In this document: positions 1-64,000 of the stretch, piece after piece
Position numbering within the stretch: the stretch's first letter is position 1
How the letters are laid out: each line of letters starts with the position of its first letter
Assembly: GCA_002813895.1 (NCBI GenBank)
Contig: CP024912.1
Location: 930,001 to 994,000 of the forward strand
Direction of reading: 5' to 3'
Length of the DNA: 64,000 bases
Source of the DNA: Cyanobacterium sp. HL-69
GTDB taxonomy: Bacteria > Cyanobacteriota > Cyanobacteriia > Cyanobacteriales > Cyanobacteriaceae
Position numbers and translations under genes: made by a program
The notes under the pieces: model-generated
Told to the model about the DNA's origin: nothing
What the model saw: only the letters and a program-made list of their open reading frames with translations
Database searches by the model: none

Positions 1-156
1 AATCTCAATCTTTCGGTAATCGCTGAGGGGATTGAAACTTTCAATCAACTTAGGTTTTTAGAGTCAGAAAATTGTATCGCTGGGCAAGGTTATTTATTCA
101 GTCGCCCCCTAGAAGCAGAAAAACTATTAGATTTTATTTCTGGCGTTGAAAGGTGA
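1..156 (+). CDS. C-terminal end of an EAL-domain (c-di-GMP phosphodiesterase) protein, partial
   Basis: An open frame enters from the left edge and gives 51 residues before TGA. Visible are VIAEGIET, a Cys near QGYLFSRPL, and a final LLDFI helix. This order is the end of EAL domains, which hydrolyse cyclic di-GMP; AEGIET carries one of the conserved metal/catalytic Glu residues. The rest of the protein lies outside the window, so sensor or GGDEF domains cannot be judged. pepA starts 60 bp downstream on the same strand. Family assignment is firm; activity cannot be assessed from the tail alone. Confidence 0.85.
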   Translation, partial: NLNLSVIAEGIETFNQLRFLESENCIAGQGYLFSRPLEAEKLLDFISGVER

Positions 157-215
157 GAAAGGGGATAATACAATGGAAAGTGTTATTTTGTGATTAATTC
201 TTATATTGTTAAACA

Positions 216-1685
216 ATGGATTTTAAAGTTAATTCTAGTTCGTTTTTAGATTGGAGTGGGGATATTCTCGCCCTCGGGTTTTTTGAGGAGAAAACTGAGT
301 TAACGGGAGATTTAGCTAGTTTAAATGACAAGTTAGATGGAGTTATTACTGAGTTAATCGAGGAAAATGATTTTAAAGGTAAGGATAACTCCAATGTAAC
401 CGCAAGGGTTGGTGCTAAAAGCCCTATTCGTAAAGTGATGTTGGTGGGTTTAGGCAAACAGGAAGATTGTACTTCTAATGGTATCAGATTAGCAGCAGGG
501 GCGATCGCCCGTAGCGCCGCAAAAGAAAACGGTAAAACCCTAGGCATTGCTTTAGGCATCGAAGATTATGAAGGGGATACCGTTGCCCAAATGACAACCG
601 AAGGGGTAATTCTTGCTTTACACAAAGATAACCGTTTCAAGTCTGATGCTAAGGATGAATTAAAACTAACTAATATTGATTTACTGGGTTTACAGGCTTC
701 TGATAACGCCATCACCAAAGCCAAACAGATTACCGATGGCGTAATTTTAGCTAGGGAATTGGTAAACTCTCCCCCCAACGACATCAACCCCATTACCTTA
801 ACCAAAGTAGCCCAAGATTTAGCCAAGGATTACAACCTAGAATTAAAAATTTTAGAAAAAGAAGAATGCGAAAGTCTAGGCATGGGAGCATTTTTAGGAG
901 TTGCCCAAGCCTCCGATATTCCTCCCAAATTTGTCCATCTCACCTACAAACCTCAAGGCACAGCAAAACGTAAGCTAGCTATCATCGGTAAGGGTTTAAC
1001 CTTCGATTCTGGTGGTTTAAACCTCAAGGTATCGGGTAGTGGCATCGAAACCATGAAAATGGATATGGGAGGCGCAGCGGCTACTTTTGGGGCAGCCAAG
1101 GCAATTGCCCAATTAAAGCCCGATGTGGAAGTGCATTTTATCAGTGCCATCACCGAAAACATGATTAGTGGCAAGGCAATGCACCCTGGAGACATCCTCA
1201 CCGCTTCCAATGGCAAAACCATCGAGGTTAACAATACTGACGCAGAAGGGCGTTTAACCCTCGCTGATGCCCTTGTGTATGCCGATAAGTTGGGGGTAGA
1301 TGCCATGGTGGATTTAGCTACCCTCACGGGTGCTTGTATTGTGGCTTTGGGTAATGATATTGCAGGATTATGGACTAGGGATGATAAACTAGCCCAAGAT
1401 TTACGGGTGGCTTCTGAGGGCGCTGGGGAAAAATTCTGGCAGATGCCCATGGAAACCGATTATTTTGATATTATGAAAAGTGCGATCGCAGATATGAAAA
1501 ACACGGGAAGCCGTGCTGGAGGCTCTATTACAGCCGCCCTTTTCCTTGAGCAGTTTGTGGAAAATACCCCCTGGGTGCATCTGGATGTAGCCGGGCCAGT
1601 TTGGGCAGAAAAACCTAATTCTATCAACAATGAAGGGGGTACAGGTTTTGCGGTGCGCACCCTTGTTAATTGGGTATTGGGTTAA
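216..1685 (+). CDS. pepA: Leucyl aminopeptidase (peptidase family M17)
   Basis: A 489-residue cytosolic metallo-aminopeptidase that removes N-terminal residues during peptide turnover; the family forms hexamers with two metal ions per subunit. The M17 signature NTDAEGRL is at about residues 340-347. The metal/substrate segment [14 protein letters not shown] and the MKMDMGGAA motif lie before it, and the N-terminal domain fills roughly residues 1-170. Length is normal for the family. ATG at 216 gives the full N-terminal domain, though no strong Shine-Dalgarno is visible. The gene stands alone between an EAL-protein tail and a small DUF2839 gene. Confidence 0.96.
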
Positions 1686-1748
1686 TGGTTTGTGGCACAA
1701 TGCAAAGATAAGTAACTGTTTTGTTACAAGTTTTTAAAGCTATAGTAG

Positions 1749-1768
1749 GGGCGTACCATGCTACGCCC
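1749..1768. repeat. Short palindrome between pepA and the DUF2839 gene
   Basis: A 7-bp perfect inverted repeat (GGGCGTA / TACGCCC) flanks a 6-base loop, CCATGC. No T-run follows on either strand, so it is a weak terminator candidate. Palindromes of this GGGGCGTAC type are common between cyanobacterial genes, so a dispersed palindromic repeat is the better reading. Confidence 0.4.
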
Positions 1769-1822
1769 ATAAGGGTGTTAGGTTTAATATAGTAAAGTTT
1801 TATTTTTTAGGAGAGTTTTATT

Positions 1823-2035
1823 ATGGGAGAGGCTAAACGCAGACAAAAATCTTTAGGGGAAGAGTATGGCAAGGAAGAAAGGGTAGTTTCTTGGTTTCCT
1901 CTTACCAAAACTCAAGCCTCTGATGCTTACAAGTTAACGACGAGAGGGGCATGGGTAGGCATTATCTCCCTCGGCATTACTTGGGTTATTATTCGTTTTG
2001 TAGGGCCTGGTTTTGGATGGTGGGAAGTAAACTAG
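1823..2035 (+). CDS. DUF2839 small membrane protein
   Basis: A 70-residue protein starting MGEAKRRQ, followed by a charged segment, an LTTRGAWVGI motif and one hydrophobic segment (about residues 43-62) ending GPGFGWW. This arrangement is that of the DUF2839 family, found in cyanobacteria, with no established function. AGGAG about ten bases before the ATG supports the start. A single-pass membrane protein with a cytoplasmic N-terminus is likely. It is probably monocistronic, with more than 100 bp on each side. Confidence 0.85.
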   Translation: MGEAKRRQKSLGEEYGKEERVVSWFPLTKTQASDAYKLTTRGAWVGIISLGITWVIIRFVGPGFGWWEVN

Positions 2036-2150
2036 GCTTTGGTAAAAAGTGGGGTAATTAAGAAAGGCAATGGGCAACGGTAGGCAATGGGCTTAAGCCC
2101 ATTGTTAGAAAGGGTTGATATTTTTTTCAGATAATTTTTAATATATACAA

Positions 2151-2657
2151 ATGAATTATTTAATCGCAGTATTATCCGATAGAATCAAGGCGGAGGAGGC
2201 TTACACGGCTTTGGAAAAGGCTGATATTCCCCTCAAGCAAGTGTCGATTTTAGGAAAGGGTTACAAAACCGCCGATGAGTTTGGCTTTCTTGATCCTAAT
2301 AAACAAGGGCGCGAGAATGCTATTAGGATGGCATATTGGTTGATTCCCTTCGGTTTTTTTGGCGGTTATACTTTTGATGCGATTACTGGCTTAGATACTT
2401 TTGCATGGGCTGGTACTCCTCTTAACCACATTATAGGTGGTTTTTTAGGGGCGATCGGTGGCGCCATGGGTAGTTTTTTTGTTGGTGGTAGTGGTACTTT
2501 ATTACAAGGGGCAAGTGATGATTTACCCTATCGTAATCGCTTAAATGCTGGAAAATATTTAGTCGTGGTGCAGGGGAATGATTTTATCAAAAATAAAGCC
2601 ACCCTTGTTTTACAACCCCTTAAACCTGAAAATTTACAGGGCTATGTAGAGAATTGA
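2151..2657 (+). CDS. Conserved membrane protein with glycine-rich hydrophobic centre, function unknown
   Basis: A 168-residue protein I cannot assign to a named function. The N-terminus (YLIAVLSDRIKAEEAYTALE) looks like the ferredoxin-like start of proteins that bind or sense through a small alpha/beta domain. The middle (about residues 60-125) holds two Gly-rich membrane segments, one with GGFLGAIGGAMGSFF. The C-terminus returns to a soluble strand (KYLVVVQGN) and ends LQPLKPENLQGYVEN. The pattern soluble-membrane-soluble resembles general-stress GsiB/YflT-like proteins, but this is only a shape comparison. No clear ribosome binding site precedes the ATG. Confidence 0.7.
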   Translation: MNYLIAVLSDRIKAEEAYTALEKADIPLKQVSILGKGYKTADEFGFLDPNKQGRENAIRMAYWLIPFGFFGGYTFDAITGLDTFAWAGTPLNHIIGGFLGAIGGAMGSFFVGGSGTLLQGASDDLPYRNRLNAGKYLVVVQGNDFIKNKATLVLQPLKPENLQGYVEN

Positions 2658-2811
2658 CAATTATCTGATTTATTCTACATAAATATTATTCTGTTAAATT
2701 ATTATTGGAATTAACAGAAATATTTAGAATTAAAAGCAATTAATTTTACTGTTATAAATTCAAGTTTTACCTAAGTTTAATCATTATCAATTATCCATTA
2801 TTAATTATTAG

Positions 2812-3591
2812 ATGTTACCGAGAGAAGATATTTTAAATAAAGTTGAAAATAGAGCCGAAATTGCTAAAGTTTTAGATAAGGCTGAACAAGCATTAAAAAC
2901 ATGGGAATTGGTAGTAACAGATTTTTTGTCTCCCCCTGTATTAGCAGAAGTTAATCAAATTTTTGGTCAATTAACAGAGGTGCAAATTATTCCTTGGGGT
3001 GGCTTCCCCCAAGCTGAGAGAAAAAGAGTGGGTATTCATCGGGAGGAAATTCCTTGTGATGTTTCCCAAATGCCTGTGGTGGCTTTAGACATTGCTGGTA
3101 ATTTTTTGTTTGATACTGCCACCCACCGAGATTTTTTGGGGGCAATTTTAGGTGCGGGAGTAGTTAGGGAAAAGGTTGGTGATATTATCGTTTTGGGGGA
3201 AAGGGGGGCGCAGGTGGTTGTGACTCCTGAAATGGTTGATTTTTTTGAGTCTTCTTTGGTACAGGTGCGCTCTGTGCCTGTAAAAACCAAGAGAATTGAG
3301 CTTTCAGATTTGAGAGTAAGGGAACCCAAAAAGAAAGAAATGACTACCGTAGAGGCTTCTTTACGCCTAGATGCGATCGCCTCTTACGGCTTTGGTTTAT
3401 CCCGCTCAAAAATGGCAGACGCTATCAATAACGGTGATGTGAGAGTAAATTGGAAGGAAGTTACCCAATCTAGTCACAATCTTAAAAGTGGTGATTTAGT
3501 CTCTTTTCGGGGTAAAGGAAGATTAGAAATAGGAGATATTAGTATTACAAAAAAAGAACGTTATCGCATCGCCTTAACTCGATTTGTGTAA
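2812..3591 (+). CDS. Photosystem II S4-domain protein (YlmH-like RNA-binding protein)
   Basis: 259 residues. The C-terminal third (about 180-245) is an S4 RNA-binding domain: RLDAIASYGFGLSRSKMADA, then NGDVRVNW and LKSGDLVSFRGKGRLEI. The N-terminal region matches YlmH-type proteins, which bind ribosomal or tRNA-like RNA; in oxygenic phototrophs the family is called photosystem II S4 domain protein. A role in translation of photosynthetic proteins is family knowledge, not visible here. The start follows an AT-rich leader without a clear Shine-Dalgarno. Confidence 0.85.
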   Translation: MLPREDILNKVENRAEIAKVLDKAEQALKTWELVVTDFLSPPVLAEVNQIFGQLTEVQIIPWGGFPQAERKRVGIHREEIPCDVSQMPVVALDIAGNFLFDTATHRDFLGAILGAGVVREKVGDIIVLGERGAQVVVTPEMVDFFESSLVQVRSVPVKTKRIELSDLRVREPKKKEMTTVEASLRLDAIASYGFGLSRSKMADAINNGDVRVNWKEVTQSSHNLKSGDLVSFRGKGRLEIGDISITKKERYRIALTRFV

Positions 3592-3683
3592 CTTATAGAG
3601 GTAATGGTTAATGGGGTGTTCCTTATTTTGGGGATGAAATATTGTTGAATTACACTCAGTATTTAATATTAAAACTATTATTA

Positions 3684-3712
3684 CCATTGCCTATTGCCCA
3701 TTGCCCATTGCC
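3684..3712. repeat. Short tandem ATTGCCC-type repeat before dnaB
   Basis: Several imperfect copies of the heptamer ATTGCCY lie end to end, a common intergenic simple repeat in cyanobacteria. An in-frame TTG inside it extends the dnaB frame artificially by 20 codons. Confidence 0.5.
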
Positions 3713-3760
3713 GACTTTGTTATCCAACCCCAATTAAACTTTTTCAAGAATATAGATATA

Positions 3761-5104
3761 ATGGACGATTTTACCCCAGATTTAGCAGGATCATCATTAC
3801 CCCCTCAAAATATAGAAGCAGAAGAAATAATTTTAGGAGGCATATTATTTGATCCCAATGCTATGGGTAAAGTAGTTGATATATTGCAACCAGAAGCCTT
3901 TTATGTAAAAGCCCATCGTCATATTTACGAAGCATCAAGACATCTCTATTTTCAAGGACAACCCGTTGATTTGATGACCGTTGCCACTTGGTTAAGTGAT
4001 CAAGGTTTACTAGAAAAAGTGGGCGGAAATACAAAGATAATTAGCTTATTAGATCGTACAGTTTCCGCCGCAAATATTGCACGATATGTACCTTTAATTA
4101 CTGAAAAATATATCAGACGTTTATTAATTTCTACTGCCAAAGAAATCGGCGAATTAGGGTTTGATACTACCAAAGATTTAGATAACGTTTTAGATGAATC
4201 TGAGCAAAAAATATTCAGTTTAACCCAAGCAAGAGTTCAAGAAGGTTTAGTACCTATTTCTAGCACTTTAATTAACACTTTTACTGAGATTCAAGCCTTC
4301 CAAGAAAAAACCGCCTTACCCGGTATTAGTTCAGAATTTTATGACTTAGATGGCATGACAGGGGGCTTTCAGCGCTCCGACTTAGTCATTATTGCTGCCA
4401 GGCCTTCGATGGGCAAGACCAGCTTTGCTCTCAATATAGCTTCTAATATCGCAAAACATTCTAATTTGGCGGTGGCGATTTTCAGTTTGGAGATGTCGAG
4501 GGAACAATTGGCGATGCGTTTACTGTCTTCGGAGGCACGGGTGGAAAGTAATCGCTTGAAGTCTGGACGGATTACGGAGCAAGAAATGGAGCCGTTGATG
4601 AGTGCCATGGGTACTTTGTCAGAGTTACCCCTTTATATTGATGATACTGCTAATTTAACGGTGATGCAAATGCGATCGCAAGTTAGACGTTTACAAGCAG
4701 AAAGTAAGGGTAAATTAGGACTGGTATTATTAGACTATCTTCAATTGATGCAGGGAGGCGGTGACAACCGTGTACAGGAATTGTCAAAAATGACAAGGGC
4801 GCTAAAAGGTTTAGCAAGGGAAATAAATGCCCCTGTAATTGCTCTATCTCAGTTGAGTCGGGCGGTGGAGCAACGAACGAACAAACGCCCCATGTTGTCG
4901 GATTTGAGAGAATCGGGATCCATAGAACAAGATGCGGATTTAGTGTTAATGTTATATCGTGATGAATATTATCACCCTGACAGTGTTGATCAAGGAGTGG
5001 CTGAGATAATTGTGGCAAAACATCGTAATGGGCCCACCGGCTTAATAAAACTGCTATTTCGTCCCGAATTAACCCAGTTTTTAAATATGAAAAGAGGAGG
5101 GTAA
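3761..5104 (+). CDS. dnaB: Replicative DNA helicase
   Basis: 447 residues from ATG 3761. The hexameric helicase unwinds DNA ahead of the replisome. The N-terminal domain starts at PPQNIEAEEIILGGILFDP; the RecA-type core has Walker A (ARPSMGKTSF, about residue 213), Walker B (LVLLDYLQLM) and the arginine-rich end SGSIEQDADLV. It is contiguous, with no intein, which is notable because many cyanobacterial dnaB genes have one. An upstream TTG (3701) lies in a simple repeat and would add non-conserved residues, so it was not used. The stop codon abuts the start of the MOSC gene. Confidence 0.96.
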   Translation: MDDFTPDLAGSSLPPQNIEAEEIILGGILFDPNAMGKVVDILQPEAFYVKAHRHIYEASRHLYFQGQPVDLMTVATWLSDQGLLEKVGGNTKIISLLDRTVSAANIARYVPLITEKYIRRLLISTAKEIGELGFDTTKDLDNVLDESEQKIFSLTQARVQEGLVPISSTLINTFTEIQAFQEKTALPGISSEFYDLDGMTGGFQRSDLVIIAARPSMGKTSFALNIASNIAKHSNLAVAIFSLEMSREQLAMRLLSSEARVESNRLKSGRITEQEMEPLMSAMGTLSELPLYIDDTANLTVMQMRSQVRRLQAESKGKLGLVLLDYLQLMQGGGDNRVQELSKMTRALKGLAREINAPVIALSQLSRAVEQRTNKRPMLSDLRESGSIEQDADLVLMLYRDEYYHPDSVDQGVAEIIVAKHRNGPTGLIKLLFRPELTQFLNMKRGG

Positions 5105-5944
5105 ATGAAGATAAAAGAACTTATTTTTTATCCTATCAAATCTTGCCGAGGGATTCATCTTTCCCATGCAAAAGTGGGTGACAAGGGGTTATCAGATTAT
5201 AACAATAATTTATACTACGATCGCACTTTCATGATCGTTGACGAATCAGGCAAATTTATCACCCAAAGACAATATCCCCAACTAGCCAGAGTTATCGTCA
5301 CCATCGAAGGGAAAAAAATTACCCTCAGTTTTGATGACTCCTCCATGGATTCTATTACCTTTATTCCCCAAAATCAGGGTAATACAATTGAAGTACAAGT
5401 ATGGGGTGATCGCACTTCAGCCATCAATCAAGGAAAAGAAGTAGCCCAATGGTTTCAAGAAATCCTCTCAGTCAAAAATTGTCGCCTAGTCAAACAAGAC
5501 GACTACAACATTCGAGCCATTAACCCCCAATATAGTACCCAATCAAATCAACCCGTCAGCTTTGCCGATGGCTTCCCCTATCTCCTCACCAACACCGCCT
5601 CATTAGACTATCTCAATCAAAAATTAAAGGAAAAATATCCCCACCAACAGCAACAAATATCCATGGATAGATTTCGCCCTAATATTGTCATCGAAACCGA
5701 TACCCCATTCATCGAAGACACATGGGAAAATATTACCCTTGATGAGATAAAATTTAAGATAGCCAAACCATGTAGTCGTTGTAATATAACTACCACAGAT
5801 CAAATAACAGGAAAAATCAACCCTCAAAATGAACCTTTAAAAACTCTTAGTAGTTTCCGTAACGTACCTCAACAGGGAATTATGTTTGGACAAAATATGA
5901 TTGCCCTTAACCGTGGACAATTGACAATAAATCATGGAAAATAG
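5105..5944 (+). CDS. MOSC-domain protein (YcbX-like)
   Basis: 279 residues. A MOSC N-terminal beta-barrel (IKELIFYPIKSCRGI) is followed by the MOSC domain, with the conserved Cys in KPCSRCNITTTD (about residues 219-229) and the closing GIMFGQNMI. MOSC proteins bind molybdenum cofactor and act in sulfur-group transfer or reduce N-hydroxylated compounds. The ATG follows the dnaB stop with no gap, and its ribosome binding site (GAGGAGGG) lies inside the end of dnaB, so the two are translationally coupled. No separate ferredoxin domain is present. Confidence 0.88.
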   Translation: MKIKELIFYPIKSCRGIHLSHAKVGDKGLSDYNNNLYYDRTFMIVDESGKFITQRQYPQLARVIVTIEGKKITLSFDDSSMDSITFIPQNQGNTIEVQVWGDRTSAINQGKEVAQWFQEILSVKNCRLVKQDDYNIRAINPQYSTQSNQPVSFADGFPYLLTNTASLDYLNQKLKEKYPHQQQQISMDRFRPNIVIETDTPFIEDTWENITLDEIKFKIAKPCSRCNITTTDQITGKINPQNEPLKTLSSFRNVPQQGIMFGQNMIALNRGQLTINHGK

Positions 5945-6179
5945 ATAGTCTAATTTATTCCTAACAGATTTTGTCTTTATCTCCTCATCCCTTTGTTTCA
6001 TATTATATTTTTTAAAATTAAGTTTTCACGATATATTACTGCTGTCTTGCTGATAGAGGCTAGAGGGATCACACTAAAAGATTTAGGAAACATTTTGTTC
6101 AAAGGTACAATGATTAATTATTGTCAGAATTATTTGTGGAAAATATTCGTAAAAATAATTTAATAAAAATATACTTTTC

Positions 6180-7319
6180 ATGTTTTTAGAGCAGTTATAT
6201 CTCCAACATTTTAGAAACTATATTCAAGAAGAAATAAAATTTACTAATAATAAAATAATACTCTTAGGAGATAATGCCCAAGGAAAATCTAATATTCTTG
6301 AATCAGTTGAACTACTGTCCACCCTCAAAAGTCATCGTAGTACCAAAGACCTAGAATTAGTTTATCATGATCGTCTTTATGGACAAATAAAAGCAACCCT
6401 CAAAAATAAATACGCAGACTATGATTTAAGCATTACTATCCCCGCTAAAGGCAAAAAAGAACTAAAAATAAATCAAGAAAAAGTTAGTCGTAATTTTGAA
6501 TTTCTAGGCTTATTAAATACCGTTCTTTTTTCTAGCTTAGACATAGATTTAGTCAGAGGAAGCCCTGAATATAGACGTAATTGGGTAGATAGTTTATTAA
6601 TTCAGTTAGAGCCAATTTATTATCAATTAATCAAAAGTTATTACCATGTTTTAAAACAAAGAAATGCTCTCCTAAAACAGATCAAAAAAATGGGCATTAA
6701 TTCCCTAGAAACGTTAAAACAAGACGTAAAGGCGATCGAATTGAGTTTATGGGATGATAAATTAGCCGAAGCAGGTTCAAGAGTTAGTAGAAGAAGAGCA
6801 AGAGTCTTGCAAAAAATAGAACCTCTTGCCAAATTTTGGCATAACGAAATTAGTAATAAAACAGAAAAATTATTAATTAATTATACTCCTAATGTCTCTT
6901 GGGAAAAAGATACTCCAGAAAGTGTACAAAACGCCATAAAACTCGAAATAGAACAAAAAAAAATAGCAGAAATAAACTTAGGAAATACCCTCGTAGGACC
7001 TCATCGGGACGAAATAGAGTTTATAATAAATGATAGCGTAGCAAGAAATTATGGATCTCAAGGACAACAGAGGACTCTAGTTTTAGCCCTTAAGTTAGCT
7101 GAATTACAGCTAATAGAGCAAGTGGTAGGAGAGCCACCATTACTATTGTTAGACGATGTAATGGCAGAATTGGATTTAAAAAGACAGCAGCAGTTATTGG
7201 ATTCTCTAGGCGATCGCTTTCAAACTATAATAACAACAACACACTTAAACTATTTTGAAACTAATTTATTAAATCAGGCTCAGATTATTAAAGTTCAAGG
7301 GGGAAAATTATATTTTTAG
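6180..7319 (+). CDS. recF: DNA replication and repair protein RecF
   Basis: 379 residues of an SMC-like ATPase that loads RecA at gapped DNA with RecO and RecR. Walker A is GDNAQGKS (residues 30-37); the signature region is YGSQGQQRTLVLALKLAEL; Walker B is LLLLDDVMAELD. Opening residues MFLEQLYLQHFRNY are typical of RecF. It is not beside dnaA/dnaN as in many bacteria, which is usual for cyanobacteria. The upstream 235 bp are AT-rich and show no other gene. Confidence 0.95.
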   Translation: MFLEQLYLQHFRNYIQEEIKFTNNKIILLGDNAQGKSNILESVELLSTLKSHRSTKDLELVYHDRLYGQIKATLKNKYADYDLSITIPAKGKKELKINQEKVSRNFEFLGLLNTVLFSSLDIDLVRGSPEYRRNWVDSLLIQLEPIYYQLIKSYYHVLKQRNALLKQIKKMGINSLETLKQDVKAIELSLWDDKLAEAGSRVSRRRARVLQKIEPLAKFWHNEISNKTEKLLINYTPNVSWEKDTPESVQNAIKLEIEQKKIAEINLGNTLVGPHRDEIEFIINDSVARNYGSQGQQRTLVLALKLAELQLIEQVVGEPPLLLLDDVMAELDLKRQQQLLDSLGDRFQTIITTTHLNYFETNLLNQAQIIKVQGGKLYF

Positions 7320-7440
7320 GTCAACATGAAGATAAAAATGTAACTTTTTTCTGAATCCTGTACTCACCAAAATAATCAGATAAGATAAAAGACGGTAATT
7401 AAAATAAAAAATAATAATAGTTTAGCTCTAATTATCTTTA

Positions 7441-8394
7441 ATGGCTGAATATAATCCACAAAATTTTCTAATTCTGGCAGTGGATGATAACTCAATTAAT
7501 CGTATCATGCTAGAAAAAATACTCACTAAGGCGGGGTATCAAATCAAGGTGCTTGGAGATAGTGAAGAATTTTTGAATTTGATTAATAACATTAAGCCAG
7601 ATTTGATGTTGCTAGACTTAATGATGCCAAAAATTGATGGCTTAGAACTATGTCGGTTAATTAAAGCGAAAAATCATTATAAAGAGATTCCCATCATATT
7701 TTTAACCGCTAATGACGCAAAAGAGAATGTGATAGAGGCTTTTCGCTCAGGGGCGGTAGATTATGTAACTAAACCCTTTAATAATGAAGAACTATTAGCA
7801 CGAATTCAAACCCATATAGAATTAAAGTTTACTAGAGATCAACTAAAAAAAGCCCTCGTTGATTTAGAAAAATTAGCTACTACCGATGAGTTAACCCAAA
7901 TAGCTAACCGTCGTCATTTCCTTAATTTAGCCAATCGAGAATTTAATCGTGCCAAAAGGCAAAAAACGTTTTTTTCCATGATTATCCTTGATATAGATTA
8001 TTTTAAACGCATTAATGATAACTATGGGCATCCTGTGGGAGATATAGCTATTAAATTGGTGGCTCAAAAATGTCAGCAATCCATTAGAGGAGAAGACTTG
8101 TGTGCAAGATGGGGGGGGGAAGAATTTATTGTGGTGGTTTATGATGCCCTGATTGATAAAGCTAAACACGTGGCAAATCGCATTCGGGAAAAAATAGCGG
8201 AAATTTCTTTACCTGTTGATAATGATAAGTTTCAAATTACCGTTAGTGTTGGTATTGCACAATATCAAGATACAGACCAAAATTTAGATCAAATTGTATC
8301 AAGGGCAGATAAGGCTTTGTATCGAGCAAAAAATAATGGCAGAAATAGAATTGTTTTAGAAGATGAGTTACTAGATGTATCTAAAGATACTTAA
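7441..8394 (+). CDS. Response regulator with GGDEF diguanylate cyclase output
   Basis: 317 residues. The receiver domain (about 10-125) has acidic pair D15/D16, phosphoacceptor D59 in LMLLDLMMPKIDG, and K111 in VTKPF. The GGDEF domain (about 145-310) has the active-site loop GGEEF at 225-229 and an inhibitory-site RxxD (RGED, 216-219) exactly five residues before it. It should make cyclic di-GMP under phosphorylation control and be product-inhibited. No histidine kinase gene is next to it, so the partner is unknown. With the EAL tail at the left edge, the window has one maker and one breaker of c-di-GMP. Confidence 0.94.
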   Translation: MAEYNPQNFLILAVDDNSINRIMLEKILTKAGYQIKVLGDSEEFLNLINNIKPDLMLLDLMMPKIDGLELCRLIKAKNHYKEIPIIFLTANDAKENVIEAFRSGAVDYVTKPFNNEELLARIQTHIELKFTRDQLKKALVDLEKLATTDELTQIANRRHFLNLANREFNRAKRQKTFFSMIILDIDYFKRINDNYGHPVGDIAIKLVAQKCQQSIRGEDLCARWGGEEFIVVVYDALIDKAKHVANRIREKIAEISLPVDNDKFQITVSVGIAQYQDTDQNLDQIVSRADKALYRAKNNGRNRIVLEDELLDVSKDT

Positions 8395-8471
8395 AAAAAA
8401 GGTACTTCACTCAGGGGCAGAAACCTTTATAATTAAAGGTATTTGTTTGATAACTGAATTAATTTTTGATT

Positions 8472-9386
8472 ATGACCGCTAATTCTAATCCCTCTCAAGG
8501 GCAAAACACCACTGATTTCTCTATGGATGACTTCGCTAAAGCCTTAGAGCAAGAACAATACGACTATCATTTTAATAAGGGAGAAGTGGTAAAGGGAAAA
8601 GTATTTCAACATGATTCTAGTGGTGTTTATGTAGATATTGGCGGTAAATCTCCTGGTTTTGTGCCTCTTAGTGAAGCTGCATGGCAATCTTTTAGTGATG
8701 TAAGTGAAGTTTTACCCCTAGATCAAGAGTTTGAGTTTTTAATTATAAAGGAACAGGATTCGGAAGGACAAGTAAAGTTGTCTCGTCGTCAATTATATAT
8801 TGATCAGGCTTGGGATAATTTAACGGAAATTCAAGAAAAAGGAAAATTAGTCCAAGTATTAGTTACTGGGGTAAATCGTGGGGGAGTAACGGGGCAAATT
8901 GACGGTTTACGGGCTTTTATCCCTAAATCTCATTTAATCGAGAAGGAAAATTTTGATGATTTGATGGATCAAACTCTTCCTGCTAATGTTTTACAGTTGG
9001 ATAGGGCGCAAAATAAGATTGTTTTGAGTCAAAGAAATATCGCAAAATCTTCGGCCATGGCTCAGTTACAGGAAAATGAAGTGGTACAGGGTAAGGTTGT
9101 TAAACTTCAGCCCTATGGTGTATTTGTCGATTTTGGTGGTGTGGCAGGATTGTTACACGTCAAACAAATTAGTGGCGGACACATTGACTCGGTTAGTCAT
9201 ATTTTTAAGGTGGGAGATGAGGTTAAGGTAGTGGTAATGGAAATTGATACTGTGAAAAATCGTATTTCTCTTTCTACGAAGGTTTTGGAAACTTATCCAG
9301 GGGAATTTTTAGAAAAGCGTGAGTTGGTGATGGAAAATGCTGAGGAAAGATGGACAAATCATCAGGCTAAAAAAGAGGAATCATAA
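8472..9386 (+). CDS. Ribosomal protein S1 homologue with three S1 domains
   Basis: 304 residues from ATG 8472; a TTG six bases upstream is not needed. Three S1 RNA-binding folds are visible: one at about 38-105 (GEVVKGKVFQHDSSGVYVDI), a divergent one at about 123-185 (VLVTGVNRGGVTGQIDG), and a strong one at about 205-275 (VVQGKVVKLQPYGVFVDFGG). Cyanobacteria have short S1 proteins of this size, often two paralogues, that help load mRNA on the 30S subunit; which paralogue this is cannot be decided. The acidic, low-complexity C-terminus is normal. It ends about 110 bp before psaK. Confidence 0.88.
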   Translation: MTANSNPSQGQNTTDFSMDDFAKALEQEQYDYHFNKGEVVKGKVFQHDSSGVYVDIGGKSPGFVPLSEAAWQSFSDVSEVLPLDQEFEFLIIKEQDSEGQVKLSRRQLYIDQAWDNLTEIQEKGKLVQVLVTGVNRGGVTGQIDGLRAFIPKSHLIEKENFDDLMDQTLPANVLQLDRAQNKIVLSQRNIAKSSAMAQLQENEVVQGKVVKLQPYGVFVDFGGVAGLLHVKQISGGHIDSVSHIFKVGDEVKVVVMEIDTVKNRISLSTKVLETYPGEFLEKRELVMENAEERWTNHQAKKEES

Positions 9387-9497
9387 ATAATTGTTAGTTA
9401 ATTGCAAAGTATTGCAACAAAAAAGATCGTTTTTTTCTTCTGGCATTTAAAATAAAGACTTTGAAAACTGTTTTACATATTTTAGGGAAAGTATTAA

Positions 9498-9764
9498 ATG
9501 TTTCAATTTACTTCTATCATTGCCACTGCAATTCCTAGCACCATTGAGTGGAATTCTAATGTTGCTCTTACCATGATTGTTTGCAATATTGTTGCGATCG
9601 CCATTGGTAAATTCACCATCAAATATCCTAGTGCAGGCCCTCAGTTACCTTCTCCTGCCCTTTTTGGTGGCATGGGTTTCCCCGCTCTACTAGCTACCAC
9701 TAGCCTCGGTCATCTTATTGGTGTAGGGGTAATCTTAGGATTAGCAAACCTCGGTGCATTATAA
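9498..9764 (+). CDS. psaK: Photosystem I subunit PsaK
   Basis: 88 residues with two membrane segments. The first holds NVALTMIVCNIVAIAIGK and the second ends HLIGVGVILGLANLGAL; the GPQLPSPALFGGMGFPALLATTSLGH stretch between them is characteristic. PsaK sits at the outer edge of photosystem I and takes part in antenna attachment and state transitions. The short N-terminal segment before the first helix may be trimmed. AGGGAAAG lies upstream of the ATG, and a strong terminator follows, so the gene is probably monocistronic. Which psaK paralogue this is cannot be decided. Confidence 0.93.
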   Translation: MFQFTSIIATAIPSTIEWNSNVALTMIVCNIVAIAIGKFTIKYPSAGPQLPSPALFGGMGFPALLATTSLGHLIGVGVILGLANLGAL

Positions 9765-9780
9765 TTTTGCCATGAGAAAA

Positions 9781-9802
9781 GGGACTTTATATCAAAAGTC
9801 CC
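9781..9802. terminator. Terminator between psaK and the convergent solute-binding gene
   Basis: An 8-bp perfect stem (GGGACTTT / AAAGTCCC) with a 6-base loop, followed on the plus strand by TCTCAACTTTTT. The two convergent genes end 16 and 10 bases away, so it may serve both strands. Confidence 0.75.
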
Positions 9803-9812
9803 TCTCAACTTT

Positions 9813-11081
9813 TTAATTTCCTACCGATAAATTAATTCGTTTCTGAGACTCCCCGAGGGCATCCTCCGCAGACTTTTGCCCCAAAAGAGTAGATTCGATC
9901 GCCCTTCCCAAATTTTCTGAAATGGTAGGATAATCAGAGAGAATAGGACGAGTATAAGCATTGTCCATCTGCTCCAAAAACACCTCCAACACAGGATTTT
10001 CCGCCACAAACTGCTGATATTCGGCACTGTCCTTCACTAACCGATTAATAGGCAAATAACCCGTTTTTAAAGCCCATTGTTGCTGAAACTCCTTCCCCAA
10101 AATATACTCCAAAAATCGTAAAGAAGCCTCCTCCCTCTCAGGATTAGTCTTAAACACAAACAAACTTTCTCCCCCTAATACCGTCGCAGGTTTATCAACC
10201 ACAGGCAAAGGAAAAACACCATAATCAATGCCACTTTGTTTCAACTGTGCCAGAGTCCAAGGCCCAGTAATTTGCATCGCTACCCTACCACTAATAAAAT
10301 CATCTAACTCATAACCGCGATCGGGCGCTGATAATATTGCATAATTACTATTAACCAACTCCGCCCCCAAACTTAACGCCTTTTGTGTCCCCTCATTAAT
10401 CAAATTAGGCTGATCATTTTCCACAATAAAGCCATCAGCCCCATAAATAAAAGGCAACCACACAAACACCGTAAACTCCCCCTTCCCCGAAGAGAGTAAC
10501 ACCCCATGTTGCTCATTACCCTTCGTCAATTGTCCTGCAACTGTCACAAACTCATCCCAAGTAGAAGGCAACTCAGTAATTCCAGCCTCCTCAAACAAAC
10601 TAGGACGATAAAACATCGCCGTGTTATTAGTAGCAAAAGGTACGGACCAAATTTCATTCCCTAGCCTCATGGTAGAAAGCATCGCAGGTTCAATTTCCTC
10701 CTTTAAGGTAGAACCATCAAACCATTCTGTCAAAGGCTTAATAGCCCCTAAATCTACCAATTTTCCCGTCAACTGGGGAACATACCACAGCACATCAGGG
10801 GGCTGATTTCCCACCACTGAAGCAATAATTTTTGGCAACTGTTCATCAGGTTGCCCCACATACAATCCCTGCACTTCTATATTAGGATTATTTTCATTAA
10901 ATTGGGCTAATAATTCATTAAAAATTTCTCTATTTTCAGGGGGGTTAATACCATGCCAAAAAGTAATTCTAGTAACACCATCAGCAGAAGTTCCCTCCAT
11001 AGAATTTTGACAACCTGTCAACAAAGGAACTAGTAAAATTAAAACTGTTATAAAAGTAATAAAATTATTTTTAATTTTCAC
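9813..11081 (-). CDS. Sugar-type ABC transporter substrate-binding lipoprotein
   Basis: 422 residues. The signal peptide ends in lipobox LLTGC (lipid-modified C24). The body is a family 1 extracellular solute-binding protein: ITFWHGINPPENREIFNELL near the N-terminus, then PDVLWYVPQLTGKLVDLGAIKPL and STWDEFVTVAGQLT. Such proteins capture sugars or osmolytes (for example glucosylglycerol or trehalose in cyanobacteria) for an ABC importer; the ligand cannot be read from sequence. No permease or ATPase gene is adjacent, so it must work with a system encoded elsewhere. Confidence 0.88.
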   Translation of the reverse strand: MKIKNNFITFITVLILLVPLLTGCQNSMEGTSADGVTRITFWHGINPPENREIFNELLAQFNENNPNIEVQGLYVGQPDEQLPKIIASVVGNQPPDVLWYVPQLTGKLVDLGAIKPLTEWFDGSTLKEEIEPAMLSTMRLGNEIWSVPFATNNTAMFYRPSLFEEAGITELPSTWDEFVTVAGQLTKGNEQHGVLLSSGKGEFTVFVWLPFIYGADGFIVENDQPNLINEGTQKALSLGAELVNSNYAILSAPDRGYELDDFISGRVAMQITGPWTLAQLKQSGIDYGVFPLPVVDKPATVLGGESLFVFKTNPEREEASLRFLEYILGKEFQQQWALKTGYLPINRLVKDSAEYQQFVAENPVLEVFLEQMDNAYTRPILSDYPTISENLGRAIESTLLGQKSAEDALGESQKRINLSVGN

Positions 11082-11398
11082 AAATATTATTTCAGTAAAT
11101 ACATTAAACCAATTGTAACTCTAAGAATACAATCAAAGTATAGTTTTAAACTAGATTCTAATTTATGTAGTTACTATAGTAAATTTTGAGACAATTTACC
11201 TAGCTAAAAACTCAATTCTATAAATCTTTTAGCACTTGGCAGCATCTCATTTATATTTTAAGTTACCATAATATTAAGTAAAAGTAATTTGTACTTTTAT
11301 CAATAACAAAAAACCCTTTATTCACAACTTTAATATATTATTTTACAAAAAATAGTAGTTAGTAAAAAAGAAATATTTAAAGTTTTATCGAACAGATA
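11082..11398. other. 317-bp gap, AT-rich, no gene seen
   Basis: This lies upstream of the solute-binding lipoprotein gene and downstream of the DUF760 gene, both on the minus strand. It is very AT-rich and has stops in all frames. It presumably holds the lipoprotein gene promoter; I see no clear operator, repeat or RNA gene. Confidence 0.5.
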
Positions 11399-11734
11399 CT
11401 AATTATTCTGAGCATCATTTGAACCAGCCAAAGCCTTTTCAAAGTCCATTCTTTGCTCCGCATTACGCAACAAATAACCACTCATCATTGCTGATGCCAA
11501 TAATTTACCAAGGTTTTCTCGACTCGTACTCACCATCACCCCAAAACCTTCTGCGGGTAGATTTCCTAATAAACCACCAATGTTTCTTTCCATCACTTGG
11601 AAAACTTCAGAAGTCTTGGGCTGAGATAAATTAGCAATGGTTTCTGGGCTTAAAGACTGAAGATATTTTAATAAATTATTATCCTCATCATTGTTATTGA
11701 AATAGTTTGATTGGCGATGGAATGATTGATTCAT
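11399..11734 (-). CDS. DUF760 family protein
   Basis: 111 residues. The core LLKYLQSLSPETIANL, then IGGLLGNLPAEGFGVMVSTSRENLGKLLASAMMSGYLLR is the DUF760 pattern, a family shared by cyanobacteria and plastids with no settled biochemical role. In plants some members bind chloroplast proteins, but transferring that role would be speculation. A Shine-Dalgarno (GAGGAG) stands at proper spacing before the ATG. The protein is soluble, without a signal or membrane segment. Confidence 0.85.
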   Translation of the reverse strand: MNQSFHRQSNYFNNNDEDNNLLKYLQSLSPETIANLSQPKTSEVFQVMERNIGGLLGNLPAEGFGVMVSTSRENLGKLLASAMMSGYLLRNAEQRMDFEKALAGSNDAQNN

Positions 11735-11887
11735 TTTTTCTCCTCAATTACTATAAAAAACCCTGCTTTTGATCAGAATTATGTTCCTTTCAGAAAAAGT
11801 GTTTACTATAATTAATTTATCTTTAAATAACTATTTTTAGATTGAGTAGAACCGAACTAAAAGAGTATAAATATTACCCTATCAAAA

Positions 11888-12199
11888 TTAAATCTCTTTT
11901 TTCATCCTTTCGAGGGTTTGATTCATCTGCATGAACATTTGTTCAGGAGTGGTGCCAAATTGACTTAGTTGAGTTTTTAATTGCTCTATGGTCATTTTTG
12001 CCATAAAGTCTTCTGATAGTTCAAATCTTTTCATAAAAATACGATAACGATCCATCATATTTTCCATTCTTTCAATAAAGATTTTTTTTCCTTCTCGGTC
12101 AAATTTACCGAATTCGCTCCCCAATTGACTAAGGGATTGATAATCTTCAAATAGTTGCTTGGCTTCTTGTTGTACTACTTCTGAATCAAAAAAACTCAT
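11888..12199 (-). CDS. DUF1825 family protein
   Basis: 103 residues from the ATG at 12199 (MSFFDSEVVQ). Mostly helical and charged, with a run KIFIERMENMMDRYRIFMKRFELSEDFMAKM and Met-rich C-terminus. This matches DUF1825, a cyanobacterial family of unknown function. The start was chosen because GAGGAAG lies at the right distance upstream; the longer frame from 12220 would begin with seven unconserved residues and would bury the ribosome binding site. It lies on the same strand as the DUF760 gene, about 150 bp upstream of it. Confidence 0.85.
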   Translation of the reverse strand: MSFFDSEVVQQEAKQLFEDYQSLSQLGSEFGKFDREGKKIFIERMENMMDRYRIFMKRFELSEDFMAKMTIEQLKTQLSQFGTTPEQMFMQMNQTLERMKKEI

Positions 12200-12325
12200 C
12201 TTTCTTCCTCTCAAGTGCAATACTGTATCAGTTATAGTGAATAAAGTTCTGCGGTCTGCTAAGTTTAATTATATGATTAGATACATAAGTTTTTGAATAC
12301 GGATTTCCGTATTATCCTTGTCATT

Positions 12326-12730
12326 ATGCAATTTTCCACCGATTCTAAGAATAGTTTTTCTAAGAAAAAGGTCATTAGTATTATTTTTGCTTTCCTTGGT
12401 ACGATCGCCCCTTTTGGTGGTTTACACAAATTTTATTTAGGACAACCCATTTGGGGGGTACTATATCTTGCCTTGGGCTGGAATAACCCTTCTTTGATAA
12501 AAATCGCCTGTGCGGTGGATGTAGTGTTGTACTTGTTGCCGTCTCAGGATATACTCTCCTTCAATTCTAACAACGGTGACGTGCAGATGGCAAATTTACA
12601 GCAAAAATCTTTGGTGGCACAAAACACCGTCGATGTAGTATCAGCCATCAGAGAGTTGGAAACCTTGCGCCAAGAGGGGTTAATCTCGGAATACGAATTT
12701 GAGCAAAAACGCCGTGCTTTAATTGATTAA
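12326..12730 (+). CDS. TM2-like membrane protein with C-terminal SHOCT motif
   Basis: About 134 residues from ATG 12326 (MQFSTDSKNSF). The middle has a TM2-type hydrophobic hairpin: AFLGTIAPFGGLHKFYLGQ, then WGVLYLALGW, then a second membrane helix with CAVDVVLYLL. The C-terminus (IRELETLRQEGLISEYEFEQKR) is a SHOCT motif, a short module that often ends bacterial membrane or oligomerising proteins. Function is unknown. An in-frame TTG start at 12293 is possible, but it has no ribosome binding site and its residues are not TM2-like. Confidence 0.8.
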   Translation: MQFSTDSKNSFSKKKVISIIFAFLGTIAPFGGLHKFYLGQPIWGVLYLALGWNNPSLIKIACAVDVVLYLLPSQDILSFNSNNGDVQMANLQQKSLVAQNTVDVVSAIRELETLRQEGLISEYEFEQKRRALID

Positions 12731-12737
12731 TAAAAAA

Positions 12738-12759
12738 GCAAGGGATTTAAACCCCTTGC
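12738..12759 (-). terminator. Terminator of the porin gene
   Basis: A 7-bp GC-rich stem (GCAAGGG / CCCTTGC arms) lies between the convergent TM2/SHOCT and porin genes. Read on the minus strand it is followed at once by TTTTTT (12732-12737), the form of an intrinsic terminator for the porin. Confidence 0.7.
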
Positions 12760-12796
12760 CAAAGATAAAAAATTGTGAGCCTAAAAACTTATTTAC

Positions 12797-14410
12797 TTAG
12801 AAAGTAAAAGTAGTTCTCAAAGTGCCGATATAAACTGGATCATTTGCACCACTATCCTGATTAGGTGCTGTTAATACGATCAATCCAGGGGTGAGACTAA
12901 TACGATTGTTAATAGGATACTTGTAAGATACTTCGATGTGCCAAGGAGTATCGTTAGAAAAAGTTTGATTAACTCCACCTAAAGTTAACCCCGTTAAATG
13001 GGGTTCCGCACCCACGATAATAGCGCCGAGACTACCTTCTTTTCCTAAGTCAGGGAACGCCAGAGCTACGGCATAATTCCAAATTTCTGCACTACCAGTG
13101 CTTTGAAGTTGAGCATCCGTATAACCGCCCCAAGCACGAAGGCTAAATTTAGGGCTAATATCTAATTGACCTTGAATACCATAGGAGTCGCTAGAAACAG
13201 GGATTCCATTTAGTCCCAATCCTTGTAAATTACCAAATCTGGTACCTGTGCCACCAAAGTTAAAAGCTGAACCTGCACCGTTTGGATCATAACCTTTAAT
13301 GTAAGTAAAGCCAAGTTTAAATCGGTTACTAGGTTTAAAGACTAATTGCCCCATGGCAGAATAGTTACCATCGAATAAGCCTCTGCCGTCAGCAGGATTA
13401 TTGCCACCCCTTGCCAAATAACCAGCAGAAAGCTCAAATTTATCCCCCAATTGCTGTCTTAATCCGATACCTTGTCCCCCCAAACCTAGACGGTATATAG
13501 GATTTCTTTCTCCAAATCGAGATAATGCACCTCCTGCACCTCCTCCTGCTTCTAGTCCAGAGTTGAATGTATCAGCATAGAAATGGTGTCCTCCTAAACT
13601 GGCCATGGTAAATACCCTTGTTTTGGGAGTCAGGGAGAAGTAGTAGTGAAGACGGTCTAAGGTTACATTATTGTCTGCTTGTCCATCATAGGCAAATCGC
13701 CCTTCATCGGTAAAGGTTTGAGAGCCAAAGGAGTTACCCAGATTACCTGCAGTTAGACGAGTGAATAAAACATCGTTACCAGTAAAACTGGTGGACATTT
13801 GTAGCCTTACTCTGGAGGTGAGGGTGGCTTGGGCGTTAAAGTCTTCCCTGACTCCTGTGAGGGGGTTCGTAACATCTCCTCCAAAGGCATCAGCGAGGGT
13901 GAAGGCAACTTCTCCAGCTAATTTTGTTGTGGTGGAAAATTGATTATCTTCTAAGAAGGCTACCCTACCCTCTAGGTTATCAACTCTGGCACCGAGGGTG
14001 GCGAGTTCGGTTTCAAATTCGGCAATTAGTCTTCTGAGGGCTGCAATATCTTCTTCTCCTACTCCTCCTGTGCCGATTAAGCGTTCGATGGATTGCATAC
14101 AGGCATTTAAACCCGCCGCAAATTCATAACGGCTTAACGCTCTATTTCCCCTGAATGTGCGATCGGGATAACCGACAATACAACCGTAACGCTCTACGAG
14201 ACTTCTTAGGGCTTCGTAAGCCCAGTCGGTGGGAGATACGTCGCTCAGTTGGTTTACTGAGGTAACTTGCCCCATGGATTCTTGATTGTCAATATCCATG
14301 ACATTAATTTGTGCATGGGCAGGGTTAGTGCTTATTAGGGTGGTAAGGGCAATTATTACTTTATAATTTGCTACACTCTTTAATGAAAAACAACCCGATT
14401 TTTTGGACAT
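12797..14410 (-). CDS. Outer-membrane porin with S-layer homology domain (OprB / iron uptake porin type)
   Basis: 537 residues. A signal peptide ends near AHAQ (about residue 34). An SLH domain follows (about 55-110: DVSPTDWAYEALRSLVERYG, then GYPDRTFRGNRALSRYEFA), then a coiled-coil segment (RRLIAEFETELATLGARVDNLEGR). The rest is an OprB-type beta-barrel ending in Phe (TTFTF), the usual outer-membrane sorting signal. In cyanobacteria the SLH part binds pyruvylated cell-wall polysaccharide and the barrel passes ions or small solutes. The label iron uptake porin is a family name; substrate cannot be read here. Confidence 0.92.
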   Translation of the reverse strand: MSKKSGCFSLKSVANYKVIIALTTLISTNPAHAQINVMDIDNQESMGQVTSVNQLSDVSPTDWAYEALRSLVERYGCIVGYPDRTFRGNRALSRYEFAAGLNACMQSIERLIGTGGVGEEDIAALRRLIAEFETELATLGARVDNLEGRVAFLEDNQFSTTTKLAGEVAFTLADAFGGDVTNPLTGVREDFNAQATLTSRVRLQMSTSFTGNDVLFTRLTAGNLGNSFGSQTFTDEGRFAYDGQADNNVTLDRLHYYFSLTPKTRVFTMASLGGHHFYADTFNSGLEAGGGAGGALSRFGERNPIYRLGLGGQGIGLRQQLGDKFELSAGYLARGGNNPADGRGLFDGNYSAMGQLVFKPSNRFKLGFTYIKGYDPNGAGSAFNFGGTGTRFGNLQGLGLNGIPVSSDSYGIQGQLDISPKFSLRAWGGYTDAQLQSTGSAEIWNYAVALAFPDLGKEGSLGAIIVGAEPHLTGLTLGGVNQTFSNDTPWHIEVSYKYPINNRISLTPGLIVLTAPNQDSGANDPVYIGTLRTTFTF

Positions 14411-14728
14411 TAAAACCTCACAACAGTTATTAAGAATTGGTTAAGAAAGACGATTAAAGTTTAGCTATTCTTTTGAGGAGGGTTTTGTATTGGTTAATAC
14501 CAATAATGAATTTGTATGCAATATAAGCATGGTTAAAATGATAAAATAGACTTAAGATGTTTTATGAAAAAAAAATAAATTTTTGTGATGAACAGGTTAA
14601 TTTATTTTTTATTATTCTTATTCAATATTTTGAGGGTGTTATCGGTTTTGTTTGGTTCGGTTTGTTTGTTATTATCTGAATAGCTAAAAATATTAATAAA
14701 TTGCTCTTTTTATTTTTGATATTTATTC
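14411..14728. other. 318-bp gap between divergent porin and pentapeptide genes
   Basis: AT-rich, no gene. It must hold the promoters of both flanking genes. A near-palindrome (ATTGGT-TAAT-ACCAAT, 14489-14504) could be an operator or small hairpin. At 14427-14445 a pair of CTTAA-type 8-mers on the minus strand resembles a Pho box but lies only 17 bp from the porin start codon, too close for a normal activator site. Confidence 0.4.
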
Positions 14729-15571
14729 ATGTCAAATTCTGATAAAAAATCTTCAGTTTTTCCCAAAATTTTTAAACGTTTTCAAAAAACTTTATCTTCA
14801 TTTGTAAATGCGATCGCCGAGGCCATTACTACTTCTGTTCACATTCCTGAAATAGCTATTGGACCCATTATTGGTTCTTTAATTACTTCGGCAACTACTT
14901 TAGTTATCGGCTTTTTAACTATTTCTAATATATTCAGTGAACAATTTTTATATCGCCCTTTGCAAATTCAAGATAGTAATGCCAATTTAAATTTACAATT
15001 GGAAAGTTATCGTCAAAATATTCTTAATAATTACCTTACTCAGACCACGGAATTAACCCTCAACTATCCTTTGTGGAAATTACAACAAAACTATAATCTT
15101 CTTCGGGCAAATACTCAGGCGGCTCTCAAGGAACTTGATGGGGAAAGAAAACGTTATATCATAATGTTCTTAGAGGATAATCATTTGCTCACTTTCAATA
15201 ACCATACAAGGGCAAGTAATATTTTAGAAAACTCTAACTTAGAGGAAGCACAATTAAGTAATTTAAATTTATCTTTTACTAATTTTAAAAATAGTAATTT
15301 AACCAAGGCAAATTTAAACTATGGCAATTTTCATAAAGTTAATTTTACCAAAGCTAACTTAACAGAAAGTAGTTTGATAAATGCTGATTTATCAGGAGCA
15401 TTTTTAGAAAAAGCTAATCTAACAAATGCTGATTTCACAAATAGCTGTTATGATATTTTTACGACATTACCAGATAATTTTGATCCCGTTAAAGCAAAAA
15501 TGAATTTAATTCAACCTTTTCATAACTGCCCAGTAATACTAATGGAAAAAGATCCAAAAAAAGCAAAATAA
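14729..15571 (+). CDS. Membrane-anchored pentapeptide repeat protein
   Basis: 280 residues. One or two membrane segments lie at about 48-75 (IGPIIGSLITSATTLVIGFLT). A soluble linker follows, then about fifteen A(N/D)LxX-type pentapeptides (about 170-240: SNLNLS, TNFKN, SNLTK, ANLNY, ANLTN, ADF), which fold as a right-handed four-sided helix. The C-terminal cap has YDIFTTLPDNFDP and a Cys pair. Cyanobacteria have many such proteins, and few have a known role. A protein-interaction scaffold at the membrane is the most that can be inferred. The glycosyltransferase gene follows 21 bp later and may share its transcript. Confidence 0.85.
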   Translation: MSNSDKKSSVFPKIFKRFQKTLSSFVNAIAEAITTSVHIPEIAIGPIIGSLITSATTLVIGFLTISNIFSEQFLYRPLQIQDSNANLNLQLESYRQNILNNYLTQTTELTLNYPLWKLQQNYNLLRANTQAALKELDGERKRYIIMFLEDNHLLTFNNHTRASNILENSNLEEAQLSNLNLSFTNFKNSNLTKANLNYGNFHKVNFTKANLTESSLINADLSGAFLEKANLTNADFTNSCYDIFTTLPDNFDPVKAKMNLIQPFHNCPVILMEKDPKKAK

Positions 15572-15592
15572 TTTATGATTTATTGATTAATA

Positions 15593-16876
15593 ATGATGAA
15601 TAATCCTTTGCCCCATGAGCAAAACTTGTTAAGAGATAATAGTAAATTATTACCTGTGCCATCAGGTTTGTTAAAAGTTGATTCTTTAGAATCAGCGCCC
15701 CAGGATTATTTATGTTTGCGAGAAAAACTTTATAACATTGCTTCGACTTCTACTTATAGAGTTTGGTTTTCCCTTATATTACCCACCTACCAAGAAGGGG
15801 AAAACATTGAGGGAATTGTTAGTAAAATTTGTCATGTCCTTGATGGGGTTATTCCTTCCCATTATGAATTGATTATAGTGGATGATGACAGCCCCGATCG
15901 CACTTGGGAAAAAGCATTAAAATTAACCAAGGATTATCCTCCATTGCGGGTAATGCGTCGTCAAAATGAGCGCTCGTTATCTACGGCAGTAATCAGAGGA
16001 TGGCAAGGGGCAAGGGGAGAAATTTTGGGAGTAATAGATGCAGATTTACAACACCCTCCCGATATTTTATTAGAACTTTTGGGGCGTATCTGTGATGGGG
16101 CTGATTTAGCCGTGGCAAGTCGTCACACTAAAAATGGTGGGGTGAGTGATTGGAGTTTTTTCCGTCGTTGTTTGTCTAGGGGCGCTCAAATTATGGGCTT
16201 ATTGATTTTACCCAATACCATCGGCAGAATATCTGATCCCATGAGTGGTTATTTTGTACTACAAAGAAAGGCGATCGCCCATTGTACCTTAGCTCCTGTG
16301 GGCTATAAAATTTTAATAGAAGTAGTAGCCAGAGGTTATTTTCGTAATATTGCCGAAGTGGGCTATGTTTTCCAAGAAAGAGTCGAAGGGCAAAGCAAAG
16401 TTACTTGGAAACAATATCGAGACTATATCCATCACCTATTGCGATTGAGACTCGCTTTATGGCCATTTAGTCGTTTTATTCGCTTTGGTATGGTTGGCTT
16501 TACGGGGGTATTTGTAGATATGACCATATTATATCTTCTCAGTGGCCCCAGCACCATGCAATGGAATTTAACCCTCAGTAAAATTATTGCGGCTGAATTT
16601 GCCATCATTAATAATTTTATCTGGAATGACCGTTGGACATTCAAAGATTTTTCTCAATTTGGGCAAGGGAAACTTCACACCCTTAAAAGATTGCTTAAAT
16701 TTAATCTTATCTGTTTAGCTGGGTTATTTATTAACGTTGTTATTCTTAATCTTATTGTTAACTTTATCTTTCCTAACCCCTACATTGCCAATTTAAGTGC
16801 GATCGCCCTTACCACCTTTTGGAATTTTTGGCTAAACTACAAACTAAACTGGGGAAATAGCACTAAAACTAATTAG
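15593..16876 (+). CDS. Glycosyltransferase family 2 fused to GtrA membrane domain (polyprenyl-phosphate sugar synthase type)
   Basis: 427 residues. The GT2 domain (about 55-285) begins SLILPTYQEGENI, has a VDDDSPDRTW nucleotide-binding segment, the DADLQHPPD metal-binding motif and ISDPMSGYFVLQRKA, all typical of dolichol/undecaprenyl-phosphate mannose or glucose synthases. The C-terminal GtrA domain (about 293-425) has four membrane helices. Such fusions make a lipid-linked sugar and may flip or anchor it for cell-surface glycosylation. ATGs at 15593 and 15596 are equally possible starts. The sugar cannot be determined. Confidence 0.9.
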   Translation: MMNNPLPHEQNLLRDNSKLLPVPSGLLKVDSLESAPQDYLCLREKLYNIASTSTYRVWFSLILPTYQEGENIEGIVSKICHVLDGVIPSHYELIIVDDDSPDRTWEKALKLTKDYPPLRVMRRQNERSLSTAVIRGWQGARGEILGVIDADLQHPPDILLELLGRICDGADLAVASRHTKNGGVSDWSFFRRCLSRGAQIMGLLILPNTIGRISDPMSGYFVLQRKAIAHCTLAPVGYKILIEVVARGYFRNIAEVGYVFQERVEGQSKVTWKQYRDYIHHLLRLRLALWPFSRFIRFGMVGFTGVFVDMTILYLLSGPSTMQWNLTLSKIIAAEFAIINNFIWNDRWTFKDFSQFGQGKLHTLKRLLKFNLICLAGLFINVVILNLIVNFIFPNPYIANLSAIALTTFWNFWLNYKLNWGNSTKTN

Positions 16877-16970
16877 AGGTTGCTGAAAAACTCGAATCAT
16901 GGAGTTAATGGATAATGAAGAATTGATAATGGTGATTATTGACCATTTTTTTATGTTTTTAATATCCTTA

Positions 16971-17061
16971 TACCAAATCCTATTTAGATAGTATATTTAT
17001 TTACTTGAAATCATTGAGATTGATGATAGTTATTAGTCTACTTTTAATGTAGGATTTGGTA
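16971..17061. mobile_element. Putative 91-bp MITE
   Basis: Perfect 12-bp terminal inverted repeats (TACCAAATCCTA / TAGGATTTGGTA) enclose 67 bp of AT-rich DNA with no frame. TTA flanks it on both sides (16968-16970 and 17062-17064), consistent with a 3-bp target duplication. Small non-coding elements like this are moved by a transposase supplied elsewhere. No matching transposase with these ends is in the window. Confidence 0.55.
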
Positions 17062-17174
17062 TTAAACCCCTTATTAAGCTAAATCCGTAAATCAAAATAA
17101 AAATTCAATTTATCGATAAATTATTTAGTCATGTAACTTATTACACGGTAAGCGATGATAACCTATCGTTACCC

Positions 17175-18371
17175 TTACTTTTCCCGCTTTTTTTGTTCAT
17201 CATTTTGATGATGTAAAGGAGAAGAAGGATAAATAGGATTTTCAATGGGGGAAGGTTGCCAATGGGTAGGAATAGCAGGGCGAGAAGGCTTCAATCCTTG
17301 TAAAACTTCCTGTAAATTTAACGATTCCAAAGGCTTTGCCTCCCTTAACTTGTGCCAAACCGAGCGAGACATGAGCAAATTTTGCTCCATTCTTTGCGCC
17401 CCAATTTTTTCCAAATACTCCTCCCTTTCTGGTTGATAATCCCCAGAAGAAAGCAACAAAGACTGAGGAGGAAACTTCTGGATAACCGCCGCCATCTGAG
17501 TTAAAAGTTTCGGATACAACCATGTATAAGCAGGATGCACCGTTAAATCTGCTTCATGGGGTTTAGCACCATTTTGAGACACAATGAGCTTAAAATAGCC
17601 AATGGCAGCCTTTCTCTGAGGCTCAAATACATAAGCCCTGATGGTTTCTTCCTGACTCCAAAAAGACTTAATCGTTTTCGATACATAGGTAAAAAAGCCC
17701 GTTTTAAAATCCTCTAAATGCAAATCAAAAACCTGCCGAATAGTAGGAGGCAAAGAAACACAATCTAACTGATATAGTAAACGAGAATCCGCATTACTCA
17801 CAGGTAAAAGATTAGGTAAACTAGGCTCTTTTTCTGCTAATTTTGCTAAAATTTCGGCATTACATTCCCAATTAGTAATTTGGGCTAGGGGTTGAAAACC
17901 ATTTTCTCGATACAATCCGAGGGTACTTTTTTCATTTATATTTACTTCTAGTATCCATGTTCTGGCTTCCCAAATTTTCTCAAAACAGTAACGCAATAAT
18001 TGAGAGCCAATGCTACAATTACCGATTAGTAAATGGCTCAATGAAGTGTTGTAATTAATTATTACTAGCTCAACTTTCCATGTACTGCGATTTTGGTTAA
18101 AAGGGGCAACTTGAATTAACCCTTGAATCTGTCCATCTTTTTCCGCTACATACACATAAAAATCTCGATTCCAACTAGAGGGCAACATTTTTGCCATCTG
18201 CAATAAACCGTAACAGCTTTGGTACTTTTGTACCTGTTTCAAAAGAGAAGCAAAACGATAGTTATTTTCTAATGATAATCTTTCTTGGAGCAAAGAGGCG
18301 ATCGCCCCTAAATCTCGATATTGTACCCCTCGAATCTTTAAACTAGATTTTGGTAATGTAGATGTATTCAT
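17175..18371 (-). CDS. GNAT-family acetyltransferase-like protein
   Basis: 398 residues. The N-terminal half has GNAT features: IRGVQYRDLGAIASLL, then FYVYVAEKDGQIQGLIQV (strand 4), an acyl-CoA-loop-like IGSQLLRYCFEKIWE and the usual NINEKSTLGLYRENGFQPLA. The C-terminal half (about 200-345) looks like a second, degenerate GNAT fold. This long form appears in cyanobacteria with no known substrate. The C-terminal tail is Pro/Ser-rich and probably disordered. It stands alone, with long AT-rich gaps on both sides. Confidence 0.75.
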   Translation of the reverse strand: MNTSTLPKSSLKIRGVQYRDLGAIASLLQERLSLENNYRFASLLKQVQKYQSCYGLLQMAKMLPSSWNRDFYVYVAEKDGQIQGLIQVAPFNQNRSTWKVELVIINYNTSLSHLLIGNCSIGSQLLRYCFEKIWEARTWILEVNINEKSTLGLYRENGFQPLAQITNWECNAEILAKLAEKEPSLPNLLPVSNADSRLLYQLDCVSLPPTIRQVFDLHLEDFKTGFFTYVSKTIKSFWSQEETIRAYVFEPQRKAAIGYFKLIVSQNGAKPHEADLTVHPAYTWLYPKLLTQMAAVIQKFPPQSLLLSSGDYQPEREEYLEKIGAQRMEQNLLMSRSVWHKLREAKPLESLNLQEVLQGLKPSRPAIPTHWQPSPIENPIYPSSPLHHQNDEQKKREK

Positions 18372-18761
18372 AGTATTATCTTTTTAAATTAAATATATTG
18401 AGAACAAAAAAACTTCAAAGTAAGAGACAAAAAGCAACTCTCAAAAATTACAACATTCTCACCAACCTCGAATAAAGTAGTTAATTTAACAATAGTGATG
18501 GTCATTAGATATTAGCTTAACAGTTAACCATAAAAATCCTAAACCCTCAAAATCATCATAACTATTAAGACAAATACAACCTAAAACCTTTCTGCCATTT
18601 CTCTTTAAAAAAATTAGACCAACAAAATTACCAATCACCTCATCGATAATTACTTTTTGTCTAATCCCATCTTATCTCAAATTTTTTTCATTAATCAACG
18701 ACCATTTTTAAAAATCAACACTAAAATTAAAAATTAAAACATCATTTAAAGTATTATCCCT
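18372..18761. other. 390-bp gap, very AT-rich, no gene seen
   Basis: It lies between two divergent genes and must hold both promoters. Long A/T runs and dense stops are all that is visible; no repeat, palindrome above chance or RNA gene stands out. Confidence 0.5.
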
Positions 18762-19154
18762 ATGAACAACATTAAACCATTTAAAAAAAGTAAATATCTT
18801 CACAACAACATCGATACCGTCTTCTTAGAAAGACAAAAAAAAGAAGAAAAAAAAAGACTCAAACAATATTGTCTTCACCGTAGCCTAGAAAATATATTAA
18901 AAATAGGTTTTAATTTAGGTATTGTCGCTTTCTCCGTTACTAGCGTCAAAAATCTTTTACCCTACAACGACATTCAGCAATCTCAAATTAACCAAATCCA
19001 AGAAGAAATTAATAAAGTATCCCCCAGAGTTCAAAGACTAGAAGAAAATTTTTCCACAACCTTTGACCCTAAATCTTCCAGAAGAGTTATGAAAGATAAT
19101 ACCTACAAAGTTGATCCTAATTTGCGCCCCATCTTTTTTGTCGAAAAAAAATAA
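18762..19154 (+). CDS. Small membrane-anchored coiled-coil protein, function unknown
   Basis: 130 residues, not recognised. The N-terminus is very basic (KKEEKKRLKQYCLHRSLEN). One hydrophobic segment (about 47-64, ILKIGFNLGIVAFSVTSV) is followed by a heptad-like helix (about 72-100, QINQIQEEINKVSPRVQRLEE) and a polar tail ending PIFFVEKK. The layout (cytoplasmic basic tail, one membrane pass, coiled coil) fits a small septal or envelope protein, but this is only a shape argument. Codon use is like the neighbours. Confidence 0.65.
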   Translation: MNNIKPFKKSKYLHNNIDTVFLERQKKEEKKRLKQYCLHRSLENILKIGFNLGIVAFSVTSVKNLLPYNDIQQSQINQIQEEINKVSPRVQRLEENFSTTFDPKSSRRVMKDNTYKVDPNLRPIFFVEKK

Positions 19155-19161
19155 AAAAATT

Positions 19162-19177
19162 AGGGGTTTTAACCCCT
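19162..19177 (-). terminator. Terminator between convergent small genes
   Basis: A palindrome AGGGGTT-TT-AACCCCT lies between the two convergent genes. On the minus strand it is followed by a long T-rich run (complement of the A-run at 19145-19159), the form of an intrinsic terminator for the small gene at 19195-19335. Confidence 0.65.
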
Positions 19178-19194
19178 TTCAATTAAACCGATAT

Positions 19195-19335
19195 TTACTT
19201 CTGCTGTGCATAAGGCATACATTCAAAAGGCTGGACTCCTATCTCTGGTAGTTCATCTTTTTCAGCACTAAAAATCATCGCAAAACCTTCTGTTAAGTAG
19301 TTGCTAATTGCTTCTAGTATTTGAAGAATATTCAT
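19195..19335 (-). CDS. Small conserved-looking protein (46 residues), function unknown
   Basis: Starting at the ATG at 19335 the product is 46 residues: a short amphipathic helix (MNILQILEAISNYLTEGFAM), then IFSAEKDELPEIGVQPFEC and a short tail. The start is set by a perfect AGGAGG nine bases upstream; a longer frame to 19377 would run through that site. The IF(S)-acidic-GVQPF pattern looks like a short family I have a sense of from cyanobacteria, but I cannot name it. No signal peptide is clear; peripheral membrane attachment through the helix is possible. Confidence 0.65.
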   Translation of the reverse strand: MNILQILEAISNYLTEGFAMIFSAEKDELPEIGVQPFECMPYAQQK

Positions 19336-19846
19336 AGGACGATTCCTCCTAAGTTCAAAATCAGGATTAAGAGTCAAGTTTTAATTTTTCTCTCATTCCT
19401 GTATCTTTATTATCATTTACAAAGCCCAAATTCTGAGATATTTGTAATATTTATTTGACTTTATTCACATTACTTCACATAGTACTTTCTTTCGCTCTTA
19501 TCAGTACCACAATTACTAAGTAACTTATCTCTCTTCTTTTCTATTTTCTGCTAATTATCTTCTATTTTTTTTCTATTAACAATTGTTAAAACAACTGTCT
19601 TTTTCTTGACTTTTGGCTATTAACAGGGGATGATGACGAGTATCTTTAATATAATAGAAATCTGACTGTTTGTTAAAAAAAATCCAATGTCTCCCATTAT
19701 TTAAATAATAACATAAATATCCATAAACAACCATAGAAAAAAGCAAAAATCAGAACAAAAATTAGGTACGCAAAAGGTTTATTAGAACCAATGGAGAATG
19801 TAGAATTAAGTAACAGACATAAATTGTTTACTCCTAACTTAAAACT
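19336..19846. other. 511-bp gap with one perfect 14-bp palindrome
   Basis: It separates two divergent genes. A perfect palindrome TTAACAATTGTTAA (19576-19589) could be an operator. No frame, tRNA or repeat is seen; the rest is AT-rich. Confidence 0.45.
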
Positions 19847-20812
19847 ATGACCAACAAAATAGCCATCATCGGTGCGGGAATATCAGGTTTAACCCTAGCC
19901 ACAAAACTTCAAGAAAAAGGGGTAGATGTTCAAGTATTTGATAAAGGACGTGGTGTGGGTGGTAGAATGTCGAGCCGTCGTACCGACTGGGGTTATATTG
20001 ACCATGGTACGCAATATTTTGGTCTTAGTAACAATGAATTTCAAGATTTTATAAGTATCTATGGGGAGGTAATGCAACCGTGGCAGGGGAAATTTGCTTC
20101 TTGGGAAAATGGCATATTCCATGAAGATAAGTCCTCAAAAATTAGATATGTGCCTAATGAAGCAATGAATCGACTTTGTAAATATTTGAGCGGCGATACC
20201 ACCGTTAAGCTAGAAACTAAAATAGTTTCTCTCACAAAAAATAATGATTCTTGGACATTGTTAGATGACCATAATCACCGTTACGGAGATTATGATGCGG
20301 TGGTTATTACTGCCCCTCCTAGTCAAACGGCGAATTTGTTACCTGATGATTGTACTTTTAAGCCAGACATTGCCAAGATAAAGATGCTTCCTTGTTTTAC
20401 TTTGATGGTTATTCCTGAAAAGAAAGTCAATTTACCTTTTGAGGGGGTAAAGTTTAGCCATCCGGTGTTGGGTTGGGTAAGTGCCAATGATACGAAGCCT
20501 AATCGAGGGGATGGTGGTGCGATAGTTATCCAGTCCAATTTTACCTATGCCATGGATCATGTGAATGATGACCGAGAAAAAATTAGTCAAGATTTGTTGA
20601 CACAAACGGAGAAGGTTTTTGATTTCAAATTTTCTCCCTTCCATTATTTTTCTTTGCATCTGTGGCGTTATGCTTTACCTCAACAGCCTAATCAACAGGG
20701 TTATTATTACGATGCCAAAACGGGATTAGGGATTTGTGGTGATTGGTGTTTATCTGGTAAGGTCGAAGGTGCTTTTTTGAGTGCCAGTGCGATCGCCCTT
20801 AAAATAAAATAA
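19847..20812 (+). CDS. FAD-dependent oxidoreductase of the renalase / amine-oxidase-like family
   Basis: 321 residues. The N-terminal Rossmann motif is IAIIGAGISGLTLA (GxGxxG at 9-14), with an acidic residue ending the second strand (VQVFDKGRGVGGRM) and DHGTQYF, the layout of renalase-like flavoproteins. The C-terminus has GLGICGDWCLSGKVEGAFLSA, the second FAD contact. The substrate is unknown; bacterial renalases oxidise isomeric dihydronicotinamides. No clear operon partner is present, and phoU follows after about 80 bp. Confidence 0.87.
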   Translation: MTNKIAIIGAGISGLTLATKLQEKGVDVQVFDKGRGVGGRMSSRRTDWGYIDHGTQYFGLSNNEFQDFISIYGEVMQPWQGKFASWENGIFHEDKSSKIRYVPNEAMNRLCKYLSGDTTVKLETKIVSLTKNNDSWTLLDDHNHRYGDYDAVVITAPPSQTANLLPDDCTFKPDIAKIKMLPCFTLMVIPEKKVNLPFEGVKFSHPVLGWVSANDTKPNRGDGGAIVIQSNFTYAMDHVNDDREKISQDLLTQTEKVFDFKFSPFHYFSLHLWRYALPQQPNQQGYYYDAKTGLGICGDWCLSGKVEGAFLSASAIALKIK

Positions 20813-20821
20813 ACATACAAC

Positions 20822-20840
20822 CTTAATATCACTTTAACTT
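20822..20840 (+). promoter_or_regulatory. Putative Pho box upstream of phoU
   Basis: Two 8-mers, CTTAATAT and TTTAACTT, are separated by 3 bp. Cyanobacterial SphR/PhoB boxes are tandem PyTTAAPyPy(T/A) 8-mers with a 3-bp gap; the second unit is an exact match and the first differs at one position. The site ends 50 bp before the GTG chosen for phoU, leaving room for a -10 element (TAATAG, 20858-20863). Confidence 0.5.
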
Positions 20841-20890
20841 TTTCCTGTTATTAATGGTAATAGGGCTTGAAATATTGGAGCATAGAGAAA

Positions 20891-21580
20891 GTGGTATCAT
20901 TACAACAACAAATAGCATTATCAGAACAAATCAAAGTAGGAGACAACATCAGGCTACAAAAAAAAACCAGTCAAGTAGCCCAAGATGTCCTCAGAATGGG
21001 AGCATTGGTAGAAGAATCATTTCGCTATAGCCATCGAGCCTTATTTGAACAAGACTTAGAAGCCGTTCAAAAAATTATCATCCAAGACCAAGAAATAGAT
21101 AAATATTATCGCCAAATCGAACTAGACTGCTCCAATATTCTAACCAGCCAAAGCCCCTCCCCCAAAAATTTGCGCATCCTTAGTGCCTTCATGCAATTAG
21201 TAAGAGACTTAGAGCGCATCGGTGACTATGCCCAAGACTTAGGAGAAATATCCCAAAAACTCATTCTCTATTCTCCCCACCCCTGCATGAAAGAAATCGC
21301 CACCATGTCTCAACACGCTCAACTAATGTTAGCCAAAAGCATAGTTGCTCTTACTGAATTAGACGCTGAAGCTGGAGAAAAGATTAAATTTCTCGATGAT
21401 ACCATTGACGACGCTTACGATAACCTTTACGCCAAATTAGCCTACCAAGAAAACGTCCCCGGCATAGTTGAACCAATAGTGCTTCTAATCCTTGTCATTC
21501 GCTACCTAGAGAGAATGGCGGATCATTCCACTAATATAGCCCAAAGAGTCTCATTTATCGTTAATGGCTACCGTAATTAA
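20891..21580 (+). CDS. phoU: Phosphate-signalling protein PhoU
   Basis: About 229 residues. Two PhoU three-helix repeats each carry the metal-binding motif: ERIGDYAQDLGE (first) and ERMADHSTNIAQ (second). PhoU links the Pst phosphate transporter to the sensor kinase and silences the Pho regulon when phosphate is plentiful. The start is uncertain: GTG 20891 is preferred because the TTG at 20867 has no ribosome binding site, but the shorter start is not strongly marked either. pst genes are not adjacent. The putative Pho box fits autoregulation. Confidence 0.92.
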   Translation: MVSLQQQIALSEQIKVGDNIRLQKKTSQVAQDVLRMGALVEESFRYSHRALFEQDLEAVQKIIIQDQEIDKYYRQIELDCSNILTSQSPSPKNLRILSAFMQLVRDLERIGDYAQDLGEISQKLILYSPHPCMKEIATMSQHAQLMLAKSIVALTELDAEAGEKIKFLDDTIDDAYDNLYAKLAYQENVPGIVEPIVLLILVIRYLERMADHSTNIAQRVSFIVNGYRN

Positions 21581-21597
21581 TCAGAAATTGACCAGAA

Positions 21598-21627
21598 TTG
21601 ACAAAAGAAGAAAAAGTGGGGTATGAT
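21598..21627 (+). promoter_or_regulatory. Sigma-70 type promoter of the str operon
   Basis: A perfect -35 (TTGACA, 21598-21603) and a -10 TATGAT (21622-21627) are 18 bp apart and lie about 80 bp before rpsL. This is the best promoter match seen in the window and fits a strongly expressed ribosomal operon. Confidence 0.65.
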
Positions 21628-21705
21628 CAGAGATTGTCACTAGAAATTATCCTAGGGCGAACTATATTTATATATACATAAAATAGTGTATAAAAAGCAT
21701 ACCTC

Positions 21706-22080
21706 ATGCCAACTATTCAACAATTAATCCGGAGTGAAAGATCCTCCATCCAGAAAAAGACAAAATCTCCAGCATTAAAAGAATGTCCTCAGCGTCGTGG
21801 TGTTTGTACAAGGGTATATACCACCACCCCCAAAAAACCTAACTCTGCCCTCAGAAAGGTAGCAAGGGTTCGTTTAACTTCTGGGTTTGAAGTTACCGCT
21901 TATATTCCAGGTATTGGTCATAACCTTCAAGAACACTCTGTAGTATTGATCAGAGGCGGAAGAGTAAAAGATTTACCTGGTGTAAGATACCACATCGTTA
22001 GAGGAACACTAGATGCTACTGGTGTAAAGGACAGAAAACAAGGACGCTCTAAATATGGAGCAAAACGTCCTAAAGCATAA
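21706..22080 (+). CDS. rpsL: 30S ribosomal protein S12
   Basis: 124 residues. The decoding-centre motifs [18 protein letters not shown] and [14 protein letters not shown] are complete; these hold the lysines at which streptomycin resistance arises. First gene of the classical str operon; rpsG follows after 30 bp. Length is normal and all conserved features are present. Confidence 0.98.
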
Positions 22081-22110
22081 ATGAAGTAAATAAATTTTAG
22101 GATATAGAAA

Positions 22111-22581
22111 ATGTCTCGTAGAAGTAAAGCTAAAGTGGTGGAAGTTCCACCAGATGCAGTATATAACAGTCGTTTAGTCAGCATGACTATTCGTCGCATC
22201 ATGAAAGATGGCAAAAAATCCTTAGCTGCCAGCATCTTATATGATGCCATGGCAATCATCGGTGAAAGAACTGGTGCTGAACCCATGGAAACTTTTGAAC
22301 AAGCCATCAAAAACCTAACTCCCCTCGTGGAAGTTAAGGCCAGAAGGGTTGGTGGTGCAACCTATCAAGTCCCCATGGAAGTAAGACCTTCCCGTGGTAG
22401 TAGTCTTGCCCTCCGTTGGTTGATTCAATTCTCCCGCAAAAGAAGCGGTAGAACTATGTCCATGAAACTTGCTAACGAGATCATGGATGCTGCCAACGAA
22501 ACTGGGGGAGCTATCAAGAAAAGAGAAGAAACCCACAAAATGGCAGAAGCAAACAAAGCATTTGCTCACTACAGATACTAA
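22111..22581 (+). CDS. rpsG: 30S ribosomal protein S7
   Basis: 156 residues, the normal bacterial length. Typical segments are [15 protein letters not shown] at the start, [16 protein letters not shown], and [17 protein letters not shown] before the C-terminal helix [14 protein letters not shown]. It binds the 3' major domain of 16S rRNA and starts head assembly. It sits between rpsL and fusA. Confidence 0.98.
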
Positions 22582-22724
22582 GCACAATTTATTCACAATT
22601 TTTAACCTCATAACTAGCTTTATTGTCAAAAAATAAAAAGTTATGTTAAGAAAAGTGTAAGATTGTAAATAGTTTTTATTTAAGCTCAAAATTCTAGTAC
22701 AGATTTCGACAGCAGGAGGTAACT

Positions 22725-24800
22725 GTGACCCGTTCCATTCCCCTAGAAAAAATTCGCAATATAGGCATTGCAGCCCATATTGATGCGGGAAAGACTACCA
22801 CAACAGAGAGGATTTTATTCTACTCTGGTATCGTTCATAAAATAGGAGAAGTCCACGATGGCAATGCTGTCACCGACTGGATGGAACAAGAACGGGAAAG
22901 AGGAATCACCATCACCGCAGCGGCCATTAGTACCGATTGGCAAGGACATCATATTAATATCATTGATACTCCTGGTCACGTAGATTTCACCATCGAAGTA
23001 GAGCGCTCCATGCGAGTCTTAGATGGAGTAATTGCAGTATTTTGTTCTGTGGGTGGGGTTCAACCTCAGTCGGAAACCGTTTGGCGTCAAGCAAATCGTT
23101 ATCATGTACCTCGTGTTGCTTTTGTGAACAAAATGGATCGCACCGGGGCTAACTTTTTCCGTGTTTGCGAACAGGTAAAAGATAGACTTCAAGCTCCTGC
23201 TATTCCTATTCAAATTCCCCTTGGCAGTGAAGATCAGTTTTCTGGCATTGTAGATTTGGTCAGAATGAAAGCCACAATTTATGAAGATGATTTGGGTAAA
23301 CAAATCAAGGAAATTGATATTCCTCATGAGGTAAGAGAGTTAGCTGAGGAATATCGAGGTTATCTCATAGAGGCGATCGCCGAGTCAAACGAAGCCTTAC
23401 TAGAAAAATATTTAGCAGAAGAAGAGATCAGCGAAGCCGAGATAAAACAAGCAATTCGCCAAGGTACTATCAAAGGTACTTTAATGCCTATGCTCTGCGG
23501 TTCTGCCTTCAAAAATAAAGGAGTCCAACTACTCCTAGACGCAGTGGTAGATTACCTTCCTGCCCCCAACGAAGTCCCTGCCATTAAAGGGATTTTGCCC
23601 AGTGGGGAAGAAGGAGAACGTCACGCAGGAGATGAGGAACCTTTCTCCGCCCTTGCTTTTAAAGTAGCCTCCGATCCTTTTGGTCGATTAACCTTCCTCA
23701 GAATATACTCTGGGGTTTTGACAAAAGGTAGCTATATTTACAACTCTACCAAAGATACCAAAGAGCGTATCTCTAGGTTAATTATTCTCAAATCCAACGA
23801 CAGAATAGAGGTAGAAGAACTAAGGGCAGGAGATCTAGGCGCGGCGATCGGCTTGAAAAATACCACCACAGGTGATACACTATGTGATGATAGTGAGTCG
23901 ATTATTCTCGAATCTCTCTATGTGCCTGAGCCTGTAATCTCAGTGGCGGTAGAACCAAAAACTCAGCAAGACATGGATAAATTGTCTAAGGCCTTGCAGT
24001 CTCTTTCTGACGAAGATCCTACCTTCAAAGTTAGTATCAATCCCGAAACTAACCAAACGGTAATCGCAGGAATGGGTGAGTTGCATTTAGAAATTCTGGT
24101 GGATCGGATGTTACGGGAATTTAAAGTGGGAGCTAACGTGGGACAACCTCAAGTAGCCTACCGAGAAACAATCCGTAAAGCCGTGCAAACAGAGGGTAAA
24201 TTTATTCGTCAGAGTGGTGGTAAAGGGCAATATGGTCATGTGGTGATCGAAATTGAGCCAGGAGAGGAAGGAAGTGGTTTTGAATTTGTCTCCAAGATTA
24301 CTGGGGGTGCGATTCCTAAAGAGTACATTCCTTCTGTGCAACAGGGTATCAAAGAAGCCTGTGAATCTGGTATCATAGCTGGTTATCCCCTCATCGATGT
24401 AAAAGTCGCTTTGATTGATGGTTCTTACCATGACGTGGATTCTTCCGAAATGGCGTTTAAAATTGCTGGGTCCATCGCAATTAGAGATGCAGTGAAGAAA
24501 GCACAACCAGTCTTACTAGAGCCCACGATGAAGGTTGAGGTGGAAGTACCCGACAATTATGTTGGTGACATTATCGGAGATCTCAATTCTCGTCGAGGCA
24601 TTATCGAAGGAATGGAAACAGAAAGCTCCCTTGCTAAGGTGTCAGCAAAAGTTCCCCTAGAAACTATGTTCGGTTATGCCACAGATATTCGTTCTAAGAC
24701 CCAAGGACGTGGTATATTTAGCATGGAATTCAGTAAATACTCTGAAGTTCCCGAAAATGTAGCTAAAGGTATTATTACCAAAAATACAGGATACGTATAA
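22725..24800 (+). CDS. fusA: Elongation factor G
   Basis: 691 residues. GTPase motifs are complete: G1 [10 protein letters not shown]3 DTPGHVDF and G4 NKMD. Domains II-V follow, ending in the EF-G C-terminal segment [21 protein letters not shown]. It drives translocation of tRNA and mRNA on the ribosome. The start codon is GTG at 22725, set by AGGAGG (22714-22719) five bases upstream. tuf follows 33 bp later. If a second EF-G paralogue exists in this genome it lies elsewhere. Confidence 0.98.
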
Positions 24801-24833
24801 ATTTATTAATTAAATTAGGAAAAGACAAAGAAA

Positions 24834-26063
24834 ATGGCACGGGAAAAATTTGAAAGAACGAAACCTCACGTTAATATTGGTACCATCGGTCACGTTGACC
24901 ATGGTAAAACTACCCTCACTGCAGCTATTACCTTAACTCTATCTGCTGCTGGTCAGGCAAAAGCTCGTAAATATGATGAAATCGATGCTGCTCCTGAAGA
25001 AAAAGCACGGGGTATCACCATCAACACCGCTCACGTTGAATATGAAACTCCTGGTCGTCACTACGCCCACGTTGACTGTCCTGGACACGCTGACTATGTT
25101 AAAAACATGATCACTGGTGCTGCTCAAATGGACGGAGCTATCTTGGTTGTATCTGCAGCTGATGGCCCTATGCCCCAAACTCGTGAGCATATCCTCTTGG
25201 CTAGACAGGTTGGTGTACCTAACCTTGCTGTGTTCTTAAACAAACAAGACCAAGTAGATGATGAAGAGTTATTGGAATTGGTTGAGTTAGAAGTTCGTGA
25301 ACTTTTAAGCGAATACGGTTTTGATGGTGACAATATTCCCATCGTTTCTGGTTCTGCTCTAAAAGCTGTAGAACAAATGACCGCCAATGCTAAAACCCAG
25401 AAGGGTGAAAATGAGTGGACCGATAAAATCTGGACTCTCATGGATGAAGTAGATAACTACATCCCCACCCCTGAGCGTGACGTTGACAAGCCTTTCTTGA
25501 TGGCTGTAGAAGACGTATTCTCCATCACTGGTCGTGGTACCGTTGCAACCGGTCGTATCGAACGTGGTAGAGTTAAAGTTGGCGAAACCGTAGAATTAGT
25601 AGGCATTCGTGACACTCGTAACACCACTGTAACTGGTGTGGAAATGTTCCAAAAAACTTTGGACGAAGGTATGGCTGGAGACAACGTAGGTTTATTACTT
25701 CGTGGTGTTCAAAAAGAAGATATTGAGCGTGGTATGGTATTGGCTAAACCCTCTTCTATCACTCCTCACACCACTTTTGAAGCTGAGGTTTATGTACTCA
25801 AGAAAGAAGAAGGTGGTCGTCATACTCCTTTCTTCCCTGGATACCGTCCTCAGTTCTACGTTCGTACTACCGACGTAACCGGAACCATCAGTGACTTCAC
25901 CGCCGATGATGGTAGTGCTGCTGAAATGGTAATGCCTGGCGATCGCATCAAAATGACCGTTGATTTAATCAACCCCATTGCGATCGAACAAGGAATGCGT
26001 TTTGCTATTCGTGAAGGTGGTCGTACCATCGGTGCGGGTGCTGTAGCCAAAATTTTAAAGTAG
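24834..26063 (+). CDS. tuf: Elongation factor Tu
   Basis: 409 residues, the longer form usual in cyanobacteria. GTP-binding motifs are GHVDHGKTT (G1), DCPGHADY (G3) and NKQD (G4). Domains II and III follow, ending AGAVAKILK. It brings aminoacyl-tRNA to the ribosome. It is the last gene of the close str cluster; a hairpin at 26083-26117 lies before rpsJ. Confidence 0.98.
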
Positions 26064-26082
26064 GAAGAATTAAATAATGATT

Positions 26083-26117
26083 GGGGCGTTACTCAGATTA
26101 ATTTCTCTGTACGCCCT
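26083..26117 (+). terminator. Weak hairpin between tuf and rpsJ
   Basis: Arms TTGGGGCGT and ACGCCCTAA pair with one G-T wobble around a 21-base loop; AATTTTG follows. It could be a partial terminator or attenuator setting tuf apart from rpsJ, but the long loop makes this weak. Confidence 0.35.
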
Positions 26118-26242
26118 AATTTTGTCCCTACTAACAAGATAATTCGGACTGATAAAAACTTTTGTACATTATCAACTCTTAATTATCAATCCTCAATTAA
26201 TTAGTACCTTGAAAAATTAATCCCAGTAAAACAATAAAAATC

Positions 26243-26560
26243 ATGGCAACCTTACAACAACAAAAAATTCGTATTCGCTTAAAAGCATTTGACCGTCGCT
26301 TACTTGATACTTCTTGTACAAAAATTGTTGAGACTGCTAATCGTACCAATGCTCAACCAGTAGGTCCTATTCCTCTCCCCACAAAACGTAAAATCTACTG
26401 TGTACTCAGATCTCCCCACGTTGACAAAGATTCCAGAGAACACTTTGAAACTCGTACTCACCGTCGTGTTATCGATATTTATCAACCCTCCTCAAAAACC
26501 ATTGATGCTTTGATGAAATTAGACTTGCCTGCTGGGGTTGACATCGAAGTAAAACTATAA
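26243..26560 (+). CDS. rpsJ: 30S ribosomal protein S10
   Basis: 105 residues. Core segments are [50 protein letters not shown] and a C-terminal GVDIEVKL. In most bacteria rpsJ heads the S10 operon; in cyanobacteria it is attached to the str operon, as here. It is both a 30S component and, as NusE, part of antitermination complexes. Confidence 0.98.
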
Positions 26561-26660
26561 TTTTGGAAAAAATAACTTTTTTCTGTTAATTAGGGTTCAT
26601 CTTTTCAGGATGACCACAAAAAATCGTATAATAGTAAATTGTGCTAATTTAGAAAAAACT

Positions 26661-26870
26661 ATGCCTAAAGTAAAAACTAAAAAATCCGCTGCTAAACGTT
26701 TTCGCATTACTGGAAGCGGAAAAAAAATCATGCGCCGTAAAGCAAACAAAAATCACTTACTAGAACATAAAAGTGCAGAGCAAAAACGTCGTCGTCTTAG
26801 CAACATGGCTTTAGTTCATGAAAGTGATGAGAAAGAAGTACGTTTAATGCTTCCTTACGGTACTAAGTAG
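26661..26870 (+). CDS. rpmI: 50S ribosomal protein L35
   Basis: 69 residues from ATG 26661 ([14 protein letters not shown]), the conserved start of L35. A longer frame from 26610 adds 17 residues that are not part of the family. The basic body [23 protein letters not shown] is typical. rplT follows by 51 bp. infC, often the first gene of this group, is not here. Confidence 0.96.
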
Positions 26871-26921
26871 GAACAAATTTCTCCCCATTAAACTTTGTAA
26901 TATTAATTTAATTGTAAAAAA

Positions 26922-27272
26922 ATGAGTAGAGTAAAAAGAGGTAACGTCGCCCGTAAAAGACGTAATAAAATTTTAAAACTAGCAAAAGGTTATAGAGGTT
27001 CTCACTCTAAGCTATTCCGTATTGCTAATCAACAGGTTATGAAAGCGTTACGTAATGCTTATCGTGACCGTCGTAAGAAAAAAAGAGATTTTCGTCGTCT
27101 ATGGATTACCCGTGTAAATGCAGCGGCTAGAATGAACGGTATTAGCTACAGTCAATTAATTTATAAATTAGATAAAGCTAATATCTCTCTTAACCGTAAA
27201 ATGTTAGCTCTTTTAGCGGTTCAAGATATGGACGCATTTAAAAAGGTAGTAGAATTAGCGCTTCAAGCCTAG
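26922..27272 (+). CDS. rplT: 50S ribosomal protein L20
   Basis: 116 residues. Starts [19 protein letters not shown], the flexible N-terminal extension that threads into 23S rRNA; then [24 protein letters not shown], the globular core. L20 is essential for early 50S assembly and in some bacteria represses its own operon. A clear terminator follows. Confidence 0.98.
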
Positions 27273-27294
27273 ATTTGTTTTATGGTAATGGAAT

Positions 27295-27337
27295 AAAGTG
27301 TTCTTTAGCTCTAATAAGGCTTCGGAACACTTTTTTT
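27295..27337 (+). terminator. Intrinsic terminator after rplT
   Basis: A perfect stem AAAGTGTTC / GAACACTTT with a run of seven T lies 23 bases past the rplT stop. It also separates the convergent radical SAM gene, which ends nine bases further on. Confidence 0.85.
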
Positions 27338-27345
27338 ATGTTTGA

Positions 27346-28926
27346 TTAGGCTACCAATTGTTGTTCATCATTGACAACATCATCAGAGGAAGGATAATTA
27401 CCTAAATATTCTTCTAACTGGACATTAATATCATTTTTCACGATTTCTCTATATTCCAAGAAATGCTCATTGTGGGCGCACAGAGTCAGATAATGCTCCC
27501 ATACTCCCGGATTATTTTTGATAATACTAAAGAGGTGGTGCCAAAACTTCCAACGGGTATCTCTTTTTATTCCTTGGCGCCATATAACGATCGCCAAGGC
27601 CTTTAGATCGACGAGGGTAGGTAGTTTTGCAGGGGGATGAGCCTTGGGGGCGCCTAACTTCAGAAAACAACGATAAGTCCTATCTAGGTAAGCATGGGGA
27701 TCATAAAGTCGCCAAAAAGCATCTACATATTCATTGGCAATGTCCTCCACGGGGCGAGTGGGTACAAAATTCATGAGGGTAGTCTGGTTAATGTTGCCAT
27801 ACTTTCCTGCCCCTAAGCGTCCTTCTTTCTCCAAACGATGCCATAAAGCGGTGTTGGGTAATGCTTGTAACATGGCGAAGGTGGTAGTGGGAATGCCTAC
27901 TTGTTCGGCAAAGCGCACAATGCGATCGCCCGCACCCTTTTCTTCCCCATCAAAACCAATAATAAAACCAGCCATAGGACGTAATCCAGTGCGAATAATT
28001 TTATCTACCGCATCAGTCAACGAACTACGGGTATTTTGAAACTTCTTAGTCATGGCTAAACTATCCTCGTCTGGGGTTTCTATGCCCAAGAATACCGCAT
28101 CAAAATAACAGTCCACCATCAACTCCATCAATTCAGGATCATCCGCCAAATCCACCGAAGCCTCCGTATTGAAGCGGAAAGGATATTGATGCTCCTGTTG
28201 CCATTCCTTGAGAGCTTTTAACAACAACTTCACATTACGCTTATTGCCGATGAAATTATCATCCACCATAAACACACTACGGCGCCAGCCCAACTCATAG
28301 AGATAGTCCAACTCTTTTAATAACTGCTCAGGGGTTTTTGTCCGTGGCTTACGACCATAAAGAACGATAATATCGCAAAATTCACACTGGAAAGGACAAC
28401 CCCTCGAAAATTGCACCGACATGGAATCATAGGCATCCAATTCCAACAAATCGAAACGAGGAATCGGGGTATAAGACACATCAGGTTTTTCTGTGGTACG
28501 AAATACTCCAGAAGTTTCACCTTTCTCGATCGCCTCTACAAACATCGGTAAAGTGATTTCCCCTTCATCCAAAACAAAAAAGTCTGCTCCCGCTTCCTCT
28601 AACTCATGGGGCACGGAGGTAGGATAAGGTCCCCCTACCGCCACTAATTTACCCCGACTTTTTGCTTCCTTAATTTGGTCAATTAAATCCTCTTTTTGAA
28701 CAATCATCGCTGACATGATGACCACATCAGCCCATGCCCATTCTTCTTCTCTAACCGCTCTAATATTGCGATCTACCAGCTTAAATTCCCATTCTTGAGG
28801 TAGTATGCCTGCCACGGTCACTAAGCCCAAAGGAGGCAATAAAACCTTGCGATTAACTAATTCTAAGATTTTCTCGTAAGACCAAAAAGTCGGCGGAAAA
28901 ATTGGATAAACTAAAAGAGCTTTCAT
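27346..28926 (-). CDS. B12-binding radical SAM protein
   Basis: 526 residues. The N-terminal half (about 1-145) is a B12-binding-like Rossmann domain with LLPPLGLVTVAGILP and VVIMSAMIVQKEDLIDQI. The radical SAM domain starts at FSRGCPFQCEFC, whose three cysteines hold the 4Fe-4S cluster (near residues 175-182). A C-terminal part follows (MAGFIIGFDGEEKGAGDRI and beyond), as in the DUF4070 group of cyanobacterial proteins. The reaction is not known; relatives modify tetrapyrroles, hopanoids or tRNA. It is a single gene between convergent rplT and ftsH. Confidence 0.9.
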   Translation of the reverse strand: MKALLVYPIFPPTFWSYEKILELVNRKVLLPPLGLVTVAGILPQEWEFKLVDRNIRAVREEEWAWADVVIMSAMIVQKEDLIDQIKEAKSRGKLVAVGGPYPTSVPHELEEAGADFFVLDEGEITLPMFVEAIEKGETSGVFRTTEKPDVSYTPIPRFDLLELDAYDSMSVQFSRGCPFQCEFCDIIVLYGRKPRTKTPEQLLKELDYLYELGWRRSVFMVDDNFIGNKRNVKLLLKALKEWQQEHQYPFRFNTEASVDLADDPELMELMVDCYFDAVFLGIETPDEDSLAMTKKFQNTRSSLTDAVDKIIRTGLRPMAGFIIGFDGEEKGAGDRIVRFAEQVGIPTTTFAMLQALPNTALWHRLEKEGRLGAGKYGNINQTTLMNFVPTRPVEDIANEYVDAFWRLYDPHAYLDRTYRCFLKLGAPKAHPPAKLPTLVDLKALAIVIWRQGIKRDTRWKFWHHLFSIIKNNPGVWEHYLTLCAHNEHFLEYREIVKNDINVQLEEYLGNYPSSDDVVNDEQQLVA

Positions 28927-29003
28927 TTTATATGGGGTTAGATATTATTTATATTTATTATTGATCTCAAATCTAACTCATATTGTCAGGATTGGAAAGT
29001 TAA

Positions 29004-30851
29004 TTATTTCCCGTGAACCCCTAAAGCCTTTTCAAAGGTTTGACGGTCAAGGGTTTCATTCTCAATTAAAAGATCTACTAAATAATCAATGGCGGGGCGA
29101 TATTCATTAATAATATTTTTAGCATTTTCATGACACTGATTCACAATCGCTCTAATTTGTAAGTCAATTTTTTGGGCTATGTCCTGAGAATATTCCGTAC
29201 GACTCATAGAGTCATTGCCGAGGAAAACGGGTTGTTCATCCCCCTCAAGGGCAATGGGTCCTAAATCAGACATCCCAAATTTAGTGACAATTTGACGAGC
29301 TAAACTGGTGACACGCTCAATATCATTACTCGCTCCTGTGGTTACTTCATCTTCCCCAAAGATCATTTCTTCGGCAGCTCTACCCCCCAATAAACCCGTA
29401 ATACGAGCAAATAATTGACTACGGGATACCAAGCCCTGCTCTTCATCGGGGGTAAACCAAGTTAAGCCTCTGGCTTGTCCTCGGGGAATGAGGGTAATTT
29501 TTTCTACGGGATCATGGCCAGGGGTGAGGGTGGCGACTACGGCGTGTCCGACTTCATGGTAAGCGATTAATCGTTTACTTTTGCTATCCACAAGGGGGGT
29601 CCCTTCCATCCCTGCAATCACTCGGTCGATGGCTTGATCTATTTCTGCCATGGTAATGGAGTCTTTGCGTTTACGGGCGGTAAGGATGGCCGCTTCATTG
29701 AGTAGGTTGGCAAGATCTGCCCCAGAAAATCCAGGGGTGCGCTGGGCGATCGCCTTTAAATCTACTTCTTCATTAACTTTCTTATCAGCGGCGTGGACAT
29801 CTAAAATACCTAAACGTCCTTCTAAATCAGGATAATCCACAATCACCTGACGATCAAAACGTCCTGGACGTAACAAAGCACTATCCAGAACATCAGGGCG
29901 ATTAGTAGCAGCGATAACGATAATCCCTGAATTGCCCTCAAAACCATCCATTTCTGTCAACAATTGATTAAGGGTTTGCTCTCGCTCATCATTACCCCCA
30001 CCAATGCCACTGCCACGCTGTCTGCCCACCGCATCAATTTCATCGATGAACACCAAACAAGGGGCGTTTTCCTTGGCTTTACGGAACAAATCTCTTACCC
30101 TTGAAGCTCCAACTCCCACAAACATCTCCACAAATTCTGAGCCAGAAATACTAAAAAACGGTACTTCAGCCTCCCCTGCGATCGCCTTTGCCAACAAAGT
30201 TTTACCTGTGCCAGGGGGCCCTACCAACAATAAACCCCTCGGAATCCTTGCCCCAATAGCTGTAAATTTATCGGGGGTTTTAAGGAAAGTTACCACCTCT
30301 TGTAATTCTTCCTTGGCTTCCTCAACCCCTGCTACATCCCTAAACTCAACCCCCGTCTGAGATTCCATCTGAAATTTGGCCTTGGACTTACCAAAACTCA
30401 TGGCTCCCGCCGCCGAATTGGCTGATTTACGAATTAAGACGAATAGACCAATGATTAAAAATAACAATAATGCCAACTGTACACTACTTATAACCGCCGA
30501 AGCAGAAGCCCCTGAAGACTGCACCGCAAAATCAATGTCTTTGTCTCTGATGAGACTAATTAACTCACGATTATCATTAAATAAATAAACAATTTCAGGG
30601 TTATCTTCCTCTCCCCCTGCTAAAAAAACCCTTGCCACATTGGTTTCTGGATCTATTTGGATTCTCTCAACCTCCCCTGCATCAATTCTTGTGAGTAGTT
30701 CACTATAACTAAACTGTTGATTTTCCTCTCGATTTTGTGCCACAGCAACTCCTGCCCCTGTGACGAGGGTTTGCCCCCACAAAAGACTACTAATGATTAG
30801 GGTAAGGACTCGATTAGATTTTTTTCTTTTACGGGAATTATTATTTAACAT
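29004..30851 (-). CDS. ftsH: ATP-dependent zinc metalloprotease FtsH
   Basis: 615 residues. An N-terminal membrane helix is followed by a lumenal/periplasmic domain and a second membrane helix (about 110-140, [17 protein letters not shown]). The AAA+ core has Walker A GPPGTGKT (about residue 210), Walker [11 protein letters not shown] and the second region of homology [17 protein letters not shown]. The zinc site is HEVGH (about residue 432). FtsH complexes degrade damaged photosystem II D1 protein and other membrane proteins. Cyanobacteria have four paralogues; which this is cannot be told without alignment. Upstream 240 bp hold no gene. Confidence 0.96.
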
Positions 30852-31092
30852 TTCTATTTTTTATATATAAGGCTCAGTGCGCTGGTAAATTAAAATGACT
30901 ACTTTCATTATAAGATGTTGCCAAAAAGTCTTATGACAAGAAGGAAAATAGGGAATAGGTAAGCCTATTTTGAAAATTAAATGCTGATGGTGGTTGAACA
31001 ATGTTTCGTATCATCACTAAAACAACCTCTAACTACAATTTTGATTAATGGTGGATTTTAGATCTCAACCTAACCTACTCCCATAGACTATT

Positions 31093-31620
31093 TCATTGAC
31101 CTAATGACTTGAGAGCGGTAAGGGCTGCCCAACGACTGTCGGTAATGGTGGCACTCTCATGAATGGTTGGGGGTTCACAATCTTCGTTGTTACAGACTTG
31201 TCTTAGGGGTAAAGCTAAGGATAGTTGCTCATAAACCCATTCTTGCACCTCAAAATACCCATCTGGAGGCAGACTTTCACATAAATCATCTCCTGATATT
31301 TCCCTTTCTAGGGGTAAGTTATCGGGATCTTCAAATCGATCACTGAGCCAGATAATTTCTGATGTATCTACTTCGAGGCGATGGTTAAAGGTTTTTAGGC
31401 AGCGATCGCACTTTAGGGTCAAAATAGTATCAGCGGTTAACTCTACCTCTAAAAAACCACCCCGATGATAAACGGCCAAACTACCTTTGATAGGGGTTAA
31501 GGTCTTAAAACCCTTAATATTTTCCTTAAAGGTAAACTTATCCATTTGCTGGGGCATCTTTAGCAATTGGGGAATATATATTCTTTCCATCCTTTTAACC
31601 GTCATTGATTCATCAATCAT
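31093..31620 (-). CDS. YceD / DUF177 family protein
   Basis: Up to 175 residues; in-frame ATGs at 31605 and 31590 (MERIYIPQLL) are possible shorter starts and none has a convincing ribosome binding site. The conserved centre has GGFLEVELTADTILTLKCDRCLKTFNHRLEVDTSEIIWL, with a CxxC pair, and a second Cys-rich part near the end (VCNNEDCEPP). In other bacteria yceD is linked to rpmF and to 23S rRNA accumulation. Here rpmF is not adjacent, so the link is only by family. Confidence 0.8.
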   Translation of the reverse strand: MIDESMTVKRMERIYIPQLLKMPQQMDKFTFKENIKGFKTLTPIKGSLAVYHRGGFLEVELTADTILTLKCDRCLKTFNHRLEVDTSEIIWLSDRFEDPDNLPLEREISGDDLCESLPPDGYFEVQEWVYEQLSLALPLRQVCNNEDCEPPTIHESATITDSRWAALTALKSLGQ

Positions 31621-31701
31621 TAATTTAGCAGATTTGGGTTAATTCTTTACAGTTAAAGAGCTATTGTCACTTTATTTTATGGTTTTTTAGTGCAATAAAC
31701 A

Positions 31702-31728
31702 GTGTATAACACACATATAATTACACAT
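31702..31728 (+). promoter_or_regulatory. Possible VapBC operator
   Basis: GTGTATAACACAC and two further ACACAT units lie just upstream of vapB (ATG 31743). Repeated GTGT/ACAC half-sites are expected where VapB-VapC complexes bind to repress their own operon. No footprint data; the match is by pattern only. Confidence 0.35.
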
Positions 31729-31742
31729 AATCTATTAAAACC

Positions 31743-31934
31743 ATGAGAACAAACATTGATCTCGATGATAAATTGGTTGAAGAAGCGTTTAGTTTGACCA
31801 ATGTTAGAACAAAAAAAGAGTTAGTGAATTTGGCTTTAAAAGAATTAATTCGGAATAAAAAAAAGTTAAATTTATTAGATCTTAGTGGAAAAATTGATTT
31901 TGTGGAGGACTATAACTATAAAGAATTTAGATAA
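31743..31934 (+). CDS. vapB: VapB-type antitoxin
   Basis: 63 residues. The N-terminus (MRTNIDLDDKLVEEAFSLT) is a ribbon-helix-helix DNA-binding domain; TKKELVNLALKELIRNKK is the second helix pair. The C-terminal third (LDLSGKIDFVEDYNYKEFR) is the toxin-binding tail. Stop and the vapC ATG are two bases apart, so the pair is translated together. It neutralises VapC and represses the operon. Confidence 0.88.
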   Translation: MRTNIDLDDKLVEEAFSLTNVRTKKELVNLALKELIRNKKKLNLLDLSGKIDFVEDYNYKEFR

Positions 31935-31936
31935 AA

Positions 31937-32335
31937 ATGTATTTAATTGATACTTCTACATTAGTAAATATTTTTAGAGATAAAAGTAATATATTAAAGA
32001 CGAAATTAGAAAATCATATCCAAGATGAGGCGATTTTTTTAACCCATTTTACGCAAATGGAATTATTACAGGGGGCAAAAAACGAACAAGAATGGCAACT
32101 ATTAAAACTTTATCTTTGTCAACAAGACTATATTTTGGAAAATCCTGATAACTTTGTTCATTCCGCTCGAATTTTTTATGAATTAAGACGTAAAGGACTC
32201 ACCGTAAGAAGTATTGTTGACTGTTATATTGCTCAATTAGCTCTTCGTCATGACCTAATTTTAATCCACAATGATAAGGATTTTGAAACTATCAAAAAAA
32301 TTTGCCCTCTAAAAACTTTTGTTTTTGATCAATAA
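31937..32335 (+). CDS. vapC: VapC-type PIN-domain RNase toxin
   Basis: 132 residues of a PIN domain. Acidic residues for metal binding are visible: D5 (YLIDTSTLVN), the Glu in QMELLQGA, D in SIVDCYIAQLA and D near IHNDKDFETI. Family members cleave tRNA or rRNA when free of VapB. The reading frame is intact, so the toxin should be active; a functional antitoxin is beside it. A bidirectional terminator follows at once. Confidence 0.9.
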   Translation: MYLIDTSTLVNIFRDKSNILKTKLENHIQDEAIFLTHFTQMELLQGAKNEQEWQLLKLYLCQQDYILENPDNFVHSARIFYELRRKGLTVRSIVDCYIAQLALRHDLILIHNDKDFETIKKICPLKTFVFDQ

Positions 32336-32339
32336 AAAA

Positions 32340-32356
32340 ACGGGCAAAAAGCCCGT
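32340..32356. terminator. Bidirectional terminator between vapC and jag
   Basis: A perfect 6-bp stem ACGGGC / GCCCGT with an A5 loop. On the minus strand T7 follows, giving a good terminator for the jag-yidC operon; the plus strand has TCTTAAAAC and is weaker for vapC. Confidence 0.7.
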
Positions 32357-32367
32357 CTTAAAACAAT

Positions 32368-32856
32368 CTAACGTAATTTGACAATTAATCGCCGTTCAGG
32401 TTCATTACCCTGACTTTCGGTGGTTAAATCATCAGAAGATTCGAGAATACTGTGGATTTGTCGCCTTTCTACGGAGGATAAATATTTAATTTCCTCTGGG
32501 GTGCCGGTGTCTCTGACTCTAGCAGCAGCACTTTGGGCGATCGCCACTAATTCCGCTTGACGACGAATGCGATAGCCATTCAACTCCACAGTAAAAAAAC
32601 AAGGAGCAGTATCACCCAAACCAATATTTAATAAAGAATTAGCCAAATATTGAACCGCATCGATAGTATCCCCTTTCTTACCCACCAAAGCGTTAATCTG
32701 ACCTTGATCAAGATTAGCCTCATCAATGGTTAACCAACAGGAAACCCCCTGTTTGTCATTTTCCTCCACCCTACCCAGTTGCACATCCGCAGGAATATTC
32801 ATCAACTTAAGTAGAATTTCCAACCACTGTTTGCCCCGTTGGACTTGTTCATCCAT
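32368..32856 (-). CDS. jag: KH-R3H RNA-binding protein (Jag/KhpB type)
   Basis: 162 residues. A KH-like domain with GKKGDTIDAVQYLANSLLN (about 69-87) is followed by an R3H domain with RRQAELVAIAQSAAARV and ERRQIHSILE (about 115-145). In other bacteria Jag/KhpB sits next to yidC (spoIIIJ) and binds RNA with KhpA, affecting cell division or elongation. It follows yidC by 12 bp, in the operon rpmH-rnpA-PH-yidC-jag. Confidence 0.9.
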   Translation of the reverse strand: MDEQVQRGKQWLEILLKLMNIPADVQLGRVEENDKQGVSCWLTIDEANLDQGQINALVGKKGDTIDAVQYLANSLLNIGLGDTAPCFFTVELNGYRIRRQAELVAIAQSAAARVRDTGTPEEIKYLSSVERRQIHSILESSDDLTTESQGNEPERRLIVKLR

Positions 32857-32868
32857 AATCTGTATTAT

Positions 32869-34017
32869 TTAACCTGAAGTTTTCTCTTTCTTTTTACTCT
32901 TTTTCTCAAAAGGAATTGCTTCCCTGCCTTTGGTTGCCTTAATTTGATCATCGAGAATTTTTTGGATATTCTCTGGCAAAGGTTCACGCATCAAAATCAG
33001 AGTTTGGATAGTTTGAAAAACGTTAGCCAAAACAATATACATCAACACCCCCGCAGGAAGAGGGAAAAATAGAAACATCCCCGAAAAAATAACGGGAGTA
33101 ATCTTGTTAATATTTTTTTGTTGATCATTTCCAGTGTTAGGCTGCGCTGCGCCAGACAATTCTTGGTTGAGATAAATACTCACCCCAAAAAAGATAATCA
33201 TCCCCAAAATATCCCAGTGGATTTTACCGTTTTCTCCAGTAACTCCAATGCGTCCCAAGGCTTCAATGAACAAAAAGCCCTTGTCTGCAGCGATACCGGG
33301 TAAACTTGCCTGAATGGTGGCATCTCCTGTGGCTAGGGCTGTAATATTTCCATTTTCATCAATGGAAACTCTTTCTTGTCCTTTGGTAACTTCCCAACGG
33401 GGTGAAATGTCTTCACCATTAGGATATTGAGTTAATAATTCTTGGAGAGATTTACCTTCGGGGGTTTGAAATTCTACTTTCTCGGTTTCACCCACTACCA
33501 ATTTATTACCCGCGGGAATGATAGCGGCAATTTTGTTATGTACTCCATCACTGACAAAGACATTCTGAGCTTTGGTGCTATAGGACTGGGGTACAATGCG
33601 CTCCACTTGCTCTTGGGGGAAAATCTGCACATCAACGTTGTAGTTGATATTGGCAAAAGGTGATCCTCTGAGGGTAGCAAAAAGGGCAAATAGGATGGGC
33701 ATTTGTAACAAAAGGGGTAAACATCCAGCGAGGGGATTACCAAACTCTTGCATAATTTTCCCCATTTCTTCCTGTTGTTTTTGGGGATTATCTTTATATT
33801 TTTTCCTAACTTCGTCTTGTTTCTGCTTCATCAGGGGTTGGGTGATGCGCATTTTTCTCATGTTGCGAATTTGCCCTGCACTGAGGGGGTACACCCCTAG
33901 ACGTACCACGAGGGTAAGAGCGATAATTCCAAAACCATAGCTTGGCACAATCCCGTAGAAAAAATCTAGGATTGGCAACATGATGTTTGTTGATATAAAA
34001 CCTATACCAAAATCCAT
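32869..34017 (-). CDS. yidC: Membrane protein insertase YidC
   Basis: 382 residues. The core has five membrane segments, with the first conserved part [19 protein letters not shown] and the next [35 protein letters not shown] lies near the end. A soluble domain of about 120 residues is inserted between the first and later helices. YidC puts proteins into the plasma and thylakoid membranes, alone or with Sec; in phototrophs it helps insert photosystem subunits (chloroplast Alb3). The C-terminus is basic ([10 protein letters not shown]), as needed for ribosome binding. It is part of the rpmH-to-jag operon. Confidence 0.95.
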
Positions 34018-34203
34018 TTTTATTTTATTTCCTTACTATATGCTAATAATTTACAGTGTACGATGAACAATTGACAAATTAATGGATAATTGATAGTTAA
34101 TAATTGATTATTGAAATTGATCTAAACTTTTTCGTCGCATCGGTAAGTCATCCCATAGATAAAGAATAATATTATCCATTCTCAATTATCCATTTTCAAT
34201 TAT

Positions 34204-34596
34204 CTAAGGTGCGATCGCCTCTAAGGATCTACCAGTTTTATCGGCCGCTTTTTGAGCGATATAATCAGAAACGTTTCTGAAATCAGGCATAGCGCGTAAT
34301 TCTAAACGACTTCCATCTTTAATAGTTACGACAATATCACCCCAAAGACCTAAACCTCTAGGGATTTTTACTACTTTGATTACTTCAGAATAAATAATAT
34401 CGGTGCGATCGCGCCCTTGCCATCCCCCAGTAACAGAAATACGACGGTCAGTAATACGATAACGTAACCATATAGCCCGGGCGATCGCTCCCACAGTCAA
34501 AGGTAAACAAATAACCGTAAAAGCCAATAACACATTAAAAATCAGATCTCCCACGTGGGGACCGCCTTCATAATAAACTTCTTCTTTAATTCCCAT
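34204..34596 (-). CDS. Small PH-domain membrane protein
   Basis: 130 residues. One membrane hairpin (about 15-40, LIFNVLLAFTVICLPLTVG) is followed by a bacterial PH-like fold: YRITDRRISVTGGWQGRDRTDIIYSEVIKVV, then a GLWGDIVVTIKDGSRLELRAMPD strand pair. This gene stands between rnpA and yidC in many cyanobacteria. Role unknown; membrane-related regulation is a guess. The start overlaps the end of rnpA by 11 bases, which implies translational coupling. Confidence 0.85.
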   Translation of the reverse strand: MGIKEEVYYEGGPHVGDLIFNVLLAFTVICLPLTVGAIARAIWLRYRITDRRISVTGGWQGRDRTDIIYSEVIKVVKIPRGLGLWGDIVVTIKDGSRLELRAMPDFRNVSDYIAQKAADKTGRSLEAIAP

Positions 34597-34957
34597 AGAT
34601 AATTTCTGTTTTAATTAGTAACTCTTTCAATTCTCTCAAAAAATGCTCATAATTGCATTCCCTGGCATCAGATTTAACTGTAATTACGATTAGCCAGTTA
34701 GAAGAAATTTCAGGAAGTAAAGATCTGAAGGCAGATTTTATCTGTCTTTTGATGCGGTTGCGCACTACGGCTTTTTTACTAACTTTACGACTAATGGAAA
34801 TCCCTAGCTTTGTAGAAATAGGACATACCAATGAGTCTGAAACCATGATGGGCAATGCCCGAATAATTAGATGACGACTATAGCGGCGAATACCATGCTG
34901 ATAAACAGTTTGAAAATCCGACCGCTTTTTAAGTCGATGTCGTGACGATAATCCCAC
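34586..34957 (-). CDS. rnpA: RNase P protein component
   Basis: 123 residues. MGLSSRHRLKKRSDFQTVYQ at the start, and the RNA-contacting signature VVRNRIKRQIKSAFR near residue 71. It assists the RNase P RNA in cutting tRNA 5' leaders. rpmH lies about 50 bp upstream on the same strand, the conserved order in almost all bacteria. Confidence 0.95.
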   Translation of the reverse strand: MGLSSRHRLKKRSDFQTVYQHGIRRYSRHLIIRALPIMVSDSLVCPISTKLGISISRKVSKKAVVRNRIKRQIKSAFRSLLPEISSNWLIVITVKSDARECNYEHFLRELKELLIKTEIIYGN

Positions 34958-35008
34958 TTGAATTTAGAGGATAAATAAATTGGACGGGTAAAAAAAGAAT
35001 CAATTGTC

Positions 35009-35146
35009 TTATACAGCTAATCTCTGTCTTCCTTTACTACGACGTGCTTGAATCACTTTACGTCCATCTTTGGTTCTCATACGGGCGCGAAAACCTGAAG
35101 TTCTTTTTTGTTTACGTCTAGTTCCGTTTAAAGTATGCTTACTCAA
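35009..35146 (-). CDS. rpmH: 50S ribosomal protein L34, starting at TTG
   Basis: 45 residues: (M)[21 protein letters not shown], then [17 protein letters not shown], the full L34 sequence. The family begins at this point, and the codon there is TTG, not ATG. A strong AAGGAGG stands five bases before it, so the TTG is very likely the start. An in-frame ATG further upstream (35203) would add 19 residues unlike any L34 and would bury that ribosome binding site. Confidence 0.92.
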
Positions 35147-35668
35147 TTTTTCCTCCTTGTAATCTTTTGTAAAAAAAACAGCATCTTTCATTATAAGACA
35201 CAATGCTATTTCCCGTCCATAGACAATCTAATTATGGCTGGAAAAGGGAACGGGGAACAGTGATGATATTTTGATGTCTTAATTTCTATATTTCATATCA
35301 TGATTAACCAATGTTTATTTCAACTTAACGAATTAAGTATCATATTTAACTGATGTTACGCAAAAATATAATTAGTTTAAGATGGTAAAAACGTAGGATG
35401 TTCATATTGTGTTTATACACGTGCTGGGTAAGGGGCTAGGAGTTGGGTAAGGAGCCTCGCGCCCCTTGTTAAAATTTACAGATAAAACTTAACTTATAAA
35501 TGAGTACATAACGTCAGATATTTAAAATTCAGCCATGGTTATTACCTTTTACCCTAACAAGATAAAAACTAATTGACAATTACTGCCTAAGCCTTGAAAA
35601 TGAGGGATGGAAAGAAAATATTATTATCAGGTGTCGTTCACCTCAAATTTATTCAGGAAGGCTAGATT
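35147..35668. other. 522-bp gap upstream of rpmH
   Basis: It separates two divergent genes. A -10-like TATAAT (minus strand, 35190-35195) is a candidate rpmH promoter. At 35430-35468 arms AAGGGGC / GCCCCTT enclose a GC-richer patch that looks like a small dispersed repeat. No DnaA-box cluster, tRNA or open frame was seen. Confidence 0.45.
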
Positions 35669-35929
35669 ATGGCAAGAAAACCCGACGAATATAGTGTTCA
35701 TCTATTGCTCAGTAGCGGACACAGGGAAGAAGTAAAGTTTAACACCATACAAGATTTTCAGAAGTGGTACAGTGGAGAGTTAGTACCTAAATCAGCTTCA
35801 CAGGATTTTATTAACGTACCCATCAAAAACATTCAGGGAGAATATATGGTGATTCGTCCTTCTGAAGTGGTAGGAATAAGAGTTGAACCAGTATTTTTTG
35901 GCAGTGTCGATCGCAATTTTGCCGAATAA
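35669..35929 (+). CDS. Small soluble protein, function unknown
   Basis: 86 residues, not assignable to a known function. It is a compact alpha/beta sequence: EYSVHLLLSSGHREEVKFNTIQDFQKWYSGELVP, then INVPIKNIQGEYMVIRPSEVVGIRVEPVF. It has no signal peptide or membrane segment. GGAAGG nine bases before the ATG supports the start. The rpmB gene converges on it. Codon use is that of the neighbours. Confidence 0.75.
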   Translation: MARKPDEYSVHLLLSSGHREEVKFNTIQDFQKWYSGELVPKSASQDFINVPIKNIQGEYMVIRPSEVVGIRVEPVFFGSVDRNFAE

Positions 35930-35974
35930 AACAACACTTACCAACCATAGTTCAACTCTTAGGAACAAGAAGAA

Positions 35975-36220
35975 CTAGGAACATTTATACTTATTAAGAT
36001 CGATTCCTGCTTCCCTAGCCATTTGACCAACACTTTTGGTGTCTAAGGTTTTGATTGCCTTGGTAGAAAGACGTAGTTTTACAAAGCTCTCGCCTTCTGC
36101 CCACCAAATTCTTTTGTCTTGTAAGTTAACGTGTTGTAATCTTTTGGTACGACGGTGGGAGTGGGAAATTGAGAAGCCGTTGTTTGCTCTTCTTCCTGTC
36201 AATTGACATACACGAGCCAT
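35975..36220 (-). CDS. rpmB: 50S ribosomal protein L28
   Basis: 81 residues. [26 protein letters not shown], then the [13 protein letters not shown] strand and C-terminal GIDLNKYKC, all typical of L28. Three residues longer than the E. coli protein. It is alone, not next to rpmG. Confidence 0.96.
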
Positions 36221-36440
36221 AAGTTTATCTCCTATATATAATTATTCTAAAATTTAGTCAGCAACCTTTAATTGTACTAGGATGTTGATTAAATCTGCAA
36301 GTTTATTTCCTCAGGGCAGGTTATTCATATAAAATGAATTTTTGTTTTAAATCGGGTGACAAAGAACAAAAAAATTCTCATAGTCAATCAAAAATCAGTA
36401 AAACAAATTCTAAATTCTACATTCTTAGCTATTTTTATTT

Positions 36441-37013
36441 ATGTCAAAAAATCAGGGAAAATTATTTGTAATTACAGGGCCTAGCGGGGTAGGTAAGGGA
36501 ACCTTGGTGCGATCGCTCCTAAGCGCCCATACACAGCTATTTGTGTCTATTTCAGCCACCACTCGCCAACCTCGTACGGGGGAAGTAGATGGCAAAGATT
36601 ACTATTTTTTGACCACCGCTCAATTTGAATCCATGATTGAGGAGGAAAACTTACTCGAATGGGCGCAGTATGCAGGAAATTATTATGGTACTCCCAAACA
36701 AGCCGTAGTAGAGCAAATTAACCAAGGTAAAACCGTTATCCTTGAAATCGAGCTATTAGGGGCAAGACAGGTAAAAGAAAATTTTGAGCAGTCCCAATTG
36801 ATCTTTATTTTACCCCCCTCAGAAGAAGAACTAGAAAGGAGATTGCGGGGTAGGGGTAACGATGCCGAGGAAGCCATTAAAAAGCGTTTGGCACGGGCAA
36901 AAGAAGAAATTGCTGCCCAAGATGAATTTGATTATAAAATTGTTAATGATCAGTTAGAAAGTGCGATCGCCCAGTTAGAAAATATTATCTTTGGTAAACA
37001 AGAAGTAAGTTAA
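36441..37013 (+). CDS. gmk: Guanylate kinase
   Basis: 190 residues. P-loop GPSGVGKGT (13-21), the GMP-binding region ISATTRQPRTGEVDGKDYYFLT and the lid with RRLRGRGNDAEEAIKKRL. It converts GMP to GDP with ATP. Length is normal. It does not sit beside remA or rpoZ here; fabZ-lpxA follow on the same strand after about 145 bp. Confidence 0.96.
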   Translation: MSKNQGKLFVITGPSGVGKGTLVRSLLSAHTQLFVSISATTRQPRTGEVDGKDYYFLTTAQFESMIEEENLLEWAQYAGNYYGTPKQAVVEQINQGKTVILEIELLGARQVKENFEQSQLIFILPPSEEELERRLRGRGNDAEEAIKKRLARAKEEIAAQDEFDYKIVNDQLESAIAQLENIIFGKQEVS

Positions 37014-37159
37014 CCGAAAAACCATCCTAATCCAAAATCTTTCCCCATAGAACACAACACCTGTTAATTAAAGACAAAATCGTGATATTCTTATGTGGGT
37101 TTATTAGGATACATCCCTAATAAAAAAGTATTGTTGATGAAAATAGACAAAAAAAGTTG

Positions 37160-37639
37160 ATGGAAAATACCGCTACCCCAGAAACCAATCCAGCACAAGA
37201 AATACAAACAACCTTCACCGTTGAAGAAATCCAAGAGCTATTACCCCACCGTTATCCCTTTGCGCTAGTCGATCGCATCATAGACTATGTACCGGGTGAA
37301 AAAGCCGTAGGTCTAAAAAATGTGACCATCAATGAACCCTACTTTCCCGGACATATACCCAGTAAACCCCTAATGCCAGGAGTATTACAAATAGAAGCCA
37401 TGGCTCAGGTGGGGGGAGTCATTCTTACCCTGTTACCCGGGATGAAAGGCAAATTTTTCGCCTTTGGGGGCATTGATAAAGTGCGTTTTCGTCGCCCCGT
37501 AGTACCAGGAGATCAATTAATTATGACCGTGGAACTATTATCTTTCAAACGTAATCGTATTGCTAAAATGCAAGGGCAAGGTTTGGTTGATGGACAACTA
37601 GCCGTGAGGGCTGAAATGTTATTTTCTTTGCTCGACTAA
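37160..37639 (+). CDS. fabZ: 3-hydroxyacyl-ACP dehydratase FabZ
   Basis: 159 residues from ATG 37160 (an adjoining TTG is not needed). The hot-dog fold active site is visible: His in [12 protein letters not shown] (catalytic) and Glu in [10 protein letters not shown]. It removes water in fatty acid elongation. lpxA follows by 29 bp; fabZ and lpxA share the 3-hydroxyacyl-ACP pool and usually lie together. lpxC, often upstream, is absent from this spot. Confidence 0.95.
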
Positions 37640-37668
37640 TTTAATCGTTAATACAATTTTAAATAACC

Positions 37669-38460
37669 GTGATACATCCTACAGCGATTATTGATAAAAA
37701 GGCAGAATTAGATTCTACCGTCACCGTTGAACCTAATGCCGTGATTGGGGCGGGGGTAAAAATTGGAGCAAATACCATTATCGGTGCCAATGTCGTTATC
37801 TATGGCGACACGGAAATTGGTGCTGATAATAAAATTTATCCAGGAGCCGCCATTGGTTTAGATCCCCAAGATTTGAAGTATAAAGGAGCTAAGACAGGGT
37901 TAAAAATAGGCGATCGCAACTTAATCCGTGAATTTGTTACCCTAAACCGAGCCACCGCCGAAGGAGAATACACCATCATCGGTAACGATAACTTATTGAT
38001 GGCTTACGTTCATGTTGCCCATAATTGCATCATCAAAGATAGGGTTGTCATTGCCAACTCCGTCAGTTTAGCTGGTCATGTACAGGTTGATTCTAAAGCC
38101 GTAATTGGTGGTATGTTAGGAGTCCATCAGTTCGTCCACATCGGCACCATGGCAATGTTGGGGGGTATGAGTCGCATTGAAAGGGACGTACCACCATTTA
38201 TGTTAGTAGAAGGAAACCCCTCAAGGGTGAGAGCCTTAAATAGTGTCGCCCTCAAGAGAAATAACTTCACTCCAGAAGAAATTAAAGAACTAAAAGAGGC
38301 TTATCGCATCCTCTATCGCTCAGGATTAACCCTTACCCATGCCCTAGAAAAATTATCCTCTATGGCAGTCAACGACAAAATCAAAACCCTCTATGATTTT
38401 ATGGTTACTTCTAGTACCGATTCATCCCGCAGAGGCCCTATTCCTGGTAACAAAAAATAA
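37669..38460 (+). CDS. lpxA: UDP-N-acetylglucosamine acyltransferase LpxA
   Basis: 263 residues. The N-terminal half has hexapeptide repeats of a left-handed beta-helix (VIGAGVKIGANTIIGANVVI). Catalytic His is in AYVHVAHNCIIKD, then GGMLGVHQFVHIGTMAMLGG; the C-terminal helical cap follows. It adds a 3-hydroxyacyl chain to UDP-GlcNAc, the first step of lipid A. The start is GTG at 37669 (MIHPTAIID). lpxB is not next to it. Confidence 0.95.
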   Translation: MIHPTAIIDKKAELDSTVTVEPNAVIGAGVKIGANTIIGANVVIYGDTEIGADNKIYPGAAIGLDPQDLKYKGAKTGLKIGDRNLIREFVTLNRATAEGEYTIIGNDNLLMAYVHVAHNCIIKDRVVIANSVSLAGHVQVDSKAVIGGMLGVHQFVHIGTMAMLGGMSRIERDVPPFMLVEGNPSRVRALNSVALKRNNFTPEEIKELKEAYRILYRSGLTLTHALEKLSSMAVNDKIKTLYDFMVTSSTDSSRRGPIPGNKK

Positions 38461-38543
38461 ATGATAATTGAGAATGGATAATCAAAACAATAATTGTCCA
38501 TTCCCCATTCCTAACCTTTACGAAACAAGTTTCTCAGCGCACC

Positions 38544-38855
38544 CTAACTATTTTCATTGACGACTTTTTTGGCACCCACAAGGGCATCAATTACCTGAGT
38601 AGAATCAATTAATCTTTTTAACACCACCTGACCAACACTACTATTTTTTTTAGCGGTAGGAGTAGAAGGTTTTACTTCAATCATCAAAACAGCATCCTCC
38701 ACTTCATAAAGCCATAAAACCTCTTCATTTTCTTCGATACCAATTCTTAGACAGCTAATATGAGGAGGGCGACGCCAAGTGATAGCATCCCATAAACCTC
38801 CCCTTTGCCACACTCGATCATAACGCCAACCCTCAGTTAAAAAAAAGTATTTCAT
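38544..38855 (-). CDS. Small protein of unknown function
   Basis: 103 residues from ATG 38855 (MKYFFLTEGWRYDRV). The front part is rich in Trp and Arg (GLWDAITWRRPPHISCLRIG), followed by a strand-rich section EVLWLYEVEDAVLMIEVKP and a helix VVLKRLIDSTQVIDAL. No known domain was recognised. An upstream in-frame ATG at 38891 would add 12 residues; neither has a strong ribosome binding site, so the start is uncertain. Confidence 0.7.
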   Translation of the reverse strand: MKYFFLTEGWRYDRVWQRGGLWDAITWRRPPHISCLRIGIEENEEVLWLYEVEDAVLMIEVKPSTPTAKKNSSVGQVVLKRLIDSTQVIDALVGAKKVVNENS

Positions 38856-39072
38856 CGATTCTTTTAGTATTAAATTTCCTTTGATACTCAAAATTTAACT
38901 TAAGTTCATCTCCGTTCAACCAAAATTAACAAAGGTTGTATTCTACCAAATCCGATTATTAGTAAAGTTTACTATTGTTCACCGTGTAACAATTGACAAT
39001 AAACAATTACTATCTGTTGCCTATTCCCCGTTCCCCATCCTAATTATTATATTATTGAAACAAGATTTAGTA

Positions 39073-40212
39073 TCAATTACCTTCATGGTGGGGGTAATCC
39101 ATTTGTAAAATAGTTCCCGCAAAGAAAGGGGAAAGAGTAAGAATAAAAAACATCCGAATCATTTGCATAGTCAAAACCATCCCCGAATCTCCTCCTAACT
39201 CTAGGGCGGTGGCTGTCATGGTATTTAAACCCCCTGGGGTAGTGCCTAATAAGCAACTCATCAAGTCTAGTCCTGTGATTTGATGGAATTCGTAACCAAT
39301 AATAAAGCAGATTATAATTAATAAAATTACTAACACTGTCTCAACTAACACTGCTTTTAGTAGTTTGTTGATTATTTTTAGGTCAAACTTTACCCCCGTA
39401 GATAAGCCAAGGAAAAATAAGCCGATACTAAATATTGTGGGGGGAATGGTGGTGGGGATAAACCAAAATAGGAGGAGACAACTGAAAAAGGGAGCAAGAA
39501 AAAGGTTGGATGGCAGTTTGATAAGTTTGCCGACTTGAATGGCGATGGTGACGGTGCCAATAATTAGTAGGGTTTTGAGAATAGCGGTTAGAAGGGAGGT
39601 TGGTAAGTCGGCGGTAATAAGTAAATTATTGGTAGGGGTAAAACAAAGTTCGGGGTTGCATGATTCTACGATGGGGGTAGCTAAAATCGGGGTAGAGAAG
39701 TAGAGGGCGACAATGTTGGGTACTATCAACGATACTAATAAAATTCTGACATATTGTAATACGGTAACGGCGATCGCATCTGCTCCCATTTCTTCACTCA
39801 TGGCTACCAAACTTGAACCTGCCCCCGGAATTGAACCCAAAAAGCTAGAGCAAGGATCTATTTTGGCGATTTTGCACAGTAAAAAGCCGTTTAATAAACT
39901 AAATATTCCTGTGATAAAAATTGCTCCTAAGAGCGGAAATAAATAGTTTTGGGCGTTGATTAAACTATCTAAGGAAAAATGACTCGCCGTTACTACCGCA
40001 ATCATTCCTTGCCCTACTACTCCCACAGAATGGGGAAACGATTCTATTTTGCCTTTGACAATGGAAAAAATAATAGCTACTAATAAGGGTACTAAAAACC
40101 AAGCTACGGGAAAATGGAGATAGTCAAAGATAAAAGAAAATATTAACGCCAATAAAAATAAACTGCAAAGAGCGAAAATTTCCCCATTATCAATGGTGAG
40201 AGTTTTTGTCAT
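39073..40212 (-). CDS. AbrB-family multipass membrane protein
   Basis: 379 residues with about ten membrane segments in two similar halves. Each half has the family motif: GSIPGAGSSLVAMSEEMGAD in the first and GTTPGGLNTMTATALELGGD in the second, followed by VLQYVRILLV and TMQMIRMFFI respectively. This is the AbrB membrane family (once labelled ammonia monooxygenase), a putative transporter unrelated to the AbrB transcription factor. Substrate unknown. Two Pho-box-like repeats stand just upstream. Confidence 0.88.
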   Translation of the reverse strand: MTKTLTIDNGEIFALCSLFLLALIFSFIFDYLHFPVAWFLVPLLVAIIFSIVKGKIESFPHSVGVVGQGMIAVVTASHFSLDSLINAQNYLFPLLGAIFITGIFSLLNGFLLCKIAKIDPCSSFLGSIPGAGSSLVAMSEEMGADAIAVTVLQYVRILLVSLIVPNIVALYFSTPILATPIVESCNPELCFTPTNNLLITADLPTSLLTAILKTLLIIGTVTIAIQVGKLIKLPSNLFLAPFFSCLLLFWFIPTTIPPTIFSIGLFFLGLSTGVKFDLKIINKLLKAVLVETVLVILLIIICFIIGYEFHQITGLDLMSCLLGTTPGGLNTMTATALELGGDSGMVLTMQMIRMFFILTLSPFFAGTILQMDYPHHEGN

Positions 40213-40236
40213 TTCGTGGTGTGGATAATCGAACCT

Positions 40237-40283
40237 ATATTAATTTTAGGTTAAGAAATTACAAATATTAACTTTAGGTTAAG
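40237..40283 (-). promoter_or_regulatory. Two Pho-box-like direct repeats upstream of the AbrB-family gene
   Basis: Read on the minus strand there are two copies of CTTAACCT-AAA-(G/A)TTAATAT, at 40283-40265 and 40255-40237. Each is a pair of 8-mers separated by 3 bp; CTTAACCT matches the cyanobacterial SphR consensus exactly. The nearer copy ends 24 bp from the start codon, so the farther one is the more likely activator site. Confidence 0.4.
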
Positions 40284-40384
40284 AAAATTTGCCCATTTTT
40301 TTACCCTAAAATTTTGCGATAATAACCCATCAAGAGAAAAGGTCAAGTTATTGTAGTATTGATAAGGGTAAATTAGTTTTAAAA

Positions 40385-41221
40385 ATGGTTATGGGTTCTT
40401 ATATCGAAATTGGTGATTACAAAGTAACTGAAGAAAATGTATTTTCTATTTTGGCTCAGAAGCAAATTATTATTCCTTTAGCCACGGAGATTATTTTAGA
40501 CAGTGCGATCGCCGATATTGAATGTACCCCAGAGGAAAAAAATATAGCTTATCAACAGTTTTTCAATCAAATGAAAATTCCTCCTAACGATAAGCAACAA
40601 TTAAAAGTATGGCTAGAAAGAAACTATCTAACTTTTGAACAATTAGAAAAAAGAATTTTAAGGGGTATCAAGTTAGATAAGTTCAAAGAAAAAACTTTTG
40701 CACCTCAATTAGAATCCTATTATCTAAGAAGAAAAAGAGAGTTAGATAAGGTTATTTATTCCCTCATTAGAACTAAAAATGTAGGACAAGCCCAAGAGTT
40801 ATTTTTCAGAATCCAAGATGACGGACAAGATTTTGCAGTGCTTGCCAAGGAGTTTTCCCAAGGGAGTGAAGCAGAGACTGGAGGGATAGTTGGCCCAGTA
40901 GAATTAACGACACCCCATCCGCAAATTGCCCAACTTTTGATGACAGCACAACAAGGGAAAGTTTTAGCCCCCGTCAGAATTGGTGAATGGGTAGTAATTT
41001 TGAGATTAGAAAGATATATCCCCGCCCAATTGGATATGAATGTGGCAAGGAGGTTAATGGAGGAGTTATTTAATAATTGGCTCAATAAAGAAATTCAAAA
41101 TCAGGTTAAATTTCATTTAGAAAATTTTTCTGTTTCTCTACCAGATGATGAGCCATCACCATCGATGAATGGTAATAATCAAAATGGTCAAGTAATTCAA
41201 CCAAACCCTTCCCAACCTTAG
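40385..41221 (+). CDS. Parvulin-type peptidyl-prolyl isomerase (SurA/PrsA-like), no signal peptide
   Basis: 278 residues. An N-terminal helical chaperone part (about 1-110; ATEIILDSAIADIECTPEE and RNYLTFEQLEKRIL) precedes a PpiC/rotamase domain (about 115-210; AQELFFRIQDDGQDFAVLAKEFSQG, GGIVGPVEL). No signal sequence is visible, so a cytoplasmic or membrane-side location is likely. Similar cyanobacterial genes accompany HlyD/ABC peptide exporters, but none is adjacent. ATG at 40391 is an alternative start. The tail is Asn/Gln/Pro-rich. Confidence 0.82.
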   Translation: MVMGSYIEIGDYKVTEENVFSILAQKQIIIPLATEIILDSAIADIECTPEEKNIAYQQFFNQMKIPPNDKQQLKVWLERNYLTFEQLEKRILRGIKLDKFKEKTFAPQLESYYLRRKRELDKVIYSLIRTKNVGQAQELFFRIQDDGQDFAVLAKEFSQGSEAETGGIVGPVELTTPHPQIAQLLMTAQQGKVLAPVRIGEWVVILRLERYIPAQLDMNVARRLMEELFNNWLNKEIQNQVKFHLENFSVSLPDDEPSPSMNGNNQNGQVIQPNPSQP

Positions 41222-41293
41222 CAGGGCTGATTTATTAATGTTGAAAATGGAGATAAGTTATCGTGGATAAAAGTTGATCTATTTTTATTCATC

Positions 41294-42610
41294 ATGAAAC
41301 TAAAATACTTATTACCTGTAGTTTTACTCACTCTGGGAGCTTGTAACCTTGAAGAAGTAGAACAGGTTGCCTTACAGTCTGAGAATAATAGCAATAGCAA
41401 TAATAATATTGCCGTGCTTTCTACTAATATTCTTAATCCAGAACCCATAATTATTGATATAGAAGAATTACCAGAACCTTTTGAAACTGAAAGTGCATCA
41501 GCACCACCCGAAATTTTACCCATTCCCTCGGAGCGTGTTTTTAATGTGCCAGAAGGTTTTGAGGTGAACGTTTATGCGGAAGGCCTAAATAATCCTCGTT
41601 GGTTGCATTTAACCCCAGAAGGAGATGTTTTGGTAACAGAAACAAGGGATAATCGCATTACTCGCTTACAGGATACTAATAATGATAGGGTGGCGGATCA
41701 AAAATCGGTATTTGCTGATTCGGGTAATGGTTTAGATATTCCTTTTGGTATGGCTTTTACTGATGATTATTTTTTCCTTGGAAACCATAATGGAGTTAGA
41801 CGTTATGACTATGATAATGGACAAAATCAGCTAGAAGGGCAAGGAAAATTAATTGCCACCTTGCCGGGGGGTGGTTATAACCAACATTGGACAAGGAATG
41901 TGATGGTATCTCCTATGGAAGATAAATTATATGTTTCCATTGGCTCTCGTTCTAATAATGATGTGGAGGAGTTGCCGAGGGCTTCTATTCAAACGATGGA
42001 TTTTGATGGTAATAATCAAGAAACCTTTGCTTCTGGTTTACGAAATCCTGTGGGCTTAGATTTTCACCCTTTGACTAATCGTTTATATACTACGGTTAAT
42101 GAGAGGGATGGCTTAGGAGATGACTTGGTGCCTGATTATTTTACCAGTGTGCAGGAGGGGGGTTTTTATGGTTGGCCTTACAGTTATTTTACTCCTGAAT
42201 TATTAGATCCTCGTCAAACTAATAATAATGGAGAAAGCATTAATCCAGACTTGGTGAGTCGTACGATTATGCCAGAGGTGTTAATTCAATCTCATTCTGC
42301 GGCATTGGGAATGGCGTTTTATGATGGAGATACTTTTCCTGAGAAATATCAAAATGGGGCTTTTGTGGCTTTTCGGGGTTCTTGGAATCGCGGGGAGGCA
42401 ACGGGGTATAAATTGGCATTTATTCCTTTTGATGAGAATAATGAGCCTAGGGGCTACTATGAAGATTTCTTGACGGGATTTTTAACGGATTCCTCAAATC
42501 CTTCGACGTGGGGGCGCCCTGTGGGAGTTTTGGTTTTGGATGATGGTAGTTTGTTATTTACGGAGGAGGCAAATGATGTTATTTATCGTGTGCAGTATGT
42601 GGGTAAGTAG
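41294..42610 (+). CDS. Sorbosone dehydrogenase-like beta-propeller lipoprotein
   Basis: 438 residues. A lipobox LGAC puts the lipid on C17. An Asn/Ser-rich linker follows. From about residue 90 the propeller begins (NVPEGFEVNVYAEGLNNPRWLHLTPEGDVLVTETRDNRI), with later blades NVMVSPMEDKLYVSIGSRSNND and SHSAALGMAFYDGD and the end PVGVLVLDDGSLLFTEE. It is of the PQQ-dependent sugar (glucose/sorbosone) dehydrogenase class, which oxidises sugars outside the cytoplasm. Whether PQQ is available in this organism is not shown. The parvulin gene ends 72 bp upstream on the same strand. Confidence 0.88.
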   Translation: MKLKYLLPVVLLTLGACNLEEVEQVALQSENNSNSNNNIAVLSTNILNPEPIIIDIEELPEPFETESASAPPEILPIPSERVFNVPEGFEVNVYAEGLNNPRWLHLTPEGDVLVTETRDNRITRLQDTNNDRVADQKSVFADSGNGLDIPFGMAFTDDYFFLGNHNGVRRYDYDNGQNQLEGQGKLIATLPGGGYNQHWTRNVMVSPMEDKLYVSIGSRSNNDVEELPRASIQTMDFDGNNQETFASGLRNPVGLDFHPLTNRLYTTVNERDGLGDDLVPDYFTSVQEGGFYGWPYSYFTPELLDPRQTNNNGESINPDLVSRTIMPEVLIQSHSAALGMAFYDGDTFPEKYQNGAFVAFRGSWNRGEATGYKLAFIPFDENNEPRGYYEDFLTGFLTDSSNPSTWGRPVGVLVLDDGSLLFTEEANDVIYRVQYVGK

Positions 42611-42685
42611 CAGTCTGAATCTCTCTGAAATTTTGTGCTGATGGACATCTCCCCTCATCAAGGGGATAAACAAGGGCTCAGAATT

Positions 42686-44803
42686 TTAAGGGTTGTTGTT
42701 TTGTAGGCGGTTGAGATTGTCTATGGCTAGTTGATAGTTGGGGTTAATGGCGATCGCCTTTTGATACTCTTCTATTGCTCTATCAATATTACCCATTTTT
42801 TCGTAGGACAAAGCCATATTATTATAGGAGTCGAGATGATTAGGATTTAATTCGATAGATTTTTGATAGTCTTGGATAGCTAAATCATAGTTTTCTAAGA
42901 CTCGATAAACGTTACCTCGGTTATAGTAGGCAATTTGATAATCTGGTTTCAATTCTATGGCTCTGTTGTAGTCTGCCATGGCTTGGGGATAATGGCCGAG
43001 GGTAAAGTGGGAGTTACCTCGATTAATCAGAGCGTTGGTATCGGTGTTATCAATGCGTAAAGTTTCGGTATTATCTTTTATGGCTTGTTCATGATTCTCT
43101 AAGCTATAGTTAACAATACCCCGATTGTAGTAAGCATTTTTGTAGTTAGGATCAATTTCAATGACTTTATCGTATTGGGCGATCGCCTTTTGTGCTTCTC
43201 CTATCTCTCGGTAAATATTGCCTAAATTGTAATAGGCATTGGTATGGGTAGGATCTAACTCTATGGCTTGAAGATAGTCGGCGATCGCTTTTTGATCTTC
43301 TCCTAGGGATTTATAAGCATTACCACGATTGTAGTAAGCTCTGGTGTAACTAGGATCTAATTCCATAATACGTTCATAATCGGCGATCGCCTCTTGATAT
43401 TCTCCCAAGGCATGATGGGAAATACCACGGTTATTATAAGCATCCACATAGGTAGGATCTTGACGCAAAGCCAGATTATAATGAATGATAGCTACATCAT
43501 AACGTCCTCGATCATAAGCACTATTGCCCCATTCATAATATTTTGAAGCTTCTTCTAAACCCACCGAGGAATTAGAGGAAGGAACTTCCACAGACTCAAC
43601 TTCCATGGGATTGATATAATCAACCACCCCCCCAGAAGTTGGTAAAAAAGCATAAAAGGCGATCGCCCCAGAAACCACCAAAGGAGATAACTGCAACATT
43701 TTTTGTACCCTCAAAGATAAATTATTTTTACGACTTATTTTCGCCAACTGCATCGAAGCAAAATCCCTTCTTTGATAAGCGAAACCATAACTAGGATCAA
43801 TGCGTATCACATTCTCAAAACAATCTAGCGCATTTTTATAATCCTGCAACTTCAAATAATGATTACCCCGTTCAAAATATAAATTAGCCGATGACTTAGC
43901 CTCCAGAGAAATTAAAGTTTCAGCCTCTTTTTGTTTCAAAGCCTCCAATACCTCATCCACCCATTGATAACGTTTATTACTAGCTCCTTCTACTAACTTA
44001 TCCAACACCCTCGCCAAACTATTCTGAATTGGGTTATTGAGTAAATAATCTCGCCATATCCACTCCCCTTCCCTCGTATCAAACAAATCAAAAGGCTTAA
44101 CCCCAGTCATCAGATGAAGACAAGTCACTCCCAAACTGTACAAATCACTATAGTAATTTGTCTTACCAAAGGTTTGTTCTGGTGCCGAATATTGAGCAGA
44201 ACCAATTACCGTACTTGTTATTGCCAAATCAACATTTTGCACCACCTTTGACGCTCCAAAATCCACCAAAAATAACTGATTATCACTGCGACGACGGATA
44301 ATATTTTCTGGTTTTATATCTCGGTGAATAACTTTATTTTCATGGACAAACTTTAATACAGGTAAAAGATTAAGTAATAAATCTCGGATTTTTCCCTCAT
44401 CAAAAACCCCCTCCGAAGCCAACTCCTGAGCTAGATTATCCCCATCAACAAACTCTTGTAATAGATATTGACGACCATTTTGGGTAAAGTAATCAAAAAA
44501 CTTCGGTATCTGTGGATGAGTGCCTAATTTTTCCAATTGCCTTGCTTCTTGGGCAAAAAGAGCCTTTGCCTTTTTCTTATTACTTGTACCTTGAGCTTGG
44601 GGCAAAAACTGCTTAATTATACACCTAGATTCCGCTGTTTTCTGGTCATCAATACCATAGAAAGTTCTACCAAATCCCCCCTCTCCAATAATTCTGACGG
44701 CACGGTAACGATTTTTGAGTAATAATTTCGATCCACAATTTTTACAAGTATTATCCCTAGGATAATTTTCCGTTAGGCAGTCAGAATTAAAGCACTTACT
44801 CAT
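42686..44803 (-). CDS. Serine/threonine kinase with TPR array
   Basis: 705 residues. A zinc-ribbon (C4, C9, C20, C23) opens the protein. The kinase domain (about 33-290) has EGGFGRTFYG glycine loop, the Lys in CIIKQFL, HRDIKPENI catalytic loop and LVDFGASK. A first TPR precedes a membrane segment (about 375-390); at least seven more TPRs (NAYYNLGNIYREIGEAQKAIAQYD type) lie on the far side. This is a Spk-type receptor kinase: cytoplasmic kinase and external TPR sensor. Target proteins cannot be told from sequence. Confidence 0.92.
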   Translation of the reverse strand: MSKCFNSDCLTENYPRDNTCKNCGSKLLLKNRYRAVRIIGEGGFGRTFYGIDDQKTAESRCIIKQFLPQAQGTSNKKKAKALFAQEARQLEKLGTHPQIPKFFDYFTQNGRQYLLQEFVDGDNLAQELASEGVFDEGKIRDLLLNLLPVLKFVHENKVIHRDIKPENIIRRRSDNQLFLVDFGASKVVQNVDLAITSTVIGSAQYSAPEQTFGKTNYYSDLYSLGVTCLHLMTGVKPFDLFDTREGEWIWRDYLLNNPIQNSLARVLDKLVEGASNKRYQWVDEVLEALKQKEAETLISLEAKSSANLYFERGNHYLKLQDYKNALDCFENVIRIDPSYGFAYQRRDFASMQLAKISRKNNLSLRVQKMLQLSPLVVSGAIAFYAFLPTSGGVVDYINPMEVESVEVPSSNSSVGLEEASKYYEWGNSAYDRGRYDVAIIHYNLALRQDPTYVDAYNNRGISHHALGEYQEAIADYERIMELDPSYTRAYYNRGNAYKSLGEDQKAIADYLQAIELDPTHTNAYYNLGNIYREIGEAQKAIAQYDKVIEIDPNYKNAYYNRGIVNYSLENHEQAIKDNTETLRIDNTDTNALINRGNSHFTLGHYPQAMADYNRAIELKPDYQIAYYNRGNVYRVLENYDLAIQDYQKSIELNPNHLDSYNNMALSYEKMGNIDRAIEEYQKAIAINPNYQLAIDNLNRLQNNNP

Positions 44804-45053
44804 CGCTCAACCATGGGGCTAAAATTCGATTTTAGCATTTCGGCATAATTATAGTTACTCTAAATGAAAATGAAACACTACCAGATTATAAAAGATTTAT
44901 AGAATAGGGATTTTAGCTGGTGAAACTGTCTCAAAACTCACTTAAATAACTATATATACAATCCATTTAGAATCTCAATTAATAGAGACTTTTGCACCTG
45001 ATAAAACAGTTACCTACCCCTAGAGACTTAATGATAGGGAGAGTAAATTATTT

Positions 45054-46175
45054 CTATATACTTATTGCGTTTATTGCAGACAATAATTGATCGTTTTCTT
45101 CTTTCGTACCAATGGAAATTCTTAATCCCCCGCCCGTATGTCTAATTAAAATATTTTTTGCTTTTAACTGGCTCATAATAGTATTATTATTTTCTGGGGA
45201 GGGGTTAAAATTTGATTTTAAATAGATAAAATTAGAGTCACTTTGCCATACTTTTAATTTTTCATTGGTTTTTAATTGGTTATAAACCCTTTCTTTTTCT
45301 TCCATTATTTGTTTAACAGAAGGTAAAATTAAATCTCTATTTTCGATCGCAACTTCGGCGGCTAGTTGAGTAAAGGTAGGTAAATTGTAGGGTAATCTAA
45401 TTTTTTCTAATATATCAATAATAGGGCTAGGGGCGATCGCATATCCCACCCGATGAGCCGCTAACCTAAAAGCCTTAGAAAAAGTGCGAGTAACCATCCA
45501 ATTAGGATGAGTGAGAATTTCTGACACTAAAGTTTGTCCACTAAACTCATAATAAGCCTCATCTACCACCACCAAAATATCATCAGGTAACTGTTTTAAC
45601 CAATCAATCTCACCTTGAGTCAGACCATTAGCGGTAGGAGAGTTAGGATGTACCACAAAAACCACCTTGACAGGGGCAGACGTTGGATTATTAATCGCCT
45701 CATCAGCTTCCGTTAAATTAATACTAAAATCTGATTCATGACGGTTAACCGTTACCACAGGAATCCCCAAAGTTTCCGCCAAAATACCATACATCGAAAA
45801 AGTAGGATTCGCCACCAAAATAGAACCCTGCCCATTCAAACAAGTAGCGATTAAAATAGAGCGGATAATTTCATCAGAGCCATTTCCCACCGATACATGA
45901 CTGGTTTTAATCTCCCCTGCCAAATTTGCTGACTCATTCACATATTCAGCGATCAAATTTTTAAGTTTAAAATGTCCCCCATCAGGGTAACGATTGGTAG
46001 TTACTTTTTGATCATAAATAGAAGCTAACTTTGCCTTAATTTCTGGAGGTAAATTTAAAGGGCTTTCATTGGCATCTAAACGAACTAAATTTTGGCTCTC
46101 ATCGATAGGTGTAGGGTGATAAGCCTTAAGACTCAATAAATCTGGGCGAATAAAAGATAAGTTTTTGGTGGTCAT
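45054..46175 (-). CDS. hisC: Histidinol-phosphate aminotransferase
   Basis: 373 residues from ATG 46175; the frame to 46208 adds 11 non-family residues. Family features: VRLDANESPLNLP at the start, SVGNGSDEIIRS, FVVHPNSPTANGL, VDEAYYEFSG, and the PLP-lysine segment TRTFSKAFRLAAHRVGYA. It makes histidinol phosphate in histidine synthesis, using PLP. It is apart from other his genes, as usual in cyanobacteria. Confidence 0.94.
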   Translation of the reverse strand: MTTKNLSFIRPDLLSLKAYHPTPIDESQNLVRLDANESPLNLPPEIKAKLASIYDQKVTTNRYPDGGHFKLKNLIAEYVNESANLAGEIKTSHVSVGNGSDEIIRSILIATCLNGQGSILVANPTFSMYGILAETLGIPVVTVNRHESDFSINLTEADEAINNPTSAPVKVVFVVHPNSPTANGLTQGEIDWLKQLPDDILVVVDEAYYEFSGQTLVSEILTHPNWMVTRTFSKAFRLAAHRVGYAIAPSPIIDILEKIRLPYNLPTFTQLAAEVAIENRDLILPSVKQIMEEKERVYNQLKTNEKLKVWQSDSNFIYLKSNFNPSPENNNTIMSQLKAKNILIRHTGGGLRISIGTKEENDQLLSAINAISI

Positions 46176-46332
46176 TGAACTATAAAAAACAGACACATAG
46201 ACATACATTATAACAAGGGAATGTTGACCCCTTGCCCAAGATTTAGTAGGGAATAAATATATTTGTTTATTTTAATATTGCGTATAAATTATCCTTCAAT
46301 TGCAATTAATTGTGTAAAAAAAGGGGATAAAG

Positions 46333-46374
46333 GTATCAAAGAATACAGTGGTGCCAAATAAAAAACCGTTTAAT
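46333..46374 (+). promoter_or_regulatory. NtcA-activated promoter of the cyanate operon
   Basis: GTA-TCAAAGAA-TAC (46333-46346) is a perfect GTA-N8-TAC NtcA site. A -10-like TTTAAT (46369-46374) lies exactly 22 bp further on, the spacing of class II NtcA-activated promoters, in which the NtcA site takes the place of the -35. The start codon of the first gene is 36 bp further. This predicts activation by nitrogen limitation (2-oxoglutarate signal). Confidence 0.75.
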
Positions 46375-46409
46375 GCACATATTCAGTTCATATATTCATA
46401 CAAAAAGAC

Positions 46410-48026
46410 ATGGGATTAACAAAGACGGTTTTATCTCAGCGAGACGAATGGAGAGGAGTAGAAAATCTTTGTATCAAATGTGGTAAATTCCATGCCAGTC
46501 AAGATCATTGGCAATTTATGGAAAGTATGCCCAGTGACCCTTTGGACATGATTAGTGACTTGACGAAGATGGGGGTATATAAACCCCAAACCTTTGATAT
46601 TGCAGATGCTCTTAGTTCAGCAGAATTAAGAAAAGAGTTATTTTTGAAAATGGCGGGGAAAGGTAGTCCCAAGCGTGAAAAATTGATTTTGGAATTGGCA
46701 AAACAAGCTGGGGGTTTAGATAATGCCTTTTCAGCGGCTTTTGGACCAAAAGCCGGACAGTTTTTTGGGGATGCCATTCGTAATGGTGAAGTAAGTCGTC
46801 GTAAATTTTTACAAAATGTAGCTATTGGTGCCGCCCTTGTCACCCTTGTAAATGCTTGTGGGAATGGTGGTGGTGATACGGTGGTTGATCCCGATGCCCC
46901 CCCTGCAGACGTGTCCGACTTAGAAAAAACTGATTTACGGGTGGGCTTTATTCCCATTACCTGTGCGACCCCCATTATTATGTCTGAGCCTTTAGGCTTC
47001 TATGAAAAATACGGTCTAAATACTCAGGTTGTGAAAATGCCTAGTTGGGGTGCTGTACGGGACTCTGCGATCGCAGGGGAACTAGACGCTTATCATATGT
47101 TAGCTCCTATGCCCATTGCCATGACTTTAGGATTAGGTTCAGCTACCTTTGGGGTAAAACTAGCTAGTATAGAAAATATCAATGGTCAGGCTATCACTAT
47201 CGCCGAAAAACATAGAGGTAACGTCAACGGGCCAGCAGACTTTAGGGGCTTTGTGTTGGGTGTCCCTTTCCCCTACTCCATGCACAACCTATTGCTTAGA
47301 TATTACCTAGCCACTGGGGGCATTAACCCTGATACCGATGTTACCATTCGCCCTGTGCCACCCCCAGACAGTATTGCTCAGTTAGTAGCAGGGGATATTG
47401 ATGGTTTCTTGATGCCTGATCCCTTTAACCAAAGAGCCGTCTTTGAAGGGGCTGGGTTTATCTATAAACTTACCAAGGATATTTGGGATGGTCATCCCTG
47501 TTGTGCCTTTGCGGCTAGTGACACTTGGATCAGCGATAATCCTAATACCTTCCGAGCTTTGAATAAAGCCATTATTGAGGCAACAGATTACGCTAGGGTA
47601 CAGGAAAATAGGGTACAAATTGCCGAGGCAATCTCTGGTAGAGCTTTTCTCAATCAACCCGTAGAAGTGGTGCAAGCGGTGTTAACAGGTAATTTTGAAG
47701 ATGGTTTAGGCAATACCTTTAATATCCCCGATCGCATCGACTTCGATCCTTATCCTTGGCAGAGTTTCGCTAATTGGATCACCTCTCAGTTAGTCCGTTG
47801 GGATATTTCTGGGGATGGTTTAGCCGCTGAATTGGTAGCTGACGGTAACTATGACCAAATTGGGCAGGATGTCTTTTTAACCGATTTGGCGAGGGAATTG
47901 GCGGAAGAATTGGGACAAACTCCCCCTGATGATATTTACCGCAATGAAACCCTTGCCTTTGATGAATTTGATCCTCAAAATCCAGAGGAATACATACAGG
48001 CTCAAATTGATGAGTATGGATTTTAA
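46410..48026 (+). CDS. cynA: Cyanate ABC transporter substrate-binding lipoprotein with long N-terminal extension
   Basis: 538 residues. From about residue 170 (LRVGFIPITCATPIIMSEPLGF) it is a NrtA/CmpA/CynA-type binding protein; placement with permease, ATPase and cyanase marks it as cyanate-specific. A twin-arginine signal (SRRKFLQ, R130-R131) and a lipobox-like LVNAC (C150) lie unusually far inside. Residues 1-129 precede the signal and include CIKC (C21, C24) and a soluble helical stretch. Such a long lead before a Tat signal is odd; a shorter start (M81) would still leave about 50 residues. Codon use is continuous through the extension. Confidence 0.85.
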   Translation: MGLTKTVLSQRDEWRGVENLCIKCGKFHASQDHWQFMESMPSDPLDMISDLTKMGVYKPQTFDIADALSSAELRKELFLKMAGKGSPKREKLILELAKQAGGLDNAFSAAFGPKAGQFFGDAIRNGEVSRRKFLQNVAIGAALVTLVNACGNGGGDTVVDPDAPPADVSDLEKTDLRVGFIPITCATPIIMSEPLGFYEKYGLNTQVVKMPSWGAVRDSAIAGELDAYHMLAPMPIAMTLGLGSATFGVKLASIENINGQAITIAEKHRGNVNGPADFRGFVLGVPFPYSMHNLLLRYYLATGGINPDTDVTIRPVPPPDSIAQLVAGDIDGFLMPDPFNQRAVFEGAGFIYKLTKDIWDGHPCCAFAASDTWISDNPNTFRALNKAIIEATDYARVQENRVQIAEAISGRAFLNQPVEVVQAVLTGNFEDGLGNTFNIPDRIDFDPYPWQSFANWITSQLVRWDISGDGLAAELVADGNYDQIGQDVFLTDLARELAEELGQTPPDDIYRNETLAFDEFDPQNPEEYIQAQIDEYGF

Positions 48027-48229
48027 AACTGGCAATGGGCAATGGTTTAAGAGTAAAGTTTATCCTTTCTGCCTTAATAAGGAGGGAATGATTGACAATG
48101 AACAATTCATCTTTTGCCTTTTACCTTTTACCTTTTGCCTGTTACTCAGTCACATTTATTATCCTCCATTGAAGTTAGTTATTTTTTCCTCTAGTTTTAG
48201 CAATAAATAGAACACTAATTGCAGTAAAT

Positions 48230-49045
48230 ATGAATATTACTCAAGAAAATAAATTTAAACAATTATTAGAAAGTGAGAATATAAGGGCCTTGGGGATATT
48301 TCTGATTTCTCTCGGAATTTTCCTCTCATTGTGGGAAATTGGAGCAAATATGGAGCTTTTTTCCCAAGGAATGCCCACCGCTTCTTTAACCCTAAAAGAG
48401 TTATGGTGGTGGATTACCAATCCTTTTTTTAACAATGGCCCTAATGATATGGGTATTGGTTGGAACTTATTGACCAGTTTACGACGAGTTGCGATCGGTT
48501 ATACCATGGCTTCTATTATTGCTGTACCTTTGGGCATTTTAATCGGTATTTCTAAAATTGCCGCTAAGGCATTCAATCCTTATGTACAGTTACTAAAACC
48601 TGTATCTCCTTTGGCTTGGTTGCCTTTGGGTTTATATCTATTCCGAGATTCCGAAAAAACAGGTATCTTTATTATCTTAATTAGTAGTATTTGGCCCACC
48701 CTTGTAAATACAGCTTTTGGGGTAACTAACGTTAACTCCGATTATCTTGATGTAGCCAGAACTTTGGGGGCTTCCCGTTGGCGAACTATTTTTAAAGTGA
48801 TTATTCCTGCTGCTTTACCTAACATTATTTCGGGATTAAGAATTAGTATGGGTATTTCTTGGCTAGTAATCGTAGCAGCGGAAATGCTCTTAGGTACTGG
48901 CTTAGGTTACTTTATCTGGAGTGAATGGAATAACCTCTATTTACCCAACATTATCGTTGCCATTATCATTATCGGCTTCGTGGGTTTAATCCTTGACCAA
49001 ATTTTTATTTTCCTTGAAAAACTCGTTTCTTTCGGTAAACAATAA
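48230..49045 (+). CDS. cynB: Cyanate ABC transporter permease
   Basis: 271 residues, six membrane segments. The EAA-loop region, which docks on the ATPase, is DYLDVARTLGASRWRTIFKVIIPAALPNI; GISWLVIVAAEMLLGTGLG follows. It belongs to the NrtB/CmpB/SsuC type. About 200 bp separate it from cynA, with simple ACCTTTTGCC-like repeats but no gene. Its stop is two bases before the ATPase start. Confidence 0.9.
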   Translation: MNITQENKFKQLLESENIRALGIFLISLGIFLSLWEIGANMELFSQGMPTASLTLKELWWWITNPFFNNGPNDMGIGWNLLTSLRRVAIGYTMASIIAVPLGILIGISKIAAKAFNPYVQLLKPVSPLAWLPLGLYLFRDSEKTGIFIILISSIWPTLVNTAFGVTNVNSDYLDVARTLGASRWRTIFKVIIPAALPNIISGLRISMGISWLVIVAAEMLLGTGLGYFIWSEWNNLYLPNIIVAIIIIGFVGLILDQIFIFLEKLVSFGKQ

Positions 49046-49047
49046 TA

Positions 49048-49917
49048 ATGACTGTATCAACTCAACCAGAATATTTAACTTGTCTTGAAGCACCAGAAAG
49101 CGTCCAATTATGTTTAAGGGGAGTATCCAAAGTATTCTCTACCAAAACAGGACTATTTGGCACCAAGAAAAAAACCTTTGTCGCCCTAGAAAATATCAAT
49201 CTCGACATTGAATATAATACTTTTGTTAGTATTATTGGCCCTTCGGGCTGTGGTAAGTCAACCCTTTTGAGTATTATCGCTGGTTTGACTTCCGCCACCA
49301 CTGGCTCGGTAATGATGAATAAAGAACCCATCGAGGGGCCAGGGCCTGACCGTGGTATGGTATTCCAAAATTATGCTCTCATGCCTTGGATGACGGTGGA
49401 GCAAAATATTCGTTTTGCCCTAGAAACAGTTTACCCAAAGATGTCTGCGACCAATTTAAAGAGAATTGTTAAGGAGCATTTGCAGTTGGTAAGCCTTGAG
49501 GGCGCCGCGAAAAAACATCCCCATGAGCTATCGGGAGGTATGAGGCAAAGGGTTGGGATTGCTAGAGCTTTGGCCATTAATCCTGAGATTTTGTTGATGG
49601 ATGAACCTTTTGGAGCATTAGATGCCCTTACTCGTGGTTTTTTGCAGGAAGAAATTGAGAGAATTTGGGAAGAACATCGTAAAACGGTAATAATGATTAC
49701 TCACAGCATTGATGAGGCTTTGTTACTATCAGACAAAATTATTATGATGACCAAAGGGCCTGCGGCGGAAATTGCTCAAGTGTTGGATGTTCCTTTTCCC
49801 CGTCCTCGTAATCGTTTTGAGGTGGAAGATCATCCTGCCTACCATGATTTGAAGGTGGCCATGGAGGAACATTTATACAGAGAAACCCGTGCGGTGGAAG
49901 AGGCTAGAGTTGCTTAA
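49048..49917 (+). CDS. cynD: Cyanate ABC transporter ATP-binding protein
   Basis: 289 residues. Walker A GPSGCGKST, Q-loop NYALMPWMT, signature LSGGMRQRVGIARAL, Walker B ILLMDEPFGALDALTRG and the switch His in MITHSIDEALLLSD are all present. It energises import through CynB. In nitrate transporters a paralogue with a binding-protein domain (NrtC) is also present; there is none here, as in cyanate systems. Confidence 0.92.
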   Translation: MTVSTQPEYLTCLEAPESVQLCLRGVSKVFSTKTGLFGTKKKTFVALENINLDIEYNTFVSIIGPSGCGKSTLLSIIAGLTSATTGSVMMNKEPIEGPGPDRGMVFQNYALMPWMTVEQNIRFALETVYPKMSATNLKRIVKEHLQLVSLEGAAKKHPHELSGGMRQRVGIARALAINPEILLMDEPFGALDALTRGFLQEEIERIWEEHRKTVIMITHSIDEALLLSDKIIMMTKGPAAEIAQVLDVPFPRPRNRFEVEDHPAYHDLKVAMEEHLYRETRAVEEARVA

Positions 49918-49944
49918 TCAAGTTGTTAAATATCATAAATAATC

Positions 49945-50376
49945 ATGGTGACTGAATCTAAACCCCCTTTTCCTCCTTTTACCCTAGAAACAGCAACTCA
50001 AAAGGTCAAAATGGCTGAGGATGCTTGGAATACAAGGGATCCTGAAAAGGTTGTTTTGGCTTACACTGTTGATTCTCAATGGCGTAATCGTGATGAGTTT
50101 GTGTCTGGTAGGGAGGACATTAAGGCTTTTTTGTACCGTAAATGGGCGAAGGAGTTGGATTATCGTTTACGCAAGGAGTTATGGGCTTTTACGGGCGATC
50201 GCATTGCGGTGCGGTTTGAGTATGAATGGCATGATCAATCTAACCAGTGGTATCGTGCCTATGGTAATGAGATGTGGGAATTTGCGGAAAATGGCTTAAT
50301 GCAATATCGATTTGCTAGTATCAATGATCTTGTTATTAGTGAATCGGATCGTAAGTTCCTTTGGGAAAGGGGTTAG
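49945..50376 (+). CDS. DUF1348 (NTF2-fold) protein in the cyanate operon
   Basis: 143 residues. The fold pattern is NTF2-like: [36 protein letters not shown], then [29 protein letters not shown], and [13 protein letters not shown] at the end. This is the DUF1348 family; no reaction has been proven as far as I know. It lies between the ATPase gene (28 bp) and cyanase (about 90 bp), same strand, so it is probably co-transcribed and could act on cyanate, carbamate or a related compound. Confidence 0.85.
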
Positions 50377-50418
50377 ATTTCCCTCACCCCCAACCCCTCT
50401 CCCAGAGGGCGAGGGGAG
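50377..50418. repeat. Palindromic CCCTCTCCC-AGAGGG intergenic repeat
   Basis: Arms CCCCTCTCCC and GAGGGCGAGGGG pair around a short loop; this is a common type of dispersed palindrome in cyanobacterial intergenic DNA. It sits between the DUF1348 gene and cynS and could cause partial termination. Confidence 0.55.
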
Positions 50419-50467
50419 TATCAATGAAACAATTTATTTACAAATCAACAAATAAGGAGAAAATTAA

Positions 50468-50908
50468 ATGACTGCACCTATTACTGAAAAATTATTGGCG
50501 GCTAAGAAGGCAAAAGGCGTTAGTTTTACTGAGTTAGAAAAACTTATCGGACGGGATGAGGTTTGGATTGCGTCGGTGATTTATCGTCAGGCGAGTGCCG
50601 ATGAGACTGAGGCTAAAAAGTTGGTGGAGGCTTTGGGTTTACCTGCAGAATTGGCTGATGAGTTGACTGTTCCCCCTCTCAAGGGTTCTTTAGATCCTGT
50701 TATTCCTTCTGATCCTCTGATTTATCGTTTTTATGAAATCATGCAGGTGTATGGGATGCCTATGAAGGAAGTAATCCATGAAAAGTTTGGGGATGGTATC
50801 ATGAGTGCGATCGATTTTACTCTGGATGTGGAGAAGGTTGAAGATCCTAAGGGCGATCGCGTCCAGGTGGTTATGTGTGGTAAGTTCCTGCCTTACAAGA
50901 AATGGTAA
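50468..50908 (+). CDS. cynS: Cyanate hydratase (cyanase)
   Basis: 146 residues. Catalytic R87, E90 and S113 correspond to the known Arg96, Glu99 and Ser122 of the E. coli enzyme. It turns cyanate plus bicarbonate into carbamate, which breaks down to ammonia and CO2. The N-terminal helix bundle (about 1-75) and C-terminal [26 protein letters not shown] are typical; the enzyme is a decamer. AAGGAG lies before the ATG. It is the last gene of the operon. Confidence 0.97.
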
Positions 50909-50944
50909 ACCAAGTTTAATTAATTTGTAGAATAATTTGACACT

Positions 50945-50974
50945 CCCCCGCTAACCTTACAGGTGTAACGGGGG
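50945..50974 (-). ncRNA. Right-end hairpin of the tnpB element, likely 3' part of its omega RNA
   Basis: Arms CCCCCG and CGGGGG, with inner pairing TTAC / GTAA, form a strong imperfect hairpin immediately past the tnpB stop. TnpB nucleases use a right-end RNA made from this region as guide scaffold, and the guide lies beyond the element end. That such an RNA is expressed here is inferred. Confidence 0.5.
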
Positions 50975-50983
50975 ATTCTAGCT

Positions 50984-52207
50984 TCACAGATTCGTGACTA
51001 GACGAGTAAACTCGCCCCCGTTGCGACCATCTCTACTAGCTTTTTTTGGGACGGGCTGTCCGACCGCCACTAAGTCTAAACCACGATTTCTAACCACTAG
51101 GGCAGAAGCATGATCTCGTCCTGTGATATAACCACACTCAGGACATTCGTGTACTCGTTCCCTTAAGTCTTTTTTCCCTGTTCTAGCACCACATTCAGGA
51201 CACTCTTGGCTTGTGAAACGATGATCTACTTTGGAAAAGTAAGTATCTGTTCGGAAAGCTACCCATTCCAAGATATTAACAAACTGTCCAAAACCAAAAT
51301 CAGCACTAGACCTTGACAAGAATGACCTTTGCCACATTCGGAAATTTATATCCTCGACAAATATCATCCCTGCATCCTTCACTAAGTGGTGAGAAAGTTT
51401 AAAATGGTAATCTTTGCGATGGCAAGTAGTCTGAAAATGTAAACGAGCGATACGTTTTTGTAACTTTTTCCATCCACAAGACCCTTTTTGTTTCTTTTTG
51501 AGCATTCGTTGTAGTCTTTTCAACTCCCGTGAATACTTATTTAAGAATCTAGGTCTAGGGATGGATTCATTATCTGATGTCACCACCGCTGAGATAAAAC
51601 CTATATCAATACCTTTAGGATGACCATGGGGTAATGGTTGAGGAATATCCACATCTGATTGCAATGACAATACTACAAAATATCCTGTAGCTTTTCTAAC
51701 TATACGAGCTTGTTTTACCACGAAACCATTAGGAATTGGGCGAGATTGTCGAAACTTAACCCAACCTAATTGGGGTAATTTAATTCTATTCCCGTCAATG
51801 CAATTTTTAAGCATTTGAGGAAAAACAAATGACCTCATCCGACTATGCTTTTTGAAACGTGGATACCCTAATCCTTTGCGTTCACGATCTAAAAAAGCTC
51901 TCTCCAGGGTTCTTAAAACCTGCTGTTCTACCTGTGCATTGACAGAAGCTAATGTAGGGTTTTCCTTTCTCGCTTTAGTTAGAGCCTTGGCTTGAACATG
52001 ATAATTAGGGTAGGGTGTATCCGCAGGTATTATGTACTCTCGTTGGATTGAACAAGAATTTATCCTTGACTTTCTCGAATTTGACCAATCCATTCTCTCC
52101 CTCAGTGCAAAATTCCAGATTGAACGACACACCCCAAGGGTATGTTCTATTTGCTCGATTTGGATTTTTGTTGTACTGAGTTTGTATTCGTAGGAAAGGT
52201 TTAGCAT
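50984..52207 (-). CDS. tnpB: RNA-guided nuclease TnpB (IS200/IS605 family)
   Basis: 407 residues, full length. The RuvC active site is complete: D201 (GIDIGF), E285 (VEDINF) and D365 (RDHASAL). The zinc finger has C336, C339, C355 and C358 (CPECG twice). An N-terminal helix-turn region (LNLSYEYKLSTTKIQIEQIE) and WNFALRERMDW match the OrfB family. TnpB cuts the empty donor site with a right-end RNA, helping the element survive; it is the ancestor of Cas12. No tnpA is in the window. Confidence 0.93.
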   Translation of the reverse strand: MLNLSYEYKLSTTKIQIEQIEHTLGVCRSIWNFALRERMDWSNSRKSRINSCSIQREYIIPADTPYPNYHVQAKALTKARKENPTLASVNAQVEQQVLRTLERAFLDRERKGLGYPRFKKHSRMRSFVFPQMLKNCIDGNRIKLPQLGWVKFRQSRPIPNGFVVKQARIVRKATGYFVVLSLQSDVDIPQPLPHGHPKGIDIGFISAVVTSDNESIPRPRFLNKYSRELKRLQRMLKKKQKGSCGWKKLQKRIARLHFQTTCHRKDYHFKLSHHLVKDAGMIFVEDINFRMWQRSFLSRSSADFGFGQFVNILEWVAFRTDTYFSKVDHRFTSQECPECGARTGKKDLRERVHECPECGYITGRDHASALVVRNRGLDLVAVGQPVPKKASRDGRNGGEFTRLVTNL

Positions 52208-52409
52208 TCTTTGAAATCAATTACCTTATCATCAACTTTAAACTATCTACAAGTTTTTGGCAAGAGTGTAGATGTCACGTTTGTTCCTTTTTCTTTGTTG
52301 GTTGTCATCCATCTCCCGTGACCCTTCCTACGTCAGGACTAAAGATTTCTGTGGGCTTTTCTTTTGTTGAGAAATTTAACGGGAGTCCTGTGACAACACT
52401 TAAGATAGA

Positions 52410-52517
52410 ATGTTAATGGCTCAAGGGGAATTAGAAGGTATTCCTATTATTACTCATGATAAAGCCTTTCATACTGGATTAATAGAGGTTATTCCTAATC
52501 AAGCAAAAAGTCTTTAA
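52410..52517 (+). pseudogene. C-terminal remnant of a PIN-domain (VapC-like) gene
   Basis: A short frame gives LMAQGELEGIPIITHDKAF and ends GLIEVIPNQAKSL. ALMAQ and PIITHDKAF are the last two motifs of PIN-domain toxins; the Asp in THD would be the last metal ligand. No start, ribosome binding site or N-terminal domain is present, and a stop (TAA, 52401) stands just upstream. The missing front is not found on the other side of the tnpB element. Confidence 0.7.
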
Positions 52518-52519
52518 AA

Positions 52520-52540
52520 TTGATAATAATCAGTAATCAA
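52520..52540 (+). promoter_or_regulatory. Possible Fur site before feoA
   Basis: TTGATAATAATCAGTAATCAA, shortened at both ends in other strains' boxes, has TGATAAT on one side and a looser ATCA half on the other. Fur boxes are built of GATAAT-type units, and feoAB is a classical Fur target. The match is partial. Confidence 0.35.
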
Positions 52541-52563
52541 CTATTTATCCCTATTCCTTCTCT

Positions 52564-52809
52564 ATGAATCTTGTTCCTTTATCCTCACTAAATTACCAGC
52601 AAAGGGCGATCGTTGATCATATCGTTACAGGAAACCACGGTAAATTGCTCGTAAATAGACTTCAAGCCATGGGTTTGGTAGCGGGTACCTCCGTTAAAAT
52701 ACTGCGTAAATTTTGGCTCAAAGGCCCATTACAGGTACAAGTGGGAATCACTACAGTTATTGCTATCCGTAGAATAGAAGCAGATCTGATCATGGTTAAA
52801 ATAACATGA
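52564..52809 (+). CDS. feoA: Ferrous iron transport protein FeoA
   Basis: 81 residues of an SH3-like barrel: RLQAMGLVAGTSVKILRKFWLKGPLQVQVGITTVIAIRR is the FeoA core. FeoA is a small cytosolic partner that stimulates FeoB. Its TGA overlaps the feoB ATG (ATGA), so the two are co-translated. Promoter and possible Fur site fit in the 46 bp after the PIN remnant. Confidence 0.93.
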   Translation: MNLVPLSSLNYQQRAIVDHIVTGNHGKLLVNRLQAMGLVAGTSVKILRKFWLKGPLQVQVGITTVIAIRRIEADLIMVKIT

Positions 52810-54701
52810 TTCGCCCCAAGTCCTTTTTTATATTCATATTCAAAACTTCGAGCAAAAAACCTATGCAAACTTGTCACTCGGCGATTAAAACTGTTTCTGG
52901 TAACGCCCAAAAAAGAATTATCCTCATCGGGCAACCCAACACGGGTAAATCTACTTTTTTTAACACTCTCACGGGGATGAATGCCTATGTAGGAAACTGG
53001 CCTGGTATTACCGTTGATTTGTTACAAGCAGAGATAGATATTCAAGGGCAAACCGTGGAAATTGTTGATTTACCTGGTATTTATGATTTAGAGGGTTTTT
53101 CTGAGGATGAATCCATTGTGCAAAGGTTTTTAGCGGATTTTCCCATTGATTTAGTGTTGTTGATTGTCAATGCGTCCCAGATAGATCGACAGTTAAACCT
53201 TATTTTACAATTAAAAGCCCTTGGGTTGCCTTGTATGGTGATGTTAAATATGGCAGATGAGGCAAAGCGTTATGGTATCGAAATAAATCAAGAAAAGTTA
53301 GAACAGAAATTAGGGCTTCCTATATTCTTAATTAGTGCGAAATATAACAAAGGAATTACTCCTGTTTTAAACAAGATAAATAGTGTAATTTCTGAAAAAA
53401 AAGAGTCTTTTCAATTAGAGAATATTAATAATTTTTTCCAAGATAATCCTATTAATAATCAAGAAAGAATGGATATTTTTTTAGAGGCTGTCAAGATGCC
53501 CTCGGAGGAAGTTAGAACCTTTACTGAAAAACTAGATAATATTTTACTCCATCCTGTTTTTGGTATTCCTATCTTTTTTGCTTCTATGTTGGGGGTATTC
53601 TTTCTTATCTGGTATTTAGGTTTACCATCCCAAGATGTCATCGACATGGCTACTACTTGGATGAGTGAACAAATTATCAAGCCTATTATCTTCCCATTCC
53701 CCGATATTATTCAAAGTTTTTTACTCAATGGAGTATGGCTTGGGGTGGCAACGGTGGCATCTTTTGTGCCTTTAATTGTAATTTTCTTTTTTGTGATGGC
53801 AGCGGTGGAGGATAGCGGTTATTTATCTCGCTCGGCTTATCTGATGGATGCTTTCATGGCAAAAATGGGGCTTGACGGTAGGGCATTTGTAATGCAAATG
53901 ATGGGGTTTGGCTGTAACGTTCCTGCTTTGATGGGTACGAGAATTATTCGCTCTCGCCCTATGCGGATGTTATCCATGTTAATTATTCCTTTTGCTTTAT
54001 GTTCGGCAAGGTTAGCGGTTTTTGTTTTTATAATTGGGGCTATTTTTCCGATAAATTTAGGTCCTTTTGTCTTATTTTTTCTCTATATTCTTAGTTTTGT
54101 GGCTAGTTTTTTGGTGGCTTTTGTATTTAGCAAAACGGAACAATTTAAAAGTAAAGAGCCTTTTGTCATTGAGTTACCCCCCTACAGATTACCCACTGCA
54201 AAACAAGTTTTATTGAGAGGATGGGGAGAGGTAAAAGAGTTTTTGCGTCGTGCGACAAATTTTATTATTATCGGTTGTGTGGCGGTATGGTTTTTAACTT
54301 ATTTCCCTGAAAATGCAACGGGTTTGGATACTTGGGGCGGACAGTTGGGGGTATTTTTAGCACCAATAATGGAACCCATCGGCATCAATCCTTTTTTGAC
54401 TTTATCTTTGATTTTTGGTTTTATTGCAAAGGAGATTGTGGTGGGTTCTTTTGCTACTATTTACGGTATGGGTACATCGGCGTTAACGGCTCAGTTTGCT
54501 TTAACTATTGCCCCTAGTAGCGCCATTAGTTTTTGTGTTTTTTGTTTACTTTATACTCCTTGTTTAACTACGGTTGCCACGGTAAAGGCTGAGTCGAAGT
54601 CGTGGGGGTTTACTATATTTTCCCTTATTTTTTCTCTTGCTTATGCTTGGGGGATGGCATTTATTTTTTATAGAGGAGCTTTGTTTTTGGGGTTTAAGTA
54701 G
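52806..54701 (+). CDS. feoB: Ferrous iron transporter FeoB
   Basis: 631 residues from the ATGA overlap; M20 (52863) is a possible alternative start. The G domain has G1 GQPNTGKST (42-50), G3 DLPG and G4 NMAD. The membrane part has two FeoB gate repeats with the conserved Cys motifs: GCNVPALMGTRII in the first and YTPCLTTVATVKAE in the second. It imports Fe2+ across the plasma membrane. The usual extra C-terminal part of some FeoB proteins (FeoC-like) is absent. Length is at the short end of the family. Confidence 0.94.
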   Translation: MIRPKSFFIFIFKTSSKKPMQTCHSAIKTVSGNAQKRIILIGQPNTGKSTFFNTLTGMNAYVGNWPGITVDLLQAEIDIQGQTVEIVDLPGIYDLEGFSEDESIVQRFLADFPIDLVLLIVNASQIDRQLNLILQLKALGLPCMVMLNMADEAKRYGIEINQEKLEQKLGLPIFLISAKYNKGITPVLNKINSVISEKKESFQLENINNFFQDNPINNQERMDIFLEAVKMPSEEVRTFTEKLDNILLHPVFGIPIFFASMLGVFFLIWYLGLPSQDVIDMATTWMSEQIIKPIIFPFPDIIQSFLLNGVWLGVATVASFVPLIVIFFFVMAAVEDSGYLSRSAYLMDAFMAKMGLDGRAFVMQMMGFGCNVPALMGTRIIRSRPMRMLSMLIIPFALCSARLAVFVFIIGAIFPINLGPFVLFFLYILSFVASFLVAFVFSKTEQFKSKEPFVIELPPYRLPTAKQVLLRGWGEVKEFLRRATNFIIIGCVAVWFLTYFPENATGLDTWGGQLGVFLAPIMEPIGINPFLTLSLIFGFIAKEIVVGSFATIYGMGTSALTAQFALTIAPSSAISFCVFCLLYTPCLTTVATVKAESKSWGFTIFSLIFSLAYAWGMAFIFYRGALFLGFK

Positions 54702-55072
54702 ATCTCTCCTTTTGACGTGGCTCTCAATGCTGAGGGACTCTAATTAATCAACATTATTTTGAAAAAAATGTAACAAACTGTTAATACTTAACAATGTAAA
54801 TCATTATTACGTTTGCTATGAGTAAAAGTATATATATTTACTTAGTTTATTATGTAAAAATATGATGAAGTGAGTCTTAATGCTGACATTATACCCAGAA
54901 GATACATAAGAAAGAACATATTTGTTTTTGAGGAAAAATGAGTAGTCAAACGGATGTTATTGATTAGTGGAATAGGTACTATAGAAGTATAAATAAAAAG
55001 TAAATAACTCTAGTGACCGACAAGCGATGCCCTACAAACATACTTAACAAGTCATTGGACGGAGGTAGAATT
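54702..55072. other. 371-bp gap before the pilus cluster
   Basis: AT-rich, with stop codons in every frame. It must hold the promoter of the pilus subunit gene; GGAGG (55061-55065) is the subunit's ribosome binding site. No palindrome or RNA gene was recognised. Confidence 0.45.
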
Positions 55073-55358
55073 ATGAGTATTAAAAACTTTGGTCGTTTAG
55101 CTTTGATTTCTGGTTTACTATTTGGTGTAAGTGCGATCGCTCCCCTTGCTGTTTTGGCAGAACCACTTGCTCCTCCAGAAACAGAGCAACTACAGGATAA
55201 TGATAATATAAATGTTACTGTAGATCCACTTACATTTATAGAATGGACAGCTGGTGGAAGCAACTCATTTAATATTGACTATGGTGATGTATCGGTAAAT
55301 GATCAATCCATAGGATCTGTCCGATATGTTAGAAACGTTCTGGGAGATTGGAATATTA

Positions 55359-56207
55359 GGGCGTGTCATCAATTAAGCCATATAACGACTGCGGCTAGAT
55401 AAATAGCACCAAGAAAATTTATTTTTCGTTTATCATACCTAGTGGCTATGGCTCTATATTGTTTTAATCGGGCAAAAAAGTTCTCAATCAAATGTCTTGC
55501 TTGATATAAATACTTATCATATTCTCGTTGTTCTTTTCTATTTCTTTTTGGTGGAATAACCGCTATTTTATCCTGCTTCTTTAGCTTTTCCAGAACTCTT
55601 TCATCCGCATCATAACCTTTGTCCCCTAACAAAATATCTGCCTTTATTTCTTTTAGTAAAACATCTGCACCGTCCAAATCACATTTTTGTCCTCCGGTGA
55701 GGAAAAAACCTGTAGGATTACCTAATGCGTCAACCGTAGTATGAATTTTTGTACTTAAACCTCCTTTACTTCGACCTATTGCTTCCTCGTTTTTATCCCC
55801 CCTTTTGCACCAGCACTATGCTGGTGTGCTCTTACTATGGTTGAATCAATCATGGCATATTCATCGTCACTATCTCCTGCCAAAATTTGAAAAACCTTTT
55901 CCCAGACACCTTTTTTATTCCAACGACTAAAACGAGTATGAACCACTCGAAAATCACCAAATCGACTAGGTAAATCTCGCCAAGGAATACCAGCTCGATA
56001 CCTGTACAATACCGCTTCGACAAAAAGTCGATTATCTTTGGCGGTGACTCCCACTGTACCAAATCGACCCGGTAATAAATCTTTAATTTTTTCCCATTGA
56101 TCGTCTCTCAAACCATACCTGCGCATCTCTACCATATCCTCACTTTTGTCACAATTACTATCATCCTTATTTTATCTGTTATTCTCTTCTATTTGATGAC
56201 ACGCCCT
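55359..56207 (-). mobile_element. IS5-family element (IS427-like), 849 bp
   Basis: Terminal inverted repeats GGGCGTGTCATCAA (55359-55372) and its complement TTGATGACACGCCC (56194-56207) are perfect over 14 bp. The element is flanked by TA (55357-55358 and 56208-56209), a 2-bp target duplication. Transposase is encoded on the minus strand in two overlapping frames. The perfect ends and clean duplication suggest a recent insertion. Confidence 0.92.
55369..56135 (-). CDS. IS5-family transposase made by programmed frameshift
   Basis: ORF A (56135 to 55776) has the N-terminal part RYGLRDDQWEKIKDLLPG and the first catalytic Asp in YAMIDSTIVRAHQHSAG. ORF B ends at 55369 and has LLGDKGYDADERVL (second Asp) and LIENFFARLKQYRAIATRYDK (Glu). 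The two frames join at a slippery run (A4G6 on the minus strand, 55797-55806), beyond which a -1 shift gives GDKNEEAIGRSKGGLSTKIH. This is the usual arrangement in the IS427 group. All DDE residues are present, so it should be active. Confidence 0.88.
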
Positions 56208-56619
56208 AAAGCTCAAGGAACTGGAGTCTTAACAGCTAATGTTGGAGGAGCAAATATTCCTTATCAAGTAAAATTAGTTACTCCCAGTGCCGATACAACG
56301 AATTTAACCCCTGGAACTACTGCTGGTTATCAAATAACTTCAGAAGCTGGAGTTGTTCTCGCAACAGGAGAAGTTGTAGATACTAATGATGGAGTTACTG
56401 ATGCAACAGGAGATCTTCAAATAAAAATAAGTGAAGGAACAAGAGTTCCTAATCAAACCTATATTGATACTGTTACTCTTGTATTTAGTGCAGGTCTTGG
56501 CAATTAACAACAAAGGTTCAATTGATCGATTTTGAATAAAATCTTCAGTCTTTAGGTAGAAAGTGAAATAAATCAACAAAATACTTTCTACCTCAGAAGA
56601 TATACAGGGAGGCAAGTAA

Positions 56620-57399
56620 ATGCTAAAAATAAAAAATAAATGGGCTATCTTATTAGCCTGTATGGTGGGTGCAAACCTAGTTAATATTCCCCGCGTGTGG
56701 GCTGGATCTAACTTTCAACTAACCCCCAACTCAGTAGAATTACGCCCTTCTGGTCGGGGCATTATGAGAAATTTCTATGTTACCAGCACTGGCACCGAGC
56801 CTGTGGCGGTACAAGTAAGAATGATGAAATGGGGTGTTGCGCTTGATGGTACAGAGACTCAAAACGAAGAAGAAGAAGACTTCTTGGTTTATCCCCCTCA
56901 AATGATTATCAACCCCGGACAACGGCAGGTAGTGAGGGTAACATGGTTAGGAGATCCTGAACCTGACCACGAATTGATTTATAAGGCGGTTTTTGAGCAG
57001 TTACCTATCAACTTACGGCAGGTAGAAAACCCTAATCCTACAGGTATTGTGGTCAATTTAAATGTTACTGTTACTTATATTCCTCTGATTTATGTGACTC
57101 CTGATGGAGCTAGCGCCAATATTGTGGTGGATAGCATTACCCGTCAAACAGGGGCAGATGGTAAAGAGCAATTGGCGGTTACTTTTGAAAATCAGGGTAA
57201 CAGACGAGGGTTGTTTAATAATTTAAGTCTGGCTATTTCTTCACCCACGAACCCTGAAAATAGTATCACTGTTGCAGGTACTGACATTAAAGACGATAAG
57301 GGTGCTTTTGTGTTGGCTGGTAGTAAACGTCAATTCATTTTGCCTTTACCTGATGGTGTCCCTGCGGGGGATTTGGTGGCTACTTTGGAAGCTAATTAG
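56620..57399 (+). CDS. Periplasmic pilus chaperone (PapD-like)
   Basis: 259 residues. The signal peptide ends at about residue 28 (VWAGS). The N-terminal Ig fold has LTPNSVELRPSGRG and then YPPQMIINPGQRQVVRVTWLG, the conserved G1-strand region in PapD chaperones; the C-terminal fold ends LPDGVPAGDLVATLE. It would carry pilin subunits to the usher by donating a strand. A strong ribosome binding site (GGAGG) precedes the ATG. The frame is intact, unlike the subunit and usher on its two sides. Confidence 0.88.
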   Translation: MLKIKNKWAILLACMVGANLVNIPRVWAGSNFQLTPNSVELRPSGRGIMRNFYVTSTGTEPVAVQVRMMKWGVALDGTETQNEEEEDFLVYPPQMIINPGQRQVVRVTWLGDPEPDHELIYKAVFEQLPINLRQVENPNPTGIVVNLNVTVTYIPLIYVTPDGASANIVVDSITRQTGADGKEQLAVTFENQGNRRGLFNNLSLAISSPTNPENSITVAGTDIKDDKGAFVLAGSKRQFILPLPDGVPAGDLVATLEAN

Positions 57400-57439
57400 G
57401 TAGGGTGAATAATTGCTCAGGAAATAATGGGAGAGGGCA

Positions 57440-57739
57440 ATGATGAATTTATTAATCAAGTGGGTGTTTATATTTGGGTTTACGGTGTTCAATTGTGCTG
57501 GGGTGATGGCTGGGGAAAGTTCAGTGTCATCGGTGCCACGGAACATAGTGCTTAAACCCAATGCCACCGAAGGTTATGCGCAAACCATGCGTACACCTCC
57601 CGTGGTAGAGGTAAATACTGATACCATGATTATAATTTTGCCTCCCTTGGAAATTTTTCGGGAGATGGAGATATTTTTAGATCCTCTCTCGAATTTATTT
57701 TTTGATGATGATGATGTGGTATTTGTTAATAGTTTGTAA
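57440..57739 (+). CDS. Small exported protein in the pilus cluster, function unknown
   Basis: 99 residues. A signal peptide (LLIKWVFIFGFTVFNCAGVMAGES, cleavage near residue 25) is followed by a short mature part with PRNIVLKPNATEGYAQTMRTPPVVEVN and an acidic run (FFDDDDVVF). No family was recognised. Its place between chaperone and usher genes suggests a small subunit or accessory protein. The last 14 bases overlap the end of the TPR gene on the other strand. Confidence 0.65.
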   Translation: MMNLLIKWVFIFGFTVFNCAGVMAGESSVSSVPRNIVLKPNATEGYAQTMRTPPVVEVNTDTMIIILPPLEIFREMEIFLDPLSNLFFDDDDVVFVNSL

Positions 57740-58475
57740 GAGTTTGATCCCCCCTAGCCCCCCTTAATAAGGGGGGAATGTAGCTTGTGGTAGTGTTGGT
57801 GGATAGCTCTAGTTCTTGGATTCTTTCTAGGGCTTCTAGGTAGCTGTCTTTGTCGTTACGGTGGAGGTATGCTCTGGCGGCTTGGAAGAGATCTTTTTGG
57901 GCGGAGTCTAGGTTGCCCATTTGATAGTGGGTTAATCCTCGATTGTAGATAGCGTCGTAGTAATGGGGATTGAGGATGAGAGTTTGGTTATAATCAGCGA
58001 TCGCCTTTTGGTATTCACCCAGATAAAAATAACTATTGGCACGATTATAATAAGCACGATAATAATTAGGATCTAGGTTAATGGCTTGGTTAAAGTCATC
58101 GATTGCCCGTTGGTGATCGTCGTCAAGACTGAAAAGGTTGCCTCGGTTGAGATAGGCTGGGATATAATCGGGAGCTAATTGTAGGGTTTGATTGTAATCG
58201 GCGATCGCCCTTTGGAATTGATTAAGACGCTCAAAGGATAGACCACGATTATAATAAGGCTCTGGCACAAAAGGAGAAAGAATGATAACTTGGGAAAAAA
58301 CCTCGATGGCAGATTGATAGTTTCCCGATTCTCCTAGATTAACTCCCTGCTCAAATAAAACCTCTGGCTGAATTTCAAGCTCCGCCCCTAAAGGCTTAAT
58401 AGAAGTTAGTAGAATAAGCAAAGAAACCGATAAAGAACCAATGGAAAAAGTAATATACTTAAACAGTAATTTCAT
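57726..58475 (-). CDS. Exported TPR protein
   Basis: About 249 residues from M 58475 (MKLLFKYITFSIGSL, a signal peptide); the frame to 58505 adds ten residues. Five or six TPRs follow (NYQSAIEVFSQVIILSPFVPEPYYNRG type). Function unknown. It lies antisense to the pilus cluster, between the small exported protein and the usher. Its last ~18 codons run through the palindrome at 57758-57776 and read PPLLRGARGDQ, a sequence that comes from an intergenic repeat, so the natural C-terminus has been replaced or lengthened by the repeat. Confidence 0.82.
   Translation of the reverse strand: MKLLFKYITFSIGSLSVSLLILLTSIKPLGAELEIQPEVLFEQGVNLGESGNYQSAIEVFSQVIILSPFVPEPYYNRGLSFERLNQFQRAIADYNQTLQLAPDYIPAYLNRGNLFSLDDDHQRAIDDFNQAINLDPNYYRAYYNRANSYFYLGEYQKAIADYNQTLILNPHYYDAIYNRGLTHYQMGNLDSAQKDLFQAARAYLHRNDKDSYLEALERIQELELSTNTTTSYIPPLLRGARGDQTLTNY
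57758..57776. repeat. Palindrome CCCCCCTTAATAAGGGGGG inside the end of the TPR gene
   Basis: A perfect 9-bp inverted repeat around one central base; the type is a common dispersed palindrome of cyanobacteria. It can also form a hairpin between the small exported gene (57739) and the TPR gene end. Confidence 0.6.
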
Positions 58476-58536
58476 GACCAAACTATCACCAACGGAATAG
58501 CTCAATTCTAGCCCGAAAACAAGTCTTTGAAGATTG

Positions 58537-60936
58537 ATGTTTGTGAATCACCTACCCTATAATATTGCCACTACTCCCGTAGATATTTTTTTAGTTCAAG
58601 AAACAGAAATTAATGGCGATCGCCCCAACGACCTTAACCAAAATACCGACGAACTATTTGAGAGAATATTTAATAGACCTAGACCCACAGGACTACAAAG
58701 AATTATCGTACCACTATTCATCAACGATCAACCCCAAGGAGAAATAGTTGTTTTTGTTGCCCTAGGAAATGGAGATAATCTGGAAATAGTTGCCACCACC
58801 CTACTCAGTCGCATCAGAGAATATGTACGCCCCGATGTCCAAGAAGCCCTAGAACAATTGGTGGGCGATAGTGATAACCTTACCATCAACGGCATCCAGT
58901 CCACAGGCATTGATGGATTTTTTGATGGGCAACAATTACAACTAAGACTACAAATTCCCCCAAATTTACGTAGAACCATCGTTTACGGCTCAGGAAACCA
59001 AAATTTGCCCCCAGGGGCAGAAAATGCCATTAGACCAGCTTCTCTGAGCGGTTTTGTGAATCTCAGGGGCAGACAATCCTACCTTTGGAGTGGTAGTGGT
59101 AACCTCGGACGAGAAACCTTTGGGCTGGGCGTAGATGGAGCAATCAATTATCGAGGCTGGGTATTGGAAGGCAGTGGCACCTATAGCGAAGGGGCAACCC
59201 CCTCCTTTGTCAGGTCTGATATTCGCTTGGTGAGGGATGACCCCAACAACGGTATCCGCTATGTCATGGGGGATTTATTCAGCTTCACAAGGGGTTATCA
59301 AAGTTTTGTTCCCATGGGAGGCATCGCCATGGTGCGCAATTTTTCTTTGCAACCATACCTTGTCACTGTACCCACAGGACAATTTGAATTTTTCCTCGAG
59401 CGCCCCTCCACGGTGGGAATATTTGTCAACGGCTTATTGCGACAAACCCTACAACTTCCTGCGGGAACTCAGGATATTCGTAATTTTGCCCTCAGTACAG
59501 GACAGAATAATATTACCCTACAAATTACCGATGATGTGGGACAAGTGCGCAACCTCTCCTTTTCTGCACCCCTCGCCTCGGACTTATTGGCGGTGGGTTT
59601 AAGTCAATTTGGGGTAGGAGTGGGTGTACCCTCTTTTAGTGAAGAAGGCACCCGAAATTATGATACGTCTCGCCCCATTGCCACGGGCTTTTATCGCCAA
59701 GGTATTGCCCCTAACCTTACCCTAGGAGCTTATTTTCAGGGGGCGAATGTGCAACAGTTATTTGGCTCGGAGGGCGTTTTAGCAACCAATTTGGGAAATT
59801 TTGGTTGGGATATGGCACTGAGTAACAATCCTGTGGGGGTTGACCATAGTTTTCGTCTCAGGTATCAATATTTACCCCTCACCACGGCAGGGCGTAGGGC
59901 GCCTAATTTTGGTTTTAATGTGGAATATCAGGGGCCTTTTTTTCAGCGGTTTGGTAACTTGAGCATTGGTAATCCTGACAATGTTTTTAGTGATTCTGTT
60001 AATACGGTGGCGTGGAATTTAGGTGTTAATTATGGACAAAGATTAACCGATAATTTAGGGGTTAATTTTAATGTCGGTTATCAAATAGGAAGTTTAGATA
60101 ATCCTGATGGTTATCGAGGGGCGATCGCCCTTAACACCAGATTAAGTAGTAATATGTCCTTAAACGTTAACCTTAGCCATCGTTGTCAACAGTCGGGGGA
60201 AGATGATACTCAGTTGAGGGTAAACCTATTACAAAGCGGTAGAAACCAGTCTATCAGTGCTAGAAATACCCTAACCACCGAAGGAGAAGGCACCACGGAA
60301 GTAAGGTGGAATCGCCGTAATCCCAACACCTTCAACAGTATTAATAGTAATCTCACCCTTAATCTTAATCCCCAGCCCCGCAGTTTTGGCTCTCGTTTAG
60401 GCTTGGATTATCGTACCTTTTTTGGTAGTCTCAATTTTGCCCATAACTATGATCAAAGCCAACAAAGAAGTAATCTTAACTTTGATACCGCTTTTGTTTT
60501 TGCAGGGGGGCGTCTTGGTTGGACTCGTCCTGTGACGGATAGTTTTGTGATTATTGCCCGTAATGATAATTTTTCAAATCAATCTATTGTGGTTAATCCT
60601 AGCACAAGGGGACACATTGCCGAAGCAGGAATTTTTGGACCCGCTGTGGTGCCAACTTTAAGCTCCTACTCTCTGAGCAATATTCGCATTGATGCCCCTG
60701 ATTTACCCCTCGGTTTTGATTTGGGAGAATCGGCTTTTACCCTTTACCCTACCTACAGAAGTGGTAGCGTTATTGTGGTGGGTACTGATGCTACTGTGTT
60801 TGTCAGGGGTACTTTACAAGATGGGGAAGGAAATCCCATTGCCCTTCAAGCAGGGGAAGTGATTTCCCTTTCTAATCCTGATTTTGAACCTTTAACCTTA
60901 TTTACCAATCAGGTGGGGTGTACAGTAACAAATTAA
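58537..60936 (+). pseudogene. Outer-membrane usher of a chaperone-usher pilus, 3' end cut off by the transposon
   Basis: 799 residues remain. The usher N-terminal domain starts near residue 50 (LQRIIVPLFINDQPQGEIVVF); the beta-barrel and plug follow (PTGQFEFFLERPSTVGIFVNGLL); the first C-terminal domain is partly present (SGSVIVVGTDATVFVRGTLQDG, then LSNPDFEPLTLFTNQVG). After G at codon ending 60918 the frame runs into the transposon end and stops after CTVTN. Perhaps 50-80 residues of the usual C-terminal domains are lost. The N-terminus has no visible signal peptide and an upstream in-frame stop (58528), which is also odd. Confidence 0.85.
60858..60884 (+). other. Candidate PAM (AGTG) and protospacer of the transposon
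   Basis: Cas12k recognises a GTN PAM 5' of the target and type V-K transposons insert roughly 50-66 bp beyond it, left end nearest. In the window before the left end the only GT at this distance is at 60859-60860. PAM GTG ends at 60861; the insertion point is 57 bp further. The protospacer would be about 60862-60884. It rests on family rules; the matching spacer is outside the window. Confidence 0.4.
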
Positions 60937-61097
60937 ATGACGTGATAACAAATTATTGTCGCTGAAAGTAAATACTTCTAAAATCTTTGTGCATAAAGCA
61001 TCACTACTTATACTTCCCTAAATCAGGTTTGATCGTTTTTCAAATTAAATTAACAAATTAAGTGTCGTTTTTCTGAAATATAACAAATTATATGTCA
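60919..61097 (+). mobile_element. Left end of a V-K CAST transposon with four TnsB-type repeats
   Basis: The end starts TGTACAG at 60919, as in known V-K CAST left ends. Four repeats share TAACAAATTA followed by a TGTCG-like end: 60926-60942 (TGACG), 60946-60961 (TTGTCGC), 61051-61067 (GTGTCG) and 61081-61097 (TGTCAT). These fit TnsB binding sites. The 89-bp spacing between the second and third pair, and an AT-rich middle, match the layout of Tn7-like ends. The expected 5-bp duplication would be TGGGG (60914-60918). Confidence 0.82.
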
Positions 61098-61154
61098 TAT
61101 AATAAATATTAATCTACTATGTATTAATAAAACATTTATGTAGGAGTTATGGGG

Positions 61155-62832
61155 ATGGATGACCAATTTTCCGATGCACCAGAATTAATAACTCAACTCT
61201 CTCCCGAAGAACAGAAAATAGCTGATGTCATTGAAGACTTACTGGAGCCGTGCGATCAGGCGAAGCCTGCCACTTCGTGACCGCAAAACTTATGGGGAAA
61301 AGTTAAAACGAGCATCAATCCAATTGAATAAGTCAGTTCGCACTATCCAAAGATATGTCAAACAATGGGAAAAAGATGGTTTGCATGGCATCGCCCAAAA
61401 TAATCGAGCAGATAAGGGATCTTATAGAATTGATAGACGATTGCAGGATTTTATTGTTAAGACTTATCGGGAAGGCAATAAAGGTAGTCGAAGAATTACT
61501 CCCAAGCAAGTTTATTTACGGGCATTCGCTCAAGCCGAGAATTGGGGTATCAACCCTCCCTCTCACATGACGGTGTATCGTATCCTCAATCCAATTATTG
61601 CTGAAAAAGAAAATAAGAAAAGGGTTAGAAGTCCGGGGTGGAGAGGTACAAGGTTAGCTGTATCCACCAGAGCAGGGACAGATATTAATGTGGAGTATAG
61701 TAATCATGTGTGGCAATGTGACCATACTCGAGCTGATATTCTTCTCGTAGATAAATTTGGTGAATTATTAGGCAGACCTTGGCTAACCACAGTAATAGAT
61801 ACTTATTCTCGCTGTATTATGGGTATACATCTTGGTTTTGATGCCCCTAGTTCTCAAGTGGTTGCTTTGGCTCTACGTCACGCTATTTTACCCAAAAGTT
61901 ATAGTTCTGACTATGGACTACACGAGGATTGGGGAACTTATGGTAAACCTGAGTATTTTTACACTGACGGCGGTAAAGATTTTCGTTCTAATCATCTTCA
62001 ACAAATCAGCTTACAGTTAGGTTTTACTTGTCATTTACGCAGTCGCCCTAGTGAGGGTGGTGTGGTAGAACGTCCTTTTAAAACCTTGAACACGGAGGTA
62101 TTTTCTACTTTACCAGGATATACAGGTGGTAATGTTCAAGAACGTCCAGAGGATGCGGAAAAGGAAGCCTGTTTAACGTTGAAAGATTTGGAGAAACTAA
62201 TTGTCCGCTACATTGTGGATAACTACAATCAACGTCTTGATGCTCGTATGGGAGAACAAACTCGTTTTGTGCGTTGGGAAGCTGGATTACTTTCTGTGCC
62301 ACATATTCTTTCTGAACGAGAGTTAGATATTTGCTTAATGAAACAGTCACGGAGAAGAGTGCAAAAGGGTGGTCATCTCCAATTTGAAAATCTGATTTAT
62401 AAGGGAGAATATCTCGCAGGTTATGAAGGAGAAACTATCATCATTCGCTATGACCCTAGGGATATTACAAGCATTTTAGTATATCGTCGTGAGAATAATA
62501 AAGAGGTTTTCCTGACTCGTGCCTATGCGGTGGATTTAGAGTGTGAGTCTTTATCCTTGATCGATGCGAAAGCTAGTGCTAAAAGAGTAAGAAATGCTGG
62601 AAGAAGTTTGAGTAATCGTAGCATTTTGATGGAGGTAGAGGAACGCTCGAACTTTACAGTGAAGAAAACGAAAAAACAACGACAGAAAGAGGAACAAGAA
62701 CGAGTCAAGCCTTCCATACCTTCCCCTGTCTTGAAAACAACGGAACTAGAAGATGAGCCTTCTGGTTTTTCTGATGATCATTGGGTGGAGGTTGTTGACT
62801 ATGAAGAACTACAAGAAGATTTCGATTTTTAG
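61155..62832 (+). pseudogene. tnsB: Transposase TnsB, frame broken near the 5' end by a 25-bp insertion
   Basis: The proper start is ATG 61155 (AGGAG eight bases before), giving MDDQFSDAPELITQ and then IEDLLEPCD; a 25-bp insertion follows, bringing a TGA at 61278. Beyond it the frame resumes DRKTYGEKLKRASIQLN, in family order. Without the insertion the protein would have 550 residues. From the alternative ATG 61225, 535 residues are open, with the DDE triad D166, D248 and E282 (that numbering) and the C-terminal TnsC-contact end. Re-start at 61225 could give a nearly complete protein without the first ~34 residues. Confidence 0.82.
61256..61280. repeat. 25-bp inserted element in tnsB
   Basis: The insert lies between GCGA and CCGC and contains two small palindromes, CAGGC-GAA-GCCTG and CAC-TTC-GTG. 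Because GA precedes and ends the insert, its exact edges can slide by two bases. The sequence looks like the very short dispersed repeats described in cyanobacteria (SDR type), which insert in genes and intergenic DNA. I saw no second copy in this window. Confidence 0.65.
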
Positions 62833-62841
62833 GGGTTAGCC

Positions 62842-63669
62842 ATGAAAGCGGAAAATGTAGCAGAACAATTGGGTAAGATTGATGTCCCTGAAGCAAATCT
62901 ACAGGAGGAGATCAAAAGATTAGAGGGTAAAACGGTGGTAAGTTTAGAGCAAGTTGCGATACTTCATGAATGGTTGGAAAGTAAGCGTCAATCGAAACAG
63001 TCTTGTCGAGTGGTGGGGGAATCTCGTACGGGGAAAACTATTGCGTGTAATTCTTATCGTTTGAGACATAAGCCAATTCAAGAGAAGGGTAAACCTCCTC
63101 AAGTTCCAGTAATTTATTTACAAGTACCCCAAGAATGTGGAGCAAAAGATTTATTTCAAGGAATTATTGAACACCTCAAGTATCAGATGACTAAGGGTAC
63201 GGTAGCTGAAATCAGAAAAAGGGCGATGACAGTATTGCAAGGATGTGGTGTAGAGATGATCATTTTTGATGAGGCAGATCGCTGTAAACCAAAGACTTTT
63301 GCCGAAATTCGGGATATTTTTGATCATCTCAATATTGCGATTGTTCTTGTGGGTACAGATCGTTTGGATGCGGTAGTAAAGAAGGATGAGCAAGTTTATA
63401 ATCGTTTTCGGGCTTGTTATCGGTTTGGTAAGTTAGGGGGAGAAGAATTTAGTCGTACTGTCAACATTTGGGAGAAACAGGTGTTGAAGCTACCTGTGGC
63501 TTCTAATTTAACGAATAAAAGGATGTTGAAATTGATTGGGGAGGCGACTCAGGGTTACATCGGGATTATGGATATGGTTTTGCGTGATGCTGCAATTCGT
63601 TCTCTGAAGAAGGGACTTAACAAGATTGATTATGACACTTTAAAGGAAGTTGTACAGGAGTATAAATAA
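62842..63669 (+). CDS. tnsC: TnsC AAA+ ATPase of the V-K CAST
   Basis: 275 residues, about the size of known V-K TnsC. Walker A is GESRTGKT (59-66) and Walker B is MIIFDEAD (about 139-146); the sensor region VLVGTDRLDAVVKKDEQV follows. TnsC forms filaments on target DNA and links Cas12k/TniQ to TnsB. It starts 9 bp after the tnsB stop and its TAA overlaps the tniQ ATG. The frame is intact. Confidence 0.94.
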   Translation: MKAENVAEQLGKIDVPEANLQEEIKRLEGKTVVSLEQVAILHEWLESKRQSKQSCRVVGESRTGKTIACNSYRLRHKPIQEKGKPPQVPVIYLQVPQECGAKDLFQGIIEHLKYQMTKGTVAEIRKRAMTVLQGCGVEMIIFDEADRCKPKTFAEIRDIFDHLNIAIVLVGTDRLDAVVKKDEQVYNRFRACYRFGKLGGEEFSRTVNIWEKQVLKLPVASNLTNKRMLKLIGEATQGYIGIMDMVLRDAAIRSLKKGLNKIDYDTLKEVVQEYK

Positions 63670-64000
63670 TGGAAATTGAGCCTTGGTGGTTTACCGTAAC
63701 ACCTTACGAGGGTGAAAGCATCAGTCATTTTTTAGGTCGTTTTCGACGGGAGAATGTGCTTACTGTTTCTGGTTTGGGCAAGATAACTGGACTCTACGGG
63801 GCGATCGCCCGTTGGGAGAAGTTTCGTTTTAATCCTCCTCCTTCCCTTGAACAATTGGAGAAGTTAAGTGCGATCGTACAAGTGGAGGTAGCAACCTTAC
63901 AAACGATGTTTCCTTCTGCCCCTATGAAAATGACTCCTATTCGTCTTTGTTCGGTTTGTTATGGTGAAAAGCCTTATCATCGCATGAAATGGCAGTATAA
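63669..64000 (+). CDS. tniQ: TniQ of the V-K CAST, partial at the window edge
   Basis: ATG overlaps the tnsC stop (TAATG). 110 residues are visible: WWFTVTPYEGESISHFLGRF, then YGAIARWEKFRFNPPPSLEQLE, and a zinc-site start PIRLCSVCYGEKPYH. This is the short TniQ of V-K CASTs (around 165 residues), which bridges Cas12k and TnsC. The remaining third lies beyond the edge. Confidence 0.92.
   Translation, partial: MEIEPWWFTVTPYEGESISHFLGRFRRENVLTVSGLGKITGLYGAIARWEKFRFNPPPSLEQLEKLSAIVQVEVATLQTMFPSAPMKMTPIRLCSVCYGEKPYHRMKWQY

Follow-up and report, generated by a model that had tools for sequence, protein, structure and literature searches.

A type V-K CRISPR-associated transposon of Cyanobacterium sp. 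HL-69 with a predicted natural single-guide RNA aimed at a tRNA gene

The 64,000-nucleotide stretch of Cyanobacterium sp. HL-69 DNA analysed here (the window; G000:C1:930001-994000, G+C content 38.7%) breaks off within a transposon that begins at position 60919, and raises the question of which RNA would guide this element and to which target. The preliminary description, made from the window alone, read it as a Cas12k-type RNA-guided transposon with cargo and guide RNA just past the edge. In a longer stretch (L009; window position = L009 coordinate + 56000), both were located where they had been anticipated. The element, termed copy 1, extends from position 60919 to L009:15317 (L009:4919-15317; 10,399 bp or 10.4 kb), mostly beyond the window edge, and is arranged in the order tnsB, tnsC, tniQ, minus-strand cargo, MerR gene, cas12k, tracr unit and far end, followed by tRNA-Leu(GAG):

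58534..60918, plus strand: 5' part of an usher-like outer-membrane gene, cut by the element (Pfam Usher, 1.4e-14)
60914..60918, no strand: target-side TGGGG, its other half at the cas12k-side end of copy 2
60919..61140, plus strand: tnsB-side terminal region of the CRISPR-associated transposon (CAST), with TGTACA and exact TAACAAATTA at 60926, 60946, 61051 and 61081
61149..61280, plus strand: frame with the usual TnsB N-terminus, 43 codons, stop within a palindromic insertion
61225..62832, plus strand: tnsB ORF, DDE transposase, 535 aa, altered N-terminus (ShCAST TnsB, 3.5e-228)
62842..63669, plus strand: tnsC, AAA+ ATPase of the TniB family (TniB, 3.4e-34; ShCAST TnsC, 2.2e-112)
63669..64000 in the window and on to L009:8139, plus strand: tniQ (ShCAST TniQ, 3.7e-62)
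L009:8146-12549, minus strand: defence-type cargo (450-aa protein, HerA-type ATPase, N6/N4 DNA methylase)
L009:12595-13020, divergent from cas12k: MerR gene
L009:13041-14969: cas12k, 642 aa (ShCas12k, 1.4e-187)
about L009:14977-15229: fused tracr-R*-anchor unit of copy 1
up to L009:15317: cas12k-side end of the element
L009:15350-15433: tRNA-Leu(GAG), 32 bp outside the element
L010, below 5229, minus strand: 3' part of the usher-like gene, beside copy 2

The tnsB-tnsC-tniQ order described previously is borne out by the ORF list. All three products match the solved ShCAST proteins, as does Cas12k, and these matches together with cas12k support the reading as a Cas12k-type RNA-guided transposon. 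In TnsB, residues D166, D248 and E282 give the offsets of 82 and 34 noted for the DDE motif, and Pfam domains Mu-transpos_C (8e-19) and rve (3.2e-7, just under its cut-off) were matched; TniQ is indeed short (156 aa). The preliminary description would have been given up if no cas12k lay within about 25 kb, an objection that fails because 8.1 kb separate the end at 60919 from the start of the gene, which lies 5.0 kb beyond the window edge. Its product matched the PADLOC Cas12k model at 2.2e-249, with a model labelled Cas12j scoring higher (1e-260), and the gene is accompanied by the divergent MerR gene, a tracrRNA and the tRNA-proximal end. The 450-aa cargo protein had neither a Pfam nor a PADLOC match. 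Tn5053-like transposons carry a resolvase and are devoid of a cas gene; this assignment was rejected, since cas12k is present and no resolvase was noticed among the ORFs of L009. No tnsA was noticed among the ORFs listed there either.

The TGTACA end starts at 60919 as stated before, with TGGGG directly 5' of it, and is the right end, because the cas12k/tRNA side is named left in the available part of Ziemann 2023 (PMC9938897). Four exact copies of the expected terminal repeat TAACAAATTA lie within 222 bp of this end. With up to two mismatches, five matches were counted against a mean of 2.0 in shuffled sequences; since shuffles reach a maximum of 8, this tolerant count is weak alone and the case rests on the exact copies. 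At the far, cas12k-side end, where similar repeats had been predicted, five matches were counted over 105 bp, against a mean of 0.33 and at most 3 in shuffled sequences. The proposed TGGGG duplication exists, but an inversion has placed its partner beside copy 2, at a distance of about 530 kb, and not at the far end of copy 1. Copy 1 taken by itself shows no target-site duplication, as its flanks (TGGGG and ACCAG) differ, which is accounted for by the inversion.

Copy 2 (L010) is inverted relative to copy 1. The Cas12k and 535-aa TnsB proteins of the two copies are 100% identical, whereas the tnsB-side end (81%) and tniQ have diverged and the cargo differs, comprising two C5 methylases and a BpuJI-like restriction enzyme in copy 2. 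The usher-like gene runs up to TGGGG on the tnsB-side flank of copy 1, and the cas12k-side flank of copy 2 consists of TGGGG and then the remainder of this gene, homologues of which are uninterrupted in G525, G384 and G065. In G525, of the same genus, the flanks of copies 1 and 2 are contiguous with a short overlap, and this genome has no match to the guide model. Because the halves share TGGGG and the flanks are contiguous in G525, we conclude that one element inserted into the usher gene, whose halves were later carried about 530 kb apart when inverted copies recombined. At the expected reciprocal junction the tnsB-side flank of copy 2, AAATG, does not match ACCAG, and the history of the element at tRNA-Leu(GAG) is incomplete because these two disagree. 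A partner of ACCAG was looked for and none was found, and the DNA around tRNA-Leu(GAG) in G525 showed no match to the flank of copy 2.

The tracrRNA predicted by the preliminary description was found after cas12k; the short CRISPR array predicted with it was not present in copy 1 on reading the sequence 3' of cas12k. Instead, the tracr runs contiguously into a hairpin, a truncated repeat (R*, ~12 nt) and a 17-nt anchor spacer. The predicted hairpin pairs an antirepeat arm (AGTTCTT) with an R* arm (GAGAATT) over 7 bp across a 3-nt loop. The anchor spacer matches tRNA-Leu(GAG) at 16 of 17 positions next to a GTT PAM, 51 bp from the element end. Rfam returned the tRNA plus two sub-threshold matches and nothing more for the guide region. 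This unit is probably a natural single-guide RNA aimed at the tRNA gene, as predicted from its sequence.

The guide region of copy 2 contains tracrRNA 1, a 37-nt repeat interrupted by an insertion sequence (IS) of ~914 bp, one 36-nt spacer, a degenerate repeat and another complete tracr unit, this one fused to an R*-anchor. The anchor of copy 2 had no match in its present flank; its PAM and first 12 nt match exactly one site in the genome, tRNA-Leu(TAG), which is occupied by element D. Element D carries a fused unit as well, and its anchor fits its own tRNA gene. Remnant C at tRNA-Leu(TAA) has kept the hairpin-R*-anchor part, with the upstream scaffold deleted. The spacers of copy 1, D and C show one, one and two mismatches to the adjacent tRNA, with end-to-PAM distances of 51, 51 and 48 bp, respectively. 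Besides remnants C and D, solo ends are present in the genome. In copy 1, D and the relative G295, no further tracr match was found in the stretch searched, and the fused unit stands alone.

According to the available text of Ziemann 2023, the V-K layout consists of one tracrRNA, an array and then a usually separate R* of ~12 nt with a 17-nt anchor, the element end lying 46-82 nt from the PAM (PMC9938897). ShCAST (Scytonema hofmanni) and AnCAST (Anabaena PCC 7120) are similar to the present element in their tnsB-tnsC-tniQ genes, variable cargo, tracrRNA after cas12k, small DNA-binding gene divergent from cas12k (often MerR-type CvkR), GTN PAM, truncated repeat with a 17-nt anchor to a neighbouring tRNA gene, and 46-82-nt distance to the end, as far as that text describes them (PMC9938897). 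They differ in that here the R*-anchor is joined to its own tracrRNA and that complete relatives hold two tracrRNAs. Judged by its sequence, the element is a type V-K CAST: it has cas12k, tnsB-tnsC-tniQ in this order, a short TniQ, TGTACA ends with inward repeats, a 5-bp duplication (split by inversion), an anchor matching the neighbouring tRNA and a GTN PAM with the end 46-82 nt away. It departs from the layout in two respects. A tracrRNA followed by a CRISPR array is lacking, copy 1 having no array and copy 2 one spacer; we treated the array as usual and not defining, because Ziemann 2023, in its available part, lists 210 regulator genes, 169 of them accompanied by cas12k, and 90 arrays in their vicinity (PMC9938897). 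The R*-anchor is not separate but fused in copies 1, 2 and D, and we filed the element as a V-K variant because the same text calls the R*-anchor "usually clearly separated" from the array (PMC9938897).

CASTs that have no array and just a delocalized crRNA resemble copy 1 in retaining a homing guide, and tracrRNA fusion is unmentioned in the available part of the report on them (PMC11656645). The long tracrRNA of Cas9 (tracr-L), referred to as a natural single guide RNA in the available text, is likewise derived from the tracr locus, but it represses cas genes via Cas9, arises as a second transcript and not from a second tracr gene, and is not involved in transposition (PMC11417352). Our literature search, with preprints and key V-K homing papers outside its coverage, found no cas12k paper on two tracrRNAs and came upon natural tracrRNA-based single guides for Cas9 only, and the novelty of a fused V-K guide is accordingly provisional. 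In the engineered ShCAST single-guide RNA, one molecule combines the tracrRNA, a short loop, the truncated repeat and the spacer. The present unit has the same parts, but it is natural, differs in its loop and antirepeat, and seems to be devoted to homing.

How widespread is this arrangement among relatives? The earlier statement that few such transposons are known did not stand, as a Cas12k match was obtained in 95 of 388 genomes of the class and 118 systems are reported in the available part of Ziemann 2023 (PMC9938897). We surveyed 109 Cas12k loci for tracr (29, L020-L048; and 80, L049-L128, kept of 130 passing). A tracr match was present in 103, and five loci (L020, L021, L022, L051 and L059) have two full units; in L027 and L077 a single unit is split into two pieces. 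L161 and L164 look identical to L059 and L051. The anchor census covered 108 locus rows, some duplicated between collections, with L009, L010 and L134-L140 added and L020, L021, L022 and L044 excluded because longer stretches already covered them. A putative anchor with a downstream match was seen in 85 rows, a count that has no shuffled control and in which not every match is confirmed as a tRNA gene. Between the tracr match and the end of R* lie 10-31 nt in 7 of these, 76 nt in L067 and 187-1622 nt in the remaining 77. The other 23 of the 108 rows gave no anchor match, fused copy 2 and G295 among them; the anchor of G295 fits its tRNA poorly. In L067 the order is reversed, with the fused unit first and a long loop. 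Searching with a covariance model built on the fused part gave matches in 68 of 388 genomes of the order. Among 30 matching loci that were read, 17 were fused and 13 were not; in L166, which counts among the 17, the loop is long and the unit ends in AAAAG. Fused units were thereby read in 18 genomes of the order, our own included (17 plus G150). In a quick Cas12k tree the dual loci fall in three places, and a quick unit tree (228 columns) likewise speaks against one duplication; a single origin of the fusion was supported by neither.

Pairing was compared in six dual loci between the antirepeats of the array tracr (AR1) and of the fused tracr (AR2). AR1 fits the array repeat better than R* in all six, with -8.3 to -12.5 kcal/mol for the array and -0.6 to -4.3 kcal/mol for R*. 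AR2 fits its own R* best in four of the six, with a tie in L051 and a slightly worse fit in L059 (the compared strands being of unequal length). Across 15 fused hairpins, which share common ancestry and were selected as fused, helices with the own partner averaged 5.9 bp and those with foreign partners 4.7 bp (8-nt arms), and permutation of non-overlapping arms did as well as the real pairing in 0 of 10000 trials (8-nt) and 2 of 10000 (7-nt). The sequences of the loop arms vary among fused units and pairing is mostly retained, although a simple measure gives just 2-4 bp in G601, G507, L059 and L067. RNAalifold predicted the hairpin on an 8-row alignment (A3) but not on a wider one (A2), probably because longer loops are misaligned there. 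In the tracr scaffold, two-sided changes affect 17 of 52 pairs. A TATAAT box lies at one fixed distance upstream of the fused unit in six of eight units of the own family; the two others, copy 1 and G295, have upstream sequence of the unit-1 type, and no clear box precedes fused units in other lineages.

Compared with copy 2, the tracr of copy 1 agrees with unit 1 at positions 1-56 (56/56) and with unit 2 at positions 57-210 (149/154). Compared with G384, the single fused unit of G295 resembles unit 1 upstream (56/59) and at its start (52/55), and unit 2 in the remainder (147/155). Both tracrs are, as read from these alignments, chimeras of units 1 and 2 that arose independently, which would explain why arrays are missing in copy 1 and G295. 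Two chimeras suggest that recombination between units, within or between elements, deleted arrays at least twice; in copy 1, such an event between two tracr units would delete the array and keep the homing guide. With a likelihood a little short of even, gene conversion from copy 2 instead overwrote cvkR-cas12k and the 5' part of tracr in an already array-less copy 1 element. The identity of cvkR-cas12k between the copies over the compared part (about L009:12677-14859) speaks for this, as do the ends, tniQ and cargo, which are diverged or unrelated; the same sort of chimera, carried independently by G295, speaks for recombination. Either route joins unit 1 to unit 2 in copy 1.

A second question is whether the element still works. 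A short palindromic insertion of ~25 bp (about 61257-61280) shifts the frame near the start of tnsB, so that the usual N-terminal frame closes at 61280 and the 535-aa ORF begins at 61225 in a different frame, aligning with ShCAST TnsB from residue 51 onward only. The identical insertion occurs in copy 2, and the element may be crippled because tnsB is frameshifted in both copies. The genome holds one further match, with 3 mismatches, and an abundant dispersed repeat was rejected as the source. It is conceivable, though rather unlikely, that we are looking at decaying, tnsB-damaged copies, copy 1 without its array, made uniform through gene conversion, in which the fused RNA is now functionless; the insertion in both tnsB genes, the IS within the copy 2 repeat, remnants C and D and the solo ends would fit. 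However, the Cas12k and TnsB ORFs are open and their proteins identical between copies, the insertion touches only the region before ShCAST TnsB residue 51, and the relatives G384 and G348 combine the usual TnsB N-terminus with a fused guide (though cas12k of G384 has an internal stop). Still less probable is an ordinary V-K CAST in which the R*-anchor, as a standard delocalized crRNA, would pair in trans with the usual tracrRNA and the additional tracr would be a bystander of tandem insertion or partial duplication. R* and the 17-nt anchor correspond to the published parts, according to the available text (PMC9938897), unit 2 is a genuine tracr copy, and in L059 and L051 the fit of AR2 to R* does not exceed that to the array. 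Against it stand the poor fit of AR1 to R* and its good fit to the array in six of six loci, the fused unit found alone in copy 1, D and G295 within the stretch searched, and fusion in 18 genomes with covarying arms and scaffold.

With a little more than even confidence, we propose a set of V-K CASTs, probably of more than one origin, in which tracrRNA 1 serves array crRNAs and mobile targets and a second tracrRNA with its own promoter is a natural single-guide RNA for chromosomal homing. Once transcribed, the fused RNA would, we infer, be loaded into Cas12k as a single molecule and be active as a guide: Cas12k would recognise the tRNA gene and then recruit TniQ and TnsC, and TnsB would carry out the insertion at about 50 bp from the PAM. 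Complete members (copy 2 and relatives) have a separate tracrRNA beside cas12k whose antirepeat fits the array repeat, and this tracrRNA would serve the array. Homing and array-guided jumps would therefore use two scaffolds, and with two such channels homing would thus be insulated from the array, the array could be lost by tracr-tracr recombination, and new tRNA targets could be acquired by changing the 17-nt tail.

If this is true, evolution has arrived at a Cas12k single-guide RNA that closely resembles the version made by engineers, and the arrangement offers a testable answer to how CASTs separate homing from jumping guides. Natural single guides with an R* of ~12 nt and varied loops would offer CAST tools ready scaffolds, and the divided usher gene illustrates how paired CASTs may rearrange a chromosome.

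The two copies of the type V-K CRISPR-associated transposon (CAST), copy 1 in stretch L009 and the inverted copy 2 in stretch L010, carry near-identical tnsB-tnsC and cvkR-cas12k blocks (in copy 1 at about L009:5107-7700 and 12677-14859), whereas the ends, the tniQ genes and the cargo have either diverged or bear no relation to each other. The near-identity of these blocks probably reflects gene conversion. In both copies, the reading frame of tnsB is shifted by a short palindromic insertion (window 61257-61280 in copy 1), for which a genome search revealed only a single further match, with three mismatches. The putative defence cargo between the two blocks differs between the copies; that of copy 1 and two solitary CAST ends are as follows.

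L009:8146-12549, all on one strand: 450-aa protein without a Pfam or PADLOC hit, HerA-type ATPase and DNA methylase, possibly a defence system
L011, near 6991: tnsB-side CAST end with no adjoining tnsB
L012, near 6057, minus strand: tnsB-side CAST end with no adjoining tnsB

A chromosomal inversion of about 530 kb lies between the two inverted copies (window 60914-60918; L010 near 5229). An usher-like gene is split between these two sites, and flank comparison showed that its two flanks adjoin in the same-genus genome G525.

Guide-unit variants were also found in relatives. In a Crocosphaera MAG (L067:12150-12900), the array is preceded by a fused anchor unit and also by an apparent, partial second tracrRNA. 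Genome G295 (locus L138) contains a tracrRNA chimera without an array, adjoining a broken cas12k, which is a second such case, independent of copy 1.
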